Positions 1 through 64,000 of a stretch of 64,000 bases of DNA are shown in pieces; positions within the stretch are counted from its first letter, which is position 1, and each line of letters opens with the position of its first letter. Origin of the DNA: Teretinema zuelzerae (GTDB lineage Bacteria > Spirochaetota > Spirochaetia > Treponematales > Treponemataceae); contig NZ_JAINWA010000003.1 in the NCBI RefSeq assembly GCF_021021555.1, positions 1,550,001-1,614,000 on the forward strand, read 5' to 3'. The position numbers and the translations under genes are program-made. Below the pieces are notes generated by a model, which was given only the letters and a program-made list of their open reading frames with translations, had not been told where the DNA came from and made no database searches.

Positions 1-1
1 A

Positions 2-448
2 GTGAAGGACGACGGAAAGGGAATGACGGCTGAAGAACTGCAAAAGGCCTCGGATCCGTTTTACACCGACGGGATCAAGCATCCCGGCAGAAAAATCGGA
101 CTCGGAATACCGTTTTTAATCCAGACTGCCGAAAGCACCGGCGGAACCTGGAACATCAGTTCGGAAAAAGGAAGGGGAACGCTTCTCGAAAGCGCCTTCG
201 ATCCGACGAACATAGACACGCCGCCGGTCGGCAGTGTCGCCGGATTCATTCGGCAGGTTTTGACTCTCGAAGGCTCGTACGAGATGATAGTCAGGCGCAC
301 CCGGAAAACGGACGCAGGGGACGAAACATCGTACGAGGTGCGGAGGTCGGAGCTGCTGGAGGCTCTCGGACTCGCGGAAGCGGGCTCCTTTACGGATGCG
401 AACGCTCTCGCGCTTCTCGGAACATATCTGGAATCAATGGAGGAATAA
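2..448 (+). CDS. GHKL/HATPase-domain protein of hydrogenase operon (5' truncated)
   Basis: The frame is already open at the window edge, so the N-terminus is missing. The first visible residues (VKDDGKGM) form the Asp-x-Gly-x-Gly box of a histidine-kinase/GHKL ATPase fold. A glycine-rich GLGIPF segment follows near residue 34 and GRGT near residue 58, all ATP-lid and binding elements. The last 75 or so residues match nothing I recognise. It ends 1 base before the HndB-like gene, whose ribosome site overlaps its 3' end, so the two are surely co-transcribed. ATP-binding proteins of this kind often sit inside bifurcating-hydrogenase operons of anaerobes; a sensory or anti-sigma-like role is inferred only. 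A phospho-acceptor domain cannot be judged because the 5' part is absent. Confidence 0.7.
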   Translation: MKDDGKGMTAEELQKASDPFYTDGIKHPGRKIGLGIPFLIQTAESTGGTWNISSEKGRGTLLESAFDPTNIDTPPVGSVAGFIRQVLTLEGSYEMIVRRTRKTDAGDETSYEVRRSELLEALGLAEAGSFTDANALALLGTYLESMEE

Positions 449-449
449 C

Positions 450-845
450 ATGGCTAAAATGTCGCTGGAAGACCTGCGCAAGCTGAGGGAATCTACCCAA
501 CAGCAGATTAAAAAGCGCGATACCGATGATAAAATCGCCCAGATCGTGGTGGGAATGGGAACCTGCGGAATCGCCGCGGGCGCGAAAGAAACACTCGACG
601 CCTTCGTGAAGGAACTGGACGACAAGGGAATGGGCGGAGACGTCATCATCCGCCAGACAGGCTGCATGGGCCTGTGCCAGAACGAACCCACCGTCGAAGT
701 GATCATGCCCGGAATGCCCAGCATCATCTACGGCGGAGTCAATGCCGCCGTGGCCCGCGGAATCGTGGAAAAGCACCTGATGAAAAAGGAACTTCTCAAC
801 GAGCGCATTCTGGACCGTCCTGCCGTGGACATTCTGAAGAAGTAA
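450..845 (+). CDS. HndB-like [2Fe-2S] thioredoxin-fold subunit of NAD(P)-linked hydrogenase
   Basis: 131 residues starting at the ATG with GGAGGAATAAC in front; longer upstream extensions of the frame lie inside the previous gene. The C-terminal two thirds form a thioredoxin-like ferredoxin domain with GTCGIAAG and TGCMGLCQNEP, the cysteine pattern of the small HndB subunits. The N-terminal 35 residues (SLEDLRKLREST and after) are a short helical region typical of HndB. In this family the protein is a small electron-transfer component of the multimeric [FeFe] hydrogenase. It is 13 bases upstream of the NuoF-like subunit and belongs to one operon with it and the catalytic subunit. Confidence 0.85.
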   Translation: MAKMSLEDLRKLRESTQQQIKKRDTDDKIAQIVVGMGTCGIAAGAKETLDAFVKELDDKGMGGDVIIRQTGCMGLCQNEPTVEVIMPGMPSIIYGGVNAAVARGIVEKHLMKKELLNERILDRPAVDILKK

Positions 846-858
846 GGAGCAAAAGACA

Positions 859-2637
859 ATGGCATACACCCACTACATACTTGTCTGCGGAGGAACCGGA
901 TGCGAATCCAGCGGAGCGGACAATATATTCAACACCCTTCAGACCGCGGCCAAAGAGGCCGGAGTCAATGATAAAGTCCAGATCGTAAAGACCGGATGCT
1001 TCGGATTCTGCGAAAAAGGTCCGATCGTCAAGGTTCTGCCCGAAGACTCCTTCTACGTCGAGGTAAAGCCCTCCGACGCCAAGGAAATCATCGAGGAACA
1101 GATCGTAAAGGGACGCGAAGTAAAGCGCCTCCTCTACAACAAGGACAAGAAAGCTAATCAGGTAGAAGAGATCGAGTTCTACCAGAAGCAGCTCCGCATC
1201 GTATTGCGCAACTGCGGCGTCATCAATCCCGAGAATATCGAAGAATACATCGCCCGCGACGGATATCTCGCCCTGGAAAAGGCTCTCTTTTCCCTCACTC
1301 CCCAGCAGATCGTCGACGAAATCAAGGCTTCCGGTCTGAGAGGCCGCGGCGGCGCCGGATTCCCCACCGGACTGAAATGGGAAGCCGGCCTCAAGGCCGC
1401 AGGCGACGTTAAATACGTCGTGTGCAACGCCGACGAAGGCGATCCGGGCGCGTACATGGACCGTTCCACCATCGAAGGCGATCCCCACTCGGTGATCGAA
1501 GCGATGACCATCTGCGGAAAGGCGATCGGAGCAAACACCGGTTTCGTCTACATCCGCGCAGAATATCCCCTCGCCGTAGACCGCCTCAAGATAGCGCTCA
1601 ACCAGGCCCGCGAAGCAGGACTTCTGGGCAAGAACATTCTCGGCTCCGGATTCGATTTCGACATTGAAATCCGCCTCGGCGCCGGAGCCTTCGTATGCGG
1701 CGAAGAAACAGCTCTTCTCCGCTCGATCGAAGGCCAGCGCGGAATGCCCACGCCGAAGCCCCCGTTCCCCGCGCAGTCCGGACTCTGGGGAAAACCCACG
1801 ATCATCAACAACGTTGAAACCTGGGCGAACATCCCGGTCATTCTCAATAAAGGCGCCGAATGGTTCGGAAAAATCGGAACGGCCGACTCCAAAGGAACAA
1901 AGGTATTCGCGCTGACCGGAAAGGTTAAAAACTCCGGCCTCGTCGAAGTTCCGATGGGAACCACCCTCCGCGAAATCATTTTCGAAATCGGCGGCGGCAT
2001 CAAGAACGGAAGGAAGTTCAAGGGAGTTCAGACCGGCGGTCCTTCCGGCGGAATCCTGACGGAAGAAGCCCTCGACACTCCGATCGACTTCGGCGCGCTC
2101 ACCCGGCTCGGCTCCATGATGGGCTCAGGCGGAATGATCGTCATGGACGAAGACGACTGCGTAGTCGACGTTTCGAAGTTCTACATGGAGTTCTGCGTGG
2201 ACGAATCCTGCGGCAAGTGCTCGCCCTGCCGGATCGGAACGCATCAAATTCATTCGCTTCTGGAGAAAATCTCCCGGGGCAACGGATCGATGGAAGATCT
2301 CGATAAAATCAAGGAAATCGGATTCGCGATGCAGAAGAGCTCGCTGTGCGCGCTCGGACAGTCGGCTCCCAATCCGACTCTTTCCACGATCAAGAAATTC
2401 GAGGACGAATACGTCGCGCACATCAAGGACAAGAAATGCGCCGCGGGCAAGTGCAAGCACCTCGTCGTGTTCGAAATCAACGAGAAGTGCATCGGTTGCG
2501 GCGCATGCGCCCGCAAGTGCCCGGCGAACTGCATCACCGGCGAGAAGAAAACCCGCCATACGATCGACCAGTCAAAGTGCCTGAAGTGCGGCGAGTGCTT
2601 CAACACCTGTAAATTCGGCGCAGTCGTCAAAGCGTAA
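859..2637 (+). CDS. NuoF/HndC-like flavin subunit of bifurcating [FeFe] hydrogenase
   Basis: 592 residues, start preceded by AAGGAG. Domain order: N-terminal thioredoxin-like [2Fe-2S] domain (about 1-85; CGGTGCESSG and TGCFGFC); NuoF core with the FMN/NAD-binding GRGGAGFPTGLKW and NADEGDPGAYMDR segments (about 160-400); a [4Fe-4S] site SCGKCSPCRIGT near residue 450; and a C-terminal two-cluster ferredoxin domain (CIGCGACARKC and CLKCGECFNTC, about 540-592). This is the NAD(P)H-oxidising/reducing and presumed bifurcating subunit (HydB/HndC type) that passes electrons between NAD(P)H, ferredoxin and the hydrogen-forming subunit. It is followed after 19 bases by that catalytic subunit. The NuoE-like third subunit is not seen and would have to lie upstream of the window. 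Confidence 0.93.
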   Translation: MAYTHYILVCGGTGCESSGADNIFNTLQTAAKEAGVNDKVQIVKTGCFGFCEKGPIVKVLPEDSFYVEVKPSDAKEIIEEQIVKGREVKRLLYNKDKKANQVEEIEFYQKQLRIVLRNCGVINPENIEEYIARDGYLALEKALFSLTPQQIVDEIKASGLRGRGGAGFPTGLKWEAGLKAAGDVKYVVCNADEGDPGAYMDRSTIEGDPHSVIEAMTICGKAIGANTGFVYIRAEYPLAVDRLKIALNQAREAGLLGKNILGSGFDFDIEIRLGAGAFVCGEETALLRSIEGQRGMPTPKPPFPAQSGLWGKPTIINNVETWANIPVILNKGAEWFGKIGTADSKGTKVFALTGKVKNSGLVEVPMGTTLREIIFEIGGGIKNGRKFKGVQTGGPSGGILTEEALDTPIDFGALTRLGSMMGSGGMIVMDEDDCVVDVSKFYMEFCVDESCGKCSPCRIGTHQIHSLLEKISRGNGSMEDLDKIKEIGFAMQKSSLCALGQSAPNPTLSTIKKFEDEYVAHIKDKKCAAGKCKHLVVFEINEKCIGCGACARKCPANCITGEKKTRHTIDQSKCLKCGECFNTCKFGAVVKA

Positions 2638-2656
2638 GGACTCAAGGAGAAGCATA

Positions 2657-4399
2657 ATGATTAACGTCAAAATAAACGGAAAAGCCCTGCAGGTGGCGGA
2701 GGGAACAACCATCCTCGCCGCCGCTAAACAGGCCAACGTAAAGATCCCCTCTCTCTGCTACAATTCCGATCTCCCGGCATGGGCGTCCTGCGGCATCTGC
2801 ATCGTGCGCCAGGAAGGAACGGCGCGCATGCTCCGCGCGTGCTGCACCAAGGTCACCGAGGGAATGAGCGTCATCACCCACGATCCGGAAATCGTCAAGG
2901 CGAGACGGACTGTGCTTGAACTCATCCTTTCCAACCATCCCCAGGAATGCCTCACCTGCACACGCAACAACAATTGCGAACTGCAGAGCCTCGCGGCTGA
3001 ATTCGGCCTGCGCCAGATCCGCTTCGACCACTTCATCATCGATCGGCCGATCGACAACACCAACGACGCGATCGTGTTCGACCGCAACAAGTGCATCAAC
3101 TGCGGCCGCTGCGTCGAAGTGTGCCAGCAGGTGCAGGGCGTCAACGCGATCGAGTACCAGGGACGCGGCGGAAAGACCGTCATCGGACCGGCGGCACTCG
3201 CCAACCTCGCCGATTCTCCCTGCGTTCGCTGCGGCCAGTGCGCGGTCCACTGCCCCGTCGGCGCAATCTATGAAGCGCACGGAAGCAGGAAGATCTGGGA
3301 TCGCCTCGCCGATCCGGAAGTCACCACCGTCGTACAGATCGCTCCCGCGGTCCGCGTAGCGCTCGGCGAAGAATTCGGACTCGAGCCCGGCGCTCTTTCC
3401 ACCAAAAAGATCTACACCGCGCTCCGCCAGATCGGATTCAACTACGTATTCGATACCAACTTTTCCGCTGACCTCACCATCATGGAAGAAGGAACCGAAC
3501 TCATCGGCAGGCTTCTTGAAGGAAAGGGCGAAATTCCGCTCTTCACATCCTGCTGCCCCGCCTGGGTCGATTACGCGGAGAAGAACTGCCACGATCTGCT
3601 CCCCCACGTCTCCTCTGCGAAGAGCCCCCAGCAGATGATGGGCGCGATGATCAAAACCTATTGGGCGGAAAAGGCTAAAATCGATCCGGCGAAAATTTTC
3701 TCCGTATCCGTCATGCCCTGCACGGCAAAAAAATACGAATGCAAGCGGGACGAGTCTATGAACTCTTCCGGCTTCCAGGATGTCGATTCCGTCCTGACGA
3801 CCCGGGAACTCGCCCGTTTCATCAAGCAGGCGGGAATCGACTTCAATTCCCTCGCGGAAAGCGAAGCCGATAATCCCCTCGGACCGTACACCGGAGCGGG
3901 AACGATCTTCGGAGCGACCGGAGGCGTCATGGAAGCGGCTCTCCGCACGGCATACGCAGTGATCACCGGCAGCGAACTCGGCGACATCAACTTCGTTCCG
4001 GCTCGCGGATTGCAGGACGTGAAGGAAGCGACCGTCAACGTGAAGGGCAAGGATCTCCGCATCGCGGTCGTCCATCAGCTCGGAAACGTCGCGGCCGTCG
4101 TCGACGCGGTGCGCGCGTCCAAGGCAAAGGGAGGGGAACCCCTCTATCACTTCATCGAAGTGATGGCCTGCCGCGGCGGATGCGTATCCGGCGGCGGACA
4201 GCCCTACGGAGCGGACGACGAAGTCCGCGCAAAGCGCGCCACAGGCCTCTACACGGACGACACCAAGAGCGAAATCCGGGTTTCCCACAAGAACCCCTAC
4301 GTTCAGCAGGTATACACCGAGTATCTGGGCAAGCCGAATTCGGAAAAGGCTCACCACCTTCTTCACACTCACTACGTAAAGCGCCCGCTGTATAAATAA
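2657..4399 (+). CDS. [FeFe]-hydrogenase catalytic subunit (HydA/HndD type)
   Basis: 580 residues, the usual length of HndD-type enzymes. N-terminal [2Fe-2S] domain (CYNSDLPAWASCGIC), a His/Cys cluster segment (NHPQECLTCTRNNNC), two [4Fe-4S] motifs (CINCGRCVEVC, CVRCGQCAVHC), then the H-cluster domain with its three signatures: TSCCPAW at about 297-303, MPCTAKK at 353-359 and MACRGGCVSGGGQP at 503-516. Arg replaces the more common Pro in the third signature (ACRGGC). The C-terminal small-subunit-like tail (NPYVQQVYTEYLG) is complete. It reduces protons or oxidises hydrogen in the cytoplasm using electrons from the NuoF-like subunit. It is the last gene of the operon and is followed by a strong terminator. 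Confidence 0.95.
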   Translation: MINVKINGKALQVAEGTTILAAAKQANVKIPSLCYNSDLPAWASCGICIVRQEGTARMLRACCTKVTEGMSVITHDPEIVKARRTVLELILSNHPQECLTCTRNNNCELQSLAAEFGLRQIRFDHFIIDRPIDNTNDAIVFDRNKCINCGRCVEVCQQVQGVNAIEYQGRGGKTVIGPAALANLADSPCVRCGQCAVHCPVGAIYEAHGSRKIWDRLADPEVTTVVQIAPAVRVALGEEFGLEPGALSTKKIYTALRQIGFNYVFDTNFSADLTIMEEGTELIGRLLEGKGEIPLFTSCCPAWVDYAEKNCHDLLPHVSSAKSPQQMMGAMIKTYWAEKAKIDPAKIFSVSVMPCTAKKYECKRDESMNSSGFQDVDSVLTTRELARFIKQAGIDFNSLAESEADNPLGPYTGAGTIFGATGGVMEAALRTAYAVITGSELGDINFVPARGLQDVKEATVNVKGKDLRIAVVHQLGNVAAVVDAVRASKAKGGEPLYHFIEVMACRGGCVSGGGQPYGADDEVRAKRATGLYTDDTKSEIRVSHKNPYVQQVYTEYLGKPNSEKAHHLLHTHYVKRPLYK

Positions 4400-4446
4400 C
4401 GCGAGGCGGCGGCCTTCCGAAAGGAAGGCTCAACCGCTTGCGAAAT

Positions 4447-4492
4447 AAAAAAGCCCTGCCCGGAAGCATATCCCGGGCAGGGCTTTTTTTTG
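4447..4492. terminator. Bidirectional rho-independent terminator
   Basis: A 12-base-pair perfect stem (AGCCCTGCCCGG at 4452-4463 pairing with 4473-4484) with a 9-base loop, flanked by A-runs on the left and an 8-T run on the right. It can terminate both the hydrogenase operon on the plus strand and the M20 peptidase operon on the minus strand. Confidence 0.92.
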
Positions 4493-4507
4493 TTCAACGG
4501 CTTTATT

Positions 4508-5974
4508 TCATGCCTTGTCCGAATTAAGACGGCCTATCAGATTCCAGAAAAAAGAACAGGTAAGAGGAATTTTCGCGACAGGGATGCGCTCGTTTCGCGC
4601 GTGCATGGTTCCGCGCTCTTCTTTGGAGAGCTCCATCGCGGAAAACTTCAGAACGTTGTCGCAGATGCGGGAAAAATGCCGCGAGTCGGTGCATGCGACC
4701 ATGAGATACGGCGCCGGCACGGCCTCGGGCCAGACCGCTCTGATGGATTCGGAAACAGCCTTCCATGCGTTCGAATCCGTAGAAGCGACCGGAGACGGGT
4801 CGTTTCCGTACGCGAGGGAGACCTTCACCCGATCGTCGCGGACGCGGGATTTAATCTCGGAAAGAGTCCCCTCGACCGTATCGCCGGAGAGGAGGCGGAG
4901 ATTGAAACCGGCGCTCGCGAGCGACGGCATCACATTGAACGCGGGCCCGCCTGAAAGAGTCGTCGCGCAGCAGGTCGTGCGCATCATAGCGTCGAGCTCG
5001 CCGCCGGAGAGTCTGCAGATCAATTTGAACAACGGCAGAAAAATCCGTATATTGGCGAACAGAACCCGGTAGCCGAACGAAGATCTCCGGCCGAGGACAT
5101 CGAACATCGCGGCCGAGGCCGGGGACAAGCGTGCGGGAAACGGCCGGGAAAGAACCGAACGTATCGCGCGGGCGAGGATATCCACCGTCTGCCGCCTGGG
5201 CGGAGCCGAAGCGTGGCCGCCGTTGCTTTCTACCGCAAGCTCGACGTTCATCATCCCTTTTTCCGCGATGCCTACCACCGCGCAGGGCTGAGAGACTCCG
5301 GGAAACACGTTCGAGACGACGGCTCCGCCTTCGTCCAGCACCAGGGAAGGACGGACCCCGAGCGACTTCAAGTGCTCGACGATCGCGGGAGCGGACGGTC
5401 CGAACACTTCCTCGTCTCCGGAGAACGAAAGCCAAATATCCCGGTCGGGAACAAAACCCTCGCGGATTCTCGCCTCGACGGCTTCCATAATCCCGCAGAG
5501 CGTAATCTTCGTGTCGATCGCGCCCCTGCCCCACAAGACGCCGGCGTCGTCTATCTTCCCGGAAAAGGGCTCATGAACCCAGCCTGTCTCTGTCGCGGGA
5601 ACGACATCGTAATGAGCCATAAAAACGACCGACTCTTCAGCGGACTTCCCCTTCCAGCGGTACAGCACTCCGCTCGGACCGATGAGCTCCCGGGAACAGA
5701 CACGGGATGCTTCCGGGTACAGGCTTTGAAGAAGATCGCGGAAATCCGAAAATACCCGAAGGTCAGACTTCGCGGGGTCGATATTCGATACAGTCGGAAT
5801 CCTGATCATCTCGGAAAGATGAGCGCTCACCGACTCTTCGCTGAACGGATGTTCCGTCAGGGAGACCGGCGAATCGGCCGGCGGTTTGAAAAGAGCCGCG
5901 CGAATCAAAACGAATGCAACAAACAGAACGAACAGAATAAGCGCGGCGAAAAACGCCTGGGTCATCATGCTCAT
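4508..5974 (-). CDS. M20-family metallopeptidase, membrane-anchored (carboxypeptidase S/PM20D1-like)
   Basis: 488 residues. Residues 5-28 are a hydrophobic N-terminal anchor, followed by the long-form M20 fold. Metal-binding and catalytic segments are all visible: MAHYDVVP, GRGAIDTK, SGDEEVFG, LDEGG, a dimerisation-lid segment GGHASAPP, and a C-terminal TDSRHF histidine. Family members hydrolyse N-acyl amino acids or dipeptides. The start codon overlaps the stop of the membrane gene upstream by 4 bases (ATGA), so it is translationally coupled to the two membrane proteins. This suggests that one of those takes up a substrate that this enzyme cleaves; that link is inference. Confidence 0.85.
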   Translation of the reverse strand: MSMMTQAFFAALILFVLFVAFVLIRAALFKPPADSPVSLTEHPFSEESVSAHLSEMIRIPTVSNIDPAKSDLRVFSDFRDLLQSLYPEASRVCSRELIGPSGVLYRWKGKSAEESVVFMAHYDVVPATETGWVHEPFSGKIDDAGVLWGRGAIDTKITLCGIMEAVEARIREGFVPDRDIWLSFSGDEEVFGPSAPAIVEHLKSLGVRPSLVLDEGGAVVSNVFPGVSQPCAVVGIAEKGMMNVELAVESNGGHASAPPRRQTVDILARAIRSVLSRPFPARLSPASAAMFDVLGRRSSFGYRVLFANIRIFLPLFKLICRLSGGELDAMMRTTCCATTLSGGPAFNVMPSLASAGFNLRLLSGDTVEGTLSEIKSRVRDDRVKVSLAYGNDPSPVASTDSNAWKAVSESIRAVWPEAVPAPYLMVACTDSRHFSRICDNVLKFSAMELSKEERGTMHARNERIPVAKIPLTCSFFWNLIGRLNSDKA

Positions 5975-6666
5975 AGAAGGCCTCGCGTATAGAGCAGTCG
6001 GGCGAAGCCGATCGAAACAAGGGCTCCGACGGGGACGAGAAGGCTTACGGCCCCCGCAAGCGAAGGCACCGCAAGGAAGAGAATCACCATCGCGGCCAGG
6101 GGAGCGACAGAAATCTTCCAGTTGCGCGCGACGAATACGACCGCAAGCCCTCCGAACAGGGCGGGGAGAATCATTTTAAATGCGGGTTTCAATACCGGCA
6201 TGGCGAGAATCGGCGAAAGCCGCGAGAAAAGAGCAACGCCGAGAACGAGGATCAGCGTCGTTACGATCGAGGTGACCGCGATCGCGATAGTGGAAAGAAC
6301 CTCGCCCGCTTCCGTGCCGGGCTTAACCCCGGCGTTCTGCATGGCCGAAAGAGCGGCGGGCGCTTTCAAATTCGTGATGTTTCCCGTGACGAAGGCGAGA
6401 TAAGTTCCTCCGGAACCGAGCATCGGCGCGTAGGTGAGGACCTCGATCGCGCATACGGTCCAGAAAACGGGAGCTACGGCCAGAAGCCCTTTCAATACCG
6501 GCATAAAGCCGGGCCAGGCGTTGTAGCGAACCGATATCGCGAACGGAACGGCCAGCATGACCGCAAGGGCGGCGAACATCCAGGCCCGGCCCCAGGTATG
6601 GACGTTTCGCTCGTATCCGGTCAAAACGGGTACAGGATCGCTATGCGCGCAATTTTCTTGTTTCAT
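5971..6666 (-). CDS. Polytopic membrane protein of unknown function, partner of DUF5058-type protein
   Basis: I start it at the ATG with AAAGGA upstream, giving 231 residues; a longer frame exists but adds a charged stretch lying over the previous gene. After a 30-residue hydrophilic N-terminus there are about five to six hydrophobic helices (for example AWMFAALAVMLAVPFAI and LLAVAPVFWTVCAIEVLTYAPML), with a conserved-looking GSGGTYLAFVTGNITNLKAP loop between helices. It lies 11 bases after the DUF5058-type gene and overlaps the M20 peptidase. I do not recognise a named family with confidence. The pair looks like two subunits of a transporter or channel. Confidence 0.7.
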   Translation of the reverse strand: MKQENCAHSDPVPVLTGYERNVHTWGRAWMFAALAVMLAVPFAISVRYNAWPGFMPVLKGLLAVAPVFWTVCAIEVLTYAPMLGSGGTYLAFVTGNITNLKAPAALSAMQNAGVKPGTEAGEVLSTIAIAVTSIVTTLILVLGVALFSRLSPILAMPVLKPAFKMILPALFGGLAVVFVARNWKISVAPLAAMVILFLAVPSLAGAVSLLVPVGALVSIGFARLLYTRGLL

Positions 6667-6677
6667 ATTATATTCCT

Positions 6678-7412
6678 TTAATTCCAAAGAGCGGGAGGAA
6701 GGAGAGAGGCCGGAAGAGCCTGGGCGTAGAAAACGGCAAGAGCCATCGCTCCGAGCATGCTTAGCGGCATCGCGAAATCCTCCAGCCATTTAACTCGAAC
6801 CTTCTTAACGAGAATTCCGATGACGATCATCAGAACGGCTGAGGAAAGGAGAGTGAGAACAGGAAGAAGGCCTCCTGAAACGCCCATGCCAAGAAAGGCG
6901 GATATCATGCCGAGGAAGAGGGCGTTCATAAACACCTCGCCCCATCGATTATCCTTGCGTTGAATCTTCAATACGCCGCGTTGAATTTTTTCCAGAAACA
7001 ACGGAATGATGACCAGCGGAGAAATGCAGCCGAGAGTCATCACCCAGGCGATCGCGGAAAAGGAACGGGCTTCGGATACCGGCTCCGCAATGGAACCGCC
7101 GAGGGCGTTCAAGGCGGCGCTCGCCGCGGGAAGCTCATAGGTGACCGCGCCGAGAACGCTCAGACGAATCCACGGAAGAGGCAGCCCCAGGGCGTATGAA
7201 AGGGTGATCAGTCCCAACAGGATGGAAACCGAGGGAAGGACGGCAAAAAGCGCAGCGGAACGCGCGGTGCGGTATAGAACCTTCCGGTCGAGGCCGAGCT
7301 CGGTTCCGCGGCGGAACGCCCGCGCAAGAAAATACAGAGACTGCGCGACGACGAAGACTGCGACCAGAGCGCCCAGCATATACATGAAGGAACTCGACTT
7401 GAAATCTGACAT
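6678..7412 (-). CDS. DUF5058-family-like membrane protein
   Basis: 244 residues from the ATG preceded by AAAGGGAG (an upstream in-frame TTG is less likely). Six or more hydrophobic helices. The first helix is followed by a basic loop (RAFRRGTELGLDRK), and later segments include PSVSILLGLITLSYALGLPLPWIRLSVLGAVTYE. The length and these segments resemble DUF5058 membrane proteins, which I recall as small putative transporters; this assignment is from memory. First gene of a three-gene unit with the next membrane protein and the M20 peptidase. Confidence 0.65.
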   Translation of the reverse strand: MSDFKSSSFMYMLGALVAVFVVAQSLYFLARAFRRGTELGLDRKVLYRTARSAALFAVLPSVSILLGLITLSYALGLPLPWIRLSVLGAVTYELPAASAALNALGGSIAEPVSEARSFSAIAWVMTLGCISPLVIIPLFLEKIQRGVLKIQRKDNRWGEVFMNALFLGMISAFLGMGVSGGLLPVLTLLSSAVLMIVIGILVKKVRVKWLEDFAMPLSMLGAMALAVFYAQALPASLLPPALWN

Positions 7413-7496
7413 TACAACTCCCTTTTTCAATGATCTATCGCAAGTATACCATGAGACCGCGGAACTGCGGAAACGCTAATTCTGATTTGAATGCGC

Positions 7497-9407
7497 TCAG
7501 GATCGAGGAGCCTCCTCGGGTTCGAACTGGCTCTCGTATAATTCTGAATACAGGCCGCGTTTGCGAAGCAGGCTGTCATGAGTTCCCTGTTCGACAACGT
7601 CCCCGTCCTTCATCACCAGCACGAGGTCGGCGTTTTTAATCGTAGACAAACGGTGAGCGATGACGAAACTCGTCCTGCCGGACATGAGAGCGTCCATCGC
7701 TTTTTGAATCAGCACCTCCGTTAAACTGTCGACCGAGCTGGTGGCTTCGTCGAGAATAAGGATCGGCGGATCGGCCAGAATCGCACGGGCAATCGTCAGA
7801 AGCTGTTTTTCTCCCCGGGAAATATTCGTTGCGTCCTCGTTGATTACAAAATCGTAGCCGCCAGGGAGCGATCGTATGAAGTGATCGGCCTGGGCGCACG
7901 AAGCAGCCTCAACGACTTCTTCATCGCCGGCGTCGAGCCGTCCGTACCGTATATTCTCGCGTATCGAACCGCGATAGAGCCAGGTATCCTGGAGCACCAT
8001 GCCGAAGGCAGACCGCAAATCGCGGCGATCCAGACGGTGCGCGTCGAGGCCGTCGACCGATATCGACCCGGACTCGACAGGATAGAAACGCATCAACAGC
8101 TTCACCATCGTCGTCTTGCCGGCTCCCGTCGGACCCACGATCGCGACCTTCATGCCCGGCTCCACGCGGGCGGAAAAACCGCGAATAACCGGCTTTCCCG
8201 GAACATAGGAAAAACGAACGTCGTCGAACTCGACCGAACCTTTCACAGAACCGCGAGGAAAAGCCGTCCCGCCGCCGCTTTCTTCCTCGGCTTCTCCGAG
8301 AAACGCGAATATGCGTTCGGCAGCCGCGGCCATGGACTGCAACACGTTCGAAATATTCGCCGCCTGGGCGATAGGCTGATTGAACTGGCGGACATACTGC
8401 ACGAAGGCCTGGATATTGCCGACCGAAAGAAGGCCTCTGACGGCGAGGAATCCTCCGACGAGGGCGATAACCACATATCCGATGTTCGCGATGCCGCCCA
8501 GGACCGGCATCATCAAACCCGAGAAAAACTGGCTCTTCCACGCAGACGCATGCAAATCCCTGTTATGAGACTCGAAGGTTTTCACCGCGGCGCTTTCCCC
8601 TCCGAAAGCAAGCACGACCGAATGGCAGGAATACATTTCCTGCACATGGCCGTTCAGGGCTGCTATCGACTCCTGTTGCTTTCTGAAATACGGCTGGGAT
8701 TTACGGACGATGAATTGTACGAACACGAGGGACAGAGGAAGAACGATCGCGGACGCAAGGGTCATCGGGATGCTGATCGCGGCCATCATTATGAGAATGC
8801 CCGAGAGCATCGCCACCGAAGATATAATCTGTGATAAACTCTGATTTAAAGTCTGGGTGACCGTATCGACGTCGTTCGTCAACACCGAAAGGATATCTCC
8901 TCTGGCGCGGTTATCGAAATAGGAAAGCGGGAGCCGGTGCAGCTTCGCCTCGAGATCCCTGCGGAGCGAGTACGACACCTTCATCGAAATGCCGCTCATA
9001 ATAAAGGCCTGCAGCCAGTTCAACAGAGAGCTTAAGCCGTATAATATAGAAAGAACAAGAATGGATTTAGCGATGAATTGAAAATCGGGCCCGCCGAATA
9101 CGTTGGTCGTGATGCGCCCCAGCAACACGGGAGACAATACCGCAAAGACGGTTGAACCGGCAGACAAGACAAGCGACGCCGCGATTAAGGCGAGGTGCGA
9201 TGAAAGATACCTTTTAAGCGAGAGAAGGCTCCCTCCGAAGTCCCTGGCTTTCTCTCCCGGCATCATGCCCATGGGGCCGCCGCGTCCGGGTCCGCCGGGT
9301 CCCGGGCCCCTCCCCCCTAGCAGCCCCCGTCCGGCTCCCGGACCAAAACCCCGGGCCGCATTTTGTTCCGCGCTTGAAGAGTTTCTCTCCTTGTCGTCGA
9401 CGCTCAT
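7497..9407 (-). CDS. ABC exporter half, canonical-Walker-B subunit of a heterodimer
   Basis: 636 residues: a Gly/Pro-rich cytoplasmic N-terminal tail (about residues 20-50, repeated GPG/GRG units), six transmembrane helices, then an ATPase domain with Walker A GPTGAGKTT near 424, a divergent signature ISRGEKQ near 531 (instead of LSGGQ), and Walker B LILDEATSS near 552 with the catalytic Glu. Its start overlaps the partner gene by 4 bases (ATGA). The partner has LSGGQ but lacks the Walker B Glu. In heterodimeric exporters of the LmrCD/BmrCD/TM287-288 class, this arrangement means one degenerate and one active nucleotide site. Substrate unknown; drugs or lipids are typical. Confidence 0.9.
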   Translation of the reverse strand: MSVDDKERNSSSAEQNAARGFGPGAGRGLLGGRGPGPGGPGRGGPMGMMPGEKARDFGGSLLSLKRYLSSHLALIAASLVLSAGSTVFAVLSPVLLGRITTNVFGGPDFQFIAKSILVLSILYGLSSLLNWLQAFIMSGISMKVSYSLRRDLEAKLHRLPLSYFDNRARGDILSVLTNDVDTVTQTLNQSLSQIISSVAMLSGILIMMAAISIPMTLASAIVLPLSLVFVQFIVRKSQPYFRKQQESIAALNGHVQEMYSCHSVVLAFGGESAAVKTFESHNRDLHASAWKSQFFSGLMMPVLGGIANIGYVVIALVGGFLAVRGLLSVGNIQAFVQYVRQFNQPIAQAANISNVLQSMAAAAERIFAFLGEAEEESGGGTAFPRGSVKGSVEFDDVRFSYVPGKPVIRGFSARVEPGMKVAIVGPTGAGKTTMVKLLMRFYPVESGSISVDGLDAHRLDRRDLRSAFGMVLQDTWLYRGSIRENIRYGRLDAGDEEVVEAASCAQADHFIRSLPGGYDFVINEDATNISRGEKQLLTIARAILADPPILILDEATSSVDSLTEVLIQKAMDALMSGRTSFVIAHRLSTIKNADLVLVMKDGDVVEQGTHDSLLRKRGLYSELYESQFEPEEAPRS

Positions 9408-11131
9408 GATCGAACCTCCGCCGCGTTTTGGGATTCCGCAAGTTGTTTATACAGGGGACAGAGCAGCAAAAGTTCTTCATGAGTTCCGCTGCCGGCTATC
9501 CTCCCGTCATCCAGAACGACGATGCGGTCGGCATGCTTCACCGTTTCGATTTTCTGCGATACGACAAGCACCGAGGCCGACTTTGTGCGCTTTTTCAAAG
9601 CGGCGCGGAGACGGGCGTCGGTTCGCCCGTCCAGCGCGGAGAAACTGTCGTCGAATACATAAAGGTCCGGGTTTCTCGCCAAAGCGCGCGCTATGGCGAT
9701 ACGCTGCCTCTGTCCACCCGAGAGGTTCGATCCGCCCTCGGCAACCCGGCTTTCGAACCCGCCTTCAAGTTCGGAAATAAAATCGAGGGCTTGAGCCGTC
9801 GAAGCCGCGGCCTCGATCCCTGCTTCGTCCGCGTTCTGGTTTCCGTATCGGATATTATCCGCTATCGAACCGGAAAAAAGCGCCGCCTTTTGATGGCAGA
9901 ATCCGATTCGGGAACGCAATTCTGCCAGGGACAGAGCACGAACATCCTTTCCGCCGACTAACACCGAACCGCCCGATGCGTCGTAAAACCGGGGAATCAA
10001 ATTCGCAAGAGTGGATTTACCGGCTCCCGTCGGGCCGACGAGGGCTACCGTCTCCCCGGGCGACATCGAAAAGGACACATCGCATAACGCGTCCTCCTCG
10101 GCCCCTTCGTACCTGAAGGACACGCCCCGGAACTCGACGCTGCCGGCTGAAGCTTCCAACGCCTCCGGCTTTTCAGGATCAGTAATCGAAGGATCGACGG
10201 CAAGAACTTCAGAAATCCGCTTAGCGGAGACAGCCGCCCTCGGGATCATGATGAACATCATCGATATCATTAAAAAAGACATGATCACATGCATGGCATA
10301 CTGCAGATACGCCATCATCTGGCCTACTTCCAGCGAAGAGGCCGCCACATGCTTCGAACCGATCCATACGATCAGCAGGCTGCATCCGTTCATTACGAGG
10401 GTCAACGAAGGATGCAGGGCAGACATCATCCTGTTCACAAAAAGGTTGACGGCGGTCAATTCGGAATTAGCCTCGTCGAAACGATTCATCTCGAAAGACT
10501 CGGCGCCGTACGCCCGTATCACCATGATTCCGTCCAGATGTTCGCGCCCGATCAGGTTCAAGCGATCGACCAAGCCCTGAATCAGCTTAAAACGGGGCAT
10601 TGCGACGACGACCATGACAACGACCATCAACGAAACCAGGAAAACAGCGAGGGCTAAAATCCAGCTCATCGAATAGCTTGTGCGGATAGCCATGACGAGG
10701 CTGCCGAACCCCATGACGGGAGCAAAGAGGAGCATCCGCAAAAACATGGAAACGATATGCTGTAAATGCGTCACATCGTTCGTCGTCCGGGTCAAAAGCG
10801 AGGCATTGGAAAGCGAGTCGAACTCGGCAAGCGAAAAAGATTGAACCCGTTCGAACAGCGATTGACGGAGATCGCGGGTAAAACCGGCCGACGTGCGGGA
10901 CGCCGCAAATCCGACCCCGACCGACGCGATTACCCCGATAACGGTCATCGCCGCCATTTTAGCGCCGGAAAGGAAAATAACGCCGTCAATGCCGCCGCGT
11001 ACGCCTCGATCGACGATGTCTGCCATGATGGAGGGCAGCGAAAGCTCTGAAACAGCCTGGATAAGCAGCAAAGCAACGGTTATCGATACATAACCCAGAT
11101 ACGGCTTTAAAAATCTGAAAAGACGAACCAT
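9404..11131 (-). CDS. ABC exporter half, degenerate-Walker-B subunit
   Basis: 575 residues from the ATG preceded by AGGAGCGTGCCG; an upstream ATG in frame has no ribosome site. Six transmembrane helices, then Walker A GPTGAGKST near residue 365, a perfect signature LSGGQRQRIAIARA, and Walker B LYVFDDSFSALD near 494, where the catalytic Glu is replaced by Asp. This is the half that contributes the degenerate ATP site in heterodimeric exporters. It is translated first and its stop overlaps the start of the second half. Two copies of the GGGACAGAG motif (9455, 9928) lie within it. Confidence 0.9.
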   Translation of the reverse strand: MVRLFRFLKPYLGYVSITVALLLIQAVSELSLPSIMADIVDRGVRGGIDGVIFLSGAKMAAMTVIGVIASVGVGFAASRTSAGFTRDLRQSLFERVQSFSLAEFDSLSNASLLTRTTNDVTHLQHIVSMFLRMLLFAPVMGFGSLVMAIRTSYSMSWILALAVFLVSLMVVVMVVVAMPRFKLIQGLVDRLNLIGREHLDGIMVIRAYGAESFEMNRFDEANSELTAVNLFVNRMMSALHPSLTLVMNGCSLLIVWIGSKHVAASSLEVGQMMAYLQYAMHVIMSFLMISMMFIMIPRAAVSAKRISEVLAVDPSITDPEKPEALEASAGSVEFRGVSFRYEGAEEDALCDVSFSMSPGETVALVGPTGAGKSTLANLIPRFYDASGGSVLVGGKDVRALSLAELRSRIGFCHQKAALFSGSIADNIRYGNQNADEAGIEAAASTAQALDFISELEGGFESRVAEGGSNLSGGQRQRIAIARALARNPDLYVFDDSFSALDGRTDARLRAALKKRTKSASVLVVSQKIETVKHADRIVVLDDGRIAGSGTHEELLLLCPLYKQLAESQNAAEVRS

Positions 11132-11247
11132 CGGCACGCTCCTGTACGCTATCAGCATACGTGAAAAAAAACTTGCGTCAACCCGAATGAAAGCCGTTCA
11201 TTGACACCTCAATGAAAGTATGTGAAACTTGACCCAAGCCTTAAGCG

Positions 11248-14200
11248 ATGAAACCCATGCTTCAGAACAACCAGAATTCTTTTCAAAAAATCCTGCGCAA
11301 TTCATGGGCCGACGTTTGCTCGGGAGCGCCTCGCACCCTCATCTGCTCCGCAACAGACACCGCGGCCTTCCGCTCGGCCGCAACCGGGTTCATCGCTGAA
11401 GCGGCTGAACAGATCTACTTAGCCGACCACCACATTAGTCCCGATGCCGTCCACCCGCCCTGCCACCCGTTCATGGAGATAATTCCCGATTTCTGCAAGC
11501 TGTACGACCAGAATCCATGGACGCTCGTGCAAAGCGACTGCGTATATCCGCCTCTCAAACCCCTTTTCGCCTCGTTCATCGAAGGAATCCCTGCCTTGCG
11601 CAAGGACTACATTTTTCTGGATGAAATTTCCTTCGAGAAGTCGAAGTTCAGGCAATCGCTTTTTGATCTTCTCGCTGCTCTGTCCCTCATACGCCCCATT
11701 GTCGTAGTGCTGTCCGGAATACGGAACGCAGGACCGGAGTTGCTGGAATTCCTCAAATTCCTGCAGGAAAAACAAAGGAATCCCGAAGGGGACAGAGCAA
11801 GAATCCTCTGCGTCTGCGCGTATAGTCCGCAATACGGGCTGGAAGACGAAGCATCGCTGGAAAGATGGGATTCCTTCATCGGCTTTACTGAGCAAAAAGA
11901 AGGCGTTTTCGGAATAGAAAGCAGTAGCGGAACGGGCGACGAACAGCTTGAAGAACAGAATCTCATGCCTTTAAATATGATCGTCGACCACGCGATGAGA
12001 AATCTTTCCTTTTTAGCCTGCGAGGAAGCATTAACCTGCTGCGAGGAGGCGGAAAAATCGCTGGGTATCGTCAATCCCGACGACGCTCCCGCGATGCAAC
12101 GGAAAATCACCGAAATACGCGCTCTGTCCCTGTATTACCTCGGGCGTTACAGCGAGGCTCTTATCGCGTATCACAGCCTGGTCGAAGCGGCGCAACGACA
12201 GGACAAGCCCGCGCTTCTCGCAAAAACGTACATCCAAACAGCCATGGTCTATCTGCAAAAAGGCGACGTAGATTCAGCGATACGGTTCCTGAGCATTCTG
12301 CAAAAACTGCAGGAAGAGCAAAAAGACCGGAATTTATCCAGAGACACCCTGTATCTTTCCCTCGTGATTTCATTAAAAACCTCGCAGCCGATTTCGGAAT
12401 CCGATTATTTCACCCTCATGAACTCATTGAAAGCGGACGGATTCGAAGGCCTGTACGCCTTCGTCTGCGCAAACGTCCACCTGTACGCGCATTACTATCG
12501 CTCCTTCAAGAACGTCATCTCCGTCTGCAACGAGGCGATCTCGTACTATGCGCTTATCCAAAATGAAATGGGGCTTTCGTTCGCGTATCATAAAGCGGGC
12601 ATTATGTTTTCCAATCATGGAAACTTTCGCGAAGCTCTGATCTACATGAACAAAACCCTGCACATCCGCGAGGCCGGAGGAAACACGGAAGGCGTAATAC
12701 GGATACAAAACGGCATCGGATATCTGTATTACCTGCAAGGGAAATATTCCCAGGCGCTGTCCTGCTTCCAAAAGAGCATATCGCTTCTGAATGCTCTGGA
12801 TAAGCATGAAGAAACCTGCATCACGCTCTACAACATCGGCATGCTCTATTTCACCTGCGCTCAATACGAGAAAGGCGCGGCGATCGCCGATAAGCTGTTG
12901 CAGCTTATGCAAACCCTCAGGGTCGACATCATTCCCTACCATAAAAAGTACGACGTCTACATCCTCAAGGCGCTGTGCATCGCGAAGCTCGGGAAGACCG
13001 CGAAAGCGTTTGAACTTATCGCGCGGCTGCGTCCGGGACATCGAGACTATCCCTGGAAGACCCGCTTTTATTATAAACTGCTCAGGGGAATCGTCGCTGC
13101 CGACGAAGGCGATATGGAAGACGCATCCCATCACTTTCAAACGGCGCGGGTATGCCTTGAAGGAGGAGAAGACGCGGGAACCGACAGCCTGCCGATACTG
13201 GAGTATGAATACGCGAGGGCATGGTTGGTCAACGGAAATCCGGAAAAAGCCCACGAACGCATCAATGCAGGCCTCTCCGACGCTTCCGGGAAAGAAACAG
13301 AATTTCTCAGGGAACGTCTTGAAACCCTCCGCGAAACCGGCAGAGAAACCCCTCCGACGCTCTGCCTCCCCGAAACGTCCGTGAATACGGGCACCATGAT
13401 CAATCTCGCCAAAAAAGAATTTCTCCTTAACAGGCTGCAGACGAAAATTCGCGACATACACTTCCTGAATATCCTGCAAAGCGAATTGAACCAGACTGCG
13501 GACAGAACCTCGGCGGCGAGAAAACTAACCCGCCTGATCAAGTACCAGTTTCCGATGGAAGTGATCCTGTTTCTTTCGGTCACTCCCGGGCCGGACGGAA
13601 CCCTCATCCCCGGAAAGCTGATCGCCTGGTCCTGTCCCGCAGGGCTTGAACCGGAAGAACTGCAGCCCCTCATCGCGGCAATCCTCTCGGTTCCGAAGAA
13701 GCAAACATTCGGTTCCGAGGAAATACATCAGGCCGCTCCCGACAACTCGGTTCCGATCAGGAACGCAGTCTCCCTCACGATAATGGAGCACGGAATTCCC
13801 GCGGCCTGCCTTTTCATGGCAAGCGCGAACGCGTCGCTCATCCTTCCTCCCGAGGATATGGAAACGCTCAGGTTCGCAACCGCGCATATAGGAACGCTCT
13901 TCACCAAAATACGCCATAACGAAGATTTGTTCAGATTATCGCGCGAGGATTCCCTTACCGGGCTTTACAACCGACAGGCTCTCCAAACTCAATTACAGGA
14001 AGAAGAAAAAAGGCTTTCAACTCCCGATCACTATCCGCCGCCCGGCCTTTCCATCGTTTTTATCGACCTTGATAACTTCAAATATTACAACGACAGCTTC
14101 GGCCACGCTCTGGGAGACATTCTGCTTACGGAATTCGCCAAGCTCGTCAAACATTCGTTCAGAGACATCGATTTCGCGGCTCGATACGGTGGAGACGAAT

Positions 14201-14511
14201 TCATCATTTTGATGCCGGATACTGACGCAGAAATAGCAGCCCTGCCGGCGGAGCGCTTATTCAACGCAATCGAAAAGGAGCAATGGTTCCTTCCGAGAAT
14301 CGCCGAATACCTGCGCCGCCCGGTCGCCATCGCCGAAGAACTCAGGCTCTCCTGTTCGATAGGAATCGCGTCGAGCTCGAATAACGGCGCTCAACGAAGA
14401 ACGCCGGAGGAACTGGTAAAACTCGCCGATAACGCACTGTATCAAGCGAAAAAAACAGGCAAGCATAAAATCGTCATCTGCAGAGAATCTGACAACTACA
14501 GCAGTTTGTGA
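11248..14511 (+). CDS. TPR-repeat diguanylate cyclase (GGDEF) with degenerate ATPase-like N-terminus
   Basis: 1087 residues. Residues 1-220 look like the front part of a STAND/AAA regulator (PLFASFIEGIPALRKDYIFLDEISF, then RPIVVVLSGIRNAGPELLEFL), but no Walker A lysine loop is visible. About 250-680 is a run of tetratricopeptide-like helices (for example EALIAYHSLVEAAQRQ, GYLYYLQGKYSQALSCF). About 740-890 is a GAF-like region, and 900-1087 a GGDEF domain with GGDEF intact at 981-985 and an RxxD inhibitory site at 972-975. It should therefore make cyclic di-GMP and be product-inhibited. No Shine-Dalgarno is obvious before either ATG (11248 or 11257). Cytoplasmic, with no membrane helices. Confidence 0.85.
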   Translation: MKPMLQNNQNSFQKILRNSWADVCSGAPRTLICSATDTAAFRSAATGFIAEAAEQIYLADHHISPDAVHPPCHPFMEIIPDFCKLYDQNPWTLVQSDCVYPPLKPLFASFIEGIPALRKDYIFLDEISFEKSKFRQSLFDLLAALSLIRPIVVVLSGIRNAGPELLEFLKFLQEKQRNPEGDRARILCVCAYSPQYGLEDEASLERWDSFIGFTEQKEGVFGIESSSGTGDEQLEEQNLMPLNMIVDHAMRNLSFLACEEALTCCEEAEKSLGIVNPDDAPAMQRKITEIRALSLYYLGRYSEALIAYHSLVEAAQRQDKPALLAKTYIQTAMVYLQKGDVDSAIRFLSILQKLQEEQKDRNLSRDTLYLSLVISLKTSQPISESDYFTLMNSLKADGFEGLYAFVCANVHLYAHYYRSFKNVISVCNEAISYYALIQNEMGLSFAYHKAGIMFSNHGNFREALIYMNKTLHIREAGGNTEGVIRIQNGIGYLYYLQGKYSQALSCFQKSISLLNALDKHEETCITLYNIGMLYFTCAQYEKGAAIADKLLQLMQTLRVDIIPYHKKYDVYILKALCIAKLGKTAKAFELIARLRPGHRDYPWKTRFYYKLLRGIVAADEGDMEDASHHFQTARVCLEGGEDAGTDSLPILEYEYARAWLVNGNPEKAHERINAGLSDASGKETEFLRERLETLRETGRETPPTLCLPETSVNTGTMINLAKKEFLLNRLQTKIRDIHFLNILQSELNQTADRTSAARKLTRLIKYQFPMEVILFLSVTPGPDGTLIPGKLIAWSCPAGLEPEELQPLIAAILSVPKKQTFGSEEIHQAAPDNSVPIRNAVSLTIMEHGIPAACLFMASANASLILPPEDMETLRFATAHIGTLFTKIRHNEDLFRLSREDSLTGLYNRQALQTQLQEEEKRLSTPDHYPPPGLSIVFIDLDNFKYYNDSFGHALGDILLTEFAKLVKHSFRDIDFAARYGGDEFIILMPDTDAEIAALPAERLFNAIEKEQWFLPRIAEYLRRPVAIAEELRLSCSIGIASSSNNGAQRRTPEELVKLADNALYQAKKTGKHKIVICRESDNYSSL

Positions 14512-14517
14512 TACACT
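14489..14517 (+). promoter_or_regulatory. Promoter for slyX inside the 3' end of the GGDEF gene
   Basis: CTGACA at 14489-14494, 17-base spacer, TACACT at 14512-14517. Only 7 bases separate the -10 box from the slyX ATG and there is no Shine-Dalgarno, so the transcript would be leaderless. It overlaps the stop codon region of the preceding gene. Confidence 0.6.
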
Positions 14518-14524
14518 CTCCGGC

Positions 14525-14731
14525 ATGACGGAATCGGACGACAGACTTGTTACAATCGAAATGAAACTCGCCTATCTCGAGGATTTTCTCGGCAGGCTGC
14601 AGGAAACAGTTCTCCAGCAGAACGACGACCTGGATAAAATTAAAAATGAAAACAAAGCCTTGCGAACAAAGCTCACCGATCTATCTGACACAATGCAGGA
14701 CATGCCGCATGTCAGACCGCCCCATTATTAA
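14525..14731 (+). CDS. slyX: SlyX-family coiled-coil protein
   Basis: 68 residues, almost entirely a heptad coiled coil (LVTIEMKLAYLEDFLGRLQE, then QNDDLDKIKNENKALRTKL), ending in the proline-rich RPPHY tail that is the hallmark of SlyX. Function in the family is poorly defined. It starts 13 bases after the GGDEF gene with its own promoter and probably a leaderless message. Confidence 0.85.
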   Translation: MTESDDRLVTIEMKLAYLEDFLGRLQETVLQQNDDLDKIKNENKALRTKLTDLSDTMQDMPHVRPPHY

Positions 14732-14772
14732 CAAGAACCGGCATGTATGACCGCTTTCTTTGATATGATTGC

Positions 14773-14801
14773 TTGACCTGTAACAGTTTTAGATTTATGG
14801 T
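14773..14801 (+). promoter_or_regulatory. Promoter of response-regulator gene
   Basis: TTGACC at 14773-14778, 17-base spacer, TATGGT at 14796-14801, giving a short leader with a TTGGAGA ribosome site before the ATG at 14826. Confidence 0.6.
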
Positions 14802-14825
14802 GTTTTATAGATTTTGGAGATACTT

Positions 14826-15194
14826 ATGCAGAAAATATTGATTGTAGAAGACGACGTATCAGTTTCCGGCATGGTTCAAGCGCTTTTAGAAGAAGAAGGC
14901 TATCAGGTCAGCACTGTGCCTTCTGCGGAAAAGGCAAAAGAAATCCTCAATACTGAAAAACCCGAGCTTGCCCTCGTAGACATTATATTGCCCGGACAGG
15001 GAGGCATGGACCTCATACTCGAACTGCATACAGCCTATCCCGACCTCAAGGTGGTTCTCACCTCCGGAAAAATCGACATGAATAAATCGACATTCAAGGT
15101 TCTTGCCCATCAGTTCGGCGTCATATCGATCCTTCCCAAACCCTTCACCGTAGAAGAGCTCCTCGAAACAGTCCGCGACGCGCTCGCCAGCTGA
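14826..15194 (+). CDS. Single-domain response regulator (CheY-like receiver)
   Basis: 122 residues from the ATG preceded by TTGGAGATACTT. A complete receiver: acidic pair VEDD near residue 8, phospho-acceptor Asp in LALVDIILPG near 53, a Thr/Ser in VVLTSGK and the conserved Lys in LPKPFT. There is no output domain, so it works by protein-protein contact. No histidine kinase is adjacent; the nearby GGDEF protein is a possible but unproven pathway neighbour. Followed by a strong terminator. Confidence 0.9.
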   Translation: MQKILIVEDDVSVSGMVQALLEEEGYQVSTVPSAEKAKEILNTEKPELALVDIILPGQGGMDLILELHTAYPDLKVVLTSGKIDMNKSTFKVLAHQFGVISILPKPFTVEELLETVRDALAS

Positions 15195-15195
15195 A

Positions 15196-15230
15196 TGAAA
15201 AAAGCCTCCCTGAGATGGGAGGCTTTTTTA
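15196..15230. terminator. Bidirectional rho-independent terminator
   Basis: Perfect 8-base-pair stem AGCCTCCC (15203-15210) with 15217-15224 around a TGAGAT loop, preceded by an A-run and followed by six T. It serves the response regulator and the convergent acyl-CoA ligase. Confidence 0.9.
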
Positions 15231-15249
15231 TGTTCAAAGCTGCATTCGC

Positions 15250-17157
15250 TTAAGTGAACAAAGAAGCTATTTCCTTTTTATACAAATCATTCAGTTTATA
15301 ACGCATAATCTCCTGCTTCGCGGAAAGCTCGACGCCGGTTTCGAATTGCTTTTCCAGCAGCACAAAACGGTTAATCCGTTCAAACAACTTAAAACCGTTG
15401 CGCGAGTTCACGAGATCCGCGATTTCAGACTCGTATAGTTTCCGTACCTGAAGATCGGAAAGCAAATCGGAAAAGCGATCCGTCGGCAGAGCCGCTTCTT
15501 TCGCCCATGACAGAAGCTCGTCCCTGTTAACAACGATAAGCGCGCCCAGATAGCGCTGATCCTGGCCCAAAACCACCGCCTGCGAAACAAAGCACGATTC
15601 GTTGATTTTCATTTCTATCGGAGTAGGCTCTATATTCTCGCCGCCGCGGAGAACTATCGTATCCTTCTTCCTTCCGCGAAGAATAATCTCCCCTTTCAGC
15701 GTCTTATAGCCGATGTCGCCCGTATCGAGCCAGCCGTCAGAGGAGAGCACTTTTGCCGTCAACTCCGGCTTGCGGTAATAACCGCGCATCACATTCCGGC
15801 CTTTTACATAAACGGTGCCCTTTGAACCGGGAGGAAGCTCGCGCCCCTCGTCGTCCAGAATCTTCACTGTGCAACAGCTGATCGGCGTGCCGATGGTTCC
15901 GAAAACCGGCTTTGACATCGGACGCACAGCCACGACCGGCGCCGTTTCCGTCAAGCCGTAGCCTTCAACGACGTTTATGCCGACAGCCCAAAAAAATTCG
16001 TCGATATACGGAGGAAGTGCGCCTCCCCCGGATACGCCTCCCCTGAAGCCGGTGCCGAGTTTGGCGCGGATTTTCTTAAACACCAGCAAACCGCCGAGCG
16101 CCTTCAGCGGGGAAAGCAAGAGAAAGGGGACGAAGCACAACACCGCCCCGGCTACGCCGGAGGCGCGGCTGACAACCGGAGAACGGCCGAAAACGCGCCG
16201 TTCGCATCGGGACTGGAGAATCGCTACAGTCACGAAAAAGTTGAACATCAGCCACACAATGCCGCCTGTTTTGCGCATGAGCCTGAAAATGCCGTCGTAG
16301 ACGGACTCCCAGATCCTCGGCACCGAAGGAAGAAGCTGCGGATTCATCAATGCGAGATCCGCGAGAAGGATGCTCCCTATCGGTTTCGAATACACGATAG
16401 ATGCACCGCTGAACAGAATTACGTACTCGCACAGACGTTCGAAAGAATGCCATACCGGAAGAACGCAAAGCGCTTTCTCGCCCGGATGCAGAATAATCCT
16501 CGACGGAAGCTCTTCCAGCTGACACAGGAAATTGTCATGAGTGAGCATAACGCCCTTTGGTTCGCCCGTCGTTCCGGAAGTGAAAATCAACGTTGCGATA
16601 TCGTCGGCAAGACCGGCTTCCAACTCTGCTTCTATCCGCCCGGGATGAAGCTTTCTCCATTCAACGCCGGCTGAAAGCAGCGAAGCATAGGTATGAACCG
16701 AAAAACCGGCGGACGAGAAGGACTCGGAGTTCTCCGCGGACGGCGGATCGATGAAGATCAACGAATCAAGCAGAGGAACGCTACCCCGGACTTCGAGCAT
16801 CTTTTTGCCCTGCGCCTCGTTTTCCAAAACGGCAGTTTTACATTCAGCAAAAGAAAGGATATAGGATATTTCCTGCTTGGTCGCGTCGCAGCCGCGAGGG
16901 ACATCGGCTCCGCCGATCGCCATGATGGCCATGCTCGAATGAAGCCACTCCTTGCGGTTATCGGCGATCAACCCGATATGATCTCCGCGCTGATGGCCGA
17001 GAGATATAAAGCCTGCTCCTAAACTCAACACAATCTCATAATAATCACGAAAAAAAACCGGTTCGAAACGACCGGCGGAATTCTTAGCGAACTGTCCCGG
17101 AAGATCCGGGTATTCTGAAGCGATGCGCTTCAGCAATTTTGGCAAGGTTTGATCCAT
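15250..17157 (-). CDS. Long-chain fatty-acid/AMP-dependent acyl-CoA ligase
   Basis: 635 residues, ANL superfamily. P-loop TLIFTSGTTGEPKGVMLTHDNF near 195-215, adenine motif GYGLTETAPVVAV near 400, GWLDTGDIGY near 470, and the hinge and lysine region RGRKKDTIVLRGGENIEPTPIE near 490. A hydrophobic insertion (VWLMFNFFVTVAILQS and VLCFVPFLLLSPLKALGGL) near 300-355 is typical of bacterial and spirochaetal long-chain ligases and suggests membrane association. It activates fatty acids to acyl-CoA for phospholipid synthesis. There is no Shine-Dalgarno; a good promoter ends 7 bases before the ATG, so a leaderless message is likely. Confidence 0.9.
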   Translation of the reverse strand: MDQTLPKLLKRIASEYPDLPGQFAKNSAGRFEPVFFRDYYEIVLSLGAGFISLGHQRGDHIGLIADNRKEWLHSSMAIMAIGGADVPRGCDATKQEISYILSFAECKTAVLENEAQGKKMLEVRGSVPLLDSLIFIDPPSAENSESFSSAGFSVHTYASLLSAGVEWRKLHPGRIEAELEAGLADDIATLIFTSGTTGEPKGVMLTHDNFLCQLEELPSRIILHPGEKALCVLPVWHSFERLCEYVILFSGASIVYSKPIGSILLADLALMNPQLLPSVPRIWESVYDGIFRLMRKTGGIVWLMFNFFVTVAILQSRCERRVFGRSPVVSRASGVAGAVLCFVPFLLLSPLKALGGLLVFKKIRAKLGTGFRGGVSGGGALPPYIDEFFWAVGINVVEGYGLTETAPVVAVRPMSKPVFGTIGTPISCCTVKILDDEGRELPPGSKGTVYVKGRNVMRGYYRKPELTAKVLSSDGWLDTGDIGYKTLKGEIILRGRKKDTIVLRGGENIEPTPIEMKINESCFVSQAVVLGQDQRYLGALIVVNRDELLSWAKEAALPTDRFSDLLSDLQVRKLYESEIADLVNSRNGFKLFERINRFVLLEKQFETGVELSAKQEIMRYKLNDLYKKEIASLFT

Positions 17158-17164
17158 AGATTAC

Positions 17165-17193
17165 AAATTATCATGACATGTCATTTTGTGCAA
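17165..17193 (-). promoter_or_regulatory. Promoter with palindromic operator in the spacer (acyl-CoA ligase)
   Basis: On the minus strand TTGCAC (17193-17188), 17-base spacer, TAATTT (17170-17165), then 7 bases to the ATG. The spacer holds the perfect 12-base palindrome ATGACATGTCAT (17173-17184), ideally placed for a repressor that blocks polymerase. The regulator is unknown; a lipid-responsive one would suit the gene. Confidence 0.65.
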
Positions 17194-17509
17194 GTTTCAC
17201 TATTTTAACATTTACTGCATTAACCGGCTTTATTAAGAGGAAACGATAGTCTTATGTTAATCAACAGGAAAAGTGAAAAAAAGGTTGAAGATCGATCATG
17301 TTATGCGATAATTCAGTACTGAATACATGAGCAATCGGTAGTGAAAAGCGAAGCTCCCATGAAACTTCACGATTGCTTGACAGCATACCGATTCATACTG
17401 GTTTCCCGGCTAATGCGATTTTTATAGTTTCAGAAGATCCAACGAAGAAAGCATCTAGTCATCAGCGAGGTAAAAAATGACAATGATTAGTAAAATTTTT
17501 ACACATAAT
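17194..17509. other. AT-rich intergenic stretch without a gene
   Basis: No credible reading frame or RNA gene is seen. It contains a perfect 14-base palindrome ATTCAGTACTGAAT (17311-17324) of unknown meaning and an isolated TTGACA near 17377 without a convincing -10 box. Confidence 0.5.
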
Positions 17510-17529
17510 CATGGCAACCGGTTGCCATG
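17510..17529. promoter_or_regulatory. LacI-type operator
   Basis: A 20-base perfect palindrome, CATGGCAACC followed by its complement, centred on CCGG. The GGCAACCGGTTGCC core has the usual form of LacI-family operators. It lies just upstream of the -35 box of the large carbohydrate-enzyme gene. No LacI gene is adjacent; the two in this window have different-looking sites near their own promoters. Confidence 0.7.
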
Positions 17530-17534
17530 TAATA

Positions 17535-17563
17535 TTGACAACGTATACATTTCATAGGATAGT
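17535..17563 (+). promoter_or_regulatory. Promoter of the large carbohydrate-enzyme gene
   Basis: TTGACA at 17535-17540, 17-base spacer, GATAGT at 17558-17563. It sits 5 bases downstream of the palindromic operator and gives a leader of about 130 bases ending in AGGAGA before the ATG at 17703. Confidence 0.55.
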
Positions 17564-17702
17564 GGTGAAAGCGGGATATAGGGGGCATGACAAGACGGCC
17601 TCCAGGTTGCATATCCATTCCCTGTTTGGATCCATTAGATCAATCAGCGATTTCCGTTATCAACGGCTGAGACATTCAGCTTGACCTTTTATAGGAGAGA
17701 AA

Positions 17703-20700
17703 ATGAAAGGAATAACCCTCGAACAGATCAGTTCGCGCGCACCCGGAGAAGTCGCCGGGAAATTTACGAATTTTCTTGGCGAAACCTACTACCGGATCGG
17801 TAACTATGACGCCATGCCGCCCTTTTTCATGACGATAGTAAGCGCATCGGACATCTGGAACTATATCTGGTCTAACGGAGGCTTAACCGCCGGCCGTAAA
17901 CACTGCGACCAGGCGGTTTTTCCCTACTATACCGCTGATAAAGTCTCGGACGGAAGGACGTACACCGGCTCGTTCACTGCTATCCAGGTTAAAACCCAAG
18001 ACGGAACCTATCACTGGGAGCCATTCTCGGAAGCTGCCAACGGGCTATGGTCAATAGAAAGGAATCTGTATAAAAACCATTCTGGATCGAAGGTCTATTT
18101 TGAAGAGGTTAACAACGATCTCGGCCTTACCTTCCAATATGGATGGACATCCTCCGACGCATACGGATTGGTGCGGCATTCGAGGATAATTAATAATTCG
18201 GGGACAGAGCAAACCGTCACCGTGCTCGACGGCTGCAGAAACATTCTGCCGTCATGCGTCACAGCGGACTTCCAAAACAACAACAGCGTTTTGCTTGACG
18301 CGTATAAACGGACAGACCTTGATGAAGATTCCGGCATGGCTATTTTCTCCATCACGTCGATAGTATCCGATAAAGCAGAGCCCAGCGAAGGACTCCTTGC
18401 GAATATTGGCTGGTTTTCCTGCGAGGGAGATATTACTCTGTCCCCCGATGCCCCGGATGACTTCAGGAAAGGAAAGGCTCTTAATCGAGATATAGTTCTC
18501 AAGGGACAGAGACCGGCATATTTAATTAAAAGAATACTTGCTCTGTCCCCGCGTGGAGGAACCGATTCGTGGTATCAGGTATTCGATACGAGTCTCGAAG
18601 CCGGAAAAATAGCAGAGATAAAAAGAAAACTGAAAAACAGAAGCGTTGTCCTGAAAGACCTGGAGAACGATATTCAAAAAGGCGTAGAACAACTCATTTC
18701 CTACATAGCTACTGCCGACGGTCTGCAGAACACTGCGGATACGGAGACATGCATACATCATGAAGCGAACGTCCTTTTCAATATTATGCGCGGCGGAATA
18801 TTCGCAGACCGCGAAGGTCTTTCCGTAGAGGACTTCAGGTCCTTTGCCGCTGTAAGAAATAAAAAAGCAGGGGCCGACATAGCGCAGCTTACCAAAAATC
18901 TCCCGAGCAACGTATCATTTCGAAAGCTCGAAGAAACGATCGCGGCAAGCAATAATCCGCAAGCCATTCGCTTATTCCGCGAATATCTTCCAATAACCTT
19001 TTCAAGACGCCACGGAGACCCAAGCCGTCCATGGAACCGTTTTTCAATCGAAATCAAGGACGAGAAAGGCAATCCAAAACTGAATTACCAGGGAAATTGG
19101 CGCGATATTTTCCAAAACTGGGAAGCTCTGTCCCTCTCATGGCCGGAGTACACCCAGAACATCATAGCGAAATTCCTTAACGCAACGACGGCTGATGGGT
19201 ACAATCCCTACCGAATCACGCGAGAAGGAATAGACTGGGAAATTCAGGAACCGGAAAATCCTTGGTCGAACATAGGCTACTGGGGCGACCACCAAATCAT
19301 CTACCTTGCAAAGCTCATGGAGCTGCAACACCGCATCAATCCGGCCGCTCTTGCTTCGGATTTGGATTCTCCGCTCTATTCCAGCGGAAACGTACCGTAC
19401 CGGCTTAAATCTCACGCAGATATTCTCCAGAATCCAAGATCGACGATTATTTTCGATTACGACCTTCATGAGAAAATCATGGCCGCTGAAAAGAGCGAAG
19501 GAACCGACGCAAGGCTTCTGCATGCAAAAGACGGCAGCGTAGCCCTTGTATCCATGACGACTAAAATTCTCACGCTTATTCTCGCAAAAATGGCGAGCTT
19601 CGTTCCCGGCGGCGGAATCTGGCTCAACACGCAACGCCCTGAATGGAACGACGCGAACAATGCGCTGGCAGGATACGGCCTTTCCATGGTTACGCTGTAT
19701 TACCTCAGACGTTTTCTTTCATTCCTTCAAATGCTCTATACTGAATCGGGGACAGAGCAATTCAATATTTCCGAAGAGACGGCTGTTTTCTATCGAGAGA
19801 TAGCTCAATACTATCAAAAAGCCCGCCCGGAATCGCTTTTTGAAACGAAGGCCCGACGAACATGCGTCGACACAATCGGATTGCTCTTCGAAAAACAAAG
19901 AAAGGCTCTCTACAACAGTGGATATTCGGAGAATTTACAGCCCGTTTCAAAGGATGAAATTCTTAAGGGAATAGCCGCCTTTATTTCACACATCGACGCC
20001 TCGATCGCGAAGAACCGCAGAAACGACGGACTCTACCATGCCTACAATACAATGGAAGTCCGGGAAGACGGAGGAATCGAGGTTCATAACCTCGATGTGA
20101 TGCTAGAAGGGCAGGTTGCGGTTCTCTCATCGGGATCGCTTTCCGATGACGAAGCAGTGAATCTGTGCGAAAGCCTTAAAAAAAGCCCGCTGTTCAGGGA
20201 AGATCAGTATTCATATATCCTCTATCCCAATAAGGAACTCCCGCGATTCCTTGCAAAGAATCAGGTATCACCGAGCGACGCAGAAGGCATTCTTCTCTTG
20301 AAAACGCTGCTCGATCAGGGAGACTCGTCGATCATATATAAAGACGCTGCAGGCGAGTGCCATTTCAATCCCGGATTCAGAAACAACAAGGATTTGGACA
20401 AGGCCCTAAGCGAGCTTGGAAAGAAAAACGCGGCGGCGACAGAGGAAATAATTGTACGGGATCGGAATAAAATCATGGAACTCTATGAGCAAACGTTCCA
20501 TCACCGCAGCTTTACCGGAAGATCAGGCACTTTCTATGCGTATGAAGGACTCGGCAGCATATACTGGCACATGGTGTCGAAATTGATGCTTGCGGTTCAG
20601 GAAAATTATATGCGTGCGAAAGGCCCGGCGAAGGAAAAGCTTGCACGAATCTATTACGACGTCAGAAAAGGCATCGGCTTTAACAAGACGCCTCAAGTCT

Positions 20701-21119
20701 ACGGAGCGTTTCCGACAGACCCCTATTCGCACACTCCGGCGGGCCAGGGAGCGAAACAGCCGGGAATGACCGGACAGGTTAAGGAAGAGATACTCACGCG
20801 CTGGGGAGAACTCGGGGTTCAAATAGACGAGGGAAGGATTCGATTCGTTCCGGAACTCCTCCGCAAATCCGAAATTCGCGCGGACAATACCATAGAGTTC
20901 AGCTGGTGCGCCATTCCCGTCACCTATCGTTTTACGAAGACGGAGGATGGGGGACAGAGCACAGAAAGCGAGTTCGTATTGGGCAGAGCGGCGAAGATTA
21001 TTCTTAAAATGGCAGATTCTAGTCAGACGATCGACGGAGATGCTCTGTCCCCTGAATATTCCAGCGAAGTCTTCAGACATACCGGTACGATCAAGGCGAT
21101 AGAAGTCCATATCCGATGA
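17703..21119 (+). CDS. Large carbohydrate-active enzyme, cellobiose-phosphorylase-like (clan GH-L type) candidate
   Basis: 1138 residues, start preceded by AGGAGAAA; no signal peptide, so cytoplasmic. The N-terminal third is beta-rich and reads like the sandwich domain of GH94-type phosphorylases (FTNFLGETYYRIGNYDAMPPFF, then WSNGGLTAGRKHCDQAVFPYYTADK). The middle carries aromatic and acidic segments expected of an alpha/alpha barrel (NYQGNWRDIFQNWEALSLSW, ATTADGYNPYRITREGIDWE, NPWSNIGYWGDHQIIYLAKL). The family is my inference; it might instead be an uncharacterised relative without phosphorylase activity. The LacI-type operator upstream supports sugar-responsive control. It contains eight copies of the GGGACAGAG motif in both orientations, read as SGTEQ, ALSP, ALSL or GGQST. 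Its 3' end overlaps the convergent gene by 29 bases. Confidence 0.55.
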   Translation: MKGITLEQISSRAPGEVAGKFTNFLGETYYRIGNYDAMPPFFMTIVSASDIWNYIWSNGGLTAGRKHCDQAVFPYYTADKVSDGRTYTGSFTAIQVKTQDGTYHWEPFSEAANGLWSIERNLYKNHSGSKVYFEEVNNDLGLTFQYGWTSSDAYGLVRHSRIINNSGTEQTVTVLDGCRNILPSCVTADFQNNNSVLLDAYKRTDLDEDSGMAIFSITSIVSDKAEPSEGLLANIGWFSCEGDITLSPDAPDDFRKGKALNRDIVLKGQRPAYLIKRILALSPRGGTDSWYQVFDTSLEAGKIAEIKRKLKNRSVVLKDLENDIQKGVEQLISYIATADGLQNTADTETCIHHEANVLFNIMRGGIFADREGLSVEDFRSFAAVRNKKAGADIAQLTKNLPSNVSFRKLEETIAASNNPQAIRLFREYLPITFSRRHGDPSRPWNRFSIEIKDEKGNPKLNYQGNWRDIFQNWEALSLSWPEYTQNIIAKFLNATTADGYNPYRITREGIDWEIQEPENPWSNIGYWGDHQIIYLAKLMELQHRINPAALASDLDSPLYSSGNVPYRLKSHADILQNPRSTIIFDYDLHEKIMAAEKSEGTDARLLHAKDGSVALVSMTTKILTLILAKMASFVPGGGIWLNTQRPEWNDANNALAGYGLSMVTLYYLRRFLSFLQMLYTESGTEQFNISEETAVFYREIAQYYQKARPESLFETKARRTCVDTIGLLFEKQRKALYNSGYSENLQPVSKDEILKGIAAFISHIDASIAKNRRNDGLYHAYNTMEVREDGGIEVHNLDVMLEGQVAVLSSGSLSDDEAVNLCESLKKSPLFREDQYSYILYPNKELPRFLAKNQVSPSDAEGILLLKTLLDQGDSSIIYKDAAGECHFNPGFRNNKDLDKALSELGKKNAAATEEIIVRDRNKIMELYEQTFHHRSFTGRSGTFYAYEGLGSIYWHMVSKLMLAVQENYMRAKGPAKEKLARIYYDVRKGIGFNKTPQVYGAFPTDPYSHTPAGQGAKQPGMTGQVKEEILTRWGELGVQIDEGRIRFVPELLRKSEIRADNTIEFSWCAIPVTYRFTKTEDGGQSTESEFVLGRAAKIILKMADSSQTIDGDALSPEYSSEVFRHTGTIKAIEVHIR
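18503..18550. repeat. Inverted pair of the GGGACAGAG motif inside a gene
   Basis: GGGACAGAG at 18503-18511 and its complement at 18541-18549 (extended copy TTGCTCTGTCCCC from 18538), separated by 29 bases, inside the large carbohydrate-enzyme gene. The geometry is almost the same as in the intergenic pair at 23526-23574. Confidence 0.7.
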
Positions 21120-21825
21120 TGATGCATCCCTGGGCAGCTAGATAGGTGATCCAGGGAAGCTGATACTCAGCTCGGGGATGACGACCGTGAACGGTAGTCT
21201 CCCCGAGAATCGAGTCGGAGATGAGGTATAATACGCCTCCGCATGCTATTAAAATCCAGAAACCGCCGTATGCGAACGCATAAATCAACGCCGCTGCAGC
21301 CATGAATCCGAGTAAACACGAGTACACCCTTGAGCCCCACACAATTCGAGCCGGCATCCCCTTGTAATACACGCGCAGGGAAAAAACTATTTGAGGAATA
21401 CTAACAAAAAGCACAATGAGAGGAATACTGTAAGTAAAATTAAAAAGCGACGAATTTGAAGAGAATGCGCAAAACGCCGCGGAATAACATATTTGAGTGA
21501 TGCTGAATGAAAGCAATCCTCCGAATATTGGAGTATTGCGGGTAATCCTTTGAGCGAACTCATGTTGCAGGTTAAAATAATCGCCGATAATCGCGAAAAT
21601 CGAACCCAGAGGAATTAACAGAGACGGAAATTCTTTTGCCGGCGATGCGATAAACAGAACCCAAGAAACCATTACCAGAAGGAATGAGTACCCAAGATAG
21701 GGGACCCTTGAATATTCAAGCCTCGCCGAAGAGGACGATACAGTCTTTAAGGATCTCCAATGAATCGAAAAAGAGAGAAGAACGATGAAAGGAATGAATC
21801 CCAAAGATACAGCAAGCATATTCAT
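21091..21825 (-). CDS. YhhN/TMEM86-family membrane protein (lysoplasmalogenase-like)
   Basis: 244 residues from the ATG preceded by GGAGGTTTCT. About eight transmembrane helices. The family's conserved segment is present as GDYFNL, then a glycine and a Phe/Tyr-rich helix (FGGLLSFSITQICYSAAF), and near the end YLISDSILGET. Family members hydrolyse lysoplasmalogen vinyl ethers or act in ether-lipid turnover. The conserved Asp residues in GDYF and SDSIL are seen. Its 3' end overlaps the convergent enzyme gene by 29 bases. The exact substrate is unproven. Confidence 0.75.
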   Translation of the reverse strand: MNMLAVSLGFIPFIVLLSFSIHWRSLKTVSSSSARLEYSRVPYLGYSFLLVMVSWVLFIASPAKEFPSLLIPLGSIFAIIGDYFNLQHEFAQRITRNTPIFGGLLSFSITQICYSAAFCAFSSNSSLFNFTYSIPLIVLFVSIPQIVFSLRVYYKGMPARIVWGSRVYSCLLGFMAAAALIYAFAYGGFWILIACGGVLYLISDSILGETTVHGRHPRAEYQLPWITYLAAQGCIIIGYGLLSP

Positions 21826-21887
21826 AGAAACCTCCAAACAACAAGATTTCTGCAGAATTGAATGCATTAAAATGCGCTTCGCATCGG

Positions 21888-21916
21888 TTAAAGCGTAATT
21901 CATTTTATGATATATT
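21888..21916 (+). promoter_or_regulatory. Promoter of HAD gene, leaderless
   Basis: TTAAAG at 21888-21893, 17-base spacer, TATATT at 21911-21916; the ATG at 21923 follows after 6 bases with no Shine-Dalgarno. Confidence 0.55.
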
Positions 21917-21922
21917 GAAAAT

Positions 21923-22570
21923 ATGATTGAGCATTTACTCTTGGATCTCGACAATACGCTCTATCCGGCGTCGAGCGGGATGGACGAAGGCATAACCAAT
22001 CGAATGATGAAATTCGTCGCTGATTTTTTGCGAGTACCGATCGACGAGGGACAGAGCATGAGAGCAGCGGCTCTGCCGGGCTATGGAACAACGCTGGAAT
22101 GGCTGAAAAGCGAACATAACTTGAAGGACGAACAATCCTACTTCAACGCTGTTCATCCTCCGTCAGAGTTGACCGAGCTGCAAAAGGACGAAAACCTCAG
22201 GCCGTATCTCTTGTCCCTCAAGAAACCGATGACGTTGCTGACAAACGCGCCGATGGCCCATGCACAGAGGGTTCTCGACTTTTTCGGCATCTCCGACCTT
22301 TTTTTAGGCGTCTTTGACATAACCTATCACAACGGCGCAGGAAAACCGCATCCGGACAGCTATCTTACTACTCTAGCAGCTGTAGGACACACGGTGACAG
22401 ACAGCTTGTTCGTCGACGACCACATGAAATATGTTCGGGGCTATAAAGAGGTAGGAGGCAAAGCGGTGCTCGTCGATGAAACAGGAAAATACGAAACGCT
22501 TGCCATGTCGGAAGGCTTCGGATACATACGAAATATCTATCAGCTTGCAGAGATGCTTACAGAATATTGA
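21923..22570 (+). CDS. HAD-superfamily pyrimidine 5'-nucleotidase-like phosphatase
   Basis: 215 residues. HAD motif I LLLDLDNTLYP at the N-terminus, motif II TLLTNAP near 108, the motif III Lys in GAGKPHPDSY near 142, and motif IV VDDHMKYVRG near 165. The DNTLYP form is typical of the SDT1/PHM8-like pyrimidine nucleotidase subgroup, so nucleoside monophosphates are the best substrate guess. A leaderless transcript is likely. One GGGACAGAG copy (22048) is read as EGQSM. Confidence 0.8.
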   Translation: MIEHLLLDLDNTLYPASSGMDEGITNRMMKFVADFLRVPIDEGQSMRAAALPGYGTTLEWLKSEHNLKDEQSYFNAVHPPSELTELQKDENLRPYLLSLKKPMTLLTNAPMAHAQRVLDFFGISDLFLGVFDITYHNGAGKPHPDSYLTTLAAVGHTVTDSLFVDDHMKYVRGYKEVGGKAVLVDETGKYETLAMSEGFGYIRNIYQLAEMLTEY

Positions 22571-22626
22571 CACGCAGGCCCGGAGCGCTATTAGTATCTA
22601 ACAACGAATAATTCAGGAGCGATCAC

Positions 22627-23514
22627 ATGAATCCCGATTCACTAGCTATCCGTTACAAACACCTTTTCCCGGAATTAAAGCGTCTCTCGCGCGCTGAAAA
22701 CGTCATAACAGAGCATAATGTCCTTCAACCGGCGAATATGGGCATACGAACCTTTATGGACGCCATGTGCGAAGAAAACATGTTACCGAACTCGGAATTC
22801 CGCAATATGCAGCACGCAGAAACCTTTTTAGAGGGCATTAAGGCGGGAAAACGCGGAATCATTTTAATGGAACATTACAGCAACTTCGATCTTCCCGGAA
22901 TCATGTATCTTTTAAGCAGAGAAGGCGGCATCGGAAAAGAACTCGCCGACCGGATCATTGCTATTGCCGGGATGAAACTTAATGAAGAAAACCCCTTCGT
23001 TTCGGCCTTCGCGGAAGCATACAGCAGAATTATCATCTACCCGAGCAGATCCCTGGCATCGATCACCGATCCGGAGAAATACAAAACAGAAGAACAGCGG
23101 AGCCGGGTCATCAATATGGCGTCGATGCGCGCGCTGGATCGCGTACGGAAAGACGGAAACGCGGTATTAGTGTTCCCCTCAGGGACGCGGTATCGGCCAG
23201 GAAAACCCGAGACAAAGAAAGGCGTGAGAGAAATCGATTCATACATCCGTCTGTCCGATATCATGATGCTAGTTTCGATTAATGGAAACTGCCTGCGCTT
23301 CTCGGAAGACCCCGCAGATATGTTGGGAGACGTCGTCTGCAAGGATAGAATAATCATGACTGCCAGCCCCGTTTACGACTGCAATCAATTCCGGGAAGAA
23401 GCCCGGACATGGAAAGGAGCGGAAATCGAAGACAAAAAACAACTTGTTGTCGATTACGTCATGCATCGTCTAGAAACAATGCACGACGAGAACGAAGCAG
23501 GCAGACTGAGCTGA
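22627..23514 (+). CDS. PlsC-like glycerol-phosphate acyltransferase
   Basis: 295 residues, start preceded by AGGAGCGATCAC. Acyltransferase block I is present as HYSNFD (HxxxxD, near 84) and block III as FPSGTR near 183, with Ser for the usual Glu of FPEGTR. The rest of the fold, and a loop with PSRSLASI, resembles membrane-associated acyltransferases of phospholipid synthesis. No clear transmembrane helix. A related 1-acylglycerol-3-phosphate role is inferred. The Ser substitution could alter acyl-acceptor specificity. Confidence 0.7.
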   Translation: MNPDSLAIRYKHLFPELKRLSRAENVITEHNVLQPANMGIRTFMDAMCEENMLPNSEFRNMQHAETFLEGIKAGKRGIILMEHYSNFDLPGIMYLLSREGGIGKELADRIIAIAGMKLNEENPFVSAFAEAYSRIIIYPSRSLASITDPEKYKTEEQRSRVINMASMRALDRVRKDGNAVLVFPSGTRYRPGKPETKKGVREIDSYIRLSDIMMLVSINGNCLRFSEDPADMLGDVVCKDRIIMTASPVYDCNQFREEARTWKGAEIEDKKQLVVDYVMHRLETMHDENEAGRLS

Positions 23515-23525
23515 TTAATAATGTA

Positions 23526-23574
23526 GGGACAGAGAAAGGCTGTATCAAAACGCTGCTCAGAGTTGCTCTGTCCC
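23526..23574. repeat. REP-like inverted pair of the GGGACAGAG motif
   Basis: GGGACAGAG at 23526-23534 and CTCTGTCCC at 23566-23574 (with TTG before it), 31 bases apart. The pair fills the short gap between the stops of two convergent genes, so it may act as a shared terminator-like hairpin, though there is no long T-run. This is the clearest stand-alone copy of the dispersed motif. Confidence 0.8.
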
Positions 23575-23585
23575 TCAATACTAAA

Positions 23586-24944
23586 TCAAATTAAAGAATC
23601 GAGACGGCACCGCGCAGCAAGAGCGTGGCCGGATAAACCCTCCGCCTTGGCAATCTGTTCCGCGGCGCGAAGCGATTTAACCAAGCCGTCGAATGCGTTC
23701 GGATCGACTGATCCAACAGAAGCCTCCGGGACGCGAAGTGTCGTAACCGTCTTAAGGAAATGCCTAACTGACAATCCTCCGGTAAACCGCGCCGCCCCGG
23801 ATGTCGGCAGGGTATGGTTTAAACCCGCGGCATAATCTCCGAGAACTTCTGCGGAGCGATGGCCGATGAATAATGATCCGTAGTTCCGTACTTTTTCGCA
23901 CAAAAGCTCTCGTTCCGTTCCATCAGAAACAGCGATTTCCAAATGTTCGGGAGCCTTCCTGTTTGCGATTTCTGCGGCTTCATTCAAATCATCAACCACA
24001 ATGATCATCGAGTTATTTCCGATGCTGCTCCGAGCCGCAGCCGATTCCGGCAGATCATTGAGCAACACTGAAATCCTGTTCTGAACGGATTGCGCGATTT
24101 CCATCGAACAGGTTAACAGTATTGCCTGCGCATCGGGATCATGTTCAGCTTGAGCCAATAAATCTGCGGCCATCCAATCCGGATGAGCGGAATCGTCGCA
24201 GATGATCATTACTTCTGTCGGGCCAGCGACTAAATCGATTCCGACCTGGCCGTACACCCTTTTTTTCGCTTCCGCGACGAACTTATTCCCCGGGCCGACA
24301 ATAACATCGACTTTCGGAATCGTTTCCGTGCCATAAGCCATTGCCGCGATCGCCTGAGCTCCGCCGACAGCAAACACCCTGTCGATACCGCACAAAGAAG
24401 CAACAGCCAGAATTCGTTCATCAGCCCAAGGAATCGATGCGTCGCCGTTCAAGGGCGCAGGCGGCGTGCACAGAACAATTTCCTTGACTCCTGCCGCTTT
24501 AGCAGGGACAGAGCCCATAATAACCGAAGAAAAGAGTGGAAAACGCCCCGCCGGAACGTACACGCCAGCCCTGTCGACCGGTATGGTTTTTTGTCCGGTA
24601 ACAATTCCGGGGGACAGAGCAACTTCAAAATCAGAGAAAGACTCTCGCTGCTTCAAAGCAAATTTAAACGCAAGGTTATAAGACAACTTCAACGACTCAT
24701 ATAGGTCCGGATCAACATCCTTCAGACGCAACTCAGCTTCTACAAGTCTGGATTTATCGATTTCTAATGATATCGGAGCAACCCGGTCGAAACGTTTGGC
24801 ATAGGTATGAATCGCGGCATCGCCGGATGAACGGACATCGTCAATTATCTGGGTCACAATGCTCAGATCCTCTGCAAAGGAACGTTGCGCGTAAAAGGAA
24901 GAAGGAACCTCTGTCCCCTTCACTATTTGTAAAATGTCTTTCAT
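23586..24944 (-). CDS. hisD: Histidinol dehydrogenase
   Basis: 452 residues, slightly longer than usual. Catalyses the last two oxidations from L-histidinol to L-histidine with NAD and zinc. Diagnostic segments: [26 protein letters not shown] near 130-155, [22 protein letters not shown]-like region, [46 protein letters not shown] and the C-terminal [25 protein letters not shown]. The start has GAGG five bases upstream. It is in the same direction as hisA-IE but separated by an unrelated plus-strand gene and a transposase, so it needs its own promoter. Three GGGACAGAG copies lie within (24505, 24611, 24909). Confidence 0.97.
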
Positions 24945-24962
24945 TCAAAACCTCACGTATTT

Positions 24963-24981
24963 ACTAAATTAGTAGTTTAGT
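24963..24981. promoter_or_regulatory. Palindromic operator candidate between hisD and divergent gene
   Basis: Inverted repeat ACTAAA (24963-24968) and TTTAGT (24976-24981) with a TTAGTAG spacer that itself resembles a half-site. It lies between divergent starts, next to TATACT (24984-24989), a possible -10 box for the plus-strand gene. A repressor controlling one or both genes is plausible; which one is unknown. Confidence 0.5.
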
Positions 24982-25009
24982 TGTATACTAACCCCATCAA
25001 GGAGTAATT

Positions 25010-25510
25010 ATGAAAATTCCTGTCACCTTAAAACACAAACCTGTTATAACGTGCGAGAACTACGAACAGGTAGACGGACGTTCGGCATATTCGTCCGAAG
25101 CCAAAGGCCTCTCCCTCGGACTTGCGCAATGGAATGAACGCGGCAAGATAGATATCGCGGCAAAGGTCTGGCGTTACACCGGCGAAAAGTGGTCTCGGCA
25201 GTCTGAAGAGCTGCCTTTGCATAGGGTGCTGGATCTATCGTTGCTCATTGTTCAATCGATTCTTCATTTCCGCGAAGCGTATCGTCATCCTGACTTATTC
25301 GACCATGAAAAGCCGGAAATTGGCAAGATCGGCATTCAAGGCGACGCGTTGCGGATGGGAGTTTGCACCGAAAATCCGTGCATTCTCGAAGACATAAAAC
25401 TATTCCGCGACGCATTAGCAAAAGACGATGAACTGTTGGCTGAAAGGCTTCACGCGCTATCTGCATTGCTTCAGGAAGCCGGCTACGGAAGAAACAATCG
25501 GAAGCAATAG
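25010..25510 (+). CDS. Conserved hypothetical protein (DUF6530-like)
   Basis: 166 residues, ATG preceded by AAGGAGTAATT. Soluble, no membrane segments. N-terminal KHKPVITCENYEQVDGRSAYSSEAKGLSLGLAQWNERGK and a Trp-rich KVWRYTGEKWSRQSEELPLHRVLDL core look like a family I recall under the DUF6530 label; no function is known to me. It lies between hisD and the transposase, and its stop is 5 bases from the transposase stop. Divergent from hisD across a shared palindromic region. Confidence 0.6.
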   Translation: MKIPVTLKHKPVITCENYEQVDGRSAYSSEAKGLSLGLAQWNERGKIDIAAKVWRYTGEKWSRQSEELPLHRVLDLSLLIVQSILHFREAYRHPDLFDHEKPEIGKIGIQGDALRMGVCTENPCILEDIKLFRDALAKDDELLAERLHALSALLQEAGYGRNNRKQ

Positions 25511-25515
25511 CAGAA

Positions 25516-25998
25516 TTACGACAACCAGGAATCAGGCTCGCTGAGAAATGCGAGCCGACGATTCCTTCTATGCCAGAGGCTTCCCCAAATCCATACATCA
25601 GACCTATCGACAAGACCGGCTTTCACGGGGTTTTCCTCAATATACAAAATTGTCCGCAAGATCTGTCTGATTGAATCGAGAACCCAGGATGCGAACCGAT
25701 CGCCCCAAAAATGCCCTGTTCGGTTATACCTCCTGTTGTATGCTCGCGCGAAAACGCTCATAATCCATTGCATGATCGAAGAGAGGCTTTCTCCCTCGCC
25801 AGGCAGAATGATGATATGAAAATGGTTTCCCATTATCACAAAACTGTCGATCGAGAATCGATATTTCTCATGAGCCCGTTCGAGGACGCTGACAAACAAA
25901 GCTCTTGCCTCGTCGGATTCCAATAGGATCTCGCGATTATTAGTCCGAGCGGCAACATGATACCGTGATCCCGCCCGGAGGAAACGCTTTCTTCTCAT
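25516..25998 (-). CDS. REP-associated tyrosine transposase (RAYT, IS200/Y1 family)
   Basis: 160 residues from the ATG giving MRRKRFLRAG; the frame stays open upstream to 26079, but that part is unlike the family. It has the Y1 HUH motif as HFHIIILP near residue 60 and the catalytic-tyrosine helix AYNRRYNRTGHFWGDRF near 90, followed by a helical C-terminus. RAYTs are single-copy domesticated relatives of IS200 transposases that act on REP sequences. No IS ends are seen. It interrupts the his gene cluster between hisD and hisA-IE. Because RAYTs are usually tied to dispersed palindromic repeats, it is the natural candidate partner of the GGGACAGAG motif family. Confidence 0.85.
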   Translation of the reverse strand: MRRKRFLRAGSRYHVAARTNNREILLESDEARALFVSVLERAHEKYRFSIDSFVIMGNHFHIIILPGEGESLSSIMQWIMSVFARAYNRRYNRTGHFWGDRFASWVLDSIRQILRTILYIEENPVKAGLVDRSDVWIWGSLWHRRNRRLAFLSEPDSWLS

Positions 25999-26041
25999 AC
26001 GGTAAACATGTATGCATAATCGCGTTTCTTGCCCAAAAAAA

Positions 26042-27328
26042 TTACTTTTTGTGCCGACGATCGAGTTCGCCCAGGACATCAGTCCACGACACTCCCTCTC
26101 GATGCATTAATACATTCACGAAATAAATCAAATCGGCACATTCCCACACGACATCGTCTTTAGATTCTGCCTCTGTGAGTTCTTCAGCTTCTTCCAAAAT
26201 CTTTTCACGCACCCGCTCAGGCGTAAGGGTGGCCGTGTAGGAGCCAGGCTTTGGATTCGCGAAACGGTCAGCAATGATCGATGAGAGGAACGGAAGTGTA
26301 TATGCTCTGTCCCCGACAGTCTTAAAACAAGACCATGCTCCGGTGTGACACGTCGGTCCATGAGGCTTTACAGTGGCAAGAACGGCATCGCGGTCGCAAT
26401 CGACGCGTAATTTAACGACATCCAAGGTATTTCCGGATGTTTCGCCTTTCGTCCAAAGAGTCGATCGGGATCTGCTCCAGAAAGTCAATAAACCGGTCGC
26501 AAAGGTTTTTTCAAGCGCTTCTTTGTTTGCATACCCTTGCATAAGAACTTCTCCGTCGTCGCTCTGTGCGATTACAGGAAGAAGAGGGCCTTTTTCCCAG
26601 TCAAGACAAGAGAGAAAACAATCTTTCAACGAGACTTTCTCCGTATAGAGAGCCATTCCCAGCTGAACATCGCATCCGAGCCGCTCGAGCTCTGTCACCT
26701 CTGTCACCGTTGATACGCCGCCTGCAACGACGACGCGGCAAGAGACAGCGGACCGAAGAGCTTTGACCTGTTCGAGATTGATGCCGGTCATTGTGCCTTC
26801 CCGTTCTACGCATGTATACAACAGCTCTGAACAGTATGGTTCAACGGCTTTAGCAGCCCCTATGAGATCCAGTCCGGCAGATTCAGTCCAGCCCTTGACG
26901 GCAATTTTTCCGTCGCGGCTGTCGACAGAAATTATCAGGTGTTCTTTGCCGACGGTATCCGACAATGCCGACAGAAAAGCTGCGTTTATGCCCGCAGAAC
27001 CGTCGGGAAGCGTAAATGCGGCGGACCCGATAATTACCTTCTCAGCTCCCAGGGAAAGAAGCTCCTTCGCTCTTTTCGCGTCGCGTATTCCTCCGCCGAC
27101 GCGAATGTTTCCCTTCCGCAAAAGACGCTGCAAAATCCCTGTGTTAACAGTCGTACCATCCGGATTCGTGTTTCGCAATGCGGCGTCAAGATCGATAACA
27201 GCAACTTCTCCGTATTTATCAAACTCTTTCACCAGCGAATCAGGATCGTCCCGCTCGAGAACTAAATCCTTGCCCTGCCGAAGCTGAACAACTTTTCCGC
27301 CTTTCAAATCTATCGAAGCTATAACCAT
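26042..27328 (-). CDS. HisA-HisI-HisE trifunctional fusion
   Basis: 428 residues. Residues 1-240 are a HisA (ProFAR isomerase) TIM barrel: ASIDLKGGKVVQL with the catalytic Asp, VGGGIRD, VIIGSAAF, SVDSRDGKIAVKGWTE, and VVAGGVST. Residues 241-345 are HisI, phosphoribosyl-AMP cyclohydrolase, with the zinc and magnesium residues in VDCDRDAVL and GPTCHTGAWSCF. Residues 346-428 are HisE, the pyrophosphohydrolase (EEAEELTEAESKDDVVWECADLIYFVNVLMH). Three consecutive-to-adjacent steps (4, 2 and 3 order around ProFAR) are thus on one chain. HisIE fusions are common; HisA joined to HisIE is unusual to my knowledge. HisF and HisH are not in the window. Confidence 0.92.
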   Translation of the reverse strand: MVIASIDLKGGKVVQLRQGKDLVLERDDPDSLVKEFDKYGEVAVIDLDAALRNTNPDGTTVNTGILQRLLRKGNIRVGGGIRDAKRAKELLSLGAEKVIIGSAAFTLPDGSAGINAAFLSALSDTVGKEHLIISVDSRDGKIAVKGWTESAGLDLIGAAKAVEPYCSELLYTCVEREGTMTGINLEQVKALRSAVSCRVVVAGGVSTVTEVTELERLGCDVQLGMALYTEKVSLKDCFLSCLDWEKGPLLPVIAQSDDGEVLMQGYANKEALEKTFATGLLTFWSRSRSTLWTKGETSGNTLDVVKLRVDCDRDAVLATVKPHGPTCHTGAWSCFKTVGDRAYTLPFLSSIIADRFANPKPGSYTATLTPERVREKILEEAEELTEAESKDDVVWECADLIYFVNVLMHREGVSWTDVLGELDRRHKK

Positions 27329-27380
27329 GTCTGTACCCTTATAGAAAATATATCGCAGCAGTAAAACTCACCAGGATCTG

Positions 27381-28028
27381 TTAACTGGTTAACGTACCCT
27401 TGGTGCTCGGAATCCGTCCAATAATTCGCGCGTCCCGCTCAACCGCTTCAGACAAGGCGCGCCCGGCGGCCTTGAAAGCCCCTTCAATTTTGTGATGGTC
27501 GCTTCTGCCTCGAAGTACATCAAGATGCAGGTTGCATTTTGCTCCGACGACGAAGCCCTGCCAAAAATCAGGCACCGTATCTGTCTGGAACGCCGAAAAC
27601 GAGGATCCCCCGGACACCAGAGGGACAGAGGAAATGTTCAGTTCGCACGACAAATACGGGCGCCCACCGAAATCGACAGCAGCGCGGATTAATGCTTCAT
27701 CCATCGGGAAAAGCGATGAACCGGCGCGTTTGATTCCTGCTCTGTCCCCAAGCGCTTTATCGAACAGACATCCCAATACGATTCCGGTATCTTCAACTGT
27801 GTGATGCTGGTCGACTATCAAATCGCCTGATATCGACCCGCTCAGATCGAATAAACCGTGCTTGCAAAAAGAGGCAAGCATGTGGGCGAGAAAACCGATA
27901 GGACACGCAACATCGCAATTACCCGTTCCGTCGATATTCAGCGTCAAGGATATGCTGGTTTCAGCGGTTTTCCGCTCTATCATGGCCGTTCGGCTGCTAG
28001 TGGAATACACGGCGGAAGAATTGTTCAT
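27381..28028 (-). CDS. hisB: Imidazoleglycerol-phosphate dehydratase
   Basis: 215 residues, monofunctional IGPD (no phosphatase domain). Metal-binding histidine motifs are seen as HMLASFCKHGLFD, DQHHTVEDTGIVLG near 75-88, and RSDHHKIEGAFKAAGRAL near 175. It removes water from imidazoleglycerol phosphate in step 6 of histidine synthesis. The start overlaps the hisG stop by 4 bases (ATGA). The N-terminal 15 residues are Ser-rich and extra. Two GGGACAGAG copies (27622 and 27740) are convergent within it. Confidence 0.95.
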   Translation of the reverse strand: MNNSSAVYSTSSRTAMIERKTAETSISLTLNIDGTGNCDVACPIGFLAHMLASFCKHGLFDLSGSISGDLIVDQHHTVEDTGIVLGCLFDKALGDRAGIKRAGSSLFPMDEALIRAAVDFGGRPYLSCELNISSVPLVSGGSSFSAFQTDTVPDFWQGFVVGAKCNLHLDVLRGRSDHHKIEGAFKAAGRALSEAVERDARIIGRIPSTKGTLTS

Positions 28029-28879
28029 GGCATGACCTTTCTCAATTCGTATTCAAGAATATCGGTAGCCCCGAGACTTTTCAGTTTGGGCAACAGGGTC
28101 GGAGCTTCGCTTTTCTTGACGACTATTTTTATCGCGTAGCCGTCGTCGCCGTACAAGGGCGCGACAGTGGGGCTCTTCATCGCGGGGATTCCGCTCACAA
28201 GATCGCTGAATCGGGCTTTTGAAACATTCATTTCAAGCATCACCCGGTTTTTAGCGGCCAAGACGGACTCGAAGAGCATTTTTAGCTCTTGAATTTTTTT
28301 GCTTTTAGCGGGATCTGCCATTGCTTCCTTGGAGGCGAACATGCGGGTAGAGCTCTCCATGATGGTATCGACGATGCGCAACCCGTTCTCGATGAGGGTG
28401 CGACCGGTGGCGGTATTGTCGATAATCATGTCGGCGTCGTCGGGAGGGAATACTTCGGTCGCACCGTAAGTTCTAACCGTCAAATACTTCATATTTTGAG
28501 TCTTGAGCCAGGCTTCCGCGTTATTCACATATTCGGTTGCTACGATTACTCGTTTTGACCGAAGCGCCGCATCGTCAAGATCATTCGGCACAGCGGCTAC
28601 TATTCTCACCTTGTCGAAACCCAAATCCATAATTTCAACGACGTCGGCCGATGTTTCGCGGATCCAATCGATTCCGGTAAACCCGACATCGTGAGCCCCG
28701 AGCTCGAGAAGCTTGCCGATATTCTGAGGTTTCATAACCTTGGCTTCAAGATCGTCCTGATTCACAGTCGGACGATAAGCCCGCTCCGGGAGATATATGT
28801 CTATACCGGCGTCGGAAAACAATTTTGTTACATTCTCATAAATTCTGCCCTTCGGCAATAAAATCTTCAGCTTCTCCAT
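28025..28879 (-). CDS. hisG: ATP phosphoribosyltransferase (long form)
   Basis: 284 residues from the ATG (MEKLKILLPKGR) preceded by AAGGGAG; the frame extends further upstream, through the terminator hairpin, but that start is not credible. Long-form HisG with the C-terminal regulatory domain (SARFSDLVSGIPAMKSPTVAPLYGDDGYAIKIVVKK), so no HisZ is needed and histidine feedback is expected. DMIIDNTATGRTLIENGLR is the PRPP-binding loop near 150. First gene of the hisG-hisB-hisA/IE operon, behind a histidine attenuator. Confidence 0.96.
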   Translation of the reverse strand: MEKLKILLPKGRIYENVTKLFSDAGIDIYLPERAYRPTVNQDDLEAKVMKPQNIGKLLELGAHDVGFTGIDWIRETSADVVEIMDLGFDKVRIVAAVPNDLDDAALRSKRVIVATEYVNNAEAWLKTQNMKYLTVRTYGATEVFPPDDADMIIDNTATGRTLIENGLRIVDTIMESSTRMFASKEAMADPAKSKKIQELKMLFESVLAAKNRVMLEMNVSKARFSDLVSGIPAMKSPTVAPLYGDDGYAIKIVVKKSEAPTLLPKLKSLGATDILEYELRKVMP

Positions 28880-28956
28880 TGATGACTCCCTTATAATGTC
28901 AGAATACATATACCTATCGGCACGCTGCCGTAAATTCCAAAACCGACGCCTGAGAA

Positions 28957-29006
28957 TAAAAAAAGCCGCTGAAACCGGTTCTTTCAACTCCCGGCTTCAG
29001 CGGCTC
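28957..29006 (-). terminator. Attenuator terminator of the his operon
   Basis: On the minus strand, a stem of ten perfect pairs (AGCCGCTGAA with TTCAGCGGCT) extended by four more (CCGG/CCGG) after one mismatch, arms 28991-29005 and 28964-28978, followed directly by seven T. It lies between the histidine leader peptide and hisG, which is the classic layout of transcription attenuation. Confidence 0.9.
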
Positions 29007-29035
29007 TATATGCATGCGCATACCATCACCTGCTG

Positions 29036-29098
29036 TTATCCAGGAATATCTTCCGCGTGGAGGTGATGATGATGGTTCAACATTGCTACTGTACTCAT
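29036..29098 (-). CDS. hisL: Histidine operon leader peptide
   Basis: A 20-codon frame ending in TAA: MSTVAMLNHHHHLHAEDIPG. Five of six consecutive residues are His (codons CAT CAT CAT CAC CTC CAC). It lies between a TTGACA/TTTACT promoter and a rho-independent terminator in front of hisG. Ribosome stalling at these codons when histidyl-tRNA is scarce should favour an antiterminator and let transcription enter hisG. AGGA lies five bases before the ATG. Confidence 0.93.
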   Translation of the reverse strand: MSTVAMLNHHHHLHAEDIPG

Positions 29099-29107
29099 TT
29101 CAATCCT

Positions 29108-29137
29108 AGTAAACTGTGATTTCATTGGTTTTGTCAA
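29108..29137 (-). promoter_or_regulatory. Promoter of the his operon
   Basis: Minus strand TTGACA (29137-29132), 18-base spacer, TTTACT (29113-29108), 9 bases before the leader-peptide ATG. The -35 box overlaps the stop codon of the upstream gph gene. Confidence 0.75.
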
Positions 29138-29823
29138 GTATCAAGATCGACGACATAGTCGGGGACAGAGGAAATCATGTCCTCGTGATCGCCCAAGCCC
29201 CCGATGATTCCGCATGTTGAGATCATCGCAGCTTTACCGGTCAGAATATCGACAGCTGAATCGCCGACCATTATTGCTCTGTCCCCCGAAATCCCGCATT
29301 CATTCAGGATCTTTCCGATGCCGGAGGGATCTGGCTTAAGCACGCCGGCATATTCAGGCCCTGCAATGATTTGAAAGCAGCCCGAAAGGGCTAATCCGTC
29401 CAAAATCGACCTTGCGGCTTCAGTCGGTTTATTAGTCAACACCGTCATAATTTTCCCTGCGCTCTCCAAATCGCGAAGGGTCTTAAGCATCTTCGGATAG
29501 GGTTTTGTTTTACAAAGACACCTTGCTCGATATGTTTCCCGATAATAGGAAAGGCACTCGTCGATGTCGATAGATGCGTTTTGCATAACTCGATCTCGTT
29601 CATGTAAAGACTGAAGCGAAAGAGAGAGGCACTGAGAAATGAGATTTCTAGCGCCGGACCCTATTGCCTTTTTAACATCCTGCAAACCGACTTCAGGAAG
29701 CCGAAAATGGAGCAACATCAAATTTACCGAATCAGCAAGATCGGATAAGGAATCGATAAGGGTACCGTCCAGATCAAACACATATAAATCATAAAAATCG
29801 GGGACAGAGCATAGTTCTTTCAT
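29134..29823 (-). CDS. gph: Phosphoglycolate phosphatase-like HAD hydrolase
   Basis: 229 residues. HAD motif I YVFDLDGTLIDS near 14-25, motif II TVLTNKPT near 127, the Lys in GVLKPDPSGI near 161 and motif IV MVGDSAVDI near 181 are all present, with a helical cap between. It probably removes 2-phosphoglycolate or a related phosphate ester. It starts at an ATG 8 bases after a -10 box, without a Shine-Dalgarno. A motif copy (29801) encodes codons 5-8 (CSVP), so the extreme N-terminus contains the repeat; two more copies (29162, 29277) are near the 3' end. Confidence 0.85.
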   Translation of the reverse strand: MKELCSVPDFYDLYVFDLDGTLIDSLSDLADSVNLMLLHFRLPEVGLQDVKKAIGSGARNLISQCLSLSLQSLHERDRVMQNASIDIDECLSYYRETYRARCLCKTKPYPKMLKTLRDLESAGKIMTVLTNKPTEAARSILDGLALSGCFQIIAGPEYAGVLKPDPSGIGKILNECGISGDRAIMVGDSAVDILTGKAAMISTCGIIGGLGDHEDMISSVPDYVVDLDT

Positions 29824-29831
29824 ATTTTTTC

Positions 29832-29859
29832 ATCATAGCTTTTGACTCGGGTTTGACAA
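29832..29859 (-). promoter_or_regulatory. Promoter of gph, overlapping the argA promoter
   Basis: Minus strand TTGTCA (29859-29854), 16-base spacer, TATGAT (29837-29832), 8 bases to the ATG. Its -35 box lies on the same bases as the -35 box of the divergent argA promoter, so the two can hardly be occupied together. Confidence 0.65.
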
Positions 29860-29881
29860 GCCCCTGTTACTGACTTAGGAT
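29853..29881 (+). promoter_or_regulatory. Promoter of argA, leaderless
   Basis: TTGACA at 29853-29858, 17-base spacer, TAGGAT at 29876-29881, then 6 bases to the ATG at 29888. No ribosome site. Confidence 0.75.
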
Positions 29882-29887
29882 ACCTGC

Positions 29888-31210
29888 ATGATGCAAACGG
29901 AACGGGTACGCGATGTGCTTCGATATATCAAGAAGTTTAAAGGATCAACCATAGTAATCAGGGTTGACGACGACGTGTTCGACTCTCCTCTATTCAGCTC
30001 CCACATGCACGACCTTGCACTGTTAGCGGAAACCGGCATACGGACTGTCATCATTCCCGGAGCTCAAAATCATATATCTCAGGTTCTCGACGCGTATAAG
30101 GTCGGATGGGAATTCCAGGACGGCATCAGAATTACGCCGGACGCGGCTATGGATTTCATCAAGATGGCGGCATTCGATGTATCGAACCGCATCATGAGCA
30201 GGCTTTCCGCCGAACATATGAATGCGGTGATCGGTAATTGGGTGAGAGCGCGCGGCAGAGGAGTCGTGAACGGCGTTGATTACGGAAGCGCCGGCGTCGT
30301 CGAGAAGATTCAAAAAGAATCGCTTTGCAGGGCGATAGAAGACGGATTTATCCCGATTATTCCATGCATCGGATGGACGGCAACCGGAAAACCATACAAC
30401 ATATCCTCTACGGAAATTGCAGTTTCGACTGCCGTAGCATTGAAGGCAGATAAACTTTTTTTCCTGGGTTGCGGAAATACCGTATCGATCGACGAATATC
30501 AAATGCCGGATTCTGTTGCTCTGTCCCCGGAAGGCAGAATGGCCGCTATCGCTGTAGACGATATCGACTCATTCCTCAAGCTCAATCAGGCTGTTGAGAA
30601 TCCCCGCTGTCCGACGCTCGAGCTTGAGGATCTCTTGATTCAGGGGCGCGACGCATGCATAAAAGGCGTTACCCGAGCGCATATTCTCGACGCGGACATC
30701 GACGGCGTAATGCCTGCGGAAATTTTCTCGGAACTTGGATCCGGAACCATGATTTACCGCAACAACTACGGAGATTTCAGAACGATGACGAAGGATGACA
30801 TCGCGGGTGTTCTGTCGCTTATGAATCCATTCGTCGAAGAGGGAATCCTCTTGCAGAGAACGAGCGAAGAACTGGAACAGCAAGTACAGGATTTCGTAGT
30901 CTATGAAATCGACGGCGGAATACGGGCATGCGGCGCCCTCCATGCCTATCCTGAAGGGCTTGGAGAAATCGCGGGCATCGCCGTGGACGAGGCCTATGCG
31001 CACATGGGCATAGGCCCCAAACTCATGGACCTCTTGATAGACAGGGCAAAAAAAGCGGATTTTTCTAAAATTTTCGTCCTTACCACGAAAACAGCAGACT
31101 GGTTTGAAAGATTCGGCTTCAAATTGACTAATATTTCTGAAATGCCGTCAAAAAGAAGAGAAAAATGGACTGAAAAACGCGGATCGAAAATCTTAATCCG
31201 CTCTCTATAG
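29888..31210 (+). CDS. argA: N-acetylglutamate synthase (ArgA type)
   Basis: 440 residues, the length of classical ArgA. Residues 1-285 are an amino-acid-kinase-fold domain (LALLAETGIRTVIIPGA, GVDYGSAGVVEKI, GCIGW-type loop IPCIGWTATGKPYNISSTEIA), the arginine-sensing part. Residues 290-440 are a GNAT acetyltransferase (MTKDDIAGVLSLMNPFVEEGILLQRT, GEIAGIAVDEAYAHMGIGPKLMDLLI, IFVLTTKTADWFERFGF). It makes N-acetylglutamate from glutamate and acetyl-CoA, the first step of arginine synthesis. It directly precedes an unusual CarA/CarB pair that resembles the N-acetylglutamate-activated animal enzyme CPS1. Message probably leaderless. Confidence 0.92.
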   Translation: MMQTERVRDVLRYIKKFKGSTIVIRVDDDVFDSPLFSSHMHDLALLAETGIRTVIIPGAQNHISQVLDAYKVGWEFQDGIRITPDAAMDFIKMAAFDVSNRIMSRLSAEHMNAVIGNWVRARGRGVVNGVDYGSAGVVEKIQKESLCRAIEDGFIPIIPCIGWTATGKPYNISSTEIAVSTAVALKADKLFFLGCGNTVSIDEYQMPDSVALSPEGRMAAIAVDDIDSFLKLNQAVENPRCPTLELEDLLIQGRDACIKGVTRAHILDADIDGVMPAEIFSELGSGTMIYRNNYGDFRTMTKDDIAGVLSLMNPFVEEGILLQRTSEELEQQVQDFVVYEIDGGIRACGALHAYPEGLGEIAGIAVDEAYAHMGIGPKLMDLLIDRAKKADFSKIFVLTTKTADWFERFGFKLTNISEMPSKRREKWTEKRGSKILIRSL

Positions 31211-31219
31211 ACTTTTTTC

Positions 31220-31248
31220 TTGCAATTACAAAATATCGAGAATACACT
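31220..31248 (+). promoter_or_regulatory. Promoter of carAB
   Basis: TTGCAA at 31220-31225, 17-base spacer, TACACT at 31243-31248. This gives a leader of about 30 bases with GGAGG (31277-31281) before the GTG at 31287. Confidence 0.6.
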
Positions 31249-31286
31249 TAACCTCGTGAATGAACCCTCGCTGCATGGAGGTTACA

Positions 31287-32384
31287 GTGTACGATTATTC
31301 AAGAAACGCACGGATTTTACTCGAAGACGGAACAGAATTCGAAGGATTCGCCTTCGGTCATGAAAGTTCAGCCGCCGGAGAAGTATTATTTTATTCAGGA
31401 CAGGCAGATATCGGCCGTTTGTTGTCGGATCCGTCTTTAAAAGATGCGATTTTGGTCCTTACCCAGCCGATTTGCGGCTCTACCGGAATACGGGACGCTG
31501 GAGTCTGTCCGTTTGGTCTGGAAACAGGGACAGAGCACCCGACAATAACAATAAAAGGCCTCGTCGTCGGAGATTATCAGGCGCCGGAAGTATTTCCGCC
31601 TCAGGAAAAAGCGTTGACCCGGTGGCTCAGAAAATATCAGGTTCCGGGAATTTCGGGCATAGATACAAGAGCCTTAATAAAGAAAATCGAACAACGCGGC
31701 GTCATGAGAGCGAAAATAATCATTGATGATACGAGGGACGTGTCGTTCAGTTCCGCTGGAAAACACGCCCACCCTCAATACATCTCTGTAAAGAAAAGGC
31801 AAACATACGGTGCGGGACAGAAAAAGATAATCGCGATCGACTGCGGTATTAAGCACTCTGCGTTACGGAAGCTTATTACACCGGACACAACCGTAATAAA
31901 AACTCCGTGGAATGACGATTTTCGGGGAGAGGATTTCGATGGAGTTTTCATCAGCGGAGGCCCCGGAGATCCGACTTCGTGGGATAAGCCGATAGCCATC
32001 ATTAAAGACTTGCTCAAAGGGGACAGAGCAATCTTCGCGACCGGCCAGGGAGCCGTCATTCTGGCATTGGCGGCAGGCGGCGCAACATATAGGCTCGGAA
32101 AAGGACACCACGGGTCGAGCATTCCCTGTATCGATCTGCAAACAGGCAAATGCATTATTACTGCGCAGAATCATTCATACGGCATACGAGAAGATTCGCT
32201 TCCCCATGAATGGGAAACAACATTTCTAGAAAACAACTCTCATTGCATAGAAGGAATAAGGACGCGCAAAGGGCTGTTTTCAGGCGTACTGTTTCATCCG
32301 GAAGGAAATCCCGGACCTTCCGATGCGGCGTGGTTGTATGATGATTTTCTGAAAATCGTGATCGAGGGAGGAATACAGAAATGA
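31287..32384 (+). CDS. carA: CarA-like carbamoyl-phosphate synthase small subunit lacking the glutaminase nucleophile
   Basis: 365 residues if it begins at the GTG with GGAGG six bases upstream (residue 10 of a longer frame from the ATG at 31260); the N-terminus then reads YDYSRNARILLEDGTEFEGFAFG like other CarA. The C-terminal class-I amidotransferase fold is complete (IDCGIKH, FISGGPGDP, NHSYGI, FHPEGNPGP), but the elbow normally reading FGICLGH is FATGQGA: Gly at 32043-32045 stands where the catalytic Cys should be, and the next His is Ala. Glutamine hydrolysis should be impossible. This parallels animal CPS1, whose equivalent domain has also lost the Cys. The stop overlaps carB by 4 bases. 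Confidence 0.85.
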   Translation: MYDYSRNARILLEDGTEFEGFAFGHESSAAGEVLFYSGQADIGRLLSDPSLKDAILVLTQPICGSTGIRDAGVCPFGLETGTEHPTITIKGLVVGDYQAPEVFPPQEKALTRWLRKYQVPGISGIDTRALIKKIEQRGVMRAKIIIDDTRDVSFSSAGKHAHPQYISVKKRQTYGAGQKKIIAIDCGIKHSALRKLITPDTTVIKTPWNDDFRGEDFDGVFISGGPGDPTSWDKPIAIIKDLLKGDRAIFATGQGAVILALAAGGATYRLGKGHHGSSIPCIDLQTGKCIITAQNHSYGIREDSLPHEWETTFLENNSHCIEGIRTRKGLFSGVLFHPEGNPGPSDAAWLYDDFLKIVIEGGIQK

Positions 32385-35300
32385 CGTCATATCGCATTAA
32401 TACCCCGAAGACGGTACTTATCCTCGGTTCAGGGGCGCATAGAATCGGACAGACAGGAGAATTCGACTCATCGTGTCTGCAGGCGATCAAAGCCCTCAAG
32501 ATGGAAGGGATCAGGACAATTCTGATTAACCCGGAAATGACTGCGGTTCATACGTCGGAAGGACTTGCCGACGCTACCTATTTTCTTCCTATAACAGCAG
32601 AATTTGTAGAATCTGTGATCGAGAAGGAGCATCCGGACTCGCTCCTCATTCATTTCGGGGGAAAGCTCGCATACCAATGCGTATTGGAGTTGGAGAGCCT
32701 CGGCGTTCTGGAGCAGTTCAACCTCCAAGTTTTGGGAACCCAGATGCCGGATCTGGACAAGGCGTTCAACAGAGAATCCTTCGTCGCCGCCCTCGATGAA
32801 GCGGGCATTCCTGCCTTGCGCGGCATAAAGCTCGCATGCGGAGAACAGAACGCCGTACCGGCAGACATCGAGTATCCGGTAATTCTTCGATCATTGAATT
32901 CGGGAGACGAGCGTGCGGCTCATCTGTGCGGGGACAGAGCAGAACTAGAACACATCATCCGGAAACGTTTCAGCGAAACGGCGTGCTGCTTCGTCGAACC
33001 CTTCCTGGGCGAATGGAAGGAAGTAGAAATTGAACTGTTGCGGGATGCGATGGACAACTGCATCCAGGTATGCAGCATGGAGAGCCTTGATTCGCTCGGA
33101 ATCCATAACGGAGATTCATTGGTCGTCATTCCCGCTCAGACACTCAGCGGAGACGAACTTGAACGCATGAGAACAGCTGCGTTTCAAGCGGCCAGGCGAT
33201 TCAATATCATTGGCGAAGCGACAATCCGCTTTGCCCTTCATCCGGACACGCGGGAGCAACTGTTGATCGAAATTGCTCCGCGGCTATCGCGCAGCACTGC
33301 CATCGCTTCAAAGGCCTCCGGTTATCAAATCGGCTACATAACCACCCGAATTTCACTTGGATTCGCGCTGTCTGAAACAGCGAATCCGTTAACGGCCAAT
33401 AGTAAATTCTGCACGGAACCGGTTTTCGACTGCATCGCGCTAAAGATGCCGCGCTGGGATCGGGAGAAGTTCGAAAAGGCGGATCCCTATTTGGGGACAG
33501 AGGTGAAAGCCGTCGGAGAAGCGATGGCTTTCGGCAGGACGTTTCCCGAGGTCCTGCAAAAAGCCGTCAGGATGACGATGCCGGGGTGCCCGGGAATTCA
33601 CGGGCACGGCCATTCATTCAAGGATATCAAGGATTCCCTCCGAAATCCCACAGACGAGCGCGTTTTCGCGCTTTACGAAGCGATTCGGGACGGCTGGTCT
33701 ACCGAAAGAATCGTTAAACACGCTCACATAGATCCCTGGTTCATTTCTCAGTTGCGGATCATAGCGCGTATCGGGGAGGATTTATCTTCCGCGGGGACAG
33801 AGCAACAATCAGAAATCCCTCAATCTGCGCGATCGACCGGAAAAAAACTTTTGCCGGGAAAAGAGCTTCTGCTCGCGGCGAAACAGGCCGGATTTTCAGA
33901 CGAACAGATTGCGCAGTGCGTCGGAAGCAGAGAAGACAAGATCAGAGCGTTGAGGCTTGAACTTTCGATCAGACCGGTAAGCAAATCCATCGATTCCACT
34001 GGCGGAGAATCGACCGTCAGGCACGGAGGCCTCTACATGACCTATTCCGGTGTTTCAGACGATGTGAAGGCGCTCGGCGCGGGAGCGATGGTGTTGGGAA
34101 GCGGACCCTTCCATATCGGTTCGAACCTCGAGTACGAATGGTGCTGCGCGAGCGCCTTGAAGACGATCCGCGCCGCCGGGAAGCCGGCGATAGTGCTCAA
34201 CTGCAACCCGGAGGCGGTTTCAACCGATTTCGATATCGCAGATCGAGTATACTTCGAGGAATTAAGCCTCGAGCGAGTCTGCGATGTGTACGACGCGGAG
34301 CGTCCGGAGGGAATCATACTCTCGATGGGCGGTCAAATTCCGAATAATCTTGCGATTCCGCTCTCTCGAAGAGGCATCCCCGTTCTGGGAACCCAACCGG
34401 CCGACATCGACAGGGCGGAAGACCGGAATAAATTCAGCGCGCTTCTCGATCAGCTGGGCATCCAGCAGCCTGAGTGGATGGAAGTTTCCAGTCTTGAGGC
34501 TGCGAGACAGTTTACGGAAAAAAACGGATTTCCCCTGTTGATCCGTCCAAGCTATGTATCCTCGGGCGCGGCTATGAGCGTCGCATGGGACGACGCAAGC
34601 CTGAAAGGGCTGCTCTCCCGCGCTATGAAGGTCAGTCCCGATCATCCGGTGATTCTTACCCGCTATGCCGAAAATTCAAAAGAAATCGAAATAGACGCGG
34701 TAGCGAACAAGGGGGAGATCCTCGCCTACGCGATCAGCGAGCATATAGAAAACGCCGGCGTGCACTCAGGCGACGCGACGGTGGTTCTCCCGGCGCAGCG
34801 CATATATCTTTCGACGGCCCAGGCGATAAAAAAAGCCGCGAGAAAAATCGCGGCGGCTCTGGAAATCACCGGGCCGTTCAATATTCAGTTTCTGGCGAAA
34901 AGCACGAATATTCAGGTCATCGAATGCAATCTTCGCGCCAGCCGATCGCTGCCCTTCTGTTCGAAGGTGTTCCACATCGATATGGCTGCCCTTGCCGTGA
35001 AGGCTCAACTCGGCTTGGATGTACAAAAAATCGACGGATCGCGGCTCGATTTCGATCATGTAGGAGTCCGGGCGGCGCAGTTCAGCTATTCGCGCATGAA
35101 GGGGACGGACCCGGTGGCCGGAGTGGAGATGGCCAGCACGGGCGAGGTAGGCTGCATGGGCAGAGGAGTCCGGGATGCGTTCATGAAAGCCATGCTTTCG
35201 ACCGGATATACCATACCGAAGAAAAAAATTCTGCTATCGACGGGTCCGATCGAAAACAAGGTCGACTTCATCGAAAGCGCGAAAAAGCTGAAATCGCTCG

Positions 35301-35623
35301 GCTATCAGCTTGCGGCTTCCGGAGGAACGGCTCGATTCCTGCAAAACCACGGCATCGAGGCGGAAAGCCTGCCCTGGCCGCTGGAGGACAAGCATCCGAA
35401 CATCGCGGACGAGCTTCAGGCGGGATTGATCGATCTGGTCATCAATATTCCGAAAAACAACCGGGAAAGCGAATTGAGGAACGACTACAGCATCCGCCGG
35501 TTGAGCGTCGATCTCGGCATCCCGTTGATTACGAACATCAAAATCGCCAAGCAATTCATAGATTCGCTGGAGTGGTATAAAACCCGCGGACTCGAGGTGA
35601 AAAGCCGCGAAGAATATACCTGA
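32381..35623 (+). CDS. carB: CarB-like carbamoyl-phosphate synthase large subunit, eukaryote-like, with degenerate first synthetase half
   Basis: 1080 residues. First half (1-400) begins like animal CPS1 (VLILGSGAHRIGQTGEFD), but the glycine loop after ILRS reads LNSGDERAA, and of the metal ligands (E. coli Q285, E299, N301) only Glu is kept: R283, E297, A299. The central region (about 401-550) is helical. The second half (551-930) is intact with RPSYVSSGAAMSV, ISEHIENAGVHSGDAT, FNIQFLA and IECNLRASRSLPF, the animal-type wording. The C-terminal MGS-like domain (about 940-1080) keeps a Trp in LPWPLED and the Asn in DLVINIP, positions I recall as N-acetylglutamate-binding in CPS1. I infer that an ammonia- or carbamate-using enzyme remains; a regulatory pseudoenzyme is the alternative. 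Confidence 0.85.
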   Translation: MTSYRINTPKTVLILGSGAHRIGQTGEFDSSCLQAIKALKMEGIRTILINPEMTAVHTSEGLADATYFLPITAEFVESVIEKEHPDSLLIHFGGKLAYQCVLELESLGVLEQFNLQVLGTQMPDLDKAFNRESFVAALDEAGIPALRGIKLACGEQNAVPADIEYPVILRSLNSGDERAAHLCGDRAELEHIIRKRFSETACCFVEPFLGEWKEVEIELLRDAMDNCIQVCSMESLDSLGIHNGDSLVVIPAQTLSGDELERMRTAAFQAARRFNIIGEATIRFALHPDTREQLLIEIAPRLSRSTAIASKASGYQIGYITTRISLGFALSETANPLTANSKFCTEPVFDCIALKMPRWDREKFEKADPYLGTEVKAVGEAMAFGRTFPEVLQKAVRMTMPGCPGIHGHGHSFKDIKDSLRNPTDERVFALYEAIRDGWSTERIVKHAHIDPWFISQLRIIARIGEDLSSAGTEQQSEIPQSARSTGKKLLPGKELLLAAKQAGFSDEQIAQCVGSREDKIRALRLELSIRPVSKSIDSTGGESTVRHGGLYMTYSGVSDDVKALGAGAMVLGSGPFHIGSNLEYEWCCASALKTIRAAGKPAIVLNCNPEAVSTDFDIADRVYFEELSLERVCDVYDAERPEGIILSMGGQIPNNLAIPLSRRGIPVLGTQPADIDRAEDRNKFSALLDQLGIQQPEWMEVSSLEAARQFTEKNGFPLLIRPSYVSSGAAMSVAWDDASLKGLLSRAMKVSPDHPVILTRYAENSKEIEIDAVANKGEILAYAISEHIENAGVHSGDATVVLPAQRIYLSTAQAIKKAARKIAAALEITGPFNIQFLAKSTNIQVIECNLRASRSLPFCSKVFHIDMAALAVKAQLGLDVQKIDGSRLDFDHVGVRAAQFSYSRMKGTDPVAGVEMASTGEVGCMGRGVRDAFMKAMLSTGYTIPKKKILLSTGPIENKVDFIESAKKLKSLGYQLAASGGTARFLQNHGIEAESLPWPLEDKHPNIADELQAGLIDLVINIPKNNRESELRNDYSIRRLSVDLGIPLITNIKIAKQFIDSLEWYKTRGLEVKSREEYT

Positions 35624-35691
35624 TCCAAGAATCTTACAATCTGTTAACCCCGCATCTTCGCCGGCAACTGGCGCAAGTGCGGGGCATTTTG

Positions 35692-35697
35692 TATAGT
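35692..35697 (+). promoter_or_regulatory. -10 box of MATE gene, leaderless
   Basis: TATAGT 6 bases before the ATG at 35704; the -35 region is poor. An imperfect GC-rich hairpin (CCCCGCA ... TGCGGGG, 35648-35684) just upstream may end the carAB transcript, but its T-run is weak. Confidence 0.4.
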
Positions 35698-35703
35698 CGT
35701 GGA

Positions 35704-37089
35704 ATGAACATCAAAAAATACATCGGGCCGGCCCATTTCTATAAGATGGCGCTCGGAATAGCCGTTCCGGTAATGCTTCAGGCTCTGCTCCAAAGCCTCG
35801 TATCCCTCATCGACAACTTCATGGTTGCCGGCCTCGGGGACATTAAAATGAGCGGCGTCAATGTAACGAATCAGCTCCTTTTCATCTTCATCGTCGCCTC
35901 GAACACCCTCGTCTCGGGCGGCGCCATTTTCATGTCGCAATTCAACGGCGCTAAAGACCGCGAAGGAATGCAACAGACCTTCCGGTATAAAGTTCTTACC
36001 ATAAGCGTCCTGGCAACGGCTGCGATTGCTCTGTCCCTCCTGTTGCCGTCTCAAATGCTCGGCCTTTTGCTGAATTCGAACTCGCAGAGCGCGGGCATCA
36101 TCGCCGAGGGAAAAACGTATCTTTCCTTAATCGCTCTCACCTTTATTCCGATGGGAATATCGCTTGCGATAGGTTCATCCCTCAGGGAAATAGGCAAGGT
36201 TCGCGCGCCGTTGATCATTTCAGTAGCCGCGACTCTGGTGAATACCTTTTTTAACTGGGTTCTCATATACGGCAACCTGGGCGCTCCGCGAATGGAAGTC
36301 GCGGGAGCGGCAATCGCCACGGTAATCGCGCGCGCGTTCGAGATGATTTTGTTCATCGGCTACGCGGCCGGAACGAAACCGCCGTTCTGGGTAAAGGCGC
36401 GCAGCTTTTTCAACCTCAATCTGCGCCTGTTCGCGGCTATCCTGAGAAAATCAGGAATCATTTTTCTTTCCGAGATGTCCTGGGTGCTGACGGAAACGGT
36501 GATGAACGCGGTGTATAACGGCCGCGGAGGGGCGGAAATAGTATCAGGGATGGCCGGAGGCTGGGCGATAGCGAATCTCTTCATGCTCGTGTTCGGCGGA
36601 ATCCATACATCGGTAGGGGTAATAGTCGGAGGGACTCTGGGCAGGAACGAACTGGAAACCGCGCGCATACAGGCGCGCTGGCTCAGATCGGGAGCCCTCA
36701 TCGTCGGATTCGTCGTGGCTGCGATAGAATGCTTTTCGGTGTTCCTCATCCCGGTAGTATTCGGAAATCTCTCGGCGGAAGCCCGCCTTATCACCCGGAA
36801 CATGCTGTGGGTAATCGCACTGTATATGCCGGTATGGACGTATCTGAACGCGCAGTTTGCTACGGCTCGTTCCGGGGGAGACACGATCATGGGCGCATGG
36901 GTCGACGGCGGCGTGAATACGGTTCTCTTCCTTCCGGGCATTTTTCTGCTCGCGGCCTTCACGAAACTCGGGCCGATCGAGATGTTCGCTATTGTAAAAC
37001 TCACGGATTTTGTTAAAGTAGGGATCGCCCATTGGCAATTGACAACTGAACGCTGGCTGAAAAACCTGGCGGCGCAGCATAAATCGTGA
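35704..37089 (+). CDS. MATE-family multidrug/cation efflux protein
   Basis: 461 residues with twelve hydrophobic helices in two similar halves. N-terminal LGIAVPVMLQALLQSLVSLIDNFMVAGLGDIKMSGVNVTNQLLF and the central SEMSWVLTETVMNAVYNGRGGAEIVSGM match the MATE pattern. It should export organic cations or other compounds using a Na+ or H+ gradient. It lies between carB and arginase, and its stop is 11 bases before the arginase ATG, so the last two may be co-transcribed. Substrate unknown. Confidence 0.9.
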   Translation: MNIKKYIGPAHFYKMALGIAVPVMLQALLQSLVSLIDNFMVAGLGDIKMSGVNVTNQLLFIFIVASNTLVSGGAIFMSQFNGAKDREGMQQTFRYKVLTISVLATAAIALSLLLPSQMLGLLLNSNSQSAGIIAEGKTYLSLIALTFIPMGISLAIGSSLREIGKVRAPLIISVAATLVNTFFNWVLIYGNLGAPRMEVAGAAIATVIARAFEMILFIGYAAGTKPPFWVKARSFFNLNLRLFAAILRKSGIIFLSEMSWVLTETVMNAVYNGRGGAEIVSGMAGGWAIANLFMLVFGGIHTSVGVIVGGTLGRNELETARIQARWLRSGALIVGFVVAAIECFSVFLIPVVFGNLSAEARLITRNMLWVIALYMPVWTYLNAQFATARSGGDTIMGAWVDGGVNTVLFLPGIFLLAAFTKLGPIEMFAIVKLTDFVKVGIAHWQLTTERWLKNLAAQHKS

Positions 37090-37100
37090 AGGAAAAACGA

Positions 37101-38021
37101 ATGAAAGTACGAATAATAGAAATGCCCCTGGATTACGGAGCCAGCAGGCGCGGGGCCGATATGGGGCCGTCTGCGATACGGCTCGCGGGACTCAGGGACA
37201 AGCTTAATTCTCTCGGCATCGACTCCGACGATCTCTATCCGCCCATCGCGATACCGCCTCAGGAGTACATCGATCCCGCCAGCGAACTGCCGGTCGACGG
37301 AGCGAAGCATCTGGGGCCGATACTGGACGCATGCGGCGAGCTTGCGCAGAATGTCGAATCGGTATTGAAGGCGGGAGATTTTCCCCTCATTCTCGGCGGG
37401 GACCATTCAATCGCGCTCGGGTCCCTTGCCGGAGCGGCGTCGGCCCACGCGGAAACGGGAAAAAGGATCGGCGTGCTTTGGGTGGACGCGCACGGAGACT
37501 TCAATACGACGCAGACGACGCCGAGCGGAAACATCCACGGAATGATACTAGCCGCGTCCTGCGGATTCGGAATCCCCGAGCTTACCGGCTTTTACACGGG
37601 AAAACGCAAGGTCGATCCCGCGAACGTGTGCTATATCGGCGTCAGGGATCTGGATAGAGGAGAGCGGGCGCTCATGAAGGAAGCAGGAGTCACCGTCTGG
37701 TCGATGAGCGACATCGACCGCAACGGGATTTCAAAAACTGTGGCCGAAATCACCCGTCATTTCAGAGAAAACGTCGATACCGTCCACGTCAGCTTCGACA
37801 TCGACGCTATCGATCCGCGCTTCGCTCCCGGAGTCGGCATCGAAGTTCCCGGAGGACTTACCTACCGGGAAGTTCTGTTTTTAATGGAAGAAATGGCGAA
37901 TACGGGGATGGTCTCGTCCGCCGATATGGTTGAAGTGAATCCGGTCCACGACATCCGCAACAGCACGGCGAAAATGGCAGTCAACCTCATCGGCAGACTG
38001 CTTGGCGAAACGGTGTTCTAG
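37101..38021 (+). CDS. rocF: Arginase
   Basis: 306 residues from the ATG preceded by AAGGA. Ureohydrolase manganese motifs: GGDHSIALGS near 95, VDAHGDFNT near 120 and SFDIDAIDPRFAPG near 226, plus GGLTYRE, the form of true arginases rather than agmatinases. It converts arginine to ornithine and urea. With argA and carAB nearby, the locus looks able to close an arginine/ornithine cycle if the other arg genes exist elsewhere. Confidence 0.9.
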   Translation: MKVRIIEMPLDYGASRRGADMGPSAIRLAGLRDKLNSLGIDSDDLYPPIAIPPQEYIDPASELPVDGAKHLGPILDACGELAQNVESVLKAGDFPLILGGDHSIALGSLAGAASAHAETGKRIGVLWVDAHGDFNTTQTTPSGNIHGMILAASCGFGIPELTGFYTGKRKVDPANVCYIGVRDLDRGERALMKEAGVTVWSMSDIDRNGISKTVAEITRHFRENVDTVHVSFDIDAIDPRFAPGVGIEVPGGLTYREVLFLMEEMANTGMVSSADMVEVNPVHDIRNSTAKMAVNLIGRLLGETVF

Positions 38022-38039
38022 ACAGCTCGGAGTTCGTCT

Positions 38040-38648
38040 TTACACGATTTCCTTGGAAAACGAGCCGAGTGCTCCATGTACGAAGCCGATGCGTTCAAGA
38101 TACTTCCAGTGATCTTTTCCGACATTCTCGTACACGAATCGGGAATAGCCTTTGTCCTTGAAATAGGGAAGCTGCTTCTCGAAAAACCAGGTTCCTATTC
38201 TGAGGTCGCGGTATTGAGGCGTAACATAATCGACGAGTATCTGGCACTCGGTCGGGCTCGAGTCCTTCCACGCGAAAAGTCCGGCGATTTCACCGTTGCA
38301 CATGAAGTACGAAAATCCCCGGGCGTCCTCGAACGCGGTTTCTCCGAAAATTTGATCGATCTCATCGCGATGCTTTGAATAAAAGAAATCAAGGAGGGCG
38401 CTGCCGCGTTCCGCTTTAACGAGCTCATACTCGGCTTTGATCCGCGATATGCGGAGAACGAACCAAAGGTCTATGAAAATAATTCCCACATTCATGACAA
38501 CCGTCGGAGCGGAGCGGGTTAAAAAAGCGAAAACTACAAAAAGCAGGGAACCGGCAGCATTTATCCACCGGAGTTTTACGATGGATTTCATTGTCAGCGA
38601 TATGAGAATAATGAAAGAGGCGGTGTAGCCGAGAAGGTCGATATACAT
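38040..38648 (-). CDS. YgjV-like membrane domain fused to GNAT acetyltransferase
   Basis: 202 residues from the ATG (12 bases after AGGAG; a GTG three codons earlier is closer to it). Residues 1-75 are three hydrophobic helices (LLGYTASFIILISLTMKSIVKLRWINAAGSLLFVVFAFL) like YgjV inner-membrane proteins. The rest is a GNAT-like domain (GEIAGLFAWKDSS, ILVDYVTPQYRDLRIGTWFFEKQL, YSRFVYENVGKDHWKYLERIGF). This would be a membrane-tethered acetyltransferase of unknown substrate. Convergent with arginase; stops are 18 bases apart. Confidence 0.7.
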   Translation of the reverse strand: MYIDLLGYTASFIILISLTMKSIVKLRWINAAGSLLFVVFAFLTRSAPTVVMNVGIIFIDLWFVLRISRIKAEYELVKAERGSALLDFFYSKHRDEIDQIFGETAFEDARGFSYFMCNGEIAGLFAWKDSSPTECQILVDYVTPQYRDLRIGTWFFEKQLPYFKDKGYSRFVYENVGKDHWKYLERIGFVHGALGSFSKEIV

Positions 38649-38732
38649 GTAGTTCACAGTCTCCTATGAGGCTCAGTATACCGGCTCTTCAGTATTTTTT
38701 CCACCATCGCCCTTCTGCTTCGAAGGGCGCAA

Positions 38733-38900
38733 TCAGCTGCCCTGCTCTTCTTTTGCCTGAAAGGATCCGCATCCGGAACAGCCGGAGCATCCTCCGGAAC
38801 ACCCTCCGCCGGATCCTGTTGACGAGGATTTCCTGAACACGTTCCAGCCGGCGAAAACCGCAAGGGCGATAACTGCAAGTATTGAAAATAAAGTAGCCAT
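38733..38900 (-). CDS. Small cysteine-rich membrane protein (FeoB-associated type)
   Basis: 55 residues, ATG preceded by AAGGAG. One N-terminal helix (LFSILAVIALAVFAGWNVF), then a Gly/Ser/Cys tail with GGCSGGCSGCSGCG (four Cys) like FeoB-associated Cys-rich proteins. No feoB gene is nearby, so a metal-related role is only a guess. Confidence 0.65.
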   Translation of the reverse strand: MATLFSILAVIALAVFAGWNVFRKSSSTGSGGGCSGGCSGCSGCGSFQAKEEQGS

Positions 38901-39040
38901 GAATATCTCCTTAGATAACGATCTAATCATGGGGACAGAGCAACGTACGTCCATAGCAACATACGCCCTATCAAGCTCCATAATTGTTAACCAATACTAA
39001 CTAAAAGATCTTCTTTTTCCGCCAGCTTGTCAACACCGGA

Positions 39041-40030
39041 TCAGCGAAGAATCAATTCAACATCGAGAATTTTGTTCATTTCGCGGGGAACGGATCCTGA
39101 AAGGAAGGAAAAAAGCATTTCCGCGGCGTCGACTCCGATATCCTTCAGGGGTTGCCTGATAGTACAGACGGGTATGTCGAGATAATCGAAAAAGCGGTAA
39201 TCGTCGAAGGCGCCAAGGCCTATTTTTTTGATGTTTTTCCCTGACAATCGAAGAATGTCGATGCAATCGAGGAGAAAGTCGCCGCCGGCGGTGATGTAGA
39301 GAGCGTCGAGATCGGGATATTTTTCTACGATGCGGGCGACTGCTTTTTGCGTGGAGTCGGAGGAATATTCGGTATGGGTCACGTCGTGCCAGTCGATGCC
39401 GGCCTTTTTGAGCGCCGAGAGATATCCGTCGATGCGCTGTTGGCTGTACAGATATCCTGCAGGGCCTGAAAGACAGGCGATTTTCTTGTATCCCCGGCCG
39501 ATCATCCATTGAACCAGCCGCTCGCTCCCGCCGAAATTATCTACGTCTACGGAATAATGCTGAACCTGCGTGTTCCGTCCGATGAACACAAAGGGAATTT
39601 CTTCTTCGATGAGCCGGGAAGTGACGCCTGGATCGATTTGTTCGGCGCCGATAATCAAGCCGTCTACATTCCTGCGCCGTATGACGGCTTCGATGGGAGA
39701 GGCCAGATCGTCGTCGCTTACGGGCGTCAGGATCATGAGGGAATAGTTGCGTCGATTCGCGGCCTGGGCGATTGCGGTAATGATTGCCGACCAATAGGCG
39801 CCGGAAAGGGAGTAGCCCGCTTCGTGAGGGATCAATAAGCCGATGGTTCCGGTTTTGCTCGAGGCAAGGGCCTGTGCCGAGGCGCTTGGTTCGTAATTCA
39901 GCCTTTCCGCCAGTTCGAGTATCCGGCGACGGTTTTCCTCGCTCACTCCCTTGTGGCCGTTCAAGGCCTTTGAAACGGTGCTCTTTGCTACTTTCGCGAT
40001 ATCGGCAATTTCATTGATCGTAAGCTTCAT
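39041..40030 (-). CDS. LacI-family transcriptional regulator, likely controlling the mannan locus
   Basis: 329 residues. N-terminal helix-turn-helix LTINEIADIAKVAKSTVSKALNGHKGVSEENRRRIL (LacI type), hinge with the LASS sequence near 55, then a periplasmic-binding-protein-like effector domain (GTIGLLIP, VDGLIIGAEQI, QQRIDGYLSAL). It lies at the 3' end of the mannan gene cluster in the same direction, 90 bases after the lipoprotein mannanase, with its own operator-like region. Effector probably a mannose-containing sugar (inference). Confidence 0.9.
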   Translation of the reverse strand: MKLTINEIADIAKVAKSTVSKALNGHKGVSEENRRRILELAERLNYEPSASAQALASSKTGTIGLLIPHEAGYSLSGAYWSAIITAIAQAANRRNYSLMILTPVSDDDLASPIEAVIRRRNVDGLIIGAEQIDPGVTSRLIEEEIPFVFIGRNTQVQHYSVDVDNFGGSERLVQWMIGRGYKKIACLSGPAGYLYSQQRIDGYLSALKKAGIDWHDVTHTEYSSDSTQKAVARIVEKYPDLDALYITAGGDFLLDCIDILRLSGKNIKKIGLGAFDDYRFFDYLDIPVCTIRQPLKDIGVDAAEMLFSFLSGSVPREMNKILDVELILR

Positions 40031-40053
40031 GGTTTCACATACCCTACACCAGG

Positions 40054-40079
40054 AAACCGGAGTTGCGCAACCGGAAACA
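40054..40079. promoter_or_regulatory. Operator-like region before the LacI gene
   Basis: GTTGCGCAAC (40063-40072) is a perfect palindrome flanked by AAACCGG on the left and CCGGAAAC on the right, giving a larger imperfect palindrome. The AAACCGG arm resembles the half-sites at 46545-46572 and 50259-50289, so autoregulation is plausible. Confidence 0.5.
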
Positions 40080-40120
40080 AAATCCGGAGAGCCGCGAAGC
40101 TCCCCGGCCGACCGACAGCA

Positions 40121-42307
40121 TCAGTCTTTCTTATACAAAATCAGATCGTCGATATAGACGGTTCCCGGGTAGGCGACGAAGCCGAGGGTCGGGCAGAGCG
40201 TAACGCCGGTGAATTGGGGATTGCTGAAGTACTCGATCTCGACGATTTGGCGATAGTATTCTTTTCCGTCGTCGAGCTTCAGGATTTCGAGATCGCGCAG
40301 ATACTGGTTGCTTTCGTGGAGGCCCGTCTTTACCCAGCCGGGGTCGAAGGCGGCGTAGGGCTGCGTTCCGGGCAGCGAATTTTCCGGTTTTGATTTCGTA
40401 GACGAGGGAACCGCGAGGTCCTTGCGGAAATAGAGAGTGAAGCGGATTTTAGCGCTCCCCGATACTCCTTCAAGCGGAACCATCTTTACCTTGAGTTCTT
40501 CCCATTCGTTGATTCCGGGAAAGTCGGCGTCGACCGCGAGCATTCCGCCGTTAAGCTTCGAGTGCGAGATGGTTTTCAGGCTCGCCTGATACGCGCCCAG
40601 AGAGGAGGCTCCGTAGGTTGAGTCGGCAAAATCGTAGGCGATCAGCTCGCTGTAGGAAACGCGGTTTGATATCGTAATTTTCCGCTCAGGGGTTTCAAGA
40701 ACTGAGCCGTCGTCGAAGGTAAATACGCCTTTGACGGCAAGGATCGTTCCGTCCTCGATAGCATTCGTATCAAGGTTGTATCGCCACGCGTTCTGTTCGC
40801 GGTTGTACTGGAGAAGATTCGATTTCTTTCCGTCGATGTGGAGCCATCCATCCTTGAGGCGTTTGCCCTCTTCGATAACGAGAAACCGCAAGCGGAAAAA
40901 ATCTTTCGCTTCCCGGTCCTTGGCCGGGTCGAGCATATAGACGCGCGTCTTGTCGGCATCTCTTTCTTCCCCCTCGAATCGGGCCGCGTATCTTCTGAGC
41001 AGGGCAGACACATCGCTGTCGTCGTTCATGATTCGGAATCCGTCGTAATCGTCGTAGAGGCCGTCCGCTCCGGGCTCTCCGAATTCTTTATCGTTCGACG
41101 CGGTCAGTATCCAATACATCGATCCGGCGCCGTCCGACTCGAGAACAGTATTGTTCCACAGGTCGTAGATAGCGAGTCTGTTCTGGCCGCCCGAGGCTGA
41201 AATTCCGTACTCTTCAAGAACGACGGGCTTCTTGAGCGCCTTTCCGGAATCGACATGATCCTTGATCCACTTGACGCCCCAGCCGGCGACTGCTTCTGCC
41301 GAAATTCCCCAGCTCTCGGGATACAGGTGATAGGTGCCGTAATCGATATCTTTCAACGCCAGGAGAGCGTCGAAGTCGGTGCCCTCGAAACCGTTATACA
41401 GATGGTTCCCTTCATCCATAAATCCCTGAAGGTCTTTTCTATTGAACGCGCCCTCGTCTCCGACTGCGCATAGCTGGAGCGGAGCGTGTTTCTTTACCCA
41501 GCCGCTCATTTCTTTCGCCCAGGCCGTCACGATTTTTCCGCTTTTATCGTCGGGATTGCGCGGCTCGTTCATAAGCTGCCAGGTCATGATCGTCGGATCG
41601 CGGTTATACGGCACGCCGGTGTAGCTGTTCACGCGGTTCAGCATCCATGAAACATACGCTTTGTACGCTTCGCGGGCTGCGGGATCAGAGTAAAAGTCGG
41701 TAGGCTTCTCAAGATCGAACCACTGTTGCCAGGCGGAGCCCTGCTGGATTCCGCCGAAATCAGCCCAGTAATTGTTAAGCGCTATCACGAGTTTGATGCC
41801 GCGCTTCCCGGCTTCAGCGATGGTGAAATCGAGGCGTTCGAACGCGTCCTTCGCTCCCTTGGCGTTCTTTTTCGATTCAGGCACTCCGAAGGATCCCCCG
41901 GATTCCGCAGTCGGCGGCTCGGTCATCCCGTATACGTTATGGTCGCGGTTCTGGCTGGTCATGCCGTTCATAAAGCCCCACACGCGCAAAACGCGGACAT
42001 CCATGGCGACCGCGGCGTCGAGCACGTCGGAAAGCATTTTGTCGGACTCGTAGTGCATATAGTAGTTGTTCGTGCCGACGAAGCGGAAAGGTTTGCCGTC
42101 GAGCATGAACCGGCCGTCCTTCACCGCGACGAAGCCTTGAGCGGCGGCATGTTCGTTCTGCCGGGAGGCGGCGGTTGCGCAAGCTGCAAGAGAGCAGACA
42201 AGAAGAAGGCCGGCGGCGGCGCGCATCGAAAAAGCGGCTGCGCGGATTAAGACCCGCTGCGCGCGAAAGGCCTGAGAGGCAGGCCTTGCATCGTAATTAA
42301 GATTCAT
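40121..42307 (-). CDS. GH5 lipoprotein glycosidase (endo-mannanase-like) with C-terminal beta-sandwich
   Basis: 728 residues from the ATG preceded by AAGGAG. The N-terminal signal has a lipobox LAAC with Cys43, so it is surface- or periplasm-anchored. Residues 60-470 are a GH5 TIM barrel like bacterial beta-mannanases (FRFVGTNNYYMHY, VRVLRVWGF, TWQLMNEPRNP with the acid/base Glu, VVLEEYGIS with the nucleophile Glu). The remaining 250 residues are beta-rich, ending in a domain (about 560-728) similar to carbohydrate-binding modules. It should start mannan breakdown outside the cell. Last enzyme gene of the operon. Confidence 0.82.
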   Translation of the reverse strand: MNLNYDARPASQAFRAQRVLIRAAAFSMRAAAGLLLVCSLAACATAASRQNEHAAAQGFVAVKDGRFMLDGKPFRFVGTNNYYMHYESDKMLSDVLDAAVAMDVRVLRVWGFMNGMTSQNRDHNVYGMTEPPTAESGGSFGVPESKKNAKGAKDAFERLDFTIAEAGKRGIKLVIALNNYWADFGGIQQGSAWQQWFDLEKPTDFYSDPAAREAYKAYVSWMLNRVNSYTGVPYNRDPTIMTWQLMNEPRNPDDKSGKIVTAWAKEMSGWVKKHAPLQLCAVGDEGAFNRKDLQGFMDEGNHLYNGFEGTDFDALLALKDIDYGTYHLYPESWGISAEAVAGWGVKWIKDHVDSGKALKKPVVLEEYGISASGGQNRLAIYDLWNNTVLESDGAGSMYWILTASNDKEFGEPGADGLYDDYDGFRIMNDDSDVSALLRRYAARFEGEERDADKTRVYMLDPAKDREAKDFFRLRFLVIEEGKRLKDGWLHIDGKKSNLLQYNREQNAWRYNLDTNAIEDGTILAVKGVFTFDDGSVLETPERKITISNRVSYSELIAYDFADSTYGASSLGAYQASLKTISHSKLNGGMLAVDADFPGINEWEELKVKMVPLEGVSGSAKIRFTLYFRKDLAVPSSTKSKPENSLPGTQPYAAFDPGWVKTGLHESNQYLRDLEILKLDDGKEYYRQIVEIEYFSNPQFTGVTLCPTLGFVAYPGTVYIDDLILYKKD

Positions 42308-42324
42308 TTCGTCAACTCCTTTTT

Positions 42325-43380
42325 TCATATCATGTGTTCGCGAAAAAGCTCGTACATGTCCCGGTCGATGCGGAAGCCGTTCATCGACTCCCAACGCGCG
42401 CCGGGCCTCCCGTGGGAAGCGATTCCGAAATCGCCTGAAAAATTCCATAGGGCGAACCCCCAGCCGAGCTCGTTGAAAACCGATAACACGTCGGAAAACC
42501 AGCGGAGCGCGAGTGCATTGTCCACCTTGTTGTACACGCCGAATTCTCCGACATGCACCTCGATTCCTGTTTCCGATAGTTCCCGCCAGGGGCGGTAGTG
42601 CTCAAACAGAGCCGCTCTGTCCCAAGTCTTGCCGGCGTAGCGGGTACCGGGATACTCGGGAAGCGGAAGCCCCCGCGTCTCGGAGCACCAGGAAGCGCGG
42701 TAGTGGGTAACCGGCATGGGCTGGTAGCCGCGGGTGCTCAACACGGCGCCGAGGTCTGCGAGTTCCGGGATGGCGATGTTGCCGCCGCCCAGTCCGTCGA
42801 GAACGACGGGCCGCTGCGGCGATTTCGCGCGGATGGCTGCGGCCGTTCGGCGCATGATCGCTTCGTGAGAGTCCCGCGTCATTCCGTACTGTCCGATCTC
42901 GGGAGGCTCGTTTAACAGGTCGAAGCTCAAGAGATCGGCAGGAATCGAGGCGTACCTCCCGGCGAAGAACTCCCATTGAGAAACAAAGGCGTCCCGAGCT
43001 ACGCCGTCCAGCCACAGGTTGTGCCGCTCGCGCTCGTTGCCGTTGATGCAGTATCCCGGAGCACGGTGAAGATTGAGAGAGCAATGCATGCCGCGGCTCG
43101 TCACGGCGCGCACGCAGTCGTCAACCCGTGAAATCATGTTCATGTCGGGTTCTCCGTAGCGGAAATCCCTGATCCAGAAACGGTAATCAAGCGGTATGCG
43201 GACGAAATTGCATCCCATGCCCGCGGCGAAATCGAGCTCCCTTTCGTCGATCACGATATCGCCGGGAGCTGCCGATCCGTCCTCCGCGGCCGAGAACATC
43301 CACAGAAAATTAAAGCCGTACCGCCTCGGTTTCCCGGATTTTGCGGAATCGTTGCGGACTTCGCTCGATAAACCGCTCAT
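42325..43380 (-). CDS. Cytoplasmic GH5 glycosidase
   Basis: 351 residues without signal peptide. GH5 motifs: GFNFLWMF, GMGCNFVRIPLDYRFW, LNLHRAPGYCIN, FDLLNEPP with the acid/base Glu near 165, HVGEFGVYN with the nucleophile Glu near 280 and LGWGFALWNFSGDFG. This pattern is close to cellulase/mannanase-like GH5 enzymes acting on short oligosaccharides. Start overlaps the permease stop by 4 bases, 17 bases before the mannanase. It probably trims imported manno- or glucomanno-oligosaccharides; exact linkage unproven. Confidence 0.8.
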   Translation of the reverse strand: MSGLSSEVRNDSAKSGKPRRYGFNFLWMFSAAEDGSAAPGDIVIDERELDFAAGMGCNFVRIPLDYRFWIRDFRYGEPDMNMISRVDDCVRAVTSRGMHCSLNLHRAPGYCINGNERERHNLWLDGVARDAFVSQWEFFAGRYASIPADLLSFDLLNEPPEIGQYGMTRDSHEAIMRRTAAAIRAKSPQRPVVLDGLGGGNIAIPELADLGAVLSTRGYQPMPVTHYRASWCSETRGLPLPEYPGTRYAGKTWDRAALFEHYRPWRELSETGIEVHVGEFGVYNKVDNALALRWFSDVLSVFNELGWGFALWNFSGDFGIASHGRPGARWESMNGFRIDRDMYELFREHMI

Positions 43381-44237
43381 TGCTTAACGGCTCCCTGAAC
43401 CAGGCCGGAATAAATCTGCTTCTGCAGGGCGAGAAACAACACAAGAGTCGGGAGCACCGCGATCATGATTCCCGCGCAGATGATCTCCCAATGAGACCCG
43501 TACGGCCCTTTGAATTTGAACAGCGCCGTGGAAATCACCTGCAAAGACTGCTTCGGCATATATAGAAACGGCGTATAAAAATCGTTGTACATGCCGATTG
43601 CCTTGATGATGAGCACCGTCACCGTGGCGGGCTTCAGCAGGGGCATGACGATCTGCCAATACACGCGGAAATATCCGGCCCCGTCCAGAATCGCGGACTC
43701 GTCGAGCGACCGCGAAATGCTCTCCAGAAATTGCAGATAGATGTATATCGCCATGATGTCCGTTCCCATGGCCAGGATGATGCCGACGGCGCGGGTGTTA
43801 TAAAGGCCGAGCGCGTTGACGATCTGAAACCGCGAAACCTGGGCTGTCGTAGACGGAATCAAAACAATCCACAGAAATATGTTTTTGATGAACGCGCGTC
43901 CCCTGAACTCGAACCGATGGAGCGCATAGGACGCCATTGTCCCGGTCAAAATCGAACCCGCGCACGCGCCGGCGATGAGAATAAAAGTATTGAAAAACCC
44001 GAGAGCCATTTTCCCGCGGAGGAAGGCTGTCCGGTAGTTGTCGAAAATCCAGACTGCCGGGAGATCGAAAGCCCCCGTCGTGTTGAATTCGGCTCCGGTT
44101 TTAAATGATCCGATGAAAATAACCAAAAGCGGCAAAATAGTGAGCGCCGATGCCGTAATAAGTAGCAGGTACACAAGAGTAAGGCTCAGCACCGACCGCT
44201 TGCTCTGCGCGTTTGCGAAAGTAAAGACTGTTTGCAT
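43377..44237 (-). CDS. ABC sugar permease (MalG/CUT1 type)
   Basis: 286 residues, six helices. EAA loop ESISRSLDESAILDGAGYFRVYWQIVMPLLKPA. Start lies 5 bases after the previous permease stop. Second membrane subunit of the mannooligosaccharide importer. No ATPase gene is in the locus, so a shared MsmK-like ATPase elsewhere is expected. Confidence 0.9.
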   Translation of the reverse strand: MQTVFTFANAQSKRSVLSLTLVYLLLITASALTILPLLVIFIGSFKTGAEFNTTGAFDLPAVWIFDNYRTAFLRGKMALGFFNTFILIAGACAGSILTGTMASYALHRFEFRGRAFIKNIFLWIVLIPSTTAQVSRFQIVNALGLYNTRAVGIILAMGTDIMAIYIYLQFLESISRSLDESAILDGAGYFRVYWQIVMPLLKPATVTVLIIKAIGMYNDFYTPFLYMPKQSLQVISTALFKFKGPYGSHWEIICAGIMIAVLPTLVLFLALQKQIYSGLVQGAVKQ

Positions 44238-44242
44238 TCAGA

Positions 44243-45115
44243 TCACCTCTCCTTGAAAATTTTCTTCTGGATGAAGGTCACGGTCAGAACTATCGCCGTA
44301 AGAATCATCGCCATCGCCGAGGCGAGTCCGAATTTATTAAAACTGAACGCGGTGTTCACCGTCCTGATAACGAAGGTCTCGCTCCCGTTTCCGCCGCCGG
44401 TCATGATGTAGGGCGTCTCGAAAACCGAAAGCGATCCGGTGATGGAAAGAATAACCATCAGTTCGATGATAGGAAGGATGGAAAGAAAAATGATGCGCCA
44501 GAAAATCTGCCATTTATTCGCGCCGTCAATTTCGGCGGCTTCGTAAATATCGGAGGGAATCGATTGAATCGCGCCGAGGAACATCACCATGTTGTATCCC
44601 ATGTACCGCCAAACGGAGGTAGCCGCGATCGAATAGTTGACCAGCGAGGGATTCGTCAGCCACAACACGTCGCTGTCGATTCCGAGGAGTTTCAAAAAAG
44701 TATTGAGGGTACCGGTATCCTTGTAGAAATACAGGAACACCAGACCGATCGCGACGCCGTTGATCAGGTTCGGGAAAAAAAGCACGCCCTTGAAAAACGA
44801 ATGCCCCTTTACTTTGAAGGAAAGAACCGTCGCGAAGAACAAGGCAAGTCCCAACTGAATGAACGACGCGCCGAAGTAATAGAGGCTTACGAAGAATACG
44901 CGGAAATTCTCGACCCTCGTCATCGCGTCGACGTAGTTCGCAAGGCCTATGAACTCTTTGGAGCTCAAGCCGTCCCATCTGAGAAAGCTGTATTCGATCA
45001 TGCTGAAAAACGGGAGGTATCCGAAGATCGCAACAAGCGCCAGGGGAACCGCGAGAAAAACAGCCGCTACAACGCGCTGTTGCCGGGCATATGTCAATTG
45101 GGAAAAACGCTTCAT
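44243..45115 (-). CDS. ABC sugar permease (MalF/CUT1 type)
   Basis: 290 residues from the ATG preceded by AAGGA. Six helices, EAA loop SDIYEAAEIDGANKWQIFWRIIFLSILPI near 190-218. First membrane subunit of the importer; pairs with the next permease. Confidence 0.9.
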   Translation of the reverse strand: MKRFSQLTYARQQRVVAAVFLAVPLALVAIFGYLPFFSMIEYSFLRWDGLSSKEFIGLANYVDAMTRVENFRVFFVSLYYFGASFIQLGLALFFATVLSFKVKGHSFFKGVLFFPNLINGVAIGLVFLYFYKDTGTLNTFLKLLGIDSDVLWLTNPSLVNYSIAATSVWRYMGYNMVMFLGAIQSIPSDIYEAAEIDGANKWQIFWRIIFLSILPIIELMVILSITGSLSVFETPYIMTGGGNGSETFVIRTVNTAFSFNKFGLASAMAMILTAIVLTVTFIQKKIFKER

Positions 45116-45208
45116 GCTATAGTCCTTGTTTAAGTCGTCAAAGCAAGCCAGGAGCGCCCTCAGGCGGGCGCTCCGAGCCGTCATGTCCGCGCCGCGGACG
45201 GAAACGCA

Positions 45209-46522
45209 TTACGGAGTTACGTTGAGGGTTTTCCGCGCTTTCGCCCAGCGGGCATTCCAGTCATTCATGATGTCGTCGAAGGATTCTTTCGTGGTACCCA
45301 TCGCGGCGTCGACTATTCTGATTTTTTGCGGATCTGCCCAGAAACCGATCTCTGCTTCTTTATCGATCTTGTCGAATAAACCGTCCTCGCCGGCCTTCGG
45401 CGGATTGCCGGTTATGTACTGCACGTCGCTTTCCTTGAAGCTGTCCAGAACCGCAGGGAAGGCGCTGCCCTTGAGGGCCGGTATGCTCTGGTTGTCCTGC
45501 GCATACCCGGATTCATCGCTGAACCAGCGGGCGAAAGCCATCGCGGCCGCCTTGTTCTTGCTGTATTTATTCACCGCGATGTTGTAGTCGAGGGAGACTT
45601 CGGAATACATCTTGCCTTTTACGCTCGAGGGATAGGGCATGTATCCGATGTCCGCGGGATTAGACGCGAGGGCCATGATCTGGCCTACCGCCCAGCCGCC
45701 GAGATTCATCACGCCGATTTTTCCGTCAGCCAGCATCTGTTTCGAAGCTTCCCAATCAGAGGTGAGAATGTCCTTTTCGCACAGTCCGCGTTTCACCACC
45801 TCGTACATGACCTTGTACATCTCGTAGTGAGGGGAACCGGCAGCGAAGGGAGCGTCCATATGGATCATCTTGTTCGCCCAGTCAGGATCGCCGGAATAAG
45901 AGTTCCTGCCGCCTTCCCACTGGACAAGGGTCCACTTGGAAGGATAGTTGAGATACAGAGGAACCGCGTCGGTCCGGGTCTTGATCGATTCGAGAGCTTT
46001 ATAGAATTCCTCAGAGGTTTTCGGGAATTTCTTGATTCCCGCCTTTTCGAATACCCGCTTGTTATAGACGAGGCCGCCGACGTTCGCGTTGATAGGGAAC
46101 GCGTAGACATCGTCGCCGAATGAAATCTGGGCGCTCTGCTCGATGAAGTCGTACTTCTTGTTCATCTCGGACTTTGTTCCGACCGGTTCGTAAAAGTTCG
46201 CGAAGTCCTGGGGAATCGGCGGATTGGTCACCATCATGAGGACATCGCCGTAGGATTTCGTGCTCATGCGGGTGCGGACCGTGCCGGCGTAATCGGTGAT
46301 CGCTTCGAATTCGATGCTGACGTCCGGATGCTTTTCGTTGAATTTCTCCCGATATTCCTGAAATTTCGTGTCGTTCCAATCCGTACGGTGATGCAGGACT
46401 ACCAGCGATCCTGAAATGCCACCAGACGAAGAGGAACCGGTTTCCTTCGCACCATTAGAAAATACGGGTCCCGATGCAATCATGCACAATCCGAAAACCG
46501 CTAAAATACCAAGTTTTCTCAT
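45209..46522 (-). CDS. ABC sugar-binding protein of the mannan locus
   Basis: 437 residues from the ATG preceded by GGAGGAG. A signal peptide precedes SNGAKETG, the usual spirochaetal form; no lipobox Cys is seen at that point. CUT1 solute-binding fold (VVLHHRTDWNDTKFQEY, FEAITDYAGTVRTRMST, PLYLNYPSKWTLVQW, NLGGWAVGQIMAL). First gene of the operon under the 28-base palindromic operator. It should bind manno-oligosaccharides or glucomanno-oligosaccharides, judged by its neighbours. Confidence 0.88.
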   Translation of the reverse strand: MRKLGILAVFGLCMIASGPVFSNGAKETGSSSSGGISGSLVVLHHRTDWNDTKFQEYREKFNEKHPDVSIEFEAITDYAGTVRTRMSTKSYGDVLMMVTNPPIPQDFANFYEPVGTKSEMNKKYDFIEQSAQISFGDDVYAFPINANVGGLVYNKRVFEKAGIKKFPKTSEEFYKALESIKTRTDAVPLYLNYPSKWTLVQWEGGRNSYSGDPDWANKMIHMDAPFAAGSPHYEMYKVMYEVVKRGLCEKDILTSDWEASKQMLADGKIGVMNLGGWAVGQIMALASNPADIGYMPYPSSVKGKMYSEVSLDYNIAVNKYSKNKAAAMAFARWFSDESGYAQDNQSIPALKGSAFPAVLDSFKESDVQYITGNPPKAGEDGLFDKIDKEAEIGFWADPQKIRIVDAAMGTTKESFDDIMNDWNARWAKARKTLNVTP

Positions 46523-46544
46523 ACTTTTCTCCTCCATTGCGTAG

Positions 46545-46572
46545 TTATTTGAGAAACCGGTTTCTCAAATAA
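46545..46572. promoter_or_regulatory. LacI-type operator upstream of mannan import operon
   Basis: A 28-base perfect palindrome whose left half is TTATTTGAGAAACC. The core GAGAAACCGGTTTCTC recurs at the phosphorylase operon promoter (50259-50289). Both sit upstream of the first gene of an operon in the same locus, so a shared LacI repressor, probably the one at 39041, is likely. Confidence 0.85.
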
Positions 46573-46668
46573 TTTAGGTCAGTATATCATGAGAACTTGA
46601 GCTGTCAAGTTTTATTTGCGCGATTATAAGAAAAAAACGCACCTCGCCGGGCCTTGAATAAAAAGCAA

Positions 46669-46706
46669 ACGGCCGGCGCGGCGGAATACATCCGCCGGCC
46701 GGCCGT
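46669..46706 (-). terminator. Terminator of the phosphorylase operon
   Basis: A GC-rich hairpin (46669-46684 pairing with 46692-46706, one bulge) read on the minus strand, followed by TTTGCTTTTTATT. It separates the phosphorylase operon from the transporter operon. Confidence 0.8.
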
Positions 46707-46752
46707 AAAAAAAAGAATCGTTGTTATAGGCCCGATGAGAAAAAAAGAAATT

Positions 46753-47928
46753 CTAGAGGCGCGAATTCCGGGATATCAAAGCGACGCGCTGGGCAACCGA
46801 GCCCTGCGAGGTAAGCGGATCTTCCGGCGTGTTCAAGCAGTAATCGACCAGACGGTCTACGGTGGATTCTGCGACATGGAGGCGGGTATCCGACGAGGCG
46901 TAATAGATCAGCAGTCGCCCGTCCGCCTCGGCTATCGCTCCGTTTACGAATACGACGTTCGACACGTCGCCTATGCGCTCTCCGCCCTCGGGCGCTATGA
47001 GGTAGCCGCCGGGACGCGCGATTACCTTGAAAGGATCCTCCAGGGACGTCATAAAGGCGTACACGACGTAGCGGAGGCCGGCGGCGGTGTTTCTCACTCC
47101 GTGGGCGACATGCAGCCAGCCCTTAGAGGTTTTGATGGGCACCGCGCCCGCGCCGTTTTTCAATTCCTTGATCGTGTGATACGTCTTTTCATCGAGCAGA
47201 GTCTCGGTCATTAAAACAGCTCCGTCCATGGTTTCGCTCAAGCCCGCGCAAATGCCGCCGCCTGAGCCGGTTTCTATAAAACCGTCCTGAGGACGGGTAT
47301 AGAGCAGATAGAGCCCATCGACGAATTCGGGATGAAGCACGACGTTACGTTGCTGAGGAGACGCCGTTTTCAAATCAGGCAGACGTATCCAGGTTTTCAG
47401 ATCCTTCGTCCTCACGATGCCGGCAGCGGCGACAGCGCTTGAAGTGTCTCCCTTCGGCGCGGCGGGATCCTTGCGCTCCGTGCAGAAGAGGCCGTATATC
47501 CAGCCGTCTTCATGGGCGGTAAGGCGCATGTCGTAGACGTTCACATCGGGATTGTCGGTTTGCGGAAGCTCGACCGGATACTCGGCGAACCTGAAGGAAT
47601 CTATGCCGTTCGGGCTTTCCGCTACCGCGAAGAAGCTCTTCCTATCCATGCCCTCGACACGAACCACCAGGCAGTAGCGATCCTGAAGCTTTATCGCTCC
47701 CGAGTTGAAGGCCGCGTTTATTCCCATGCGCTCCATCAAATAGGGGTTCGTCTCCGGATTGAGATCGTACCGCCAGGACAGCGGCGCGTGGGCCGCGGTT
47801 ACCACGGGATTTTTATACCGCACATAAATGCCGTTTCCCGGAAGGACCGGCTCGTTCGGCTGCTCGACCAGGGCCCGGTGTCCAGCTTCCAGCATCGCGA
47901 GCCTGTCTGCAAAATTGCTCAACATCAT
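46753..47928 (-). CDS. 4-O-beta-D-mannosyl-D-glucose phosphorylase-like GH130 enzyme
   Basis: 391 residues, GH130 five-blade propeller. The segments [49 protein letters not shown], and [24 protein letters not shown] are the wording of the mannosylglucose phosphorylase branch (GH130_1). It would split mannosyl-glucose with phosphate into mannose 1-phosphate and glucose. Start overlaps the epimerase stop by 4 bases, and GGAG lies upstream. Cytoplasmic. Confidence 0.85.
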
Positions 47929-49244
47929 GATTCACTCTCCTTGCTCTGTCCCCGCATCGCGGCCGCGCCTGAATGGGCGGCGCGCTCGATTAATTCCATG
48001 CAGCATCGTCCGTTATGATAGCCGGTTTTCCAGTTTCCGCCCTTTAATTCGCTGAAAAGCGGCCGTCCGTCGGGAGCGACCGAGGCGTGCCAATCGCCGC
48101 CCTCGGCATCTTTTTGGCGAGTCATAATCCAATTCCATGTTTTTTCGGCTGCATCCAGAAAACGTTCGTCCGAGGAGATTTGCCATGCGTTGAAAAAACC
48201 GACGACGGCTTCAGCCTGGCACCACCATACCCGGGTCGAATCCCGCCGTCCGCCGTGGATCTCGTTATCAAGGGCGCCCGACGCGTCGGAAACGCCCTCC
48301 GCCAGCGAAATCTCCGCCAGGCGCAGAACCGCCTCGCGTATTCCGTTTTTCAAAGCAGCGTTCTTCAACTCGCAAGCGGCCTCCCATAACAGCCAGCTGG
48401 CTTCGATATCGTGGCCGAACGACACGATATCGCCTATCGGCTTCCAGTCTTGCGTAAAATAGAGGTCGAGATGCCCGTCAGAACCGATGATTTTTTCTGT
48501 CGTCGCCCGAACGAGGGTGGCAAGAGACGCGGCGACCCGAGAAAGAAGATCGATATCATCCGGAAACGCGATGGAAAGAGTCCGATAAAACGACGTATAC
48601 GCTTCAACGACATGAAGATTTGTATTCATGGACTTCGCGCAATCTATGTCCTTCCCGGATAGTTTCAAATCAGTCGTGGCAGACCAGTCCCGCGCTCGCG
48701 CTTCGACGTAGCCGCCGCCGGAACGGTCCCGCGCATGTGTTTCCAGAAGAGTCCAGACGGCGCGGGCATGATCGAAAGCGGCAGCTGCCGCCTCGCCGTC
48801 TTTCCGTACCTCGGCGAGCGCGCGCGCATATTCGGAAAAAGCGTAGAGCGCGAAAGCTTCTCCGTATATTTGCTTTTTTTCTACGCACGGGCTGCCGTCG
48901 GCATACACAGACCAGAAAACGCCGCCGTGCTTTCTATCGACGAAATTGTCCGTAAGCGCGGCGTACGCGTAATCCGCCGTATCCATCCAGGATGAATCGT
49001 TCAGGACGCGGGAGGCGGCGCTATACGTCCAGAGATGGCGGGCAGTCATCACGACGGAGCGCGGTTCCGCGGCGTCGCCTTCGTTACCGTACCGAAGACT
49101 TCCGAAGAAGCCCTTTGAAGGCAGATCCCGCCCGTGCTTCGGCCAGAACGGGAGTATATTGCCGGCCAGTTCCTCCCGCGCGGACGTTGAAAGGTTTTCC
49201 AGCCGCGAATACAGCGGGGACAGAGTAACATCAGCCGATCGCAT
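47925..49244 (-). CDS. Cellobiose/mannobiose 2-epimerase (AGE family)
   Basis: 439 residues, an alpha/alpha barrel. [84 protein letters not shown] and [18 protein letters not shown] include the catalytic His residues of this family. It turns beta-1,4-mannobiose into mannosyl-glucose, feeding the phosphorylase encoded immediately downstream. Its start overlaps the end of the mannooligosaccharide phosphorylase gene by 14 bases. The C-terminal codons include a motif copy (47944, read as GQS). Confidence 0.88.
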
Positions 49245-50232
49245 TGTTCTGCTTCACGAAGTCGATGATTTCGCCGATCCGTCCAAAGACCAGCCCGGTC
49301 GAGGTGTCGGCGCAGCCGTAATAAACGGCCACCCTGTCGGTGTCCGAATCCGTCAGGGCCGCGCAGGGGAACGCGACGTTCGGCACGTCTCCGACGCATT
49401 CATACGTCTTCTGGGGGGAAATGAGATAGGGCCGCGCGCGGGCGATCACCTTCCATGGCTGATCGAGGTCAAGCAGAGCAGCGCTGAACGAATAGACGAA
49501 TCCGTTGCAGCTGTTCAATACGCCGTGATAGAAAAGGAGCCAGCCTTCCTTCGTTTCGATAGGAGCCGGGCCCGCACCGATTTTGGTGCTCTGCCACAGG
49601 CTCTGGCTTCCCAGAGGAGACATCACATGGCGATGTTTTCCCCAATATGTCATGTCGGGACTTTCAGAATAAAAAATATCGCCGAAGGGCGTATGCCCCG
49701 AATCGCTCGGCCGGCTCAACAACGCGTAATTATTTCCGATCTTTCGGGGAAAGAGGACTCCGTTCCGGTTGTAGGGCATCAGAGGATTCTCTATCTGCTG
49801 GAAGGTTTCAAAATCGAAGGTGTAGCCCATGCCGATGCTCGCGCCGTGATATCCGTTGCACCATACGATCCAATACCGATCCTCGACGAACACAACGCGG
49901 GGATCGTATTTATATTCCGAGTCCGGAATATCGAGAGACGCTTTGATAAAGTCAATCGGGGAATCGGCGATCCTCCATGAAATGCCGTCTTTGCTGAAGC
50001 CGACGCGGATATTCATCCGGCGGCACGTATCGTCGCAGCGGAAAACTCCCGCGAAACCGTCCCTGAAGGGAACGACCGCGCTGTTGAAAATGCTGTTCGT
50101 GTCAGCCGCGGCGTCGCGCCCGATCACCGGATTTTGTGAATACCTCCATAAAACGGAAGAGTCCCCCTCAGGACGTTCTTCCCAGGGAATCGATGGCAGA
50201 GACGACCCGTGTATTAAAAGTGACGAATGCAT
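49231..50232 (-). CDS. Beta-1,4-mannooligosaccharide phosphorylase-like GH130 enzyme
   Basis: 333 residues from the ATG preceded by GAGG; an upstream frame runs through the operator and is not used. GH130 blades with [68 protein letters not shown] and [21 protein letters not shown] resemble GH130_2. It should release mannose 1-phosphate from manno-oligosaccharides. First gene of a three-gene operon with the epimerase and the other GH130. A motif copy (49217) is just beyond its stop. Confidence 0.85.
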
Positions 50233-50258
50233 TCGCAGTACCTCTTCATATATTATTC

Positions 50259-50289
50259 GGTTTCTCAAAGAGAAACCGGTTTCTCTTTG
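50259..50289. promoter_or_regulatory. LacI-type operator pair upstream of phosphorylase operon
   Basis: A 24-base perfect palindrome (left half CAAAGAGAAACC, 50266-50289) overlaps a second inverted repeat CGGTTTCTC-AAA-GAGAAACCG (50259-50279). The half-site GAGAAACCGG equals that at 46545-46572. The site also lies in front of the divergent DNA methylase gene. Confidence 0.85.
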
Positions 50290-50335
50290 CATACAACAAT
50301 TAAACTATATGACCGACTCCCTGTCAAGGACTACG

Positions 50336-51523
50336 ATGAAAAGGAAGCGAAACAGAAGAGCAAGATGGCGAAAACACCGCAATTCAGATACACTGATTCC
50401 GATGAATACAGAAGCGCCGGACGCACAGGAAAACCCCCGATATCTTTCGGAACAAGTAATCACCTATATCGGGAACAAGCGGGCCCTTCTGCCCTTCATC
50501 GACGAAGCGGTGCGGAAAATCAGGAGCGAACTGGGCGGGCGGAAGCTCTCGTGCTTCGACGCGTTTTCAGGCTCGGGCATCGTCTCCCGCTATTTTAAAA
50601 AACACGCCTCTCATATCATCGCGAACGATCTTGAACTCTATTCGAAAATCATAAACACCTGTTATCTGACCAATCGCCCGGATGCGGAAAAACTGGGACT
50701 CAAGGAGCAGTACCGGGATCTGACGAAAAAACTGGCGGAAAACCGTTTTATTCCGGGAATTATTTCAGAACTCTACGCGCCCGGCAGCGAAGACGCGATT
50801 CATCGGGGAGAACGCGTTTTTTACACAAAAAGGAACGCATTGTACCTGGACACCGCCAGGACGCTGATAGACGAATACCCGGAGGAAATCCGCCCGTTTT
50901 TTCTCGCTCCCCTGTTGTCGGAAGCCTCGATTCATGCGAACACCGCGGGTGTTTTCAAGGGATTTTACAAAAACAGGCATACGGGAATCGGACAATTCGG
51001 GGGCCATAAGGGAGACGCGTTGAACAGAATCACCGGAAACATCGTTCTGGAATACCCGGTCTTCAGCGATTTCGAGGGAAACTTTCAGGTGCTCCAGGAA
51101 GACGCGCTCGCGGCCGCGTGCTCTGTCCCCGAAACGGATCTCGCATATCTCGATCCTCCGTACAACCAGCACCCCTACGGATCGAACTATTTCATGCTGA
51201 ATGTTCTTGCCCGCAACGAACGTCCGGAAAAAATATCCCCGATTTCAGGAATCCCTTCAAACTGGAACCGCTCGCCATACAATAGAAGAAAGGAAGCTCC
51301 CGCCGAATTGCGGAAACTGATCGAACGGATCCGGGCAAAATACGTGCTGGTATCCTTCAATTCGGAGGGCTTCGTCTCGCGGGAGGAAATGGAAGAAATT
51401 CTATCCGCTGAAGGCTCGGTGGAAACGCTCGAAACGCGGTATAACGCCTTCAGGGGAAGCAGAAACCTGCAGAACAGAAGCAAGCATGTCACCGAATTCC
51501 TCTATATCCTGAAAAAAAACTGA
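50336..51523 (+). CDS. Adenine-specific DNA methyltransferase (D12 class)
   Basis: 395 residues from the ATG preceded by AAGGA (an ATG at 50309 is in frame but has no ribosome site). N-terminal basic stretch (KRKRNRRARWRKHR), motif X YLSEQVITYIGNKRALLPFI, AdoMet motif I FDAFSGSGIV near 78 and catalytic motif IV DPPYNQHPYGSNYF near 280. It should methylate N6 of adenine. No restriction endonuclease is next to it, so it may be orphan. Target sequence unknown. Confidence 0.85.
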   Translation: MKRKRNRRARWRKHRNSDTLIPMNTEAPDAQENPRYLSEQVITYIGNKRALLPFIDEAVRKIRSELGGRKLSCFDAFSGSGIVSRYFKKHASHIIANDLELYSKIINTCYLTNRPDAEKLGLKEQYRDLTKKLAENRFIPGIISELYAPGSEDAIHRGERVFYTKRNALYLDTARTLIDEYPEEIRPFFLAPLLSEASIHANTAGVFKGFYKNRHTGIGQFGGHKGDALNRITGNIVLEYPVFSDFEGNFQVLQEDALAAACSVPETDLAYLDPPYNQHPYGSNYFMLNVLARNERPEKISPISGIPSNWNRSPYNRRKEAPAELRKLIERIRAKYVLVSFNSEGFVSREEMEEILSAEGSVETLETRYNAFRGSRNLQNRSKHVTEFLYILKKN

Positions 51524-51540
51524 ACAGCGGAAGAGTCGTT

Positions 51541-52218
51541 TCAGAGCCCGTTTCGGGGACAGAGCACGGAAAGCACGCACTCGGCGCATTTCGGCTTCCG
51601 CGCTACGCACACGTATCTTCCGTGGAGCAAGAGCCAGTGGTGGGCATGCCGGATCCAGGCTGCGGGAATTATTCGCATCAGGTCGTCCTCGACTCCGCGG
51701 GGAGTCGCGGCGGAGCTTAAGCCCAAACGCGGGGCCAAACGGAGCAGATGCGTGTCGACCGGCATCGCAGCCTCTCCGAATACGACGTTCAGCACGACAT
51801 TCGCCGTTTTCCGGCCGACTCCGGGGAGGCTTTCAAGCGATGCTCTGTCCCCGGGAACCGTTCCGCCGAAGTTATCTTCGAGCATTCGGCTCATAGCTAT
51901 GATATGGCGCGCCTTCGTCGGATAGAGATTCACGGATTTGATGTATTCCTTCAATCCATCCTCGCCGAGCTCGAGCATCTGCGCCGGCGTCGACACGCGT
52001 TCGAACAGCGGCCCGGTCGCGCGGTTCACGCCTTTATCCGTCATCTGCGCGGAAAGAACCACCGCGACCAGAAGCGTATACGCGTTCGTGCTCTCCAGTT
52101 CTGTTTCAGGCGCTGGATTCCCGGCGGAGAGGAGCTCAAAAACCCGATGTATCTCGTCCGGATTGAGTCTATGAAACCCGCCGTCGTCGTTCTCGGGGAC
52201 AGAGGAAGCTTTCTTCAT
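51541..52218 (-). CDS. nth: Endonuclease III (DNA glycosylase/AP lyase)
   Basis: 225 residues from the ATG at 52218; the open frame further upstream is not supported. HhH motif LPGVGRKTANVVLN with the Lys near 131 and the later Asp in PVDTHLLRLAPRLG, and the [4Fe-4S] loop C-x6-C-x2-C-x5-C (CVARKPKCAECVLSVLC). It removes oxidised pyrimidines. It has a -10 box 6 bases before the ATG and no ribosome site. Three motif copies (51556, 51843, 52196), one encoding codons 5-8. Confidence 0.92.
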   Translation of the reverse strand: MKKASSVPENDDGGFHRLNPDEIHRVFELLSAGNPAPETELESTNAYTLLVAVVLSAQMTDKGVNRATGPLFERVSTPAQMLELGEDGLKEYIKSVNLYPTKARHIIAMSRMLEDNFGGTVPGDRASLESLPGVGRKTANVVLNVVFGEAAMPVDTHLLRLAPRLGLSSAATPRGVEDDLMRIIPAAWIRHAHHWLLLHGRYVCVARKPKCAECVLSVLCPRNGL

Positions 52219-52224
52219 TCCCGA

Positions 52225-52254
52225 ATAATACAACCCCCAAAGCCTCTTCGGCAA
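52225..52254 (-). promoter_or_regulatory. Promoter of nth, leaderless
   Basis: Minus strand TTGCCG (52254-52249), 18-base spacer, TATTAT (52230-52225), 6 bases to the ATG. On the plus strand TATACT (52291-52296) lies 7 bases before the ATG of the divergent ABC-F gene, again without a ribosome site. Confidence 0.55.
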
Positions 52255-52303
52255 CCGAACAGGCTCCTTCTCCGGAACGGTGCAACCTGATATACTCCCG
52301 GGA

Positions 52304-54235
52304 ATGAATCTTCTTTCCGTCAGCAAGCTCACCCGCATGGGCCGCGAAGCCCCCCTGTTCGTAGACGTAACCTTCGGCCTTGACGAAGGCGAAAAAGCCG
52401 CCCTTATCGGACGTAATGGATCCGGAAAAAGCACCCTGCTTCGGTGCATCGCGGGCGTCATCCCCCCGGACTCGGGCTCGATCGTCGTCAACAAGGAAGC
52501 CGGCGTCTCATTCCTTCCGCAAAATCCCGAATTCGAGCCCGGCGACACCATACGGGCGCACATCTATAAATCCGACAGCCCCAAGCTCAAAATCATCCGC
52601 GAGTACGAAGACGCCTGCGAGCTGCTCTCCCGAGCGGGCCAAACATCGCCCTCGGAGCGCGTCCGGCGCGAGCTCGAACGGCTCACCCATGAAATGGATT
52701 CGAAGGACCTGTGGAATTACGAAAACTCCATCCGCTCCATCCTGACCACGCTCGGGATCACGAACCTCGAATTGAAGATGGGAACCCTTTCCGGCGGCAT
52801 GGCGAAAAAAGTGTCGCTCGCCCAGGTTCTTATCGAAGACACCAAGGTCCTCCTTCTGGACGAACCGACGAACCATCTGGACATCACCACCATCGCCTGG
52901 CTCGAAGAACACCTGCGAACCACGCCGCGCAGCGTCCTCATGGTGACTCACGACCGCTACTTTCTGGACTCGATTTGCACTTCCATCAGGGAAATAGACA
53001 GAAAAACGGTAACGCTCTACGAAGGGAATTTCTCGAAATATCTCGAAAAAAAGGCTATCGCGGAAGAGATAGCCGCCAATACCGACGCCAGAATCGAGAG
53101 CGTCCTGCGCACAGAGCGCGAATGGCTTCTCCGCGGACCGCAAGCTCGGGGAACCAAGGCAAAGGCGCGCATCGACTCCATTCATCGAATGATCAACCGC
53201 GAAAAGTTCGCCCAGGACAAGGGCTTCGCCTTCGAAGTCACCGGACGGCGGCTGGGCGGAAAAATCCTCGAAGTCGAAGGCATTTCCAAAGCCTGGCCCG
53301 TGCCCGGCGGAACAAAAACGGTCATCAGGGATTTTTCCTATCAGTTTAAGAAGGGCGAACGAATAGGCGTATTCGGAGACAACGGTTCCGGCAAAACAAC
53401 CCTTCTCAATATCCTGATGGGCGAGGTCGAAGCCGACGGTGGACGGAGGTCGGCGGGCGACAACACCGTATTCGGCTATTACCGGCAGAATCCGGAGTTT
53501 CCTGACTTGAACATGACCGTGCTCGAGTACATCAAGGAAAAAGCCGAGGTCATCACCCGCTCGGACGGCACCGAGCTTACCGCCTCGAAAATGCTCGAGC
53601 AATTCGGCTTCGAAGGCCGCGTCCAGTACTCTCCCCTGCTCAGCCTCTCCGGCGGCGAACGGAAGCGGGTGTATCTCGTGCGCCTGCTGATGTCAAATCC
53701 GAACTTTCTCGTGCTGGACGAACCGACAAACGATTTCGACATTTATACGATGAGCGTCCTCGAATCCTTCCTGGAAGGCTTCGGGGGCTGCCTGCTGGTC
53801 GTCTCCCACGACCGGTATTTCATGGACCGCGTAGTGGACACGCTTTTTATCCTGGAAGACGACGGATCGATCTCGGGATTCGTCGGCACCTGCTCCGAAT
53901 ATCTCGTTGTCAGGGAAAACGAGCGCCAGAGCGCGGCGGAAGAGGCAAAGGAAGCGGCCGCGAAAAACGCGTCGAAAGCGGGGACAGAGGAAGCGGCGAA
54001 AAACGCGGCTCAGCCAAAGAAAAAGAAACGAAGCTTCCGCGAAGCCCAGGAATACGCAGAGATAGAAAACGTCATAGAAAAACTGGAAGAACGGAAAACC
54101 GAGCTGGAAAACAAGCTTTCATCGGGAAGCTCGGATCATCGCCTATTGGCTGAAATAAGCGAACAACTTACCGCAACGGGGACAGAGCTGGAGGAAAAAA
54201 TCCTCCGCTGGGAATATCTTTCGAGCCTGGAATGA
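52304..54235 (+). CDS. uup: Uup-type ABC-F ATPase
   Basis: 643 residues from the ATG at 52304. Two ABC domains without membrane helices: first Walker A GRNGSGKST near 37, signature LSGGMAKKVSLAQ, Walker B LLLDEPTNHLD; second Walker A GDNGSGKTT near 358, signature LSGGERKRVYLVR, Walker B LVLDEPTNDFD. The C-terminal coiled coil (about 575-643, EIENVIEKLEERKTELENKL and on) is the feature that marks Uup rather than EttA. An Ala/Lys-rich linker precedes it. Likely a ribosome- or branched-DNA-associated factor. -10 box 7 bases upstream suggests a leaderless message. Confidence 0.88.
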   Translation: MNLLSVSKLTRMGREAPLFVDVTFGLDEGEKAALIGRNGSGKSTLLRCIAGVIPPDSGSIVVNKEAGVSFLPQNPEFEPGDTIRAHIYKSDSPKLKIIREYEDACELLSRAGQTSPSERVRRELERLTHEMDSKDLWNYENSIRSILTTLGITNLELKMGTLSGGMAKKVSLAQVLIEDTKVLLLDEPTNHLDITTIAWLEEHLRTTPRSVLMVTHDRYFLDSICTSIREIDRKTVTLYEGNFSKYLEKKAIAEEIAANTDARIESVLRTEREWLLRGPQARGTKAKARIDSIHRMINREKFAQDKGFAFEVTGRRLGGKILEVEGISKAWPVPGGTKTVIRDFSYQFKKGERIGVFGDNGSGKTTLLNILMGEVEADGGRRSAGDNTVFGYYRQNPEFPDLNMTVLEYIKEKAEVITRSDGTELTASKMLEQFGFEGRVQYSPLLSLSGGERKRVYLVRLLMSNPNFLVLDEPTNDFDIYTMSVLESFLEGFGGCLLVVSHDRYFMDRVVDTLFILEDDGSISGFVGTCSEYLVVRENERQSAAEEAKEAAAKNASKAGTEEAAKNAAQPKKKKRSFREAQEYAEIENVIEKLEERKTELENKLSSGSSDHRLLAEISEQLTATGTELEEKILRWEYLSSLE

Positions 54236-54254
54236 CCGGGTCGGGCGCAGCCCG

Positions 54255-54983
54255 TCAGGGCATTCTGCTTTCTACTCCGCGGCGGTCGTAGACCGCCTCG
54301 CGGAATTCCACTTCCTGCGACTCGGTATCCCAGAGAGCGTAATACGCCGGCCAGGATTCGAGCGCAGGAACTTCGTTCAAGCCGTTAAAGCTCCGCGGGA
54401 AGCCGACGCTTCCCGGATTGACGATTTTCCGTTCCCCGTCCGCTTTAACGACACGTCCGGGAACCGGATGAAGGACTCCGGGCGGCAGATAGTCGGAAAA
54501 AACGGCGGCCTCATGGGTGTGCCCGCAAAAACAGAGAGTCAACTTTTCTGCTTCCATCCATTTGAAAACCTCGGCCGTTTCGATGCCGCCCCAGAGATAG
54601 CCGGTCAACGGTTCGAGCGGAGAGCCGTGGGAGACGTACACTCCCGGAAATATCTTTTTTGAAGACGGGAGTCCCGAAACCCACCGTTTCGCGTCCTGGT
54701 CCAGCGTCCGGGCGGTGTCCTTCACTCCGCGGAGGGCGTGAGGATTAAACCATGAGGATGAAAGATGCCCGGAGAGCAGTGCGTCGTGATTGCCTGAAAG
54801 GATCACGGAAAACTCGAGCGTTTTCTCCAGGTTCCTGAGTTCGGCCAGGCATGAGGCGGCATCCGGCCCGTACCCGGTCGTGTCTCCCAGGCATACGAGG
54901 CCCGAAAAAAAGCCCGCTCCGTCGAGAACTGCCTGTAACGCGGGAAGATTCGCGTGAATATCGGATACCAGAAGAATTTTCAT
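54255..54983 (-). CDS. Metallophosphoesterase (YfcE-like)
   Basis: 242 residues, ATG preceded by AGGAG. Metal-binding segments LLVSDIHANL, CLGDTTGYGP, LSGNHDALL, VYVSHGSP, and FCGHTHEAAVF follow the calcineurin-like fold, and NPGSVGFPR is typical of YfcE/MJ0936-like small phosphodiesterases. Substrate unknown. Shares a divergent promoter region with the next gene around the palindrome TAGTATACTA. Confidence 0.85.
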   Translation of the reverse strand: MKILLVSDIHANLPALQAVLDGAGFFSGLVCLGDTTGYGPDAASCLAELRNLEKTLEFSVILSGNHDALLSGHLSSSWFNPHALRGVKDTARTLDQDAKRWVSGLPSSKKIFPGVYVSHGSPLEPLTGYLWGGIETAEVFKWMEAEKLTLCFCGHTHEAAVFSDYLPPGVLHPVPGRVVKADGERKIVNPGSVGFPRSFNGLNEVPALESWPAYYALWDTESQEVEFREAVYDRRGVESRMP

Positions 54984-55011
54984 GCTTCTCCTAGTATACT
55001 ATAGAAGAGTT

Positions 55012-55596
55012 ATGGAAAAAACCGGAAGCCGCAGCATATCTGCATTTTTAAAGGACCGGTTCGCCCCGGAGTGGAAACTCCTGTCCGAAACCGAGTCCTA
55101 TCTCATCCACACCCCGGACGGCCCGGCCTATGAAAGCCAGTTCAAGGAGTGGCGCGCCAGGCTTCATAATATGAAAACCGGCGACACCGAGCTGGTCACC
55201 CTCAGAAGCGAAATAGTCGCCCTCAGAAAGCAGCTCCGCCTTGAAGGCTACGATTTAAGCCTCGGCCTGCAGCAGCTGGTGGTACGCGGTTTCAGGAACG
55301 ATGATTCGGTAGCGGAAGGCTTCCAGCGGGTGGTCCTGTGTTTTTGCGGCCCCCACGTCTATTTCCAAACAGGCTCCGCAAATCATATCGCCCTTGCGGA
55401 AGAACTCGTAGACACGCTCACTAAGCGAAAACTGATGAATCGTCCCGAAATGCATTATTTATGGTACAAACGCACGCCTAAAGGCCTGTATCTCTCCGGA
55501 TCAGCGACTGAAACCGCTTCGGATTTCAGGCGGATGGAAGGCCGGGCGGAGGCGAATCCGATGAAACTGCTGTCTTCCCTGAAAAACCTGGGATAA
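55012..55596 (+). CDS. Hypothetical protein, unrecognised
   Basis: 194 residues from the ATG with AGAAGAG just upstream; an earlier in-frame start overlaps the divergent gene. A TATACT box lies 11 bases before the ATG. Soluble, no signal peptide or membrane helix. A helical stretch (residues 40-85, RARLHNMKTGDTELVTLRSEIVALRKQLRLEG) is followed by a compact C-terminal part with VVLCFCGPHVYFQTG and WYKRTPKGLYLSG. I do not recognise the family. Confidence 0.6.
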   Translation: MEKTGSRSISAFLKDRFAPEWKLLSETESYLIHTPDGPAYESQFKEWRARLHNMKTGDTELVTLRSEIVALRKQLRLEGYDLSLGLQQLVVRGFRNDDSVAEGFQRVVLCFCGPHVYFQTGSANHIALAEELVDTLTKRKLMNRPEMHYLWYKRTPKGLYLSGSATETASDFRRMEGRAEANPMKLLSSLKNLG

Positions 55597-55680
55597 TTTT
55601 TCCGGTTTCAGGTGTTATACTGATAACGGACGAGAAGCGATTACGCTTCAACGAGTCCGCTATCGCGCCCGGAGGTACAC

Positions 55681-56529
55681 ATGAGAAAGGATATAGGAAC
55701 CATTATAGTCGGATTGCTCTTTTTGGGAGCGGGAATCGCCATCGGCGGCGGAATGCTGGGATATTTCGATTTTACCATCAATTTCGCCGGCTGGTGGACG
55801 CTGTTCCTGATAGTCCCGGCCCTTCTGGCAATCGTGCAGGGCGGTGTAAACGCCGGAAACATTATTCTGCTCGCTGTCGGCGGCATTCTGCTCCTCGACG
55901 CGCAGCGCATGCTTCCTCCCAATTTCAGCTGGCGACTCATGATTCCGGTCGTCCTTCTGGCAGTCGGTTTCCAGCTCCTGTTCGGAGGCCGGCTCAAACA
56001 CTACGACTGGGACGGGATGGAATGGAAGCAAAGCCGGGGAAAGGCCGCGGGAAGCGCCTCTGACGGAGACGAGGGCAAAACTGACAGCGCAGATGCGAAG
56101 AGTTCAGACGAAGCCGAAGGCAGCCGGGCGAAGACAAATTCAAAGTCGCACGCCGGCAGGGAAAGCGGCGGCGGCCTTTTTACGGAATCGTCGAAGCCGA
56201 ACAGCAGCTATAAAACTGCTTCGGTCCTGTTCGCGGGCCAGGACATCCGCTACGGCGACGAGGACTTCACCGGAGCCGCGTATTCGGCCGTCTTCGGCGG
56301 ACTGACGATAGACATGCGCCGGGTCGTGCTCGCCGGAGACGTCGTAATAAACGTAACGGCGATTTTCGGCGGAATCGAGCTGATGCTTCCGGACAACGTA
56401 CGCCTCGTAACCCACGTCACCCCGATTCTCGGCGGAACGGAATGCAAATATCCCTCGTCCCGCGACCCTAACTCGCCGCGCGTCATCGTCAACGGAACGG
56501 CATCCTTCGGCGGAATCGAAATCAAGTAA
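55681..56529 (+). CDS. LiaF-like membrane protein
   Basis: 282 residues, ATG preceded by GGAGGTACAC. Four N-terminal helices (IGTIIVGLLFLGAGIAIGGGML and following) match the LiaI/LiaF-type transmembrane module. A long low-complexity Ser/Asp/Lys linker (about 120-175) follows, then a beta-strand-repeat domain (about 180-282) with repeated FGG segments (AAYSAVFGGLTIDM, NVTAIFGGIELML, THVTPILGGTECKY, NGTASFGGIEIK), the LiaF C-terminal signature. LiaF proteins restrain cell-envelope stress kinases in Firmicutes; no kinase is adjacent here. Confidence 0.8.
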   Translation: MRKDIGTIIVGLLFLGAGIAIGGGMLGYFDFTINFAGWWTLFLIVPALLAIVQGGVNAGNIILLAVGGILLLDAQRMLPPNFSWRLMIPVVLLAVGFQLLFGGRLKHYDWDGMEWKQSRGKAAGSASDGDEGKTDSADAKSSDEAEGSRAKTNSKSHAGRESGGGLFTESSKPNSSYKTASVLFAGQDIRYGDEDFTGAAYSAVFGGLTIDMRRVVLAGDVVINVTAIFGGIELMLPDNVRLVTHVTPILGGTECKYPSSRDPNSPRVIVNGTASFGGIEIK

Positions 56530-56594
56530 CACAAACAGGAGCGGCCCAACCGGCGCCGCTCCCGCTTAAAACAGGCTCACCAACCAATCAGGCG

Positions 56595-56690
56595 CCGCCC
56601 GGCGTTTCAACGCCCAGTCTGCCCCCCGAGATAATCCGCCGGCCGGCGTTTCGACGCTCGGTTCCGCCGCGAAAAATTCGCTCACTATCC
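56595..56690. repeat. Two imperfect copies of a GC-rich element
   Basis: CCCGGCGTTTCAACGCCCAG and about 44 bases later GCCGGCGTTTCGACGCTCGG share the core CGGCGTTTC-ACGC, each able to fold into a small hairpin (GGCGTTTC-ACGCC type). They lie between the convergent liaF-like and FMN-oxidoreductase genes. Function unknown; the longer 183-base gap otherwise shows a hairpin GGAGCGGC/GCCGCTCC near 56540-56563 without a T-run. Confidence 0.45.
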
Positions 56691-56712
56691 GGCAAAGCGC
56701 CGCCTGTGCCGA

Positions 56713-57600
56713 TCAGTTCCCCTGCGTAAAATTCGCAAGCCAATCGGCGATGCCGGACGGGCCGGACTTGAGCAGGGCGGTGATGAGCGGCCGGCCGATC
56801 AGCACTTCCGCGGCGCCGAGGGATTTCGCGATACGGGCGTCCCGGGCGGTGCGGATTCCGCCGTCCACCCACACTTCTCCGCAATGGCGGGCAAGCTCAG
56901 CGCCGTGCGCGGACAGGAAAGCGGCCGTCGAGCCGCGGTCTGTTTCAACCCGGCCGCCGTGGTTCGACACGACGACGATGTCGGGACGTAGTTCGCGGAT
57001 CAATTCGAGGTCCGATCTTTTGAACACGCCCTTCACAGCGAAGGGAACGGAAGCCGCCTTCATCAGCTCTTTCAAGTCCGCGGCGCTTTTTTCCTGCAGG
57101 TTCACCAGGTTCCGCATCGTGACTATGGCGTAGGAATCGATGTCGACGCCGACGATCTCCGACACGTTCGCCGCCCACTCCATGCGTTCAAGAATTCTTT
57201 CGTTCGGATACGGCTTGACGAACACGGCGCCCTTGAGCGAACGCGCGGCCAAAGCCTCGATTCCGTATTTCAGCTTTTCGTCGGGATAGCCGTCGCCGAT
57301 AGAAAGGGCAAGGCCCGCGTCGAGGCATCCTTCTATCATTTCGAAGTAGTACTCGCGCTCGTCGTGATAGCCGATATTCTGCAGGGCTCCGGTGATGGGC
57401 GCGAGCCTGAGCCGTGGAAGTTCTGCCGAACCGGAGGACAGGCCGGGCAATACCGAATACGCTGCAGAGCGCCAGGCCGCGCAATTATCGATAAAGTTGG
57501 CGTTTTCGAATACGCCGCCCATTCCGGGCAGCTCGGAGACGCAGCCGCGTCCGTCGCACGTAGGGCAAAAATGGCATTTTGAACCGGGTTCTCGAATCAT
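56713..57600 (-). CDS. FMN-dependent alpha-hydroxy-acid oxidase-like protein with N-terminal Cys cluster
   Basis: 295 residues from the ATG. A TIM barrel with the FMN-phosphate and catalytic signatures VVVSNHGGRVETD near 212 and WVDGGIRTARDARIAKSLGAAEVLIGRPL near 250 belongs to the lactate/glycolate oxidase superfamily. The N-terminus has CHFCPTCDGRGC (four Cys, positions 9-20) that could hold a metal or cluster. The protein is shorter than typical oxidases (about 350). Leaderless promoter seen. Substrate unknown. Confidence 0.75.
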   Translation of the reverse strand: MIREPGSKCHFCPTCDGRGCVSELPGMGGVFENANFIDNCAAWRSAAYSVLPGLSSGSAELPRLRLAPITGALQNIGYHDEREYYFEMIEGCLDAGLALSIGDGYPDEKLKYGIEALAARSLKGAVFVKPYPNERILERMEWAANVSEIVGVDIDSYAIVTMRNLVNLQEKSAADLKELMKAASVPFAVKGVFKRSDLELIRELRPDIVVVSNHGGRVETDRGSTAAFLSAHGAELARHCGEVWVDGGIRTARDARIAKSLGAAEVLIGRPLITALLKSGPSGIADWLANFTQGN

Positions 57601-57607
57601 ATTGGCC

Positions 57608-57636
57608 ACTATAGAGGACAAGATGAACCTTGGCAA
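57608..57636 (-). promoter_or_regulatory. Promoter of FMN oxidoreductase gene, leaderless
   Basis: Minus strand TTGCCA (57636-57631), 17-base spacer, TATAGT (57613-57608), then 7 bases to the ATG; no ribosome site. Confidence 0.65.
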
Positions 57637-57654
57637 GAATTTCCTTTTTTAAAT

Positions 57655-57710
57655 TTGACAGGATGAAAAAACCGATACTATACTGGCATCGATCCGTCGA
57701 ACCGTTTCGA
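57655..57710 (+). promoter_or_regulatory. Promoter and operator of the second LacI gene
   Basis: TTGACA at 57655-57660, 18-base spacer, TATACT at 57679-57684. The palindrome TCGAACCGTTTCGA (57697-57710) lies just downstream of the transcription start, well placed for autorepression. Confidence 0.7.
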
Positions 57711-57739
57711 TAACCGATTCGACCACAAGGAGATTTCAG

Positions 57740-58783
57740 GTGGCAACAATACGCGATGTCGCGCAGAAAGCGGGAGTCTCAGTCAGCACGGTATCTTACG
57801 CGATCAGCGGAGACCGGCCGATATCCGCCGAAAAAAAGGCCTTGATCGAAAAAGCGATGAAGGAGCTGGACTACAAGCCGAACGCCATCGCGCGCGGTCT
57901 GGCGAGCAAACGCAGCCGCATCATCGCCATTCTTTTCACGCCGGAAGAACGAGGACTCGGCCTTTCGGAAATTTCCCTCATAACCTGCGCGGCTCAGGCT
58001 GCCTCGGAAAAAGGCTATCACCTGGTCATGTGGGCCATGAAGACGCACGACCTCGACGAACTGAGACAGCTCGTCCGCCATGAACTGGTGGACGGCGTCA
58101 TACTCATGGAAGTGCGCAACAACGATCCGCGCATCCCCTACCTGAAAAGCGAAGGCTTGCCAATATTCCTGTTCGGCCGCGACGATTCAGCCACGGAGGA
58201 AAGCTTCGTCGATACGGATTTCTCGGTAACCATGTACCAGTCCATCGCGCGCCTCTCGGGCCAGGGACATAGAAAAATCTGCTTCGTCAACCAGTCCGAG
58301 GAAACGCTCCGCTCGGGCTACGGGCCGGTTCTGCGCGCCCACACCGCCTTCGAAACCATCTGCAGGGATCTGCGCCTTGAGGGAACGGAGTTGCTCTGTC
58401 CCTCAGATCCGCTCGCCGGTTACTGGAAGGCGTCCGAATATCTCAAGAAAAACGCGGATGCCACGGCCTTCATCGTCATGAACGACAAGGTGCTCTCCGG
58501 AGTCATAAAGGCCTGCGCGGACAACGGAAAGGACATACCGCAGGACGTTTCCATCGAGGCGCTTGCGTCTTCGGAGGCGGCGGCGACCATGCTGATTCCT
58601 TCGATCACCGCCTGGGAGATGGAAGGAGACAAGCTGATGGAGCTCGCCGTCGGCCAGCTCATCGCGCGGCTCGAAGGAACCTATTTCGAGGTGCCGCGGA
58701 GGCTGATTCCCTGCACGCTGGTGGAGCGAAGCAGCTCCGCGCCGCTGCATGCCCGGTCCGAACATACGCTACCCGGCCGCTGA
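57740..58783 (+). CDS. LacI-family regulator of the alpha-xylosidase locus
   Basis: 347 residues with a GTG start preceded by AAGGAG. N-terminal helix-turn-helix ATIRDVAQKAGVSVSTVSYAISGDRPISAEKKALIEKAM, hinge IARGLASKRS, then an effector domain (VDGVILMEVRNNDPRIPYL, AFIVMNDKVLSGVI). It is 61 bases upstream of the binding-protein gene and transcribed in the same direction, so it probably represses the importer and GH31 gene. Confidence 0.92.
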   Translation: MATIRDVAQKAGVSVSTVSYAISGDRPISAEKKALIEKAMKELDYKPNAIARGLASKRSRIIAILFTPEERGLGLSEISLITCAAQAASEKGYHLVMWAMKTHDLDELRQLVRHELVDGVILMEVRNNDPRIPYLKSEGLPIFLFGRDDSATEESFVDTDFSVTMYQSIARLSGQGHRKICFVNQSEETLRSGYGPVLRAHTAFETICRDLRLEGTELLCPSDPLAGYWKASEYLKKNADATAFIVMNDKVLSGVIKACADNGKDIPQDVSIEALASSEAAATMLIPSITAWEMEGDKLMELAVGQLIARLEGTYFEVPRRLIPCTLVERSSSAPLHARSEHTLPGR

Positions 58784-58844
58784 GGATTCTTCGGTATCCC
58801 CTGGGACAGGGGAACCGTCGCCATATTTTCGAAGGAGGAAGGAC

Positions 58845-60134
58845 ATGACGAAAAAAGACAGGGCAGTGAAAACGGTTGCGGCCGTCGCGATGACGGCGCT
58901 TCTCGCCGCGGTTCCGGCGTTCGCCGGAGGGCAGAAGGAAGCCGCTCAGCGGGAGTTCAAAATTTGGCACTACGAAAGCGACGCAGGCGCGATGGGGGTC
59001 GCGTGGGCGGAGGCGATGAAGCAGTTCCAGGCGAAGCATCCCGACGTAAAAATCGTGTACGAGAACAAGGGCTTCGAACAGATCAGGCAAACCGCCCAGA
59101 TGATCCTCAATTCGGACGAAGCTCCGGACGTGATGGAATACAACAAGGGAAACGCAACCGCCGGAATGCTTTCCAAGCAGGGCCTCCTGACGGATTTGAC
59201 CGCGGAAGCCGCCGCCCGCGGATGGGACAAAATCTTGAGCCCGAGCCTTCAAACCACCTGCCGCTACAGCCCGGACGGCGTAATGGGTTCAGGCAAGTGG
59301 TACGGAGTCACCAATTACGGCGAATACGTCATGGCGTACTATAACGAGGATCTGTTCGCGAAGAACGGGCTCGCGATACCGAAAACCTTTGCCGAACTAG
59401 AGAACGTTTTGGCAAAATTCGCGGGCGCAGGAATCACCCCGATAGTCCTTTCGGGAGCGGAGTATCCTTCCCAGCACTTGTACTATGAGCTTGCCCTTTC
59501 GAAGGCCGACCGCAAAATGATTAACGCGTATCAGCTGTACCAGGGCGACTTCAATTTCAATAACCCCGCTTTCTCCTGGGCCGCCGACAAAATGGTCGAA
59601 TGGCTTGACAAGGGCTACATCGGAAAAGAAGCAGTGAGCATGAAGGCAGAAGACATGGGCGTTGCGTTCACCAACGGTCAAGCGCCGATCATGGTTTCAG
59701 GATCCTGGTGGTACGGCCGCTTCATGACCGAGATCAGCTCCTTCAAGTGGAGCATCGGACTCTTCCCCGGCAACAAAATGAGCCCCGGATCGTCCGGCAA
59801 CATCTGGGTCGTGCCCCAGAAGTCGAAAAACAAGGACCTCGCCTACGATTTCATCAGCATCACGCTGCAGCCGGACATCCAGGCCCTCCTCGGAAACGCA
59901 GGCGGAATCCCGGTGAACGCGGATCTCGCGAAGATCACCGACCCGAAGGTGAAAGACCTGATCGCCAAGTTCAACACCCTGAACGCGGAAGACGGCCTCG
60001 CATTCTATCCCGACTGGCCCGCAGCCGGTTTCTACGACCTGCTGGTTTCGAACATTCAGGATCTCCTGCTCGGCAAGAAAACGACGCCCCAGTTCCTGGA
60101 TTCCCTGAACAAGTCTTATAAGGAAGGCCGATAA
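58845..60134 (+). CDS. ABC sugar-binding protein of the alpha-xylosidase locus
   Basis: 429 residues from the ATG preceded by AAGGAGGAAGGAC. Signal peptide ending AFA before GGQKEA. CUT1 solute-binding fold (EFKIWHYESDAGAMGVAWAEAMKQF, VMEYNKGNATAGMLSKQGLL, VMAYYNEDLFAKNGLAIPKTF). Followed by a hairpin that probably reduces transcription into the permease genes, so the binding protein is made in excess. Substrate probably a xylose-containing oligosaccharide, judged by the GH31 gene. Confidence 0.9.
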   Translation: MTKKDRAVKTVAAVAMTALLAAVPAFAGGQKEAAQREFKIWHYESDAGAMGVAWAEAMKQFQAKHPDVKIVYENKGFEQIRQTAQMILNSDEAPDVMEYNKGNATAGMLSKQGLLTDLTAEAAARGWDKILSPSLQTTCRYSPDGVMGSGKWYGVTNYGEYVMAYYNEDLFAKNGLAIPKTFAELENVLAKFAGAGITPIVLSGAEYPSQHLYYELALSKADRKMINAYQLYQGDFNFNNPAFSWAADKMVEWLDKGYIGKEAVSMKAEDMGVAFTNGQAPIMVSGSWWYGRFMTEISSFKWSIGLFPGNKMSPGSSGNIWVVPQKSKNKDLAYDFISITLQPDIQALLGNAGGIPVNADLAKITDPKVKDLIAKFNTLNAEDGLAFYPDWPAAGFYDLLVSNIQDLLLGKKTTPQFLDSLNKSYKEGR

Positions 60135-60147
60135 GCTTCCGTTTCCG

Positions 60148-60186
60148 GGCCCTTCGGACGCTCTTCTCCGGAGGGCCGTTTTTTTC
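60148..60186 (+). terminator. Intra-operon terminator after the binding protein
   Basis: Stem GGCCCTTCGGA (60148-60158) with TCCGGAGGGCC (60167-60177), one wobble pair, followed by seven T. It probably lets only part of the polymerases read on into the permease genes. Confidence 0.85.
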
Positions 60187-60253
60187 CTGTATTTCGTGCG
60201 TATCGCATGCGCCGGGCTGTTATTTTTTTTGCGCTTTTTCCAAGGAGTCGAGC

Positions 60254-61153
60254 ATGACGAGCAACAAAATAAACCGGGGATACGGAGTTTTCCTCATCCC
60301 CGGATTCGCTCTTTTTTTATTGGTGATCGGACTGCCCTTCCTGATGAGTCTGTATATCAGCTTCACCAAGTGGTCGGGAGTCGGCCGGCCCGTGTTCATC
60401 GGAGCGGCGAATTATATTAAGGCCGCGACCGATTCCGTATTCTGGGCCTCGTTCAGAAACAATCTCTTGATGATATTCGCCGTCACGGTTATTCCCACCG
60501 CGATCGGTTTATTGCTTTCGGTATTCATGTTCGGCTACGCTTCGAAGCAGTTCGGAAATAAAACGGTGGCTTTTTTCCGCGCCGGCTATTATCTTCCGCA
60601 GATTCTTCCGGTCGCCATTGCGGGAATCGTGTGGGGATGGATTTTGAATCCGACCCACGGCGCGCTTAACACTATTTTCAGATCTCTGGGGCTCGATGCC
60701 CTCGCGATGAACTGGCTCGGAGACCCGGCGACTGCCCTGCCTTCGGTCATGGGCATCATGGTGTGGTTCCAGATCGGCTATCCGCTGGTCATCTTCCTTT
60801 CCGCCCTCCAGCGGGTAGATCCCCAAGTGCTGGAAGCCGCCGAGGTGGACGGCGCGCACTGGGGCCATAAATTCGTCATCAATCTCTACATGATACGGCC
60901 GGAGATACTCGTCGTCGTGCTTACCTCGACCATCTACGCGCTCAAGCTGTTCTCCCAGATATACGTGCTGACCCGGGGAGGTCCGGGAACCGCGACCATC
61001 GTACCCTCCTACTTCGCGTACCAGAACTTTTTCGAAAAAACCAACGTGGGCTACGGATCGGCGATCGCGATGATCATGACGGCGATCATCATCGTCCTGG
61101 AAGTCGCCTTCATTACCCGCCAGCAGAAGCTCGCCGGCGAAGGGGAATACTGA
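60254..61153 (+). CDS. ABC sugar permease (MalF/CUT1 type)
   Basis: 299 residues, six helices, EAA loop QVLEAAEVDGAHWGHKFVINLYMIRPE near 193-219. Stop overlaps the next ATG by one base (TGATG). First membrane subunit of the importer. Confidence 0.92.
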   Translation: MTSNKINRGYGVFLIPGFALFLLVIGLPFLMSLYISFTKWSGVGRPVFIGAANYIKAATDSVFWASFRNNLLMIFAVTVIPTAIGLLLSVFMFGYASKQFGNKTVAFFRAGYYLPQILPVAIAGIVWGWILNPTHGALNTIFRSLGLDALAMNWLGDPATALPSVMGIMVWFQIGYPLVIFLSALQRVDPQVLEAAEVDGAHWGHKFVINLYMIRPEILVVVLTSTIYALKLFSQIYVLTRGGPGTATIVPSYFAYQNFFEKTNVGYGSAIAMIMTAIIIVLEVAFITRQQKLAGEGEY

Positions 61154-61992
61154 TGAAAACGAATCGAATGCGGCTCCATGCCGGAAGAACTCTGTCCCTC
61201 GCCGCGCTTTCGGCCCTTCTCGTCCTCATGCTGTTTCCTTTCTTCATCGTGTTCATAAACGCGTTTAAAACCGCCGGAGACTACGCGCAAAACGGCCCGC
61301 TCGCCATGCCTGAAACCTGGACGGCCGCGGCGATCAAGGCGTTTTGGAACCGGGTTAAATTCGGCGGAAAACTGTGGAACAGCTTTTACATCAGCGCGTC
61401 GGTGGCTGTTCTTGCTTCCGCGCTTTCGATGCTCAATTCGTTCGCGCTGGGCATCGGCAAGATCAAGGGAGCGGTCGGCATTCTCATACTCTTCGTGGTG
61501 GCGAATACCCTTCCCCAGGAGGTCCTCGTCTATCCGCTCTATTATCTGGCGAAATCTCTCGGCATCTACGACCGGCAGCTGGCGGTCATCATCATCTTCA
61601 CGGTAGTCCAGAGCGCTTTCGGAACCTATCTCCTGAGCTCGGCCTACAGCGCCTTCCCCCGGGAGCTCATCGAAGCGGCTACAGTGGACGGATGCTCGAA
61701 GACCGAACTGCTCGTCAACATCGTAGCGCCGATGAGCAAGGCGACGATCTCGGTACTCTTCACGTTCTTTTTCCTGTGGACATGGAACGAGTTCTTCATC
61801 CCGCTCATCATGCTCGTTTCCAATTCCCGCCAAACGGTCCCCATCGCCATCTCGGTGACGCAGGGCCAGCACAACATGGACGCCACCATGGCGAGCGCGT
61901 CCGCCCTCTTGGGGATTCTCCCCTGCATCGTCTTTTTCATTCTCTTTCAAAGAACCTTGTCGCGGGGCATTACCGCAGGAGCGATCAAATGA
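61153..61992 (+). CDS. ABC sugar permease (MalG/CUT1 type)
   Basis: 279 residues, six helices, EAA loop RELIEAATVDGCSKTELLVNIVAPMSKA. Stop overlaps the GH31 start by 4 bases (ATGA), so the three are one operon. One motif copy (61190) is near the start. Confidence 0.92.
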   Translation: MKTNRMRLHAGRTLSLAALSALLVLMLFPFFIVFINAFKTAGDYAQNGPLAMPETWTAAAIKAFWNRVKFGGKLWNSFYISASVAVLASALSMLNSFALGIGKIKGAVGILILFVVANTLPQEVLVYPLYYLAKSLGIYDRQLAVIIIFTVVQSAFGTYLLSSAYSAFPRELIEAATVDGCSKTELLVNIVAPMSKATISVLFTFFFLWTWNEFFIPLIMLVSNSRQTVPIAISVTQGQHNMDATMASASALLGILPCIVFFILFQRTLSRGITAGAIK

Positions 61993-64000
61993 AATTCACC
62001 AACGGATACTGGCTTATTAAAGAAGGAATCACCGCTCACCACGCAGCGCAGGCCTACGAGGCCGAACAGGACGGCGGCGAACTTGCCGTGTTCGCCCCGG
62101 TCAAACCGACGAAGACGCGGGGAGATACGCTCAACGCGACGCTGTTGACCGTAAGGCTTTCAAGCCCGATGAGGGACATCGTCCGCGTGAGAATTTCCCA
62201 TTTCGAAGGCGGCCTTGATGCCGGACCCTTTTTCGAAACCGCATCCGATCCGCTCTTCCGACCCGAGATTTCAATCGACGAGAACGAAGCCCGCATTTCG
62301 TCGGGCAGGCTGGAGGCGCGCATCGCCTTTTCCGATTCCTGGCTCGTGGAATGGAGCGGAAGCGGCCGGCCCCTCACCTTCAGCGGAACGAAATCGACAG
62401 GCTATATGGTCGACCCGGATAAAAAAGCGTATATGAAGGAAGAGCTCAACCTTTCCCCCGGAGAATACGTCTACGGTTTGGGAGAACGCTTCGGACCCTT
62501 CGTCAAGAACGGGCAGAGCGTCGATATATGGAACGCGGACGGCGGAACGGCCAGCGAGCAGGCCTACAAGAATATTCCCTTTTATATGACGAACAAGGGA
62601 TACGGCGTGTTCGTCAACGATCCCGGGGCGGTGTCCCTGGAAGTCGGCAGCGAAAAAACCTCGCGCGTCCAGTTCAGCGTTCCCGGAGAAGTCCTGGATT
62701 ACTTCATGATCTACGGTCCGACCCCGGCCGAAGTCCTTGAACGCTATACGGCGCTCGTCGGAAGGCCCCCGCTCCTTCCCGAATGGTCCTACGGCCTGTG
62801 GCTCACCACGTCGTTCACCACTTCCTACGACGAGAAAACGGTCATGTCCTTCATCGACGGGATGGCGGAGCGGAACATACCCTTGAGCGTCTTTCATTTC
62901 GACTGTTTCTGGATGAAGGCCTTCCATTGGACCGATTTCATCTGGGACGCCGAAACCTTCCCCGATCCGGCGGGGCTTATCAAACGCATCAAGGATAAGG
63001 GAGTCCGCGTATGCTTGTGGATCAATCCCTACATCGCGCAGCGCTCTCCGCTTTTCAAGGAAGGAAAACAAAACGGCTTCCTTTTGAAAAAAACCGACGG
63101 CTCGGTATGGCAGACAGACCTCTGGCAGCCCGGCATGGGCATCGTCGACTTCACGAATCCCGAGGCCGCTGCCTGGTACGCGGAGAAGCTCGAAGCGCTG
63201 CTCGCACTCGGCGTCGACGCCTTTAAAACAGATTTCGGCGAACGCATTCCGACAGAGGTCCGCTGGCACGACGGCGGAGACCCGGTCAAGCAGCACAACT
63301 GGTACGCGCAGCTCTACAACCGCACGGTGTTCGAGCTGCTGGAATCGAAAAAGGGAGAAGGAGAGGCCTGCCTGTTCGCCCGTTCGGCGACCGCGGGAGG
63401 CCAGAAATATCCGGTTCACTGGGGCGGCGACTGCGAATCGACCTTCGAAGCGATGGCTGAAAGCCTCCGCGGAGGATTGTCTCTGGGGCTGTGCGGCTTC
63501 GGATACTGGAGCCATGATATCGGCGGATTCGAGGGAACTCCCCGCGCGGATCTCTTTAAGCGATGGATCGCGTTCGGCCTGCTCTCCTCCCACAGCAGGC
63601 TTCACGGCAGCAATTCCTACCGCGTGCCCTGGAACATAGACGATGAATCGGTAGAGGTAACGCGCCGCTTCGCGCTATTGAAAAAGCGGCTCATGCCCTA
63701 TTTGCACAAATGCGCCCGCGACGCGCATGAAAACGGGATTCCGGTCATGCGGGCGATGTTCCTAGCCTTCCCGGACGACCCTGCGTGCGCGTTCCTGGAC
63801 CGGCAGTACATGCTGGGGCCTGATATCCTGGTGGCTCCGGTCTTTAATCCGGAAGGCCTCGCCGAATATTATCTCCCCGAGGGAAACTGGACTCACCTCA
63901 TAGACGGCAGAATCATACGAGGCGGTCGATGGATACGGGAGTCGTACGATTTCATGAGCATCCCTGTTTGGGCCTTGGATGGTTCGGAGGCGTCGCTGAT
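61989..64000 (+). CDS. GH31 alpha-xylosidase (3' truncated)
   Basis: About 670 residues are visible; the frame runs off the window end. N-terminal beta-sandwich with YGLGERFGPFVKNGQ near 160, then a (beta/alpha)8 barrel with VFHFDCFWMKAFHWTDFIWD near 300, the nucleophile region AFKTDFGERIP near 414, the acid/base region near CLFARSATAGGQKYPVHWGGDCEST, and GFGYWSHDIGGFEG. The FDCFWM and KTDFGE pattern is that of YicI-like alpha-xylosidases. Probably cleaves isoprimeverose-type alpha-xylosyl-glucosides from xyloglucan. Cytoplasmic. Confidence 0.9.
   Translation, partial: MKFTNGYWLIKEGITAHHAAQAYEAEQDGGELAVFAPVKPTKTRGDTLNATLLTVRLSSPMRDIVRVRISHFEGGLDAGPFFETASDPLFRPEISIDENEARISSGRLEARIAFSDSWLVEWSGSGRPLTFSGTKSTGYMVDPDKKAYMKEELNLSPGEYVYGLGERFGPFVKNGQSVDIWNADGGTASEQAYKNIPFYMTNKGYGVFVNDPGAVSLEVGSEKTSRVQFSVPGEVLDYFMIYGPTPAEVLERYTALVGRPPLLPEWSYGLWLTTSFTTSYDEKTVMSFIDGMAERNIPLSVFHFDCFWMKAFHWTDFIWDAETFPDPAGLIKRIKDKGVRVCLWINPYIAQRSPLFKEGKQNGFLLKKTDGSVWQTDLWQPGMGIVDFTNPEAAAWYAEKLEALLALGVDAFKTDFGERIPTEVRWHDGGDPVKQHNWYAQLYNRTVFELLESKKGEGEACLFARSATAGGQKYPVHWGGDCESTFEAMAESLRGGLSLGLCGFGYWSHDIGGFEGTPRADLFKRWIAFGLLSSHSRLHGSNSYRVPWNIDDESVEVTRRFALLKKRLMPYLHKCARDAHENGIPVMRAMFLAFPDDPACAFLDRQYMLGPDILVAPVFNPEGLAEYYLPEGNWTHLIDGRIIRGGRWIRESYDFMSIPVWALDGSEASL

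Follow-up and report, generated by a model that had tools for sequence, protein, structure and literature searches.

Going by the text available of a survey of such systems, Proteobacteria are known to have histidine attenuators, and some Firmicutes are predicted to have them (PMC9413887). The enterobacterial hisL region, as the accessible parts of two sources describe it, places a leader peptide with a His run, a terminator and a competing antiterminator before the his operon (PMC9413887, PMC3896937). Candidate his attenuators with predicted His-leader peptides are given, in the portion of the survey at hand, for the Bacillus cereus group, Peptostreptococcaceae and Erysipelotrichales; the terms ‘spirochaet’ and ‘Treponema’ are both absent from its main text (PMC9413887).

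In two other systems, again described here from partial texts, the leader peptide begins at or next to the 5′ end of the RNA. The leader ATG of Sinorhizobium meliloti trpL (peTrpL), which acts by transcription attenuation, is the RNA 5′ end (PMC7298713), and in Corynebacterium glutamicum the transcription start and the start of IlvL, the ilvBNC leader, are one nucleotide apart (PMC11857589). Transcription-start mapping has found many leaderless transcripts in Leptospira (PMC5243855), and Spirochaetes are among the groups named for predicted leaderless genes (PMC3160421), according to the available text of both reports. A literature search lying mostly outside subscription journals gave no report of spirochaete his attenuation among the matches listed (title and start of abstract), and the combination of a leaderless leader with a his attenuator in spirochaetes was not found in the literature searched, a provisional result.

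Here we analyse the region upstream of hisG in a window of 64,000 nucleotides, the whole stretch of DNA under study, from the spirochaete Teretinema zuelzerae. We put at about 0.88 the probability that this region controls the his operon by ribosome-mediated transcription attenuation, with a leader that would be loaded at a leaderless 5′ end. The basis is sequence, promoter geometry, the terminator, predicted competing folds and recurrence in relatives.

A histidine leader ahead of hisG

The first gene of the putatively regulated operon is hisG, encoding ATP phosphoribosyltransferase (28025–28879, minus strand, ATG at 28879), as confirmed by Pfam matches to HisG and HisG_C. It is followed on the same strand by hisB (27381–28028, imidazoleglycerol-phosphate dehydratase domain) and then by a hisA–hisI–hisE fusion (26042–27328). 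The fusion is a single ORF of 428 aa that carries HisA, HisI (PRA-CH) and HisE (PRA-PH) domains in one polypeptide. Its end is overlapped by a gene with a Y1_Tnp (IS200-like) transposase domain (25516–26079, minus strand), past which a plus-strand ORF (25010–25510) lies ahead of hisD.

Upstream of hisG, the initial annotation had described a TTGACA/TTTACT promoter, a 20-residue leader peptide with HHHHLH and a strong terminator hairpin with seven T, in that order on the minus strand, and its coordinates and description hold. The −35 hexamer TTGACA (29132–29137) and the −10 hexamer TTTACT (29108–29113) can be read in the sequence with an 18-nt spacer between them, and the promoter recurs in relatives, with TTGAC invariant when the window is aligned with its 11 nearest hisG loci. 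The −35 box overlaps the stop codon of an upstream HAD-hydrolase gene. From the spacing to the −10 box, transcription would be expected to start at about 29102–29100. The leader ATG (29098–29096), 9 nt past the −10 box, opens an ORF of 20 codons, MSTVAMLNHHHHLHAEDIPG (29036–29098), which is read directly from the sequence, ends at TAA (29038–29036) and holds the putative regulatory codons HHHHLH at codons 9–14 (29057–29074). Short ORFs with at least 4 His per six residues arose in 10 of 2,000 dinucleotide shuffles of the window’s 500-nt upstream region.

The intrinsic terminator (28958–29006) combines a 16-bp stem, a 12-nt loop and seven T (28964–28958); its hairpin (29006–28963) has a computed energy of −30.8 kcal/mol, and the T-run sits 79 nt ahead of hisG. 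As a whole, the RNA from 29100 to 28950 has a predicted folding energy of −56.2 kcal/mol (z = −5.55 relative to 200 shuffles). Neither promoter nor terminator is listed by the built-in scans, yet both are present in the sequence and recurrent in relatives: the promoter is missed because the scan demands an A at position 2 of the −10 box, which TTTACT does not have, and the terminator because its loop of 12 exceeds the scan’s limit of 8.

An Rfam search of the window and 20 related loci gave no family at gathering score, His_leader and T-box included; the former (RF00514) represents the enterobacterial his leader. At a permissive E-value the leader region matched only microRNA, snoRNA and lncRNA models, far below gathering scores; the best of them fell onto the terminator stem, and all were rejected.

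Recurrence among hisG loci of relatives

A scan of a collection of species genomes gave 80 hisG loci, all spirochaetal by title, which together with the window make 81. A His-rich short ORF (at least 3 His per six residues) lies upstream of hisG in 39 of the 81, and a strong His ORF is missing in 42; a narrower initial filter had found one in 36 of the 80 relatives. For the 80 loci whose upstream DNA spans at least 100 nt, the count of 39 compares with a mean of 2.3 and a maximum of 6 in 40 shuffled sets of 80 loci, and at the stricter threshold of at least 4 His per six residues the count is 33 of 80, against 0.075 in shuffled sets.

One locus, L070, whose ORF ends 2 nt before hisG, was left out of the structure work, leaving 38. 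A hairpin with a T-run was found between leader stop and hisG in all 38 leaders scored. When the window is compared with its 11 nearest loci, the terminator stem covaries, with 19 cells changed on both sides compared with 7.7 after shuffling; 92.4% of cells are paired and all slid registers are worse. Adding 21 leaders from a second family of Spirochaetia to the 38 identified purely by His content gives a set of 59, whose start codons are ATG in 57 cases and GTG in 2, and 47 of which contain both CAT and CAC.

Carriers of the leader include Brucepastera parasyntrophica (Treponemataceae) and Breznakiella homolactica (Breznakiellaceae); a His leader was not seen upstream of hisG in Treponema parvum or T. 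socranskii. Weaker or run-on His ORFs whose promoter spacing is the same occur at six loci (L026, L040, L062, L063, L064 and L068), and, by eye, L066 and L072 have only a terminator-like remnant. At four Treponema loci without a His leader (L015, L016, L045 and L046), a −10-like box was seen by eye a few nucleotides before hisG, as if the attenuator had been lost and hisG itself had turned leaderless.

Leader start codons at promoter distance

In the window’s clade the −10 box ends 5–10 nt ahead of the leader start codon and TTGAC is invariant. A search of the 200 nt leading up to the first His codon, with the distance unconstrained, placed the end of the best-scoring promoter 5–10 nt upstream of the start codon for 37 of the 38 leaders identified by His content, two of them as ties; the promoter region of the remaining leader (L076) is cut by the contig end. 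For Breznakiella-type leaders the distance from −10 box to start codon is mostly 6 or 7 nt, so that the expected transcription start falls on the ATG. Shine–Dalgarno-like 4-mers were found ahead of 7 of the 59 leaders, compared with 38 of 38 hisG starts. The window’s AGGA (29107–29104) is one of the seven; separated from the leader ATG by 5 nt, it comes straight after the −10 box and therefore upstream of the expected start, where it should not be transcribed. Because the start codons lie 5–10 nt past the −10 box, mostly without a Shine–Dalgarno sequence, the leader peptide is probably read from leaderless RNA, a point missed in the initial annotation.

The same geometry was sought genome-wide. 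The window’s own genome has 45 leaderless-type promoter–ATG sites versus 30 with a reversed pattern, and 23 of 30 promoter–ATG loci fetched open ORFs of at least 100 aa; for a genome of the second family (G386) there were 38 such sites versus 5 in the reversed-pattern control, and 23 of 30 loci open ORFs of about 100 aa or more. Strong promoters a few nucleotides before the start codons of long genes suggest that leaderless mRNAs are widespread in these spirochaetes.

A scan of the own-genome sites for other short leaders showed none with a terminator-like arrangement. One site (L294, minus strand, contig C1 near 993818–993859) has an 8-codon ORF, MLLLVVTS, 9 nt past a −10 box and ahead of a gene that looks trpE-like by eye, with no T-run after it. 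A search for leaderless leaders with Trp codons matched 28 of 297 genomes of the class, none convincing when read by eye.

Predicted competing folds

Ribosome-mediated his attenuation, as originally proposed for this locus, calls for an alternative antiterminator pairing, and folding predicts a competing one at −17.2 kcal/mol, which supports the proposal; the His codons, the terminator and stall-dependent refolding in the models recur in relatives. The antiterminator 5′ strand, CCTGGATAACAGCAGGTG (29027–29044), comprises the last two codons, the stop codon and part of segment 2, and is predicted to pair with segment 3, AGCCGCTGAAGCCGGGA (28989–29005), formed by the terminator 5′ arm and loop edge; this pairing was equalled by 9 of 200 shuffles. 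The core of segment 2, GGTGATG (29024–29030), lies right past the leader stop codon and would, when no ribosome is present, pair with segment 1, CATCACC (29062–29068), within the His codons. The protector pairing between the His codons and AGGTGATGG was equalled by 6 of 200 shuffles, and the protector hairpin is present in the ribosome-free fold computed before the terminator arm exists. With its GGTG segment used in both predicted pairings, the window’s leader region would follow the classical four-segment plan.

We folded the 38 loci with a ribosome on the middle His codon or at the stop and with RNA polymerase just short of the terminator 3′ arm, using assumed values for the size of the ribosome mask. 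Sequestration of the terminator 5′ arm averaged 0.76 for a ribosome on the middle His codon, all 38 loci exceeding 0.4, and 0.27 for a ribosome at the stop, where 6 of 38 exceeded 0.4; this difference is partly trivial because the stop-codon mask hides more RNA. The fair test is therefore the comparison with shuffled upstream segments, which gave 0.55 (s.d. of set means 0.033) against the real 0.76. In the ribosome-free fold the arm is still sequestered above 0.4 in 29 of 38 loci, so the models give no clear prediction of termination in the absence of translation. On average the antiterminator stage is 11.6 kcal/mol less stable than the final fold; read-through must therefore depend on the order of folding.

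At single loci, at most 10 of 200 shuffles were as good as the real antiterminator pairing in just 8 of 38 cases, and as good as the real protector pairing in just 7 of 38. The antiterminator helices show no covariation in the window’s register (83.3% of cells paired versus 81.3% shuffled, with one pair changed on both sides), although such column counts are a weak test because registers can slip by three within the repeating GGTGGTG segment. In the Breznakiella and termite-gut set, the predicted antiterminator strand lies mostly within the ORF and can begin as far as about 34 nt upstream of the stop; none of the protector pairings with leader codons was distinct from shuffles.

Distribution over the class Spirochaetia

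A hisG-anchored search of the second family of the class found hisG in 44 of 61 genomes. Of these, 30 hisG loci were delivered; in 23 of them a search with no promoter criterion picked up a His-rich ORF within 350 nt. A stricter search that included a promoter criterion gave a leader in 21 of the 30 loci, with a terminator candidate in 18 of these 21, one of them weak; the promoter result is circular for these 21 leaders among the 59. Redone without the promoter criterion, the test found the top-scoring promoter to sit at the start codon for 21 of the 23 His ORFs, one of them only among ten ties, the exceptions being L204 and L221.

Four hisG leaders from another family of the window’s order (L185–L188) show the same layout. 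A pattern search of 392 genomes matched 152, with many matches resembling pieces of coding genes. Leaders were found in 17 of 20 leader-like regions chosen by eye from this search, which is not an unbiased count because of that choice, and several of the 20 overlap the second-family set. The predicted his attenuator thus occurs across the class Spirochaetia, a point absent from the initial annotation.

At one locus of the window’s order (L189, 100–350), a leaderless His-rich ORF, MFMKTVGFKQHHHHSHAAPSRTF, lies ahead of a gene that by eye resembles a sodium:solute symporter, and its hairpin is weak. This gene is possibly a histidine transporter under similar control.

Proposed mechanism and alternatives

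We infer leaderless loading, ribosome stalling and read-through into hisG. RNA polymerase would start a few bases ahead of the leader ATG, and a ribosome would load on the leaderless 5′ end. With ample charged His-tRNA, the ribosome would run on to the stop; segment 2 and the last codons would be covered, and the terminator would form ahead of hisG. With charged His-tRNA scarce, it would stall on the His run and leave the last codons and segment 2 exposed; these would pair with the emerging terminator 5′ arm, giving read-through into hisG.

The same attenuator might instead use conventional initiation, with transcription starting farther upstream and AGGA (29107–29104) acting as a Shine–Dalgarno sequence. 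The 5 nt between AGGA and the window’s ATG would suit such a role, but the motif abuts the −10 box and should precede the transcription start, and it is missing in most of the 11 nearest relatives (CAAACTGCAATG and similar). Together with the scarcity of Shine–Dalgarno-like 4-mers (just 7 of 59 leaders, the window’s among them) and the position of the best promoter, which is at the start codon for 37 of the 38 leaders, this makes conventional initiation unlikely in our view.

Two further explanations would remove stalling altogether. If the His-rich ORF were a product of chance or a relic, the locus would hold merely a constitutive terminator ahead of hisG; the ORF is indeed missing from about half of the loci and the antiterminator pairing shows no covariation, but chance would hardly give at least 4 His per six residues in 33 of 80 loci where 0.075 is expected, a terminator accompanies 38 of 38 leaders, and His is kept while both synonymous codons are in use. 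We consider this the least probable of the explanations. Control at the level of translation or by another RNA sensor (a T-box, riboswitch or RNA-binding protein) is also highly improbable, given that no Rfam family reached gathering score in the window or 20 related loci and that a T-run terminator closes the switch region, 79 nt before hisG in the window.

Discussion

Beyond the window, we think it likely that a class-wide his attenuator of the Spirochaetia reads its sensor peptide off leaderless RNA without a Shine–Dalgarno step, and that the Breznakiella/termite-gut branch has a rebuilt switch with the sensor retained. The latter part follows from the predicted antiterminator strand in the Breznakiella and termite-gut loci, which lies inside the leader ORF and therefore points to rebuilding of the switch around a leaderless sensor that was retained.

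If attenuation on leaderless leaders is the correct reading, the ribosome would load at the transcription start itself and would be coupled to RNA polymerase from the first bases. His attenuation would then reach a phylum for which no report was found in the literature searched, and leaderless translation could carry timing-critical regulation in a lineage beyond Sinorhizobium and Corynebacterium. These loci would offer a compact natural system for studying how ribosomes on leaderless RNA match the pace of RNA polymerase, and they predict a class of very short peptides that tend to escape ordinary gene calling.

The following comparisons draw on the available portions of the reports cited above. 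With enterobacterial hisL, the spirochaete region shares a short leader with a His run, a terminator and a competing antiterminator ahead of the his operon; it differs in having no Rfam match at gathering score, in a start codon at promoter distance without a Shine–Dalgarno sequence, and in belonging to a different phylum. S. meliloti trpL likewise combines a leader peptide at the RNA 5′ end (here predicted) with transcription attenuation, but it senses tryptophan, belongs to an alphaproteobacterium and has an experimentally mapped 5′ end. The start of C. glutamicum IlvL is similarly near the transcription start (here judged from promoter spacing), whereas that system senses branched-chain amino acids, comes from an actinobacterium and is mutation-tested. 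The Firmicutes his candidates also have a predicted His-leader peptide, a terminator and an antiterminator, but are from another phylum, and for them leaderless initiation is not mentioned in the text available of that source (PMC9413887). Leaderless leader peptides and his attenuators are thus each known; the literature searched gave no case of their combination in spirochaetes, for which two architectures are predicted here.

What the first reader, a model, noticed from the sequence alone, without database searches (positions are those of the whole stretch)
31287..35623. CPS1-like carbamoyl-phosphate synthase with a dead glutaminase and a degenerate first synthetase half
Seen: CarA has FATGQGA where FGICLGH is required, so the nucleophile Cys and its neighbouring His are gone, while the other catalytic His and Glu (FHPEGNPG) remain. 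CarB keeps an intact second half with animal-like wording (IECNLRASRSLPF), but the first half has lost its glycine loop (LNSGDERAA) and two of three metal ligands (R283, A299). Established: animal CPS1 also lacks the glutaminase Cys and uses ammonia. Inference: the enzyme uses ammonia or carbamate directly, with the second half doing the chemistry, or it is a regulatory pseudoenzyme.
Basis: partly seen in the sequence, partly recalled or inferred. Interest (0 to 1): 0.87.

Follow-up and report, generated by a model that had tools for sequence, protein, structure and literature searches.

The report
Dead carbamoyl-phosphate synthase kept as sensor
In one small group of spirochaete bacteria, a relative of the enzyme that starts urea and arginine synthesis has lost its catalytic residues but keeps, under strong selection, the part that in animals senses N-acetylglutamate, and its genes sit directly behind the gene that makes N-acetylglutamate; it looks like a former enzyme turned into a metabolic switch.

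Summary
The window CarA lacks the glutaminase Cys (FATGQGA), and CarB lacks the first-half glycine loop and metal ligands Q285 and N301. A conserved operon runs NAGS (N-acetylglutamate synthase)-CarA*-CarB*-MATE-arginase. Orthologues occur in 11 of 12 genomes of the genus plus one genome of another genus, and nowhere else among 274 family and about 394 order genomes. All 12 carry Q285->R and a destroyed first-half loop. The C-terminal allosteric domain is instead the best-conserved part (76-78% identity, against 55% for the first synthetase domain). In canonical CarB of the same genomes the order is reversed (66% against 92%). dN/dS is about 0.14-0.17, so it is not a decaying pseudogene. Nearly all carrier genomes show an intact glutamine-type carAB. 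Sister enzymes in neighbouring spirochaete families keep every catalytic residue. An ammonia-using CPS1 is therefore unlikely. The best reading is a regulatory pseudoenzyme that keeps the CPS1-type effector site and signal-transmission loop, probably acting on NAGS or arginine synthesis. Ligand and partner are inferred, not shown. I found no described CPS pseudoenzyme.

The parts
29853..29881 (+). sigma-70-like promoter (TTGACA-17-TAGGAT) just before NAGS
   Evidence: 10 of 12 matches; the number of such sites in the region is not above chance, so position only
29888..31210 (+). N-acetylglutamate synthase (ArgA type: AAK + GNAT), the only ArgA-like gene found in the genome
   Evidence: TIGR01890 296 bits over cut-off 203; 62-74% identical orthologues at the same place; GNAT motifs intact
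31277..31281 (+). GGAGG ribosome-binding site for CarA*
   Evidence: read directly
31287..32384 (+). CarA*, catalytically dead glutaminase-like small subunit (alternative start 31260)
   Evidence: Pfam GATase + CPSase_sm_chain; TIGR01368 273 bits, below its cut-off 307
32034..32054 (+). FATGQGA nucleophile elbow: Cys -> Gly, neighbouring His -> Ala
   Evidence: C269 -> G and H272 -> A in 11 of 11 orthologues
32381..35623 (+). CarB*, 1080-aa pseudo-synthetase (L1-L2-L3-L4), overlaps CarA* stop by 4 bases
   Evidence: AlphaFold2 model pLDDT 80, nearest fold ligand-bound human CPS1 5dou, TM 0.90
32894..32920 (+). destroyed phosphate-binding glycine loop of the first synthetase domain (LNSGDERAA)
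   Evidence: identity within the clade 24% against 83% in sister enzymes
33227..33277 (+). first-half metal ligands: R283 (Q285 in E. coli), E297 (E299), A299 (N301)
   Evidence: Arg in 12 of 12, encoded by CGC, CGG, CGT or AGG
34886..34930 (+). second-half metal ligands Q836, E848, N850: intact here, broken in 9 of 12 orthologues
35075..35143 (+). T'-loop, in human CPS1 the loop that passes the NAG signal on; conserved
   Evidence: 87% within clade; role in CPS1 from PMC4655335
35171..35620 (+). L4 / MGS-like allosteric domain with CPS1-type effector-site residues (S980, T983, W999, N1022, P1024, R1039) and conserved C-tail
35677..37089 (+). MATE-family transporter; stands directly behind NAGS where carAB* is absent
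   Evidence: Pfam MatE; G010, G015, G034, G059 have NAGS-MATE with nothing between
37086..38021 (+). arginase (rocF), overlaps MATE stop by 4 bases
   Evidence: TIGR01229 291 bits over cut-off 228

Best explanation
CarA*-CarB* is a regulatory pseudoenzyme. A working glutamine-dependent CPS of the CPS1 type entered the NAGS-MATE operon of one spirochaete lineage. It lost first the glutaminase nucleophile and the bicarbonate-phosphorylating site, then in most species the carbamate-phosphorylating site. What selection still keeps is the fold, the L4 effector pocket, the T'- and K'-loops and the C-tail, which in human CPS1 bind N-acetylglutamate and pass the signal on. I propose that it binds NAG (or a close arginine-pathway metabolite) and changes shape to adjust a partner, most likely NAGS next door, as dead paralogues (prozymes) do in trypanosomes. 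Shown: loss of catalytic residues, domain-wise selection, operon-like gene order, insertion site. Inferred: ligand, partner, direction of the effect.
For: Catalytic residues are lost across the clade. Identity by domain: pseudo L1 .55, L2 .54, L3 .66, L4 .76, against canonical CarB in overlapping sets of the same genomes .92.77.84.66; L4 minus L1 +0.21 (95% 0.15-0.27) against -0.28. Tree-length ratio to live sisters: L1 4.4, L2 1.6, L3 2.7, L4 1.03. dN/dS about 0.14-0.17. Loops for phosphate and metal erode, while T'-loop, K'-loop, effector helix and C-tail stay. CPS1-type site kept: T1394, W1410, N1437, P1439, R1453, D1322, with T1391S and N1449D (residues from PMC4655335). Always behind NAGS where the locus is assembled. 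Intact carAB elsewhere. Precedent: PMC5201418, PMC3663545.
Against: No binding or interaction data. N1449 of human CPS1 is Asp here, so the ligand may not be NAG. The L4 residues are shared with the live sister enzymes, so they may only be inherited, though their tight conservation argues for use. The window copy, G008 and G009 keep an apparently complete second half. G010 lost the genes and still has NAGS.
Confidence: 0.62

Rival explanations
1. Ammonia-dependent CPS: a bacterial parallel to animal CPS1 that uses free ammonia because the glutaminase is dead, feeding arginine synthesis or a urea cycle with the arginase next door.
For: Cys lost as in CPS1; NAGS and arginase in the operon; OTC, ASS and ASL in the genome.
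Against: The bicarbonate-phosphorylating site is broken in all 12 orthologues (glycine loop, Q285R) and the second site in 9 of 12. Human CPS1 and all 30 compared live sequences keep these columns. An intact carAB is present.
Confidence: 0.07
2. Half-enzyme: only the second synthetase domain works, as an ATP-dependent carbamate kinase making carbamoyl phosphate from chemically formed carbamate, or running backwards to make ATP.
For: In the window, G008 and G009 the second-half ligands Q, E and N are intact. L3 is less relaxed than L1.
Against: The same site is degenerate in the other 9 orthologues, so this cannot be the function that keeps the gene in the clade; it could hold in these three species only.
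Confidence: 0.13
3. Regulatory pseudoenzyme whose partner is the canonical CarAB (mixed oligomers) rather than NAGS, giving the arginine branch a say over carbamoyl-phosphate supply.
For: Nearly all carriers show canonical carAB; G010, which lost carAB*, also has no detectable canonical carA, argG or argH.
Against: The oligomerisation domain L2 is not specially conserved; the operon link is with NAGS, not with carAB; one co-loss in a draft genome is weak.
Confidence: 0.13
4. A decaying pseudogene with no function left.
For: Catalytic residues drift; one of the 12 genus genomes has lost the pair cleanly.
Against: Open frames in every orthologue across a clade with pairwise identity of about 60%, dN/dS about 0.14-0.17, L4 dN/dS about 0.06, C-tail 85% identical.
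Confidence: 0.04

Closest known systems
Animal carbamoyl-phosphate synthetase I (CPS1)
   Same: Best PDB match of both subunits; dead glutaminase; W1410/N1437/P1439/R1453/D1322 of the NAG switch present; functional neighbour NAGS
   Different: Two subunits; both phosphorylation sites degenerate, whereas CPS1 needs both; Cys -> Gly not Ser; N1449 -> Asp
Glutamine-dependent CPS1-type CarAB of Treponematales and Bacteroidota (sister enzymes)
   Same: Sister clade (100/99 support); same L4 motifs (STGP, WPLE, INIPKNN); in two genomes beside arginine genes
   Different: All catalytic residues and the glutaminase Cys kept (one exception, L078, lacks the Cys); not linked to NAGS in the loci read
Canonical bacterial CarAB (CPS II, E. 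coli type)
   Same: Domain order, carA-carB gene pair
   Different: Intact catalysis, different effector site (K993, no PKNN), opposite conservation profile in the same genomes
Trypanosomatid prozymes (dead paralogues of AdoMetDC and deoxyhypusine synthase)
   Same: Dead paralogue kept by selection beside a live enzyme of the same pathway; model for mode of action
   Different: Unrelated folds; there the partner is the live paralogue and activation is proven (PMC5201418, PMC3663545)

Membership tests
CPS I (ammonia, NAG-dependent) | glutaminase nucleophile absent or inactive | tested here: met
   Cys -> Gly in 11 of 11
CPS I (ammonia, NAG-dependent) | two working ATP-grasp phosphorylation sites | tested here: not met
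   Glycine loop and Q285 lost in 12 of 12; second-site ligands lost in 9 of 12
CPS I (ammonia, NAG-dependent) | NAG site in L4 and signal path | tested here: inconclusive
   Most residues kept, T1391S, N1449D, A-loop one residue longer; binding not testable
CPS I (ammonia, NAG-dependent) | carbamoyl phosphate made from ammonia | not testable with these tools
   needs an assay
CPS II (CarAB, glutamine-hydrolysing) | Cys-His-Glu triad in CarA | tested here: not met
   Cys absent; score below TIGR01368 cut-off
CPS II (CarAB, glutamine-hydrolysing) | large-subunit family score | tested here: met
   TIGR01369 1103 bits over cut-off 1027, which shows that the model does not test catalysis
Pseudoenzyme | conserved catalytic residues lost across a clade | tested here: met
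Pseudoenzyme | fold and frame kept by purifying selection | tested here: met
Pseudoenzyme | non-catalytic function (regulator, scaffold) | not testable with these tools
   inferred from domain-wise selection and the NAGS operon

The most novel reading that the evidence does not exclude
A CPS that has been stripped of all three active sites and kept as a stand-alone N-acetylglutamate-operated switch, which is made in one operon with N-acetylglutamate synthase and controls it: the animal NAGS-CPS1 relationship turned into a sensor-enzyme pair.
Probability: 0.33. Interest if true: 0.88.

Novelty: new variant of a known kind. Interest (0 to 1): 0.73.

Why it matters
CPS is a textbook multi-site allosteric enzyme, and how the L4 domain drives distant active sites is still debated. 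A natural version in which selection kept the effector site and transmission loops but dropped catalysis separates switch from engine. It also shows that the CPS1-type effector domain with its NAG-site residues is widespread in bacterial CPS, which bears on where NAG control of the animal urea cycle came from. Annotation pipelines would call this a working CarB: it scores over the family cut-off.

Tried and rejected
Sequencing or assembly error: rejected, 12 genomes share the losses. Only CPS of the cell: rejected for the window genome (intact carAB plus a lone carB); for G011, where the first search showed no canonical carA, a canonical CarB fragment was found cut off at a contig end; in G009 (77% complete) none was seen. 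Ornithine site of E. coli CarB as the kept ligand site: not supported, E892 is Ala (once Ser) in all CPS1-type proteins compared. IMP/UMP site: K993 is Trp. Apparent Cys-less CarA in several Bacteroidota were alignment slips; only L078 and L107 remain. The named genome collection returned no member of the dead clade, so the organism could not be named. Literature searches for a described CPS pseudoenzyme listed no relevant title.

Full report
What is there. The two ORFs read as stated: CarA-like 31287-32384 (start GTG with GGAGG in front; the longest ORF starts at 31260) and CarB-like 32381-35623, overlapping by four bases. Upstream lies an ArgA-type N-acetylglutamate synthase (29888-31210), downstream a MATE transporter and an arginase, all on the + strand. 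The window sits at C3:1550001-1614000 of a 3.62-Mb genome. Its closest named CPS relatives are Treponema and Spirochaetales MAGs. The genome also holds a canonical carAB (C3:1029763-1034051, with FAICLGH), a lone carB (C3:2883-6035), the arginine cluster argC-J-B-D-G-H (C3:457-466 kb) and OTC (C3:391.8 kb).

Relation to known CPS. Both subunits match human CPS1 best in the PDB (CarA 9e-70, CarB 2e-280, against 7e-46 and 6e-201 for E. coli). A tree of 39 large subunits puts the orthologues in one clade (100/100), sister to CPS1-type enzymes of other spirochaete families (100/99). Both fall in a class with human CPS1 and enzymes of Bacteroidota, KSB1, Ignavibacteria and others, apart from E. coli-type CarB. 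An AlphaFold2 model (pLDDT 80) is closest to NAG- and ADP-bound human CPS1, 5dou (TM 0.90).

Distribution. Among 274 family genomes the dead CarA occurs in 11 of the 12 genus genomes and in G028 of another genus. A sample of 394 order genomes added none, and there is a clear gap between 47-53% identity (dead) and 46% or less (Cys-bearing where checked). G010, which lacks it, nests with G006 in the NAGS tree (100/98), so it lost the pair. G010 and a neighbouring genus have NAGS directly followed by MATE, so carAB* sits in an older NAGS-MATE pair.

What is lost. In CarA*, C269 is Gly and H272 is Ala in 11 of 11, and H353 is lost in 7 of 11. In CarB*, the first glycine loop is destroyed and Q285 is Arg in 12 of 12, with four different Arg codons; N301 varies. 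In the second half Q829/E841/N843 are complete only in the window, G008 and G009; the others read HEN, QET, RGS, RDS, QST, KED, QES or QAN. The live sisters keep every one of these. From my own knowledge of E. coli CarB mutagenesis, changes in the glycine loop and in Q285 abolish bicarbonate-dependent ATPase; I could not retrieve that paper.

What is kept. Mean pairwise identity by domain is L1 0.55, L2 0.53, L3 0.66, L4 0.78 in the dead clade and 0.81, 0.59, 0.80, 0.73 in the sisters. As an internal control, canonical CarB of the same genomes (seven, against six with a full-length CarB*) gives 0.92, 0.77, 0.84, 0.66. The L4 minus L1 difference is +0.21 (0.15 to 0.27) for the pseudo form and -0.28 (-0.34 to -0.22) for the canonical form in a common six-genome set. 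On a fixed topology the dead clade has 4.4 times the sisters' length in L1, 2.7 in L3 and 1.03 in L4. Pairwise dN/dS of the closest species is 0.14-0.17 for CarB* (0.21 for one partial pair), 0.15 for CarA*, 0.11 for NAGS and about 0.05 for canonical CarB; L4 alone is about 0.06. By loop: L1 glycine loop 0.24 (sisters 0.83), L3 glycine loop 0.40 (0.98), L1 metal strand 0.49 (0.91); but K'-loop 0.98 (0.97), T'-loop 0.87 (0.94), effector helix 0.79 (0.66), A-loop region 0.82 (0.82), C-tail 0.85 (0.64).

What the kept parts do in CPS1. In human CPS1, NAG binds in L4 through T1391, T1394, W1410, N1437, P1439, T1443 and N1449. The signal passes from R1453 and D1322 through the T'-loop, and the C-tail is needed (PMC4655335). 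Here T1394, W1410, N1437, P1439, R1453 and D1322 are identical, T1391 is Ser, N1449 is Asp next to an Asn, and the A-loop is one residue longer. The E. coli ornithine residue E892 and nucleotide residue K993 are not present. An arginine-pathway acid such as NAG is therefore the likeliest ligand, but this is inference.

Mechanism. Shown: a conserved operon-like gene order with NAGS, loss of all three chemistries in most members, and selection on the effector domain and its transmission parts. Inferred: the protein binds NAG or a close metabolite and changes shape; its output is contact with NAGS (its constant neighbour, also in G028, where MATE and arginase are not beside it), or less likely with canonical CarAB. 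Dead paralogues that switch a live enzyme are known (PMC5201418, PMC3663545; abstracts read).

Verdict. The ammonia-CPS reading is unlikely and the pseudoenzyme reading is favoured. It fails the defining feature of CPS I (two working phosphorylation sites), so it is not filed there, although it descends from that class.

Noticed in passing
L078:1302-5848 (Treponema sp. MAG) and L107 (Bacteroidetes MAG ADurb.Bin037): CPS1-type CarA with Cys -> Gly (FGIGLGSQ, CGIGMGNQ) next to a CarB with all catalytic residues: candidate true ammonia-dependent bacterial CPS. MAG data, not verified by reads.
   Followed up: partly
G000:C3:2883-6035 (L002, L169); also in G001, G006, G008, G010, G028: A lone, catalytically complete carB with no carA beside it; in G010 it is the only CPS large subunit found and no carA was detected, so it may use ammonia or another glutaminase.
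   Followed up: partly
window 26042-27328 (- strand): HisA fused to HisIE in one 428-aa protein, conserved across the genus (76-78% identity).
   Followed up: no
L054:6251-10630, L128, L130, L152: CarA and CarB fused into one chain (1460-1474 aa in L054 and L152) in bacteria, as in eukaryotic CPS.
   Followed up: no
L082-L157 (Bacteroidota, KSB1, Ignavibacteria and others): CPS1-type L4 domain (P1439, N1437 and often W1410 equivalents) is common in bacterial CarB; whether any of these enzymes responds to N-acetylglutamate is unknown to me.
   Followed up: partly
L165:2250-5501 (G028): Canonical CarB of G028 is split over several frames, either a frameshift in the assembly or a broken gene.
   Followed up: no
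window 38040-38657 (- strand): A 205-aa protein without a Pfam hit that stays next to the arginase in several genus genomes.
   Followed up: no
window 17703-21119 (+ strand): 1138-aa ORF with no Pfam match (E <= 0.001).
   Followed up: no
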